From: a virus
DNA: 20,681 nucleotides
Direction: 5' to 3' (one strand)
Virus record (IMG/VR): IMGVR_UViG_3300029922_000336
Span: 1-20,681 of that record
The position numbers and the translations under genes were made by a program. Below, one piece after another: positions 1 to 20,681 of this stretch (within the stretch, counting starts at the first letter, position 1; each line of letters starts with the position of its first letter). The notes beneath the pieces are model-generated. The model was not told the origin of the DNA. It saw nothing but the letters and a program-made list of their open reading frames with translations, and ran no database searches.

Positions 1-1482
1 CGCGTCAAGATAGTTAAACTTGCCAATGGGCGCGTCATGCGTATGAAGGATTATGAGAAACTTGAGAAGTATTGGGTCGAGCAGCAATTTATTGAGCAGA
101 TTCCGGCGATTGTAGGTGAGCCTCGTATGACCGAGATTGAGACAATCTCGCGTTACAAGATTAATGAATCGCAAGTTCTTGAACATATAGAAACGGATTA
201 TTCTTATTTGCCTCATGTGTTTGTTGATGGAAATTCAATTTTATTAACGCAAGGAACGTCTAACAATACGTATCAAATGACACGACCTTATGTTTATCAT
301 GCAAAAGGTGTGCAAGATTTGAAAAACTTTGCTGGGCAATCTCTGGCAAACTATCTTGAAAACATGATTCAACATAAATTCATTGTTAAGAAGGAAGCGA
401 TTCCTCAAGAACAAGATTATTTAGAGGCATTAAATGATATTCAGCGAGCAAATACTGTTGTGGTTAACGCGTTTTCTGAAAACAACCCGGAAATTGCTAT
501 TCCAGACCCTATCCGGGAAGTACAGAATTTACCGGCGCCTCCAGAAGTTATGGGTGCGTTTCAGATTACAGACCCTACAACTCAAACCATATTGGGAAGT
601 TTTGCAAGCAATGTTGGCCGCAATGACCAGGACTTGTCTGGAAAGGCCGTTATTGAATCTGCTACTGTGGGCAACGCTGCTAGCATGCCTTATGTCGTAT
701 CTTATTTAGCGGCACTAACGCAGATTGGAAATATCATTGTTGATTTAATGCCGAAATACATTGTTGGCAAGCGCACGATACCTGTAGTTGATATGGCGGG
801 GAACAAAAATTACAAAGAAGTGAATAGCCCTCAGAATCCTATGTTGGATTATGACGAACGTGCTATTAAAGTTAACATTGATGCGGGAATCAATTTCCAA
901 GTACAGAAAACGAAGGCTATGGAACAGATTATCGCGCTTATGCAGGCGTCGCAAGAGTTTGCTCAGTTTATGAACTCGCCCATGGGCTTACCAATATTGC
1001 TCGATAACGTTGAATGCTATGGCGCAGATAGATTGAAGGAAGCGTCTGACGCCTGGCTAAAACAGCAGCAACAGCAGCAGCAGCAACAGCAGCAAATGCA
1101 ACAACAAGCGATGATGATGGACCCACGAATGCAGAAGGTTCAGGTTGATAAGCAGAAGGTACAACTTGAAGCGCAGCAGTTGCAATTGGATCAACAGCAA
1201 CAGCAATTTGATAATCAGATTCAGATTGCTAAAATGGCTATTGACAAGGAACTAAGTGATGCAAAAATCCTTGAAGCTGAAGCAAAAATATCTCAAGCTC
1301 AGATTGATTCTGCCGTGCGTCTCGAAGAGAGTCAGACATCCTTAGAACGTCATGCTCTGGATGCTGCGGCTAAGATTGCCGAAGTAAAATCACGCGAGCA
1401 CAATGACCATCTTGCTACACATAAATTGGCGCATGAAATATCAAAAGGAGAAAAACATGACGAAGTACAAACTAACGATTAG
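1..1482 (+). CDS. Portal protein, P22-like (5' partial)
   Basis: C-terminal 493 residues of a portal protein, the dodecameric ring at the DNA-packaging vertex. The frame is open to base 1, so the true start lies upstream; the first in-frame ATG (37) is internal. The region around visible residues 160-350 (membrane-like VVSYLAALTQIGNIIVDLMPKY, then a NIDAG segment) resembles P22-type portals, and the position directly before scaffold and coat fits. After about residue 350 comes a run of 11 glutamines (1063-1095, mixed CAG/CAA), a Met/Gln-rich stretch and a long Gln/Ala/Glu-rich predicted coiled coil to the end. P22-type portals have a helical C-terminal barrel pointing into the capsid; this tail probably plays that part (inference). 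The stop overlaps the next gene's start by 26 bases. Identification rests on synteny plus remembered family features, not a database search. Confidence 0.85.
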   Translation, partial: RVKIVKLANGRVMRMKDYEKLEKYWVEQQFIEQIPAIVGEPRMTEIETISRYKINESQVLEHIETDYSYLPHVFVDGNSILLTQGTSNNTYQMTRPYVYHAKGVQDLKNFAGQSLANYLENMIQHKFIVKKEAIPQEQDYLEALNDIQRANTVVVNAFSENNPEIAIPDPIREVQNLPAPPEVMGAFQITDPTTQTILGSFASNVGRNDQDLSGKAVIESATVGNAASMPYVVSYLAALTQIGNIIVDLMPKYIVGKRTIPVVDMAGNKNYKEVNSPQNPMLDYDERAIKVNIDAGINFQVQKTKAMEQIIALMQASQEFAQFMNSPMGLPILLDNVECYGADRLKEASDAWLKQQQQQQQQQQQMQQQAMMMDPRMQKVQVDKQKVQLEAQQLQLDQQQQQFDNQIQIAKMAIDKELSDAKILEAEAKISQAQIDSAVRLEESQTSLERHALDAAAKIAEVKSREHNDHLATHKLAHEISKGEKHDEVQTND

Positions 1483-1633
1483 TGAAATTGAAAAACAAAG
1501 TAACTGTCATAAGTTAGAGCGAGACGGTTTTAGCAAGGAGCAAATAATGAAGACAATGTACAAAGAGACCGAAGGAGCAAGCCAGCGTGAACGAGAGCAA
1601 ATCATCTCCAAACTTTATGACAGGAAGGAATAA
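1457..1633 (+). CDS. Small hypothetical protein (58 aa), charged
   Basis: Start chosen at ATG 1457 because AAAAGGAG lies just upstream (1442-1449, inside the portal gene); an upstream in-frame ATG at 1403 has no ribosome site and would only lengthen the overlap. The product (starts MTKYKLTISEIEKQ) is a charged, mostly helical 58-residue protein with no membrane segment or cysteine cluster; it has one cysteine in NCHK. It overlaps the portal gene by 26 bases and is followed two bases later by the next small gene, so it is translated with the late packaging/head operon. No family recognised and no function assigned. Confidence 0.7.
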   Translation: MTKYKLTISEIEKQSNCHKLERDGFSKEQIMKTMYKETEGASQREREQIISKLYDRKE

Positions 1634-1635
1634 AT

Positions 1636-1797
1636 ATGTTAGCACTTATCGGAAGCATGGCCTTAGGATTTATCGAGAAAGAACTCGTTAAACTAGAGCC
1701 CGAAATTCAACAAGAATTATTACAAGAAATTTCCAAATTGAGCAATTTACTGATAGAGTTTGTTAACTCTAAGCTGGGGATTAAAAATGGCAACTGA
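1636..1797 (+). CDS. Small hypothetical protein (53 aa), amphipathic helices
   Basis: ATG 1636 is preceded by AGGAAGGA (1622-1629), a good ribosome site that overlaps the end of the previous gene. The 53-residue product begins MLALIGSMALGFIEKELVKL and continues with a Gln/Glu/Leu-rich helix; the first 12 residues are hydrophobic but too short and too quickly followed by charge to call a signal peptide. Its last 11 bases overlap the start of the next gene (ATG 1787), typical of coupled phage genes. Unlike its four downstream neighbours it is not lysine-rich; it is slightly acidic. Function unknown; a small helical partner of portal or internal proteins is only a guess. Confidence 0.65.
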   Translation: MLALIGSMALGFIEKELVKLEPEIQQELLQEISKLSNLLIEFVNSKLGIKNGN

Positions 1798-1972
1798 TAA
1801 GTGGATTCAGAAGGCTGTTGGTAAGCATAAAGGTAAACTACATAAAGAGCTGGGCGTTCCTGAAGGCGAGAAGATTCCGGCCAAGAAAATGGCTAAAGCA
1901 GCTAAAAGCAAAAGCCCCACTATTCGCAAAGAAGTTGCACTTGCTAAAACTTTAAAAAAACTTCACAAATAA
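1787..1972 (+). CDS. Small basic phage protein (61 aa), WIQKA type
   Basis: Start at ATG 1787, with CTGGGGA upstream (1774-1780); an in-frame ATG at 1760 lacks a ribosome site. The protein begins MATDKWIQKAVGKHKGKL and has the pattern W-I-Q-K-A, then LGVPEGEKIPAKKMAKAAK, then a basic LAKTLKKLHK end. Short proteins of this pattern occur in many environmental phages next to head genes (recalled, not searched); their role has not been established to my knowledge. About 30% of residues are Lys or Arg, there is no cysteine and no membrane segment, so nucleic-acid or capsid-interior binding is plausible but inferred. It overlaps the previous gene by 11 bases and is the first of four consecutive lysine-rich genes. 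Confidence 0.75.
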   Translation: MATDKWIQKAVGKHKGKLHKELGVPEGEKIPAKKMAKAAKSKSPTIRKEVALAKTLKKLHK

Positions 1973-1981
1973 GGAACCATC

Positions 1982-2101
1982 ATGGCCAAAGAGATGCGCA
2001 ACAAGAAAGAAATGAAGAAGCCTAAGAAAGAAAAGCACATGGATGTCAAGGAAGATAAGGCGCTCATTAAGAAGAGCGTTAAGAAAGATTGTATGAAATA
2101 G
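1982..2101 (+). CDS. Tiny lysine-rich protein (39 aa)
   Basis: ATG 1982 follows AAGGAA (1972-1977). The 39-residue product begins MAKEMRNKKEMKKPKKEK and ends KKSVKKDCMK; 15 of 39 residues are lysine, with five methionines. No hydrophobic core is apparent, so it is probably disordered or folds only on binding. The C-terminal pattern D-K-A-L-I-K-K-x-V-K-K-D resembles short phage proteins usually left as hypothetical (recalled, not searched). It sits ten bases after one lysine-rich gene and seven bases before the next, within the portal-to-scaffold gap. Too short for most automatic gene callers; support comes from the ribosome site, the compact spacing and the shared composition. Confidence 0.65.
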   Translation: MAKEMRNKKEMKKPKKEKHMDVKEDKALIKKSVKKDCMK

Positions 2102-2108
2102 GTGATAT

Positions 2109-2258
2109 ATGCCATTAAAGAAAGGCTCTAAGCCAGGAAGCAAAGGCTTTAAAGATAATATTAAGGCTGAAATTGCAGCTGGTAAGCCACAAAAGCAAAG
2201 CGTGGCGATTGCCTACGCAGAAGCTGGCGAAAAGAAAAAGCCAAAGAAAAGGAAATAA
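2109..2258 (+). CDS. Small lysine-rich protein (49 aa), DUF6496-like
   Basis: ATG 2109 has TAGGTGA (2099-2105) at correct spacing. The sequence begins MPLKKGSKPGSKGFKDNIKA and contains GKPQKQSVAIAYAEAG, then a poly-basic tail KKKPKKRK. The combination MPLKKG, then N-I, then G-x-P-Q-K-Q-A/S-V-A-I-A and a basic end is characteristic of a widespread family of very small phage and viral proteins I know as DUF6496-like; no biochemical role is established to my knowledge. One predicted amphipathic helix is flanked by disordered basic arms, which suits DNA or RNA contact (inference). It is third in the four-gene lysine-rich run, and its 3' end supplies the ribosome site for the next gene. Confidence 0.75.
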   Translation: MPLKKGSKPGSKGFKDNIKAEIAAGKPQKQSVAIAYAEAGEKKKPKKRK

Positions 2259-2260
2259 TC

Positions 2261-2422
2261 ATGGCAGAAACAAAGAAGAAAGTTCCAAAAGACACGAAAC
2301 TTAAACCTGGCCAGCCAGAAAATTATGCTGGTTCGACCATTAAAGGGAAAGGCGACACTAAGAAAGAAGACATTAAGAAGTTTGGAATGCCTGAGAAGAA
2401 AGGGAAGAAGGCTAAGAAATAG
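2261..2422 (+). CDS. Small lysine-rich protein (53 aa)
   Basis: ATG 2261 lies two bases after the previous stop, with AAAAGGAAA (2247-2255) as ribosome site inside the preceding gene. The product begins MAETKKKVPKDTKLKPGQPE, has a central NYAGSTIKGKGDTKKEDIKK and ends GMPEKKGKKAKK; 20 of 53 residues are lysine. There is no cysteine or hydrophobic segment, and the many Gly/Pro suggest disorder. It closes the lysine-rich cassette; the following 409 bases are untranslated. No named family recognised. Confidence 0.65.
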   Translation: MAETKKKVPKDTKLKPGQPENYAGSTIKGKGDTKKEDIKKFGMPEKKGKKAKK

Positions 2423-2426
2423 ATCA

Positions 2427-2454
2427 TGCACACGAAACATTGATTTAATGTGCA
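2427..2454 (+). other. Stem-loop after the small-gene cassette
   Basis: TGCACA (2427-2432) and TGTGCA (2449-2454) are perfect inverted arms just after the last lysine-rich stop; a competing inner pairing ACATT/AATGT also exists. No T-run follows, so it is not a classical rho-independent terminator; it could stabilise the 3' end of the upstream message. Confidence 0.3.
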
Positions 2455-2489
2455 CGTCTTAAATATATGCACAATCTATGCCAACCTAG

Positions 2490-2533
2490 CCACTCCAGAT
2501 AGCCAGTCTCATCAGGTCTCCTTAGGGGAGTGG
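2490..2533 (+). other. Stem-loop before the tRNA-like sequence
   Basis: CCACTCC (2490-2496) pairs with GGAGTGG (2527-2533), enclosing a 30-base loop that holds a smaller CTCC/GGGG pairing. No T-run follows and I could not fit it to a tRNA cloverleaf. It may be a processing or spacer structure between the small-gene message and the tRNA-like sequence. Confidence 0.3.
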
Positions 2534-2553
2534 TTAAGGAAGGCGCCAATTAT

Positions 2554-2624
2554 CCCCGTTGTAGCTTAAATAGTAGAGCGCTGAATTTTATCGGCAGGTC
2601 CAAGTGCAATTCTTGGCGCGGGGA
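2554..2624 (+). tRNA. Degenerate tRNA-like sequence, possible tRNA-Lys(UUU) relic
   Basis: A 71-base cloverleaf can be drawn. Acceptor CCCCGT (2554-2559) pairs with GCGGGG (2618-2623), with an unpaired or bulged base at the inner end. D stem GCTT/GAGC (2564-2567, 2576-2579) has an 8-base loop. Anticodon stem GCTGA/TCGGC (2580-2584, 2591-2595) has only a 6-base loop, ATTTTA. The variable region is 4 bases. T stem CCAAG/CTTGG (2600-2604, 2612-2616) has a 7-base loop TGCAATT. Bases TA occupy positions 8-9. Against a working tRNA: position 26 is missing, the anticodon loop is one base short, T55 is replaced by G, and the D-loop lacks GG. If the missing loop base is position 38, the anticodon reads UUU (Lys). 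Best read as a decayed or aberrant phage tRNA; the isotype is tentative. Confidence 0.45.
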
Positions 2625-2630
2625 ATCCTC

Positions 2631-2659
2631 TTGACTTCCTTGTTTAATAAGCAAATAAT
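2631..2659 (+). promoter_or_regulatory. Sigma70-type promoter upstream of scaffold/coat genes
   Basis: TTGACT (2631-2636) and AATAAT (2654-2659) are separated by exactly 17 bases; each differs from consensus at one position. Expected transcription start is near 2666, just after the tRNA-like sequence and before a 165-base leader to the scaffold ATG at 2832. It would give the scaffold and coat genes their own host-polymerase transcript. Confidence 0.55.
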
Positions 2660-2668
2660 TACCATATA

Positions 2669-2735
2669 AGGCTATCAAGGCTATAGCTTTGTTATCTGTA
2701 TCGTCAGTGACAAAGTATCCTCAAATTGATAGCCT
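2669..2735 (+). promoter_or_regulatory. Nested stem-loop in the scaffold leader
   Basis: AGGCTATCAA (2669-2678) is perfectly complementary to TTGATAGCCT (2726-2735). Inside it CTTTGT (2687-2692) pairs with ACAAAG (2710-2715). The arms begin about three bases after the predicted transcription start, so this would be a 5'-end hairpin of the scaffold/coat message, possibly protecting it from decay. A second dyad, CGGTG-A-CACCG (2795-2805), overlaps another pairing CGTAAT/ATTACG (2776-2781, 2791-2796) just before the scaffold ribosome site; these two exclude each other. Confidence 0.45.
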
Positions 2736-2831
2736 ACTTAACGTCGCCAAACGACAACCTGGCCGAATCTTTGCACGTAATGCATTGTTTATTACGGTGA
2801 CACCGAAAAAAAGTCGACAGAAGGATTTAAG

Positions 2832-3560
2832 ATGACTGAAGATTTAGAGATTGTTAACCAGGGTGAAGAAAGTCCTGTTCAAGAAACTCAAGGTGAACCT
2901 GCTAATGACATGCTTAATAAAGCAACGGTGTCAAAGATAGTTGAGCGGGAACGTCAAAAGGCATTCGAGAAAGGCAAACAAGAGGCACTCATGGAATTAC
3001 AGCAACAACAGCAGCAGGCTCAACAAGAACAGCAACCACAACAACCACAGATGCAACAACAAGGTCAAGTTGGAATGGGTGGAATGCAACAGTTGTCACC
3101 AGCTGATATTGAGCGAATGATTTCAGAGAAAGCACCTCAGGCAATACAAGACCATGTCAACCGACTGCAAACACAACAAACTGTAGATAGTTTTGTTGCG
3201 AAAATGCAAGCAGGTGAAGCACGTCATCCTGGACTTGAAGCCAAGTTAAATGATTTGGATTATTCAACCATGGCGCCGTTAGTTCAAATGGCGAACAACA
3301 TGGAAAACACTGCGGATATTATGCAGGAGCTATTAGACAATCCTATGAAGATGGGCAATCTAATGACGCTAATGTATACGCAGCCGAAGCTTGCTCAAAA
3401 GGCAATGGCGGACTTGAGTACATCAATAAAAACAAATCAGGATGCAAAAGCTCAAGAAGTACAAGCTCGCGATCCAATGAGTCAATTAAAACCTTCATCA
3501 AGTGCTGGAATAGATAACAGTGCAATGTCGGTGACTGATTTTAGAAAGATGTTTAGATAA
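2832..3560 (+). CDS. Head scaffolding protein
   Basis: 242-residue protein directly before the coat gene, where P22-like phages encode the scaffold that guides procapsid assembly and then leaves through the portal. It is acidic and Gln-rich with predicted coiled helices: an acidic N-terminus; a charged helix with VSKIVERERQKAFEKGKQEA (residues about 33-52); a Gln/Pro-rich stretch of QQQ repeats (56-76); then helical segments. The end has the SSAGIDNSAMSVTDFRKMFR pattern, a basic Phe-rich tail of the sort scaffolds use to bind coat (family knowledge, recalled). ATG 2832 has AAGGA (2821-2825) upstream. P22 scaffold is about 303 residues, so this one is somewhat short. Assignment is by position, composition and C-terminal motif. 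Confidence 0.8.
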   Translation: MTEDLEIVNQGEESPVQETQGEPANDMLNKATVSKIVERERQKAFEKGKQEALMELQQQQQQAQQEQQPQQPQMQQQGQVGMGGMQQLSPADIERMISEKAPQAIQDHVNRLQTQQTVDSFVAKMQAGEARHPGLEAKLNDLDYSTMAPLVQMANNMENTADIMQELLDNPMKMGNLMTLMYTQPKLAQKAMADLSTSIKTNQDAKAQEVQARDPMSQLKPSSSAGIDNSAMSVTDFRKMFR

Positions 3561-3593
3561 TCAAATTCTGCTGACATTGATTAAAGCTGTTAT

Positions 3594-3617
3594 CTCCGAA
3601 ATCATCATTTTTTGGAG
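3594..3617 (+). promoter_or_regulatory. Weak hairpin covering the coat ribosome site
   Basis: CTCC (3594-3597) pairs with the Shine-Dalgarno GGAG (3614-3617), extended by AAA (3599-3601) with TTT (3611-3613) across a one-base bulge. A seven-pair, partly A-T stem could moderate initiation of the coat gene at 3627, but translation arriving from the scaffold gene would disturb it. Confidence 0.25.
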
Positions 3618-3626
3618 TTTTAAACA

Positions 3627-4952
3627 ATGTCAACAACACCTGTCAATATTTTACAGACCGTACAAACTTACCAAAAAGCAGAGCTTGCTTGGCTATTGAA
3701 TAGTTTCGTCGCCATTAGCATGGCTAATAAAAAGTATAAAGGTTTTAATGAGCTGACTGCAAACTTAGGCGACACCGTAACATTTGATACAACGCCTCGT
3801 TATATTTCTTACGCTGGTCTTGTTATCACCGAACAACCCTCTGTTCAGCGCGTTCAATCATTAACTTGCTCACAAGCAGCTAACGTTGCAGCCGCATATA
3901 CTGACCAACAATTCATATTTAACGTTCGTGATTACATGGAACGATTTGGTATGTCAGCAATGAAAGAGCTTGGTTCATTGGTTGAATCAGACATTCTTCG
4001 TAACTTCATTTCTGGTGTAGTAGTTAACGATCCACAAAATGCTAACTTTGGCGCTGCTCAAGTTAACTCTGGTCCTTTCCGTTTCTATGGTGATGGTGTA
4101 ACTCCAATCAACAGCTTCACTCAATTAGCTCAATCAGTAGCTAACTTTGAAGATTTTGGTGCCGCTACGCATAAAATGATGGGTATTTTGCCAGTTGCCA
4201 ACATTCCTGCAATTGTAGGGACTGGTTTGAATCAATTTGCAATGCGTCGAAATGATGAGATTGCATACAGCTGGGAATTAGGCGAGTTCAGTGGTACTGA
4301 ATGGTATGAGTCTAACTTATTACCTGTTCACGTATCTGGAACAATCGGTAATACTGCAGCTCCTAATAACATTATGACTGTCGTATCTACTAACGATCCT
4401 ACTGGTGCTAACGTAACTCAAATTACATTTACTTACCCAGGTGGTTTGACAGATGCTAATGCCGTTAAAGCTGGCGATTTGTTCCAATTCAATGATGGAA
4501 TTTCAGGATTGCCTAACATGAGATTCTTGACTTTCATTGGTCATCGTCAATCTCAACAGCCTGTTCAATTCAGAGCTATCGCTGATGCAGCTTCTGTGGC
4601 TGGATCGATTACCGTATCAATCCAAACGATTAATGGAGTAGGTTTGGTATGGGCACAAAACCAAAACCAAAACATTAACAATACGATTCAAGCCGGAATG
4701 ACTGTTACGCCTGTTCCTTCGCATCGTGCGGGTTGTTTGATGTCTGGTGACCAATTCTATTTGGCAATGCCACGATTACCAGATGAGTCCCCATTTACAA
4801 CTGTGAATATGACTGACGCTGATAGCGGTGCGTCTATACGTCACTATTTTGGATCTCAGTTCGGGATGAATAACAGGGCGTACGTCCGGGATTGCATATG
4901 GGGGTCTTCGCTTGTGGCTGAGAATTCGCTCAGATACGTGTTTCCTCTTTAG
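3627..4952 (+). CDS. Major coat protein, P22 gp5-like
   Basis: 441 residues, close to the 430 of P22 gp5, at the coat position after scaffold. Begins MSTTPVNILQTVQTYQKAE; the N-terminal half has ANKKYKGFNELTANLGDTVT, ITEQPSVQRVQ and FIFNVRDYMERFGMSAMKEL, the pattern seen in P22-type HK97-fold coats (family knowledge). The middle, about residues 225-345, is Asn/Thr-rich with beta character and may be the inserted domain of this family. The C-terminus (AMPRLPDESPFTTVNMTDAD, then RHYFGSQFGMNNRAYVRDC) is also typical. GGAG (3614-3617) serves as ribosome site. The last roughly 100 bases use more GC-rich codons (GTCCGG, GGGGTC) than the rest, next to the inserted endonuclease gene. Expected product: the icosahedral shell subunit. 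Confidence 0.9.
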   Translation: MSTTPVNILQTVQTYQKAELAWLLNSFVAISMANKKYKGFNELTANLGDTVTFDTTPRYISYAGLVITEQPSVQRVQSLTCSQAANVAAAYTDQQFIFNVRDYMERFGMSAMKELGSLVESDILRNFISGVVVNDPQNANFGAAQVNSGPFRFYGDGVTPINSFTQLAQSVANFEDFGAATHKMMGILPVANIPAIVGTGLNQFAMRRNDEIAYSWELGEFSGTEWYESNLLPVHVSGTIGNTAAPNNIMTVVSTNDPTGANVTQITFTYPGGLTDANAVKAGDLFQFNDGISGLPNMRFLTFIGHRQSQQPVQFRAIADAASVAGSITVSIQTINGVGLVWAQNQNQNINNTIQAGMTVTPVPSHRAGCLMSGDQFYLAMPRLPDESPFTTVNMTDADSGASIRHYFGSQFGMNNRAYVRDCIWGSSLVAENSLRYVFPL

Positions 4953-4965
4953 TTTTTATGGTACA

Positions 4966-4991
4966 CTCATTATACCCCAAGGTATAGTGAG
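4966..4991 (+). promoter_or_regulatory. Hairpin masking the endonuclease ribosome site
   Basis: CTCATTATACC (4966-4976) pairs with GGTATAGTGAG (4981-4991) over 11 base pairs (one G-U) with a CCAA loop. The 3' arm contains the first half of the Shine-Dalgarno GAGGAG (4989-4994) for the gene starting at 5000. No T-run follows. Ribosome-site hairpins are a known control feature of T4 homing-endonuclease genes such as I-TevI; this one has the same logic. Confidence 0.6.
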
Positions 4992-4999
4992 GAGTAAAG

Positions 5000-5650
5000 A
5001 TGGGAAGAAGTATATTTTGCAGTACGTGTAAGAAAGAAAAAGAGCCGGGTCGTGACAATGAAAGCCGTTGCAAAGCTTGTAAGAGCCAAGCAAATATAGA
5101 AAAGAGGGCGAAAAAGCGTGCGGAAGCAGGTTTAGAGCCTTACGGTTCTGGAAGAAGCTTGTATTGTTGCGACTGTAAGGCTGTAAAGGAAAGGCGGGAC
5201 TATGGTTACTGTAATGCTTGCAGACGTAAGCGTGATAATGAAAATAGATTGGCCAAAGGAGTTACCAAGAAGCATCAAACGGGAAGATGTCCGTGTGGTG
5301 AAGAAAGGGCTTCATATAGCAAATCATATTGCGTTACTTGTTTAGCAAGAATATCAAAAATTCGTAGGGAACGAATTCCTCTTACACGAGAACAAAAAGA
5401 TAAGATTTGTGCGCGGATGAAATTAAGGAATGAATTGCAGTTATTAAAGCATGCCGCTAGAAATCTAGTGGGATTGCATATAAGAACGGGACGATTAATT
5501 CCAAAACCGTGTGAAATTTGTGGTACAGATTTACAGATAGAAGCTCACCATGATGACTATGATAAACCGTTAGATGTACGATGGCTTTGCAGACATCATC
5601 ATAGGGAGTACCATAAAACTTTAAGAGGACAAAATCATGTCAGTAGATAA
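5000..5650 (+). CDS. HNH homing-type endonuclease with N-terminal Cys fingers
   Basis: 216 residues. The C-terminal domain carries CEICG (171-175), EAHHDDYDKPLDVRWLC (181-197) and HHHREYH (199-205), an HNH nuclease core with a zinc-holding CxxC. The N-terminus has three repeated cysteine modules: C7/C10/C24/C27, C56/C57/C59 with C71/C74, and C97/C99/C111/C114, each followed by a basic helix, probably zinc-ribbon DNA-binding units. HNH proteins inserted between phage structural genes usually cut a homologous phage lacking the gene and spread by repair (family knowledge). GAGGAG (4989-4994) is the ribosome site, within a hairpin. The last 14 bases overlap the next gene and also hold that gene's ribosome site, suggesting insertion into an existing coat-decoration junction. 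No intron boundaries are evident. Confidence 0.85.
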   Translation: MGRSIFCSTCKKEKEPGRDNESRCKACKSQANIEKRAKKRAEAGLEPYGSGRSLYCCDCKAVKERRDYGYCNACRRKRDNENRLAKGVTKKHQTGRCPCGEERASYSKSYCVTCLARISKIRRERIPLTREQKDKICARMKLRNELQLLKHAARNLVGLHIRTGRLIPKPCEICGTDLQIEAHHDDYDKPLDVRWLCRHHHREYHKTLRGQNHVSR

Positions 5651-6419
5651 CAACCAAACCTCAAAAGCATTCCCATATAGTTCATTCATGCCTTTTTACT
5701 TCAATGGACTGGCAATCAGCAATGATGCAACAACACCTAATACTATATTAGATGTTGCTCCAGGCTCTTGCTTAGATTCAACAGGTACTTTTCAATTAAC
5801 TCTTCCTACAGCTGGTATTATTACCACTAGCACATTGGGATTAAATGGTATTGATACGGGTACGATTGCCGCTAGTAAAGTGTATGCTGTATATTTGGTT
5901 GCCGACCCTGTTACTCAGCAACCAACTGGACTTATTTGTTCATTGAATGTGACCACCCCATTACTACCTTTTAGCTATAGTGCTTATGCAAAAATCGGTT
6001 ATTTTACTACTGATTCTAGCGCACATATTCTCAAAGGATATTGGTCAGACAATGATGCAGCTCGTCGAATTTTCACTTACGATGCATTCATATCAGTAGG
6101 TACTACTTCAACATCTGCCACCTACGTAAACGTAGATTTAACTAAGTTTGTTCCCTTGGTTAATAATCTTCAAGTTCAAATATATGCCTCATATACTCCT
6201 GGCGTAGCTGGTAACTTCTTGTCTCTTCAGGCAGGCAACGCAACTGGAGCGCAACAGATTATTACAGGTCAAGTGGCATCAATAGCAGTTACAAATGTTG
6301 TTAATGTATTAGCGCAAACTGTAGCGATTAGTACCGTTCCTTCTCCTGTAATCAATTACAAGAATAGCGGAACCGATACTATTGCTCTAAGTGTTGCTGG
6401 TTACACGTTCGATCTTTAA
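5637..6419 (+). CDS. Virion structural protein, candidate head decoration
   Basis: 260-residue protein begins MSVDNNQTSKAFPYSSFMPF and contains SNDATTPNTILDVAPGSCLD, then LGLNGIDTGTIAASKVYAVY and IGYFTTDSSAHILKGY. Proteins with this N-D-x-x-x-P-N-T-x-L-D-V / G-L-D-T-G / Y-x-V-Y pattern recur in podoviruses near coat and tail-adaptor genes (recalled), where they are usually annotated hypothetical. It is beta-rich, with no cysteine cluster or membrane segment. Position between coat and gp4-like adaptor suggests a protein bound to the capsid surface or portal vertex; decoration is an inference. Start ATG 5637 uses AGAGGAC (5624-5630), which lies inside the upstream endonuclease gene, and the two reading frames overlap by 14 bases. 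Confidence 0.6.
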   Translation: MSVDNNQTSKAFPYSSFMPFYFNGLAISNDATTPNTILDVAPGSCLDSTGTFQLTLPTAGIITTSTLGLNGIDTGTIAASKVYAVYLVADPVTQQPTGLICSLNVTTPLLPFSYSAYAKIGYFTTDSSAHILKGYWSDNDAARRIFTYDAFISVGTTSTSATYVNVDLTKFVPLVNNLQVQIYASYTPGVAGNFLSLQAGNATGAQQIITGQVASIAVTNVVNVLAQTVAISTVPSPVINYKNSGTDTIALSVAGYTFDL

Positions 6420-6439
6420 CCCATAAGGAGACAAGTATT

Positions 6440-7144
6440 ATGGCTTATACAGCATTGCAGCTAATAACTAGGTCGTATTACTTGTCTCAAATTGTTTCTA
6501 GACAGTTGCAGACGGTTGATGGCGAACAGATTACTGATGGCTTGTACTTGCTAAATGCTTTACTTGATATCAAGGCAAGTGACATTCATCTCATACCTTA
6601 CTTTCAACAATACGTTTTTACATCAGTAGCAAGTCAGGAGGAATATTTCGTACCTAATCTTGTTTATACTGACTCCATGACTTTCAATATCGGTACCGTA
6701 CGTTATCCGATGATTGAAACAACTCGAAAACAATATTTTTCTACGGGTCGAGTTGATGACATCACTACATTGCCTTTTAGCTATCGTGTAGAGCGATGCT
6801 TGGGTGGCTCTAATGTATACCTTTATTTTTTGCCTGATTCAGATTATGTCATAAAAATTTGGGGAAAATTTGGGTTAACAGATGTTACATTGACAACTGA
6901 CTTATCAACAATTTATGACACATTTTATATTGAATATCTAAGATTCGCTCTTGCTGAATATATTTGTACAGAATGGGGCGCCACTTTTCCCGATGAAGCC
7001 AAACGAAAATACGATGAAATTCGTAAGAAATTGATGATGATTAGTCCTGCAGATTTGTCAGTTAGAAAGACAACTTACTTTAATGGACCAATTGCACTTG
7101 ACTGGCAGATGGTGAATATTGGTCGTGGATGGACTCCATGGTAA
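6440..7144 (+). CDS. Tail adaptor / head completion protein, P22 gp4-like
   Basis: 234 residues with AAGGAG (6424-6429) before ATG 6440. The N-terminal region (ALQLITRSYYLSQIVSRQLQ, then GEQITDGLYLLNALLDIKAS) and the central SFRY-type segment (LPFSYRVERCLGG, LYFLPDSDYVIKIWGKFGL) match the P22 tail accessory factor gp4 family, which binds the portal from outside, closes the filled head and forms the platform for the tail hub. P22 gp4 is 166 residues; this protein is longer, with additional helices (ALAEYICTEWGATFPDEAKR) and a C-terminal extension ending GRGWTPW. The next gene is gp10-like, the order found in P22. The lysozyme activity reported for P22 gp4 cannot be judged here. Confidence 0.85.
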   Translation: MAYTALQLITRSYYLSQIVSRQLQTVDGEQITDGLYLLNALLDIKASDIHLIPYFQQYVFTSVASQEEYFVPNLVYTDSMTFNIGTVRYPMIETTRKQYFSTGRVDDITTLPFSYRVERCLGGSNVYLYFLPDSDYVIKIWGKFGLTDVTLTTDLSTIYDTFYIEYLRFALAEYICTEWGATFPDEAKRKYDEIRKKLMMISPADLSVRKTTYFNGPIALDWQMVNIGRGWTPW

Positions 7145-7172
7145 CAATTTATATAATATATAGGCTATAACT

Positions 7173-8777
7173 ATGGTTCAAGTTGCACCAAATGCCATAC
7201 AAGAAATCCAAGAAATTCCAATCGAGATAGCCGGCGGCACACACTACGGCCGTTATCCCAAGATTAGTTTAGAAGAATCCTGGAACTTCATCGTTTCCGA
7301 TGGTTGGCTTGTGCCATATGCTGGCTACAAAAACGTAGTGCCATTGATTCCAACGCAACCTGGGAGAGGCATTTACGCCAGTTATGTTGCAGACATTATG
7401 ATTGCGGTTATTGCGCAAACAGTGTATTCAATCACGCCAAATCTCACGCCCACTATTGTTGGCCAACTGACCACCTTTACGGGCGATGTATACATTGCCG
7501 AGAATAATGGCGGCATCATTGCTATTACCGATGGAGCGAATGTTTATACATGGAACTATGCGACCACTACATTTACCACCATTCCAGGCGGCAGCACTAA
7601 TTTCCCGTTTATGAATCCAGGATTTATATCCTTTCAAAATCAACGATTCATTGTCGCTTGCAATGGCTCTACAGTTTGGGCGCTTTCAGGATTCAATACG
7701 GCAATTTGGTATAATGATGCTCAGCATGTTGGAGCGTATCAATTCAAAGCCGACTACATTCAAGCTGCTGTGCCGGTTCCTGGTGGTGGTAGTAACTTAT
7801 TAGTGTTTGGTCGTAATGGCACAGAGTTGTGGCAAGATATTGGTGCTGCGATTTTTCCTTATCAACGCTCTAGTACGAGGACATTCGATTATGGTTGCAT
7901 CAATCCTTCGACGATTTCATCATTGAATCAGTTTGTGGTTTGGATTGCAGTAAATGAACAATCTGGTCCGGTATTGATGATAGCGGCAGGAACCGATATT
8001 AAGTCTATTTCTACAGATGGTATCGATTATAAACTCGGCAACTTAAAGAATCCTACCAACTGCACAGGATTTCTTTACCAACAAGATGGTCATTTGCTTT
8101 ATCAGTTTACATTTCCAGATGACAATATCAGTTATGCTTATGACTTTGAAACGCAGCTTTTCTTTAATGTCTCTGATGAGAATCTAAATTTTCATATTGC
8201 TCGCCAAATAGTTTATTTTAATAACACTTATTACTTCGTTAGTTTGAGCGGCGGTAATATTTATGAATTTGATACCTTATTTACAGACGCTGATTATGGC
8301 GATGGTAATGTGTTTGAGATTCCTCGAATTCGTATAACAAAGCCTTTAAGACTTCCATCGCAGCGATATTTTGTTATTAAGAGCCTTGGATTTACGATTG
8401 AACAAGGTCAGCCGAATATTGTAACTACTGTTCCTATAGAAGAACCTGGAACTGGAAGTTTTACGCCGATTGAAACTGAGTCTTTAGATATTATTTGCAC
8501 TGAAGACAACGAGCAGATTTGTATAGAAGGCACAATCGGACCCAATGTTATTGGGTATTATACGACTACAGAAGCTGGCGTTTATCTGTCGATATCGCGT
8601 GATGGTGGCGAGACATTTGGCAGTAGTTATTTGAAACCTATGAATGCTACTGGTCAGCGCAAGAGTCGGTTTATATTTCAGCGTTTGGGGCATGCTAATG
8701 ATGCTACGTTTCAGTTGAGGTTTGTTGGGTTGCATCGATTTGTTGTAAATAATGGTTTGGTCGAATTGTATGAATAA
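7173..8777 (+). CDS. Tail hub / packaged DNA stabilisation protein, P22 gp10-like
   Basis: 534 residues; P22 gp10 is 472. N-terminal segment GGTHYGRYPKISLEESWNFI and C-terminal segment YLSISRDGGETFGSSYLKPM followed by GQRKSRFIFQRLGHANDATF and FVGLHRFVVNNGLVELYE are recognisable features of the gp10 family. The whole protein is beta-rich, consistent with the propeller seen in gp10. In P22, gp10 hexamers bind the gp4 ring and carry the tail needle and spikes. Start ATG 7173 has only a weak TAGG-type ribosome site (7161-7164), so translation may depend on coupling to the gp4-like gene 28 bases upstream. A segment around residues 415-455 (EEPGTGSF, then IICTEDNEQICIEG) is Glu/Thr-rich and may be an inserted loop. 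Confidence 0.85.
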   Translation: MVQVAPNAIQEIQEIPIEIAGGTHYGRYPKISLEESWNFIVSDGWLVPYAGYKNVVPLIPTQPGRGIYASYVADIMIAVIAQTVYSITPNLTPTIVGQLTTFTGDVYIAENNGGIIAITDGANVYTWNYATTTFTTIPGGSTNFPFMNPGFISFQNQRFIVACNGSTVWALSGFNTAIWYNDAQHVGAYQFKADYIQAAVPVPGGGSNLLVFGRNGTELWQDIGAAIFPYQRSSTRTFDYGCINPSTISSLNQFVVWIAVNEQSGPVLMIAAGTDIKSISTDGIDYKLGNLKNPTNCTGFLYQQDGHLLYQFTFPDDNISYAYDFETQLFFNVSDENLNFHIARQIVYFNNTYYFVSLSGGNIYEFDTLFTDADYGDGNVFEIPRIRITKPLRLPSQRYFVIKSLGFTIEQGQPNIVTTVPIEEPGTGSFTPIETESLDIICTEDNEQICIEGTIGPNVIGYYTTTEAGVYLSISRDGGETFGSSYLKPMNATGQRKSRFIFQRLGHANDATFQLRFVGLHRFVVNNGLVELYE

Positions 8778-8801
8778 TGGTTTTATGGAGTCAAACGAAT
8801 A

Positions 8802-9137
8802 ATGGCCGATCCAGTCGTCACGATACCGAATCTACCATCAGGCGCGATGGTAGATAAAGAAGGATTTCCTACTACTGAGGAACTTAACTTTCGTCAGGCA
8901 TTGATAACACTTTTGCAGAGACTTATTGGGTCTGAAGGAACTGTGTTACCTACTCAGAATGCGACTAACATTGCTATTATCCAGAACAATACCGTTCCAG
9001 TTTATACGAATCCGCCTTCGACTGCGTATACATGTCAGTATGGGACTAGTTTGTATGATTCGACTAACAATTCTATACGTATTGCGGTAAATAATGGAAG
9101 TAATGCCCCAATATTTAAAACGGTCACATTGACCTAA
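8802..9137 (+). CDS. Small tail-associated protein after the hub
   Basis: 111 residues, GGAG (8788-8791) before ATG 8802. The N-terminus, MADPVVTIPNLPSGAMVDKE then PTTEELNFRQALITLLQRL, is a short extended stretch followed by a helix with heptad-like hydrophobics; the C-terminal half is beta-like (YTCQYGTSLYDSTNNSIRIA). Small proteins of this design directly after gp10-like genes are common in podoviruses (recalled). In P22 the equivalent place is taken by the tail needle gp26, but this protein is half its length and has no long coiled coil, so a plug, cap or adaptor role at the tail tip is only suggested by position. Confidence 0.55.
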   Translation: MADPVVTIPNLPSGAMVDKEGFPTTEELNFRQALITLLQRLIGSEGTVLPTQNATNIAIIQNNTVPVYTNPPSTAYTCQYGTSLYDSTNNSIRIAVNNGSNAPIFKTVTLT

Positions 9138-9148
9138 AGGAGATTAAT

Positions 9149-9757
9149 ATGGATCCAATAACAATGGCAGCGTTAGCAGCGGCTTTGTATGGAGGGTATA
9201 AAAGTTTTGGTGGTGGCTATAAAAATCCTGCTGGAACAGCTAATAAAACTTTAGACCAGATTCCCGGTCAAACTAACCAATATTATCAACCATATGCTGA
9301 TGCTGGTAAAGGAGCTCTTGGTGACCTACAAAACCAATACAAAGGGTTATTAGGCGGTGATGTTTACAATAAGATTGCTGGTGATTACAAGGAATCTCCA
9401 GGCTACCAGTTTCAACTTCATCAAGCGTTAGAAGCTGGAAATAATGCTTCTGCAGCGGGTGGATTGGCTGGAACTCCTTCCCACGAACAACAAAACATGG
9501 GTATAGCACAAGACTTGGCAGCTAAAGATTTTAATCAATACTTCCAAAATGCTTCTGGATTATATAGTCAAGGATTGAAAGGTGAAGAAGGACTTAATGC
9601 TCAAGGGTATGATGCTAATTCTAGTATGGGTAATCTTTGGGCTCAGGTACTTGGCAAGCAATCTTCTAACTTATTCAGCGGTGAAACCGGCAGAAATCAA
9701 TATACATCCAGCGGAACCGATGACATTTTCAAATCATTAGGTTTCTTTGGCAATTAA
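9149..9757 (+). CDS. Ejection protein, gp7-like position
   Basis: 202 residues with AAGGAG before ATG 9149. N-terminus MDPITMAALAAALYGGYKSF is a short hydrophobic helix; the middle has ESPGYQFQLHQALEAGNNAS then AAGGLAGTP and DLAAKDFNQYFQNASGLYSQ. The S-P-G-Y-x-F-x-L-x-Q-x-L-x-A motif followed by a Gly/Ala-rich stretch is widespread in podovirus internal virion proteins annotated as DNA-transfer or injection proteins. P22 encodes three ejection proteins (gp7, gp20, gp16) in this genome position; this is the smallest and first of the three here. They are expelled before the DNA and build a conduit across the envelope (known for P22 and T7). P22 gp7 is about 229 residues, close in size. Confidence 0.7.
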   Translation: MDPITMAALAAALYGGYKSFGGGYKNPAGTANKTLDQIPGQTNQYYQPYADAGKGALGDLQNQYKGLLGGDVYNKIAGDYKESPGYQFQLHQALEAGNNASAAGGLAGTPSHEQQNMGIAQDLAAKDFNQYFQNASGLYSQGLKGEEGLNAQGYDANSSMGNLWAQVLGKQSSNLFSGETGRNQYTSSGTDDIFKSLGFFGN

Positions 9758-9774
9758 GGTGGGAGTCATTAATC

Positions 9775-10797
9775 ATGCCAAATATCCCCTTCGGATTAGG
9801 TAACGGAACACAATTGCTGAATGCCGGACAATCAGGCGCTACAAGCTTAATGGACGCTCTACGCTCTGGGATTGAAACGTATCAGAAGAATGAAGAAGCT
9901 AAGAATACGCCGAAGCGGTTGAGTGAGGCGTTACTTGGACAGCAGATTACTAATAAGATGAATCAGCAGAAGGCTGATTATGAGCCTATGCGTCAGCAGT
10001 TGGAGCAGCATTTAACACAAGCCAGAATTCAGAAAGCATTGCGAGGGCCTGAACCAACATATAATAATTTAGAGAAAGCTATGCAAGGCGCGCAGCGGAT
10101 TACACAACAATATGGCGCCGATTCTCAAGAAGCTAAATTAGCTCAAACTTACGTGCAAAGACTTGCTCAAGGTTCGCAAGGACTGCAATTGACTACTGAC
10201 CCGGCTACCGGCGCATTAACATCTTTATCATTTGGCGGTTCATCTCGCGGAGGTCCACAATCTGCATTGGTCAATGATGAAAATGGAAATCCAACAATGG
10301 TTAGCAAGCCGACAACTGCTCAAGCTAGCGCACAACAAAAAACTTCTCTTTCAGAGATTGGACGATCAACAATAGCTAAAAAAGCCGAAATGCCATATGT
10401 TGGCTCAGGTTCAAATCAACAAATTTTAGAAGATAGATTTAACTATTCCAAAAAAGGCGACAAAGAAGCCGGTAAAAGATTAGTGCAAGCTGCTGTGGCC
10501 AAAATGATAGCTCCTGAATACGCCGGATTTCAATTGGCGTCTCAAGGTGTTGCGGCTACTATCCCCGCTTTGAATCATCAGTTTGAAACTATTAAACAAG
10601 GCTGGCCAGCAACAGCAAATTTAGTGGTAGAAAATCTTCCCCAAGAACTTCAGAAGCAGGCTAAAGAAGAGCATGCTAAATTATTGGCCGAAATAAAATC
10701 TGCTAAAGAACAACATGCTGCGAAAGGTTATCCTGTGAAACTAGAAGGAAATAAAAAACGATTGAAATATAATACTTCCACAGGGAGGTTAGAATAA
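9775..10797 (+). CDS. Internal virion / ejection protein, gp20-like position
   Basis: 340 residues, GGGAG before ATG 9775. Mostly helical and rich in Gln, Ala and Lys; N-terminal SGIETYQKNEEAKNTPKRLS, a Gln-rich helix (QQLEQHLTQARIQKALRGPE), a central Gly/Ser region (FGGSSRGGPQ, residues about 153-162) and a C-terminal half with a weakly hydrophobic ATIPALNHQF segment and a basic end. No enzymatic motif seen. It is second of three consecutive genes after the tail hub, matching P22 gp20, an ejected protein. Its stop codon (10795-10797) shares one base with the next start, implying coupled translation and fixed stoichiometry with its partner. The family link is by position and composition rather than a recognised motif. 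Confidence 0.6.
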   Translation: MPNIPFGLGNGTQLLNAGQSGATSLMDALRSGIETYQKNEEAKNTPKRLSEALLGQQITNKMNQQKADYEPMRQQLEQHLTQARIQKALRGPEPTYNNLEKAMQGAQRITQQYGADSQEAKLAQTYVQRLAQGSQGLQLTTDPATGALTSLSFGGSSRGGPQSALVNDENGNPTMVSKPTTAQASAQQKTSLSEIGRSTIAKKAEMPYVGSGSNQQILEDRFNYSKKGDKEAGKRLVQAAVAKMIAPEYAGFQLASQGVAATIPALNHQFETIKQGWPATANLVVENLPQELQKQAKEEHAKLLAEIKSAKEQHAAKGYPVKLEGNKKRLKYNTSTGRLE

Positions 10798-12011
10798 TGG
10801 AAATTGAATTGCCTAATGGACAAATAGCAGAATTCCCAGATGATATGCCTCATGAAGATATTGAAAAGGTGCTTCAATCTCATTTTCCTATGAAATCAGA
10901 GATCCCATCCATTGAATTTCCTCAGTCGCATCATAGCGCTTTTGCTAATTTATTACATGGATTACGAGAAGGCTATCCTCATGCTTTAAAAGGCGATATA
11001 AATGCGGTGGCCCAATTGTTTGGACGCCAACCATTTGAAAATCAGGAATTAGAATCTAATGCGCCTTTATCTGAAAGAATTGGTCGAGGATTTGGAGAAG
11101 TTGGAGGACATCTGTCAGCTATAATTCCCGCCGCAACCGCCTCAGAAGCATTGATTCCAGGTTTGGCTGGCGCAAGTATAGGTGCTGGATTAGCAGGAGC
11201 TGCAACGACACCAGGTGGTCTTAAAGAGCGATTGACAAGCGGAGTTTTAGAAGCAGCAATTCCAGCCGCGTTTAAAGGAGTAAAAGAAGCAGGAAAACTT
11301 GGTATAGCAGCATTGCGAAAAAGTCCTACGCCAAGAATGGCTGCAGATGTTATTCAAAAAAGTCACGCGACTGCACATGACTTTGCAGTCGAACCGCTCA
11401 ATAAAGCGGAACAAGAAGCATCAAAAGTTGGAAAACCAATACGGTTATCTAACAAAATATTAACCGCAGCTGAAGATGCTTTAGCAAATACCAAAGCAAA
11501 TAAAGCTTTAATTGATAAAGCTAAAAAAGGTGATTATAAATCTGTATTTAAACTACAGTCTGATTTATGGAAAAGAGGCAATTCTTTTGCGTCCAAGCAA
11601 ACGCAAGCTGAAATAGATAGAGGACAAGAGATATTTGATCTTAGGGATAGCATGCTTAATGGAATGAAAGCTCATTATGATTATTTGGGAAAAAATAATG
11701 TATCAAAAAATCTTGCTGAAGGACAAAAAAGATACCAGCAATTTGCTGATACTTATTTAACCAATCCCACAGTTGCTAAACTTGTAGGTGAAGAAAAAAT
11801 TGTACCAAAGAACTTGCTCTCTAAATTAGAAGGTGACACAGCTTATTTCAATAAATTAAAAAATGAGATTCCAGAAATAGGGAAGATGCTCGAACTTCAG
11901 AAATCGAAGCAAAATCTTAAAAAAGCTGGAAAATACGTGGCGGGGCTAGGTCATCTTGGTGCTTTATCTAAATATTTACTTGGTGGCGGCAGTTCCCCAC
12001 TAGAAAAGTGA
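10797..12011 (+). CDS. Internal virion / ejection protein, gp16-like position
   Basis: 404 residues; GGGAGG upstream and a one-base overlap with the previous gene. The N-terminus (MEIELPNGQIAEFPDDMPHE, then IEKVLQSHFP) has the F-P-D-x-M-x-x-x-x-I-x-x-x-L motif often found at the head of podovirus ejection proteins and phage-associated transglycosylases. Residues about 100-145 form a Gly/Ala-rich hydrophobic segment (AIIPAATASEALIPGLAGAS then IGAGLAGAA) that could insert in a membrane, fitting the conduit role known for P22 gp16. The rest is helical and basic. P22 gp16 is 609 residues, so this one is shorter. No lytic transglycosylase catalytic motif seen. It is the last gene of the morphogenetic run before an island with opposite-strand transcription. 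Confidence 0.65.
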   Translation: MEIELPNGQIAEFPDDMPHEDIEKVLQSHFPMKSEIPSIEFPQSHHSAFANLLHGLREGYPHALKGDINAVAQLFGRQPFENQELESNAPLSERIGRGFGEVGGHLSAIIPAATASEALIPGLAGASIGAGLAGAATTPGGLKERLTSGVLEAAIPAAFKGVKEAGKLGIAALRKSPTPRMAADVIQKSHATAHDFAVEPLNKAEQEASKVGKPIRLSNKILTAAEDALANTKANKALIDKAKKGDYKSVFKLQSDLWKRGNSFASKQTQAEIDRGQEIFDLRDSMLNGMKAHYDYLGKNNVSKNLAEGQKRYQQFADTYLTNPTVAKLVGEEKIVPKNLLSKLEGDTAYFNKLKNEIPEIGKMLELQKSKQNLKKAGKYVAGLGHLGALSKYLLGGGSSPLEK

Positions 12012-12071
12012 AGAACGCCAACCAAGATGCACAATAATCAAAGGTATAATCCATAGCCAAATAGACATCAT
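12000..12071 (-). CDS. Possible tiny membrane peptide (23 aa)
   Basis: Reading minus from ATG 12071, preceded by GGTGAAGAG, gives a 23-residue peptide MMSIWLWIIPLIIVHLGWRS plus SLF, almost entirely one hydrophobic segment. It lies downstream of the minus-strand terminator and overlaps the end of the ejection gene by 12 bases. It would need read-through from the moron promoter. Size and overlap make chance likely; listed because a ribosome site and a membrane-compatible composition coincide. Confidence 0.2.
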   Translation of the reverse strand: MMSIWLWIIPLIIVHLGWRSSLF

Positions 12072-12093
12072 CACTCTTCACCATATTTAATTA

Positions 12094-12120
12094 TTAAAAG
12101 CCCCATTATCTGGGGCTACA
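12094..12120 (-). terminator. Rho-independent terminator for the minus-strand moron
   Basis: Arms AGCCCC (12099-12104) and GGGGCT (12112-12117) form a perfect six-pair GC-rich stem with a 7-base loop. Read on the minus strand the stem is followed by TTTT then AATAATT. On the plus strand no T-run follows, so it acts mainly on minus transcription, ending six bases after the stop of the 39-residue gene. Confidence 0.7.
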
Positions 12121-12125
12121 AAATT

Positions 12126-12245
12126 TCAACTACCACTAATACTGCTATTACAAATTACCATGCCATCACGTGATATCCAGCAATATTGATATGCGAATGA
12201 CGACATCGTCAATGACATCAACGTTAACAATAAAATAGTCTTCAT
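12126..12245 (-). CDS. Secreted small peptide, moron-like (39 aa)
   Basis: Minus-strand gene with its own promoter, ribosome site (GGTGGAG, seven bases before ATG) and terminator. The product begins MKTILLLTLMSLTMSSFA, a classical signal peptide: Lys at position 2, a hydrophobic core and S-F-A before the predicted cleavage. The mature part is only 21 residues, YQYCWISRDGMVICNSSISG plus S, with two cysteines ten residues apart that could form a disulphide in the periplasm; there is no lipobox. It is transcribed against all surrounding structural genes. Such autonomous units are termed morons and often alter the lysogen surface or block superinfection (known for other phages); the function here is unknown. 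It could be expressed from a prophage independently of lytic genes. Confidence 0.65.
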   Translation of the reverse strand: MKTILLLTLMSLTMSSFAYQYCWISRDGMVICNSSISGS

Positions 12246-12255
12246 TTATTTCTCC

Positions 12256-12302
12256 ACCAGTTAAGTTGGTCAAAATATATCATTGTGGTTATTTATTGTC
12301 AA
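12256..12302 (-). promoter_or_regulatory. Consensus sigma70 promoter of the minus-strand moron
   Basis: On the minus strand, TTGACA (complement of 12297-12302) is a perfect -35 and TATATT (complement of 12274-12279) a one-mismatch -10, with exactly 17 bases between. Transcription would start near 12267. An imperfect dyad, ACCA/TGGT arms at 12256-12270, spans the start region and could be an operator. This is the best promoter match in the window. Confidence 0.75.
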
Positions 12303-12372
12303 CAATAGTTTTAGATAATATTTAAGCGGAGTGACATTGATATGATTTGTATAGTTTAATCAAGGTGTTGTG

Positions 12373-12428
12373 TATAATGCTAGGCTAGCTAAGGGATTGC
12401 TGCGTATCTCGTCGAAAATTTACGCAGC
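12373..12428 (+). promoter_or_regulatory. Possible -10 box and leader hairpin before the winged-helix gene
   Basis: A perfect TATAAT (12373-12378) lies 84 bases before the winged-helix start, with no good -35 at 16-18 bases. It is followed by a leader containing a perfect 8-bp stem GCTGCGTA/TACGCAGC (12399-12406, 12421-12428) with a 14-base loop, and a GCTAGC palindrome (12384-12389). No T-run follows. The weak -35 hints at an activator. Of the remaining bases in the 12012-12462 gap, 12303-12372 shows nothing I recognise. Confidence 0.35.
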
Positions 12429-12462
12429 TAGTTGTACTTTCTAAATACCGGACGATTATAAC

Positions 12463-13041
12463 ATGTCATCTGAAAAATCAAACCCCATCTATTTTCAAAT
12501 TCCAAAATTAATGACTGACCATCCTAAAATAACAGGCGATCATATTTTTATTTTCATGCCACTCTATGAACAACTTCGACAATCTCCTTGCGATAAAACT
12601 GGCTATAACAAAACCAACGAGTTTCTATCTGAATTTTCAAAAGCTAGCCTAAGTACGGTAAAAAGAAAGTTAAACGATTTAGAGGTATGGGGATTTTTAT
12701 CAAGAATAGGAATGGGATATAACAGAAAGTTTTTCCTTGGCATAAATTTTGTTCAGCAGGGTCAAATTGACCTGGTTAATAACGGAACAACTGGGTCAGA
12801 ACGACCCATCACAGGGTCACAAAGACCCAGTACTGGGTCAAAAACGCACTACATAGCTAAGAATATTGTTAAGAATATTAATAAGAACACTTTTGCTTAC
12901 GCAACTTCAACTTCAAAACCAAAAAATGAGGAGGTGGTTAATAGTGAGTATTTAAATGAAATGAAGTTATTAAAAAATCTTGGCATTCATAATCAAATTA
13001 TTAATTATGAGGAATGGAAAATTAAGAAGGGGTATGTTTGA
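12463..13041 (+). CDS. Winged-helix DNA-binding protein, candidate replication initiator
   Basis: 192 residues. Residues about 15-95 form a helix-turn-helix/winged-helix domain: GDHIFIFMPLYEQL, NEFLSEFSKASLSTVKRKLN (recognition helix region) and DLEVWGFLSRIGMGYNRKFF (wing). The arrangement resembles the N-terminal domains of phage replication O proteins and related initiators (family knowledge). Residues about 99-130 form a low-complexity linker with repeated TGSxRP units, encoded by DNA repeats that look like iterons; the C-terminal 60 residues are Asn/Lys-rich with a basic helix. In phage lambda the origin iterons likewise sit in the middle of gene O. Ribosome site is weak (GGA at 12449-12451). 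It could instead be an autoregulated transcription factor. No helicase-loader partner is seen in the window. The next gene overlaps by one base. Confidence 0.6.
   Translation: MSSEKSNPIYFQIPKLMTDHPKITGDHIFIFMPLYEQLRQSPCDKTGYNKTNEFLSEFSKASLSTVKRKLNDLEVWGFLSRIGMGYNRKFFLGINFVQQGQIDLVNNGTTGSERPITGSQRPSTGSKTHYIAKNIVKNINKNTFAYATSTSKPKNEEVVNSEYLNEMKLLKNLGIHNQIINYEEWKIKKGYV
12759..12840 (+). repeat. Iteron array inside the winged-helix gene
   Basis: GGGTCA occurs at 12759, 12793, 12814 and 12835. The first three copies are paired with a downstream GACC (12769-12772, 12803-12806, 12824-12827), making dyads of about 15 bases. The last three copies are spaced exactly 21 bases (two helical turns), all on one DNA face, and encode a 7-residue protein repeat. 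The first copy is 34 bases before the second. Confidence 0.75.
12857..12890 (+). other. AT-rich repeat next to iterons (candidate DNA-unwinding element)
   Basis: Immediately after the iterons lie two copies of TTAAGAATATT-like sequence (CTAAGAATATT at 12857-12867 and TTAAGAATATT at 12869-12879), then ATAAGAA. The stretch is almost all A/T apart from the G in each repeat. In lambda ori an AT-rich segment follows the iterons in the same way and is where the strands open. Confidence 0.5.
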
Positions 13042-13199
13042 TGAAATGTAATTTTTGTGATCATTATAAAGTTTCAAAATATAATTTATGCAGAATGTGC
13101 AATCAATTAATGAATAATGCTAAAAAAGATCCAGACGCTTATAATGACGATGTGAAAAAATGTTTAAAGGAATGGTTGCGTGCTCGAAACAGTGATTGA
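13041..13199 (+). CDS. Small Cys4 zinc-ribbon-like protein (52 aa)
   Basis: The start ATG 13041 overlaps the previous stop (TGATG), with GAAGGGG (13026-13032) upstream, so it is translationally coupled to the winged-helix protein. The product has C3-x2-C6 and C17-x2-C20, i.e. CNFC ten residues before CRMC, a compact zinc-binding knuckle, followed by a charged helix ending CLKEWLRARNSD. Its role is unknown; the coupling suggests it assists or modulates the DNA-binding neighbour. Its 3' end overlaps the next gene's GTG start by 20 bases. Too short for many gene callers. Confidence 0.6.
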   Translation: MKCNFCDHYKVSKYNLCRMCNQLMNNAKKDPDAYNDDVKKCLKEWLRARNSD

Positions 13200-13368
13200 T
13201 AGAGATACCAGTCAAGAAAATTATATCGATCATGAAGTGCGCCTTAGAATTCAAGAGCATCTATACAAGCAGATTTCAAGACGACTAAACACAATCATTG
13301 CCTTATGCGGAAGCATAGTAGCAATAGTTGTCGTTCCGATTATCCTTCATAAATTTGGATTAACTTAA
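13180..13368 (+). CDS. Small one-pass membrane protein with DHEVRLR motif (62 aa)
   Basis: GTG start at 13180, with AAAGGA (13167-13172) at good spacing; no in-frame ATG exists near the beginning. N-terminal half is charged and helical with DHEVRLRIQEHLYKQISRRL (residues 18-37), then a hydrophobic transmembrane segment IIALCGSIVAIVVVPIIL (about 39-56) and a short HKFGLT end. The design (short coiled helix then C-terminal membrane anchor) is that of XhlA-type and other small phage membrane proteins sometimes tied to lysis or holin function (family knowledge). It is a paralogue of the next gene. It lies far from the lysozyme gene, so a lysis role is uncertain; superinfection exclusion is another possibility. 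Confidence 0.6.
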   Translation: MLETVIDRDTSQENYIDHEVRLRIQEHLYKQISRRLNTIIALCGSIVAIVVVPIILHKFGLT

Positions 13369-13371
13369 GTC

Positions 13372-13572
13372 ATGGACGACTTAAATAACCCCATCATCGA
13401 CCACGAAGTCCGCCTAAGAATGCTAGAAGAAGCCATAAAAAGCATCCACGGTAGATTCGACACTTTAGACGCCGAGTTCAAAGCCATCCGTTCCACCCTA
13501 ATCAGCATCGTAGTATGGACATTAGTATCAGTAGCAATACCAATAGCGCTCCATTATTTCAAGCTTGATTAA
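13372..13572 (+). CDS. Second DHEVRLR membrane protein, paralogue of the preceding gene (66 aa)
   Basis: ATG 13372, three bases after the previous stop, with no clear ribosome site, implying reinitiation by ribosomes from the upstream gene. The protein starts MDDLNNPIIDHEVRLRMLEE, has a helix with FDTLDAEFKAIRSTL, then a transmembrane segment ISIVVWTLVSVAIPIALHYF (about 44-63) and ends KLD. It shares the DHEVRLR box, the spacing to the membrane segment and the H-x-F-x-L end with its neighbour, but little else and different codon use (more C-ending codons), so the duplication is old or the two arrived separately. They may form a hetero-oligomer in the inner membrane (inference). Function as for the paralogue: unknown, XhlA/holin-like topology. 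Confidence 0.6.
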   Translation: MDDLNNPIIDHEVRLRMLEEAIKSIHGRFDTLDAEFKAIRSTLISIVVWTLVSVAIPIALHYFKLD

Positions 13573-13582
13573 CACACATCCT

Positions 13583-13644
13583 GGTCCATTGCAACGATCA
13601 TAAAAAGGAGTATGATTATACTCATAATCGTGATGTAACGGACC
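13583..13644 (+). promoter_or_regulatory. Long imperfect hairpin and promoter-like boxes before the fibre genes
   Basis: Paired arms GGTCC/GGACC (13583-13587, 13640-13644), TTGCA/TGTAA (13589-13593, 13634-13638, one G-U) and CGAT/ATCG (13595-13598, 13627-13630) enclose an apical hairpin GAGTAT/ATACTC (13608-13613, 13618-13623). The loop region holds AAAAAGGAG (13602-13610). Overlapping it are TTGCAA (13589-13594) and TATGAT (13611-13616), 16 bases apart, a possible promoter. The fibre ATG at 13649 comes five bases after the hairpin and has no adjacent ribosome site. Confidence 0.45.
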
Positions 13645-13648
13645 CTCC

Positions 13649-15853
13649 ATGCCTTTTCCGAATCCATTGTTAATAGCTTCCCCACCTTTGGAATACATTT
13701 TTCTTAATAAAGATGACGGAACTTTACTATCTGGCGGCGTGGTTTCCTTCTTCAGTGACCCAGCTTTCGCGGTATCAAAAAGCGTATATGAAATTAGTAA
13801 TGCTCCTGACGGTTCAATCGACTTTGTTGATTTAGGAAATGTTTTAATTCTTTCATCGATTGGTACATTCGTTGATGCAGGTGGCTCAAATCTAATACCC
13901 TATTATTATCCATACGAAGGCAATCCTACTGATGCGAGTCCGGGTAATCCACAATTATATTATATTAAAGTAGAAAGCTCAGGTCTCGTTCTGCAATTTA
14001 CACTCTCTGACTGGCCGCCTAATGCATTTGACTTTACAGCGTTGCCAGTACAAGTAACACAAACTCAGAATTTAGTAACGAATCCACAGTTCGTAACTGT
14101 CTCTTTTGATACAAATCCAGCGACCACGCCATATGTCTATAATGTAAGTGGCTCAAATACATTAACCGAGCTTGCGCCTAATTGGTTCTTAAAAACCTCC
14201 GGTTCAGGAACAGTTACCGTTAAGCAGATTACATTATCAGCCATGGTCAGTGATGCGCCATACGCAATTCAAATTTCTGGTTCTTCTGGCGTTGTGGCTA
14301 TGGCTCTTGTGCAAAGAATCTATAACAGTCCATCGTTGCTGGCGGGAAGTATTGCGGCAGGTTATTTTTTAGCGGCATCTCCAGTTGGAACAGAGTCAAC
14401 TGTCACGATGACGCTAGCTCCTTCCGATGGCATGTCATCATGGACAATAGCTTCGGGGACAACAACCCCAGATACGCTTTATAAAGCGATTACAGGCTCG
14501 GTTTTGATTGGGACTCCATACAACACCAATCCTGCTACAACAGGCTACGTAGATATAATTCTTACTATTACACCCAATACCACAGTACAGTTAACAAGCA
14601 TTCAGGTACTTGGAGTTCCATCATTAGCCGACATTCCTGGTTTCATTCAAGAATCTACACCGCAGCAGATTAATGGCTTATTCAGTTACTTCCAACCAGA
14701 ATTAAACTACAAGCCTATACCAAGTTATTTAACTGGTTGGGATTTTGCATTGAATCCAGCTCAGACTGGGGCTACAGTTGTGGCATCTGCAATTGGTGCT
14801 AATAAATCCAAGTATGTATGGGACCAGACGATTGTCTTTCAATCAACTGATTCAGGTGTTGGTGTTACTCGGGCGAGTTCTGGGGCAATTGTATTGACAG
14901 CAGCTGCTGCTACTCAAATGGCATTAGTTCAATATTTGGACCAACGACAAGCTAGAGATTTATTGAATGGACCTGTTAGTGTTAATGTATCCGCATTCGC
15001 AAGTGCATCGACAACCGCCTGTGTTTCCTTGTGGTATACAACTGGTGCTACTTTGCCAGTAATCACTGCAGGGACTAACAATTCTATTGTTGCTACTCTT
15101 GATGCGAATGGGCATCCAGCAACTACTAATACTGGTCCCTGGGTTGAAGTGCCAAGAGCAAATTTTGGTAACTCTATATTTACCATCGGAACTTCTAGCA
15201 CTCAGAATTTTAATGATTATGGATTTTCGGGATGGGACCTTCTAGGAAGCAGCGCGGGGATTACAACGGCAACTTATTTTGCGATTGTTGTTGGAACAGG
15301 TACAGTACCTATTAATGGCACTGTAACGATAGGCTCTATTTCTTTGGTTCCTGGTTATATTCCTACGAGACCGGCACCTCAGACATACGACGAAGTATTG
15401 CGTGAATGTCAATATTATTATGAGCAGAGTTATCCATTTACTGTAACGCCTGGGACAGCAAGTTCTACAAATGGCGAATTAATTTATCCGATGTCTAGTG
15501 TAAATTATACCACCAATACTGGGCCTGTAACCTATAGTTGGTATTCAAGTGGAGCGCCATTTACTATTCCATTGAAAGCAAGTAAACGTCTTAATACTTA
15601 TACACCAGTTTTCTATGCACCTGCTGCAGGAACAGTTGCCAATTTTACGTATACAAAATACACACCGTCAGCGTCCTCATCAAGTGTTGCAGTTTCAAAT
15701 TGGGCATTTATTGCTGGTTATGACGTTGTAACAGCGACCATTTCATCATCATTTAATTTAGCATCTGCAACAGGCATAACAACAGCAACGCCTTCTTATT
15801 CTGGCTCTGTTGCTTTGCATTATGTAGTGGATGCGCGTTTGGGAGTAATTTAA
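13649..15853 (+). CDS. Large tail fibre / tail-associated protein (734 aa)
   Basis: Begins MPFPNPLLIASPPLEYIFLN. The N-terminal 140 residues have LNKDDGTLLSGGVVSFFSDP, LSSIGTFVDAGGSNLIPYYY and LYYIKVESSGLVLQFTLSDW, a module I recognise from many podovirus tail proteins where it probably attaches the fibre to the virion. The long middle is Thr/Ser/Gly-rich beta structure. Near residue 575 comes RPAPQTYDEVLRECQYYYEQ, a motif that often marks the start of a C-terminal receptor or trimerisation domain in tail proteins. No depolymerase active site is recognised. The start lacks a ribosome site and follows the hairpin at 13583-13644; the alternative start upstream is blocked by stops. First of seven consecutive fibre-type genes. 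Confidence 0.7.
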   Translation: MPFPNPLLIASPPLEYIFLNKDDGTLLSGGVVSFFSDPAFAVSKSVYEISNAPDGSIDFVDLGNVLILSSIGTFVDAGGSNLIPYYYPYEGNPTDASPGNPQLYYIKVESSGLVLQFTLSDWPPNAFDFTALPVQVTQTQNLVTNPQFVTVSFDTNPATTPYVYNVSGSNTLTELAPNWFLKTSGSGTVTVKQITLSAMVSDAPYAIQISGSSGVVAMALVQRIYNSPSLLAGSIAAGYFLAASPVGTESTVTMTLAPSDGMSSWTIASGTTTPDTLYKAITGSVLIGTPYNTNPATTGYVDIILTITPNTTVQLTSIQVLGVPSLADIPGFIQESTPQQINGLFSYFQPELNYKPIPSYLTGWDFALNPAQTGATVVASAIGANKSKYVWDQTIVFQSTDSGVGVTRASSGAIVLTAAAATQMALVQYLDQRQARDLLNGPVSVNVSAFASASTTACVSLWYTTGATLPVITAGTNNSIVATLDANGHPATTNTGPWVEVPRANFGNSIFTIGTSSTQNFNDYGFSGWDLLGSSAGITTATYFAIVVGTGTVPINGTVTIGSISLVPGYIPTRPAPQTYDEVLRECQYYYEQSYPFTVTPGTASSTNGELIYPMSSVNYTTNTGPVTYSWYSSGAPFTIPLKASKRLNTYTPVFYAPAAGTVANFTYTKYTPSASSSSVAVSNWAFIAGYDVVTATISSSFNLASATGITTATPSYSGSVALHYVVDARLGVI

Positions 15854-16210
15854 ATGTCAACCAAGTTTAATATGACGCGCGATTTGAACGGTTATAATGG
15901 ATTTGGCATCCAACCAACCTACGATATTCAAGGATGTTCGCTAGCCGCGAGTAGTGCGCAAACTTTCACGGTGCCAAACAATTATCCTAATTGGATAGCA
16001 ATATTTAGTTACACACCTGGTTCAAATATATTTGTAGATTTTACTACAACTGCAACCGTTCCTGGTGGAACGGTTGGAGCAATAACGACTGTATTGAATC
16101 CTGCAGGGCGCGCATTAAAAGGTGGCTCTACATTTAGCGTGATTACTCCTGATGCAACTAGTCCGTATATTACGGTGGAGTATCAAGTCGCACCGACGTA
16201 TCAGAACTGA
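15854..16210 (+). CDS. Small virion-associated protein (118 aa)
   Basis: ATG immediately follows the previous stop; GGGAG near 15840-15845 serves as ribosome site. The protein begins MSTKFNMTRDLNGYNGFGIQ and is beta-rich (ASSAQTFTVPNNYPNWIAIF, YTPGSNIFVDF, ends YITVEYQVAPTYQN). It has no cysteine pairs (one Cys) and no membrane segment. Composition and size suggest a small trimer-forming or capping protein of the tail fibre complex; the tight spacing ties it to the large fibre protein. No named family recognised. Confidence 0.55.
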   Translation: MSTKFNMTRDLNGYNGFGIQPTYDIQGCSLAASSAQTFTVPNNYPNWIAIFSYTPGSNIFVDFTTTATVPGGTVGAITTVLNPAGRALKGGSTFSVITPDATSPYITVEYQVAPTYQN

Positions 16211-16211
16211 A

Positions 16212-16397
16212 ATGAGTTTATTTAATACGCCACTAGGAATGAATTTAACAAATAGCGATCCTCTTGTCGTATCGCCTTTTGTCATCCATTACGATCATGG
16301 CGAAGGTTTTCCACCACCTGGTTCTTTTTTCATGATAACTGAAACAGGAATTTTTATGCTTGATGAAGACGGCATCGAATTAATGATTACGGAGTAA
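16212..16397 (+). CDS. Small hypothetical protein (61 aa)
   Basis: Start chosen at ATG 16212, one base after the previous stop; a longer frame from 16152 would overlap the upstream gene and adds a basic segment unlike the rest. The product begins MSLFNTPLGMNLTNSDPLVV, has HYDHGEGFPPPGSFFMITET and ends with FMLDEDGIELMITE; it is acidic and beta-like. Lack of a ribosome site suggests reinitiation. Its acidic short repeats (ITETGIF, MLDEDGIE) suggest a small beta-meander. Role unknown; probably a fibre accessory protein by position. Confidence 0.55.
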   Translation: MSLFNTPLGMNLTNSDPLVVSPFVIHYDHGEGFPPPGSFFMITETGIFMLDEDGIELMITE

Positions 16398-16399
16398 AC

Positions 16400-16843
16400 A
16401 TGGCAGATATTAAGTGGAGTGCATTTCCAAGTGTTGGTGATTTGGCGCCAGGAGATATTATTGTCGGTCTTCGTTCTGGTGCTAACGTTCAATTTACAGC
16501 GCCCGTATTTGGGAATGACGTAGTTGTAGTAACAGGTGCTACTCAAGCGATGACAGCAAATGTAATCTATATTGCTAACCGCGGGACATTAGTTACATTT
16601 ACTCTTCCAGCTGCAAGCGTGGTTGGTGATAAAATTTCCGTTGTTGGTCAAGGCGCGGGAGGCTGGACCATACATCAAGCAGCATCTCAACAAATTCAGA
16701 TTGGCGATGTAGCATCGACAGTTGGTACGGGTGGTAGTGTGGCATCTTCTAATCAGTGGGATTCATTAACATTAATTTGTATTACGGCAAATGATGTATG
16801 GACGGCATTCGGTGGCTGGGTTGGTAATCTTACTTACGTATAG
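16400..16843 (+). CDS. Fibre protein with shared C-terminal module (147 aa)
   Basis: GGAG upstream of ATG 16400, two bases after the previous stop. N-terminal about 50 residues (MADIKWSAFPSVGDLAPGDI, then VGLRSGANVQFTAP) form a short beta segment typical of tail fibre attachment regions. Residues 53-147 are the module also ending the next two genes: IANRG, TLPAASVVGDKISVVGQGAG, GWTIHQAASQQIQIG, SSNQWDSLTLICITANDVW, GNLTYV. The module is widely distributed in phage and phage-like proteins (recalled) and probably forms a trimeric beta head. It may be the receptor-contacting tip, which would make the three genes alternative or co-assembled tips (inference). Confidence 0.65.
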   Translation: MADIKWSAFPSVGDLAPGDIIVGLRSGANVQFTAPVFGNDVVVVTGATQAMTANVIYIANRGTLVTFTLPAASVVGDKISVVGQGAGGWTIHQAASQQIQIGDVASTVGTGGSVASSNQWDSLTLICITANDVWTAFGGWVGNLTYV

Positions 16844-16852
16844 AGCGATAAT

Positions 16853-17773
16853 ATGGCAAATATTCAAATCAGTCAGTTACCACCAGCGCCACCTGAAACA
16901 GGAAGTGCGACGCCATTAGGTACTGATTTAACGCCCGCAACTGATATTACAAATATTTCTACACCTACCGGTCAAACAAATAAATATGCTCGATGGGCAG
17001 AGTTTAACTTTTACATGTCAGCGCAGGGGTTCATAACTTTTGATGCGGCGCGTGTAGCTACAACTTCCGGGTTAACGGCCACTTATTCCAATGGAACATT
17101 AGGTGTTGGAGCTACGTTAACTAATTCTGGTACTCAAGCAGCATTGTCAATTGATAGTGTTGCTGTTGCTGTCGGCGATAGAATTTTAGTTGCAATGCAA
17201 GCATCTCCCGCGCAAAACGGAATCTATGTTGTATCAAATGTTGGTTCAGCATCGAGTAACTGGGTATTAACTCGCGCCAATGATTACGATATGGCTGCAG
17301 ATGTGGCGCAAAATGATTTGATTCTTGTTAATCAAGGGTCTACTTATGCTGGAAAATCATTTGTTCAAACAAACACGGGTCCGTTTGTAATTGGAACTAC
17401 ATCGATAATTTTTTCTCTTTACAGTGTTCCATCATCTTCATCCTCATTTAAATGGAATGTTGAAACATCATCTGCGGCAATGTCATCAAATAATGGGTAC
17501 ATCACGAACAGTTCTGGACTGGTATCTTTGTCGTTGCCATTCACTTCAAGTATTGGTGATGCGATTGCAGTGTCAGGTCAAGGTTCAGGTGGATGGACGA
17601 TAACTCAAATTGCAGGGCAACAAATATTTATTGGGAATGCTAGTACTACGTTAGGTGTGGGTGGAAGCTTATCCTCTACCAATCAATATGATTCATTGCG
17701 GTTAGTATGTATTGTAGCGAATTATATGTGGACCACAAATGGTGGGGTCCAGGGAAATCTTTCTTATGTTTAG
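16853..17773 (+). CDS. Tail fibre protein with shared C-terminal module (306 aa)
   Basis: Three parts can be read. Residues 1-58 (MANIQISQLPPAPPETGSAT, ending YARWAEFNFYMSAQ) are an N-terminal attachment segment. Residues about 65-192 match a recurrent fibre domain: VATTSGLTATYSNGTLGVGA, TLTNSGTQAALSIDSVAV, VGDRILVAMQASPAQNGIYV, then WVLTRANDYD and QGSTYAGKSFVQT. Residues 213-306 are the module shared with the neighbouring genes, ending GGVQGNLSYV. A serine run (about 193-199) links the last two. Weak ribosome site (GAGCGA). The domain order, attachment then shaft then tip, suits a complete fibre. Confidence 0.7.
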   Translation: MANIQISQLPPAPPETGSATPLGTDLTPATDITNISTPTGQTNKYARWAEFNFYMSAQGFITFDAARVATTSGLTATYSNGTLGVGATLTNSGTQAALSIDSVAVAVGDRILVAMQASPAQNGIYVVSNVGSASSNWVLTRANDYDMAADVAQNDLILVNQGSTYAGKSFVQTNTGPFVIGTTSIIFSLYSVPSSSSSFKWNVETSSAAMSSNNGYITNSSGLVSLSLPFTSSIGDAIAVSGQGSGGWTITQIAGQQIFIGNASTTLGVGGSLSSTNQYDSLRLVCIVANYMWTTNGGVQGNLSYV

Positions 17774-17783
17774 GGGTTAATCA

Positions 17784-18365
17784 ATGAGCACAAATAATAG
17801 CGTAAATGCCCCCTTTCCACTCAGCGCCACCCAAGGCGGTTTAGGTGTTGCAAGTCCAACTGCCCATGGTATTTTAGTTGCTGAGGGCGCAAGTCCTGCA
17901 AATCCTATAGTATTAGGTGCTGGTCAAGTATTGGTGGGAACAACTTCTGGAGACCCAGTTGCCGCGGCTATTAACTCAGGCACTGGGATTTTAGTTGGGA
18001 ATGCTTCGGGTTCAATAACTATTTCTTCTACAGGTGTAGGATCATTGCTTTGGAATGATGTTTCAGGTACGACTCAAGCAGCTGTAGTGAATAACGGATA
18101 TATTATTTCAAATGCTGGCCAAACGACCGTGACACTTCCAGCTACTGCTGTAGAAGGTTCTGTATTTGGTATCGTAGGCAAAGGTGCTGCTGGCTGGATT
18201 TTGCAGGCCAATACTGGGCAGACGATTCATTTTGGTAATGCCGCCACATCCTCTGCTGGCTCGTTAACGTCTACGAATTTGTATGATAGTGTGCAGATAG
18301 TTTGCGTTACGGCAAATACAACTTTTACGGTTCTATGTGCAGTAGGCAATTTGACCGTAGCTTAA
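17784..18365 (+). CDS. Tail fibre protein with shared C-terminal module (193 aa)
   Basis: ATG 17784 with GGGG at 17773-17776 upstream. N-terminal half: PLSATQGGLGVASPTAHGIL, LGAGQVLVGTTSGDPVAAAI and NSGTGILVGNASGSITIS, a Gly-rich beta repeat that is frequent in phage tail fibres (the AGQVLVGT-x-SGDP element). Residues 103-193 carry the shared module (NNGYIISNAG, TLPATAVEGSVFGIVGKG, GWILQANTGQTIHFG, STNLYDSVQIVCVTAN, GNLTVA), the most diverged of the three copies. Starts with MSTNNSV, identical to the start of the next gene, so adjacent fibre genes have exchanged or duplicated parts. Confidence 0.7.
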   Translation: MSTNNSVNAPFPLSATQGGLGVASPTAHGILVAEGASPANPIVLGAGQVLVGTTSGDPVAAAINSGTGILVGNASGSITISSTGVGSLLWNDVSGTTQAAVVNNGYIISNAGQTTVTLPATAVEGSVFGIVGKGAAGWILQANTGQTIHFGNAATSSAGSLTSTNLYDSVQIVCVTANTTFTVLCAVGNLTVA

Positions 18366-18377
18366 GGAGCATATATT

Positions 18378-19103
18378 TTGAGCACGAATAATTCTGTTGA
18401 TGTTAGTCTTGCAGGACAAACTGGTACTGTGGCATTTGTTGGGTCTACTTCGCCGACACTTGTTACACCATTATTAGGTACGCCTACAAGTGGTAATTTA
18501 TCAAATTGCACTGCATATCCCGTGGCTAGTTTATCTGGGCTGGGAAGTGGTGTTGCAACAGCTTTGGCAGCCACTGTAAATGGGAGCGGGGCTATTGCTT
18601 TAACCACCAGTGCAGCGTTAGTCACTCCTACATTAGGCGCAGCTACGGCTACTTCGATAACATTTAGTCCTACTACTGGTGGTATTGTTGGAACGACTAC
18701 TAATAATAATGCTTCTGCTGGATATGTTGGTGAATATGTTAGTAATGCCGCATATAATGTCGCGGTAAATACTGCTACTGCCACTGATATAACTACCATT
18801 TCTTTAACTGCAGGGGATTGGGATGTGTGGGGGGAGCTGTTTTTTGGGGGTTCGATTACGTATTATACTGTTTTTTACGGATGGATAAGTACTACAAGCG
18901 CGACCTCTCCAGGTTCAGGATTCGGAGTTATTAAAATTACTACTTTAGCTTCTAGTCTTACTTCCTTTGAGGGTCCAATAGCTATCCAAAGATTTTCTTT
19001 GGCCACTACAACAACTATATATTTAAGTTGTAATCCTACCTATGTTGGAAGTGCCGGTTCATCATCCCTTAATGGATTTATACAGGCTAGAAGAGTACGT
19101 TAA
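18378..19103 (+). CDS. Tail fibre protein (241 aa), TTG start
   Basis: The start codon is TTG at 18378, supported by AAGGAG (18364-18369) and by the MSTNNSV beginning shared with the previous gene. N-terminal part: STSPTLVTPLLGTPTSGNLS, NCTAYPVASLSGLGSGVAT, the common tail-fibre shaft repeat. From about residue 110, GYVGEYVSNAAYNVAV then TDITTISLTAGDWDVWGELF is a recurrent C-terminal fibre head domain, distinct from the module in the three upstream genes. It ends LNGFIQARRVR. The fibre array thus offers two types of tip. No chaperone or depolymerase motif is seen. Confidence 0.7.
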   Translation: MSTNNSVDVSLAGQTGTVAFVGSTSPTLVTPLLGTPTSGNLSNCTAYPVASLSGLGSGVATALAATVNGSGAIALTTSAALVTPTLGAATATSITFSPTTGGIVGTTTNNNASAGYVGEYVSNAAYNVAVNTATATDITTISLTAGDWDVWGELFFGGSITYYTVFYGWISTTSATSPGSGFGVIKITTLASSLTSFEGPIAIQRFSLATTTTIYLSCNPTYVGSAGSSSLNGFIQARRVR

Positions 19104-19128
19104 TCATAAATTTTAAAAGGACAACAAA

Positions 19129-20220
19129 ATGGCAATTCTAAGTGTAACAGCAACACAACCTGCAGGCTTGTCTAGTGTATTGCCTTCAGTAGTTTATATT
19201 TTGACTTCTGATACTTATGCTCAGGTAACGGCAACTGGTTACTTGAATCAAGAAAAGCAAAATGGTTTTACATTTAACAATCAGCAAATGGCTTTGGTTT
19301 ATACGACTGATGATGGTCCAGTGTGGTTGAAAGTTGTAATTACATATTCTGGGTCATCTGTACTGAATACGGTTGTAAGTTTAGTAGAAACATCTGCTCC
19401 AGGTGATGTATTGATACCAACAATCGCCAATCATATTGCGACATTTACCAATACAACGGGCACAATTAGCGAAGACCCAACTACTGCGATTAGTGGAGGA
19501 AATATTCAAGCTGGCTTATCTGGAACTGCGGGGTATTTAGCATCATTTCCTGCTACTGCATCCAAAGGTAGTTTAGAAGTGAAAGCGGTCGCTAATACTG
19601 GGAATACAATTACAACAATTAGTAATGCCGCAATGGGCCAAGCAAGTGTCATATCAATACCCGACCCTGTCGGTGCAACAGGTAATTTCTTGGTTGCCCC
19701 TAGCGCATTAGTAAGTGGCAATCTTGTATCTGCATCAGGAACTGCAGGATTGGTCGTTGACTCCGCCATTACAGCAACCAGCGTATCAGGTGCGATTACT
19801 CAACTTGGGCAATTGCAGCAAATAAGTGTGACATTGAATACTGCGGCTGTTATAGCAGCTTATGCCACACCACAGATATTAATTCCTGCAGTAGCCGGTA
19901 AAGTTGCTATTGTCCATAGCGCAACCGTATATACAGCAAGCACCGGAAATACAGCGTTTGCATCAGGTGTCGCCCCAATCATTCAATATGGAACCACGGT
20001 ACATGGAGCAGGAACTATTGCGGTTGGAACAGGATTAGTAACGGGTGACATAGAAGCTGCAGCGAGCCAAGTTCGTACAATAGGCCCAGCTGCAAGTGCT
20101 GTTTATACTGGCATTACAAGTACCGCAGTTACCTTTAGCTGTACATCAGCTTATACAGCCGGTACCGGAACTTCAATTACTTTTACACTGGTATACGAGT
20201 TAATCACAGCAACCGTGTAA
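19129..20220 (+). CDS. Tail fibre / tail-tip protein (363 aa)
   Basis: AAAAGGAC before ATG 19129. N-terminal about 100 residues (MAILSVTATQPAGLSSVLPS, YLNQEKQNGFTFNNQQMALV) form a beta domain; about 105-230 carry Gly/Thr-rich shaft-like sequence with GNIQAGLSGTAGYLASFPAT and KGSLEVKAVANTG, frequent in phage tail and capsid fibres. Residues about 232-363 form a C-terminal head: TPQILIPAVAGKVAIVHSAT, YTASTGNTAFASGVAPIIQY, GDIEAAASQVRTIGPAA and SAYTAGTGTSITFTLVYELI, a module I recognise from other environmental phages. Last gene before a strong terminator at 20230-20261, so it closes the fibre transcript. Confidence 0.65.
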   Translation: MAILSVTATQPAGLSSVLPSVVYILTSDTYAQVTATGYLNQEKQNGFTFNNQQMALVYTTDDGPVWLKVVITYSGSSVLNTVVSLVETSAPGDVLIPTIANHIATFTNTTGTISEDPTTAISGGNIQAGLSGTAGYLASFPATASKGSLEVKAVANTGNTITTISNAAMGQASVISIPDPVGATGNFLVAPSALVSGNLVSASGTAGLVVDSAITATSVSGAITQLGQLQQISVTLNTAAVIAAYATPQILIPAVAGKVAIVHSATVYTASTGNTAFASGVAPIIQYGTTVHGAGTIAVGTGLVTGDIEAAASQVRTIGPAASAVYTGITSTAVTFSCTSAYTAGTGTSITFTLVYELITATV

Positions 20221-20229
20221 TATCAATGG

Positions 20230-20261
20230 CGTGCTCCTCTGCGTTTGCACGAGCACGTTTT
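20230..20261 (+). terminator. Rho-independent terminator after the fibre genes
   Basis: CGTGCTC (20230-20236) and GAGCACG (20251-20257) make a perfect seven-pair stem with a 14-base loop, followed directly by TTTTCTTGTT. It lies ten bases after the last fibre stop and separates structural genes from the lysozyme transcript. Confidence 0.8.
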
Positions 20262-20297
20262 CTTGTTAATTACCTTGGTATAATAACGATCTAAAAC

Positions 20298-20330
20298 TGT
20301 GGATTTAATTTGCATTAAAATATATCCACA
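20298..20330 (+). repeat. Inverted repeat in the AT-rich pre-lysozyme gap
   Basis: TGTGGAT (20298-20304) and ATCCACA (20324-20330) are perfect inverted arms; inside, TTAAT (20305-20309) pairs with ATTAA (20314-20318), leaving five bulged bases. Each outer arm resembles a DnaA box with one or two mismatches. The rest of 20221-20535 is AT-rich (a TATATATATATTATAAT tract at 20443-20460) and contains no gene; that tract may serve as the lysozyme promoter although no -35 stands out. Confidence 0.4.
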
Positions 20331-20470
20331 CGATATTACTACTTACCCCCACAACTTCATTTCATCATAAACCCTTAACTTTCCATGAATTCTATGAGTT
20401 ATACATAATTATTGGTTTGCTAATAATAATAAGATACTAAAGAGTATATATATATTATAATTACTACCGT

Positions 20471-20514
20471 GCAGGACTAGGTTTTTATCTCCACCAGGAT
20501 TTGCCCTATCCTGC
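20471..20514 (+). promoter_or_regulatory. Leader hairpin before the lysozyme gene
   Basis: GCAGGA (20471-20476) pairs with TCCTGC (20509-20514) and, after one bulged C, TAGG (20478-20481) pairs with CCTA (20505-20508): ten pairs around a 23-base loop. A second small stem, AATCA/TGATT (20520-20524, 20531-20535), displays GGTGG of the ribosome site in its loop. Both stand between the AT-rich tract and the start at 20536, so lysis-gene translation may be structure-controlled. Confidence 0.4.
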
Positions 20515-20535
20515 CACTCAATCATGGTGGTGATT

Positions 20536-20681
20536 ATGCTTACTGATAAATATGAAATATTAAAAGACAAGCTTGTTAAGCATGAAGGTATTAGCCGGTA
20601 TGCTTATCAGGATACAGTTGGAATGACGACAATCGGTGTTGGTCGTAATATTGACGCGAAAGGTGGTCGTGGATTGTCAAC
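20536..20681 (+). CDS. Phage lysozyme (endolysin), GH24 T4-type, 3' partial
   Basis: The first 48 residues and part of the next codon are visible, cut by the window end. KLVKHEGISRYAYQDTVGMT then TIGVGRNIDAKGGRGLS shows the T4-lysozyme catalytic spacing: Glu17, Asp26 nine residues later and Thr32 fifteen residues after Glu, matching Glu11/Asp20/Thr26 of T4 lysozyme. It cleaves the N-acetylmuramic acid to N-acetylglucosamine bond of peptidoglycan to free progeny. No signal peptide or anchor precedes the domain, so a separate holin should be needed. ATG 20536 is preferred, with GGTGG (20526-20530) as ribosome site; an in-frame ATG at 20524 would add four residues but has no site. It sits beyond the fibre terminator, so has its own transcript or relies on antitermination. 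Confidence 0.85.
   Translation, partial: MLTDKYEILKDKLVKHEGISRYAYQDTVGMTTIGVGRNIDAKGGRGLS

Follow-up and report, generated by a model that had tools for sequence, protein, structure and literature searches.

A 192-aa winged-helix gene in the late region of a phage contains repeated sites and an A+T-rich stretch within its own coding sequence. This raises the question whether the locus is the replication origin of the phage, an additional origin or an array of another function. The window, i.e., the whole 20,681-base stretch of DNA that was analyzed, derives from a phage whose portal is P22-like (Pfam P22_portal, 2.8e-36), and its virus record has no end repeats. A preliminary description, made from the sequence, had proposed a lambda-O-like origin.

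Iterons and an A+T-rich element lie within the gene

The linker-coding part of the gene holds three GGTCA-N4-GACC dyads and one half-site (Table 1). Iterons 2, 3 and 4 start exactly 21 bases apart (12793, 12814 and 12835) and iteron 1 lies 34 bases upstream of iteron 2. No further near-exact GGTCA-N4-GACC dyad is present in the 20.7-kb record beyond iterons 1-3. The preliminary description had reported four GGGTCA elements, three of them as dyads, in the linker-coding part and a 21-base phasing of three elements, and its coordinates proved exact on both points.

Directly 3' of the iterons, as in in-gene origins of the O-type, follows an A+T-rich segment that is kept in three relatives (L006, L100 and L101). 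Such a stretch with a duplicated sequence had been described before; the stretch is present, but TAAGAATATT at 12858 and 12870 is followed by a third TAAGAA at 12882, giving three copies with a 12-bp period and not two. Within the window the stretch falls in the 98.6-99.5th percentile of helix instability, and the element of a further relative, L239, is not extreme (77th-85th percentile). The A+T-richness could be partly a by-product of the Lys/Asn-rich linker.

Table 1. Features of the cassette, its neighbors and the early O-like genes of two related phages. Coordinates refer to the window unless a locus is given.
Feature	Coordinates	Strand	Basis or remark
Cassette	12343-13041	+	blastn; stretch with DNA similarity to L101 (12343-12918) plus rest of gene
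TATAAT, candidate -10 of the cassette promoter	12373-12378	+	sequence; poor -35; TTGTGTATAATGC common to L101
Leader hairpin	12399-12428	+	sequence comparison; 8-bp stem, 14-nt loop
Winged-helix initiator-like protein, 192 aa	12463-13041	+	PHROGs matches, model, dN/dS
Iteron 1, dyad GGGTCAAATTGACCT	12759-12773	+	
Iteron 2, dyad GGGTCAGAACGACCC	12793-12807	+	
Iteron 3, dyad GGGTCACAAAGACCC	12814-12828	+	
Iteron 4, half-site GGGTCAAAAACGCAC	12835-12849	+	within 38-nt block identical in L006
A+T-rich element TAAGAATATTGT / TAAGAATATTAA / TAAGAA	12858-12887	+	12-bp period; candidate unwinding element
404-aa gene	10797-12011		upstream neighbor of winged-helix gene
Tail gene	13649-15853		downstream neighbor of winged-helix gene
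Early O-like gene of G010	L111:1476-2312	-	
Early O-like gene of G015	L108:967-1770	+	

The array is conserved as DNA

When the codons of the gene were resampled synonymously 20,000 times, three dyads were obtained in none of the recodings (maximum two); four GGGTCA elements likewise never arose and three arose in eight cases. On generic 5-nt dyad arms, of which two were observed, the synonymous shuffle is a test without power. Copies 2-4 of the iterons share a reading frame that is not that of copy 1, and according to the alignment the array of L006 uses all three frames; therefore the array is not one peptide repeat. Moreover, positions 12827-12864, from the end of iteron 3 through the first TAAGAA, are identical to L006 at 38 of 38 nt. 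Among the codons shared with L006, 12 of 12 are identical in this block compared to 49 of 104 (47%) elsewhere (p about 1e-4), and an exact-sequence search with the iteron-4 block had L006 as its sole match. From the recodings, the reading frames and the nucleotide and codon identity together it follows that the DNA of the array is conserved as DNA.

A repeat that arose by chance or at the level of the peptide (TGSxRP-type), with no function of the DNA, would agree with copies 2-4 standing in one frame and encoding TGS motifs. However, the different frames of copy 1 and of L006, the failure of all 20,000 recodings, the synonymous identity over 38 nt with L006 and the concerted replacement of iterons in relatives (see below) refute this explanation in practice and leave it next to no probability.

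Rfam contains no family matching at the array or the leader; weak matches to mir-929 and Histone3 in these places were rejected as chance.

The protein is probably of the initiator type

In the structural model (m63aaf064c082) the protein is composed of an N-domain (residues 1-108), a disordered linker (100-152), whose coding sequence contains the array, and a short helical C-end (156-189). A winged helix is predicted with confidence at about residues 12-105. In PHROGs the window protein matches phrog_678 (replication initiation O-like, E 5e-4) and phrog_270 (replication initiation protein, 6e-3), which are weak values taken by themselves; for L006 and L101 phrog_678 reaches about 3e-5. Across the proteins of the window, L006, L100, L101, L060, L078 and L239 the PHROG matches at E<=0.01 are nearly all replication-initiation or DnaD-like families, the best at 1e-9. 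Pfam Phage_rep_O does not match the window protein, sequence profiles of Pfam, NCBIfam and PDB returned nothing useful for it, and no match was found among GenBank phages and PLSDB plasmids. A RepL-type family is absent from its Pfam, PHROGs and NCBIfam matches.

Over the full N-domain the predicted fold resembles the N-domains of the plasmid initiators 4pql, 4pt7 and 5kbj (Z 9.7-9.1, 101-111 residues), and CRP-type regulators align over 65-72 residues with Z about 9. The fold alone is undecisive between initiator and regulator. The sequence families decide better and support an initiator-type (O/DnaD-like) winged helix. Compared to L006, the N-domain has a dN/dS of about 0.04 (0.10/2.5, where dS is close to saturation), therefore the protein is under strong constraint. 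The C-end is short (about 40 aa) and has in the model no recognizable helicase-loader-binding domain; the long C-terminal part of O is missing.

Sites and recognition helix change together

Related phages were collected by their major capsid protein, which gave 80 loci. The close family of the gene has four members, namely the window, L006, L100 (a contig of a Methylococcaceae MAG) and L101, and a scan with the four-member alignment returned no further relatives. Scans with the proteins of L060 and L078 yielded one new relative, L239.

The proteins of the window and L006 are 63% identical, residues 55-74 are the same and the iterons of both are of the GGGTCA type. L100 and L101 have the common iteron GCGRAATCGGAAC and differ from the window and L006 at residues 56, 61, 62, 64, 65, 68 and 72, around the predicted recognition helix (63-75). 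An independent comparison is provided by L078 and L239, which are also 63% identical. Here, the A+T block AAAGACAATAAGAAAGACATAGAT is unchanged, whereas all four iterons are swapped from the GGACAAATTG type to the CCCCAATnATTGGGG type (CCCCAAT/ATTGGGG) and residues of the recognition helix are changed too. The co-variation of helix and iterons in two independent comparisons is the strongest indication available that the array is bound by the protein. Judged from these sequences, the four copies are very probably the own binding site of the encoded protein, and we would expect with high confidence that the two interact.

Related phages carry an early O-like gene in addition

The ordinary O-like genes of related phages (L088, L092, L093, L094, L097, L111 and L108) are located in the early region and encode 258-315 aa. 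They combine a winged helix with dyad iterons that are followed by an A+T stretch, all within the gene; the iterons are GGGACATnnnTGTCCC in L088, GTCTACAACCGTAGAC in L092, AGTGTCACCATGACACT in L093 and GTCTCATCCATGCGAC in L111. Viral contigs were also scanned blindly for pairs of GGTCA-N4-GACC dyads, which resulted in 80 loci. In these, an O-like N-domain profile, built from the phages under study and not from the scanned contigs, matched 7 of 178 dyad-overlapping ORFs and none of the 3233 other ORFs.

Three near-complete genomes, G010 (with L060), G015 (with L078) and G021 (with L101), each have a short late gene among the structural genes and an early O-like gene. In G021 the latter is split across contig ends, has its own GGTCCCTGAGGGACC sites and adjoins a DnaB helicase gene. 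Early and late iterons differ within each of the three genomes, and neither clusters of early iterons at the late locus nor the reverse were detected. From the coordinates, the two loci are about 6 kb apart in G021 and about 17-20 kb apart in G010 and G015. Given that each of the three genomes has a separate early O-like gene whose iterons are different, the late gene is most likely a second locus and not the origin of the phage. By analogy, the window phage is expected to have an early O gene as well, with different iterons, outside the fragment, which does not include the early region.

The right end of L101 and the left end of L116, both of G021, lie inside the iterons of the early O gene and bear a remnant of a Nextera-like adapter (CTGTCTCTTATAC). 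Probably this genome is circularly permuted, and its contigs were separated at these iterons.

The proposal of a lambda-O-like origin can thus be kept in part. The initiator-type winged helix and the layout of in-gene array and A+T segment, as in the early O-like genes, agree with it. As the origin of the phage it is not supported, given the early O-like genes of G010, G015 and G021, and both the C-terminal part of O and a P gene are missing. The GC skew of the window, G010, G015 and G021, which is dominated by gene direction and uninformative on this point, has no switch at the late cassette.

The gene is part of an accessory cassette with its own leader

In blastn, the similarity of the window to L101 (73%, E 3e-104) starts at 12343, that to L100 at 12368 and that to L006 at 12441. 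Since the similarity to L101 begins ahead of the gene, the leader travels with the gene, and the unit of ~700 bp comprises a -10 box, a leader hairpin, the gene, the iterons and the A+T-rich element. A scan for consensus promoters did not list the TATAAT at 12373 with its poor -35, so the evidence for a cassette promoter is confined to the -10 box and its conservation. Leaders with TATAAT and hairpin are also found in L006, L100 and L101, and in L017 before a different winged-helix gene with dyads. The loop of the window hairpin, TCTCGTCGAAAATT, corresponds exactly to the reverse complement of the loop in L101 (hairpin at about 9937-9966), while the stems differ and the flanks run in the same direction; apparently, the loop was inverted between the two. 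A weak blastn match of L017 to 12702-12924 (minus strand, 61%), obtained with permissive scoring, is probably due to low complexity and was disregarded.

The cassette occupies three different sites. In the window it is flanked by the 404-aa-type gene and the tail gene, a site at which L060, L078 and L239 carry other winged helices. In L006 and L100 it is located before the lysozyme gene, and in G021 in the interval between portal and terminase, in opposite orientation. The G021 portal belongs to another family (Phage_portal_3, 6e-84), and its neighbor, for which Pfam has no match, we take to be a terminase from its sequence. The empty site was found in L047, L052, L054 and L063, in which the two flanking genes are about 60-70 bp apart. 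The position among late structural genes, which had been called unusual, is indeed late; it points to an accessory cassette and not to a displaced O gene. None of the ORFs after the gene (53, 62 and 66 aa) has a P-like match in Pfam or PHROGs, and neither a P nor a DnaB gene adjoins the gene within the window.

With a candidate promoter of its own, the gene might also be a transcription regulator that represses itself by a roadblock at the intragenic sites, which would make the array an autoregulatory operator. The -10 box with leader hairpin, the dyad sites and the winged-helix fold, which is common to regulators, would suit this, and a protein bound within the gene would cause repression anyway. 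However, the sites are located about 300-390 bp into the gene, away from the promoter, the protein families matched are those of replication, the A+T element is kept and canonical O genes have the same anatomy. We therefore regard self-repression as the function of the array as quite unlikely.

Several further observations concern the surroundings of the cassette. Two small, similar membrane-type ORFs follow it (13180-13368 and 13372-13572) and have homologues elsewhere in the phage of L101. Upstream, a divergent small gene (12302-12093, minus strand) has a near-consensus promoter (TTGACA-17-TATATT), a 39-aa ORF (12245-12126, minus strand) with a signal-peptide-like start and a GC hairpin with T run at 12117-12093; it looks like a moron beside the cassette. 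An HNH endonuclease gene between the major capsid gene and the next gene (5000-5650) is present in only some relatives and is another mobile insert. In L009, L019, L025 and L079 the block Hc3 - g8802 - g9149 (- g9775 - g10797) has the opposite orientation to that in the window and lies between g6440 and the tail gene. L017 contains amid its structural genes an ORF (9401-10501, minus strand) like the small subunit of ribonucleotide reductase, named from the appearance of its sequence only. A tRNA candidate at 2555-2624 was discarded, as the Rfam score was marginal (29.1 bits vs 29) and ARAGORN did not confirm it.

Proposed function of the cassette

The iteron array, the initiator-type protein, the co-variation of protein and sites and the recurrence of a second locus are well supported by the sequences compared here. 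We consider it rather probable that 12463-13041 is a self-contained mobile second-origin cassette in the late genes, made up of a short initiator, in-gene iterons and an unwinding site. The cassette would produce its short O/DnaD-type initiator from its own promoter, and the winged helix would bind iterons 1-4 cooperatively inside its own coding sequence. The bound initiator would then melt the TAAGAA repeats as unwinding site and a helicase from phage or host would be loaded, so that the cassette would add to the ordinary early O-type origin a second one under separate control. Binding, melting, helicase loading and timing are steps that we infer. Helicase loading is the weakest of them, as the protein has no long C-terminal part and a P gene is absent; origin function of the cassette is moderately probable. 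In broader terms, the comparisons suggest that it probably serves as a spare or late origin, or as a replication-fork block.

The latter is the main rival, although we think it unlikely. As a programmed fork barrier, the covered array would stall forks from the early origin and trigger the change from theta to recombination-dependent (sigma) concatemer synthesis. A precedent is oriR of SPP1, which lies in late genes with moron genes alongside and is thought to block forks (PMC3485210, PMC6316719). The cassette likewise occupies a late position with small moron-like genes as neighbors, its protein has no long C-terminal part, and L006 has genes for a YqaJ-type recombinase and AAA_24. A barrier has no need of the A+T 12-mers, which are retained beside the array, and the distance between early and late locus is variable, as given above for G010, G015 and G021.

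The short C-end would also be expected of a unit that interferes with replication, in which an initiator DNA-binding domain with no loader-binding part, together with decoy iterons, blocks the matching origins of competing phages. An accessory, mobile element with its own promoter and no P gene would suit such a role, and O-like genes with GGTCA-N4-GACC pairs occur in other phages (L192, L193 and others). However, four copies plus A+T 12-mers would be needless in such a unit, and we regard interference as highly improbable.

Returning to the second origin, an accessory, horizontally moving module of initiator plus origin within late genes is ordinary in kind and new in combination. Tentatively, and with slightly more doubt than confidence, we suggest a class of mobile one-gene origins, in which short initiators with private in-gene iterons and unwinding element form a second origin in the late genes of O-origin phages. 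These would be exchanged across structural modules, with arrays and helices switching together so that the two pairs work without cross-talk. If this is true, such phages have two independent initiator/origin pairs, one of which is a transferable 700-bp module, and offer a compact system for the timing of theta versus concatemer replication. The window and L006 compared to L100 and L101, as well as L078 compared to L239, are natural helix/iteron swaps for reading O-type iteron recognition.

Comparison with known systems

The iterons of lambda have dyad symmetry and a phasing of about 20 bp. In lambda, the central part of the initiator gene O contains four iterons and then an A+T-rich segment (PMC7466680). 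The window array is similarly placed inside an initiator gene, between DNA-binding N-domain and C-part and with the A+T segment directly 3', and its protein is homologous to O-like initiators (phrog_678, see above). In contrast to lambda O, the cassette is late, mobile and single-gene, has a short C-end, no adjoining P gene and another iteron sequence, and relatives carry the cassette-type gene beside another O-like gene. The early O-like genes share winged helix, intragenic dyad iterons and A+T stretch with it, but differ in length, in their long C-terminal part, in the early position and in their iterons. The staphylococcal multiresistance plasmid initiators (4pql, 4pt7, 5kbj) are alike in predicted fold over about residues 1-108, whereas a sequence relation of the window protein to the RepA_N plasmid initiators was undetected in profiles against PDB chains and in Pfam.

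P1 has a second replicon too. For its RepL/oriL, an origin was postulated inside the initiator gene, and an A+T-rich part of the gene is needed for replication (PMC9948254). The P1 elements are A/T regions and DnaA boxes, unlike the iteron array of the window.

In SPP1, oriL lies inside gene 38, and the second array, oriR, is found in a late segment bracketed by transcription signals, with moron genes; it has been proposed that G38P on oriR halts forks and initiates the synthesis of concatemers (PMC3485210, PMC6316719). An origin-type array of repeats and A+T in the late region gives the window cassette a strikingly similar setting, and in G010, G015 and G021 the late array is likewise second to an early O-like gene, which the window fragment does not reach. 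However, it is the oriL initiator that binds oriR, whereas the late array here encodes its own initiator, and the iterons are not common to the early and late loci of these three genomes. With its own iterons and no P-type partner the cassette is a strict member of neither system; it resembles a lambda-type in-gene origin in layout and SPP1 oriR in position.
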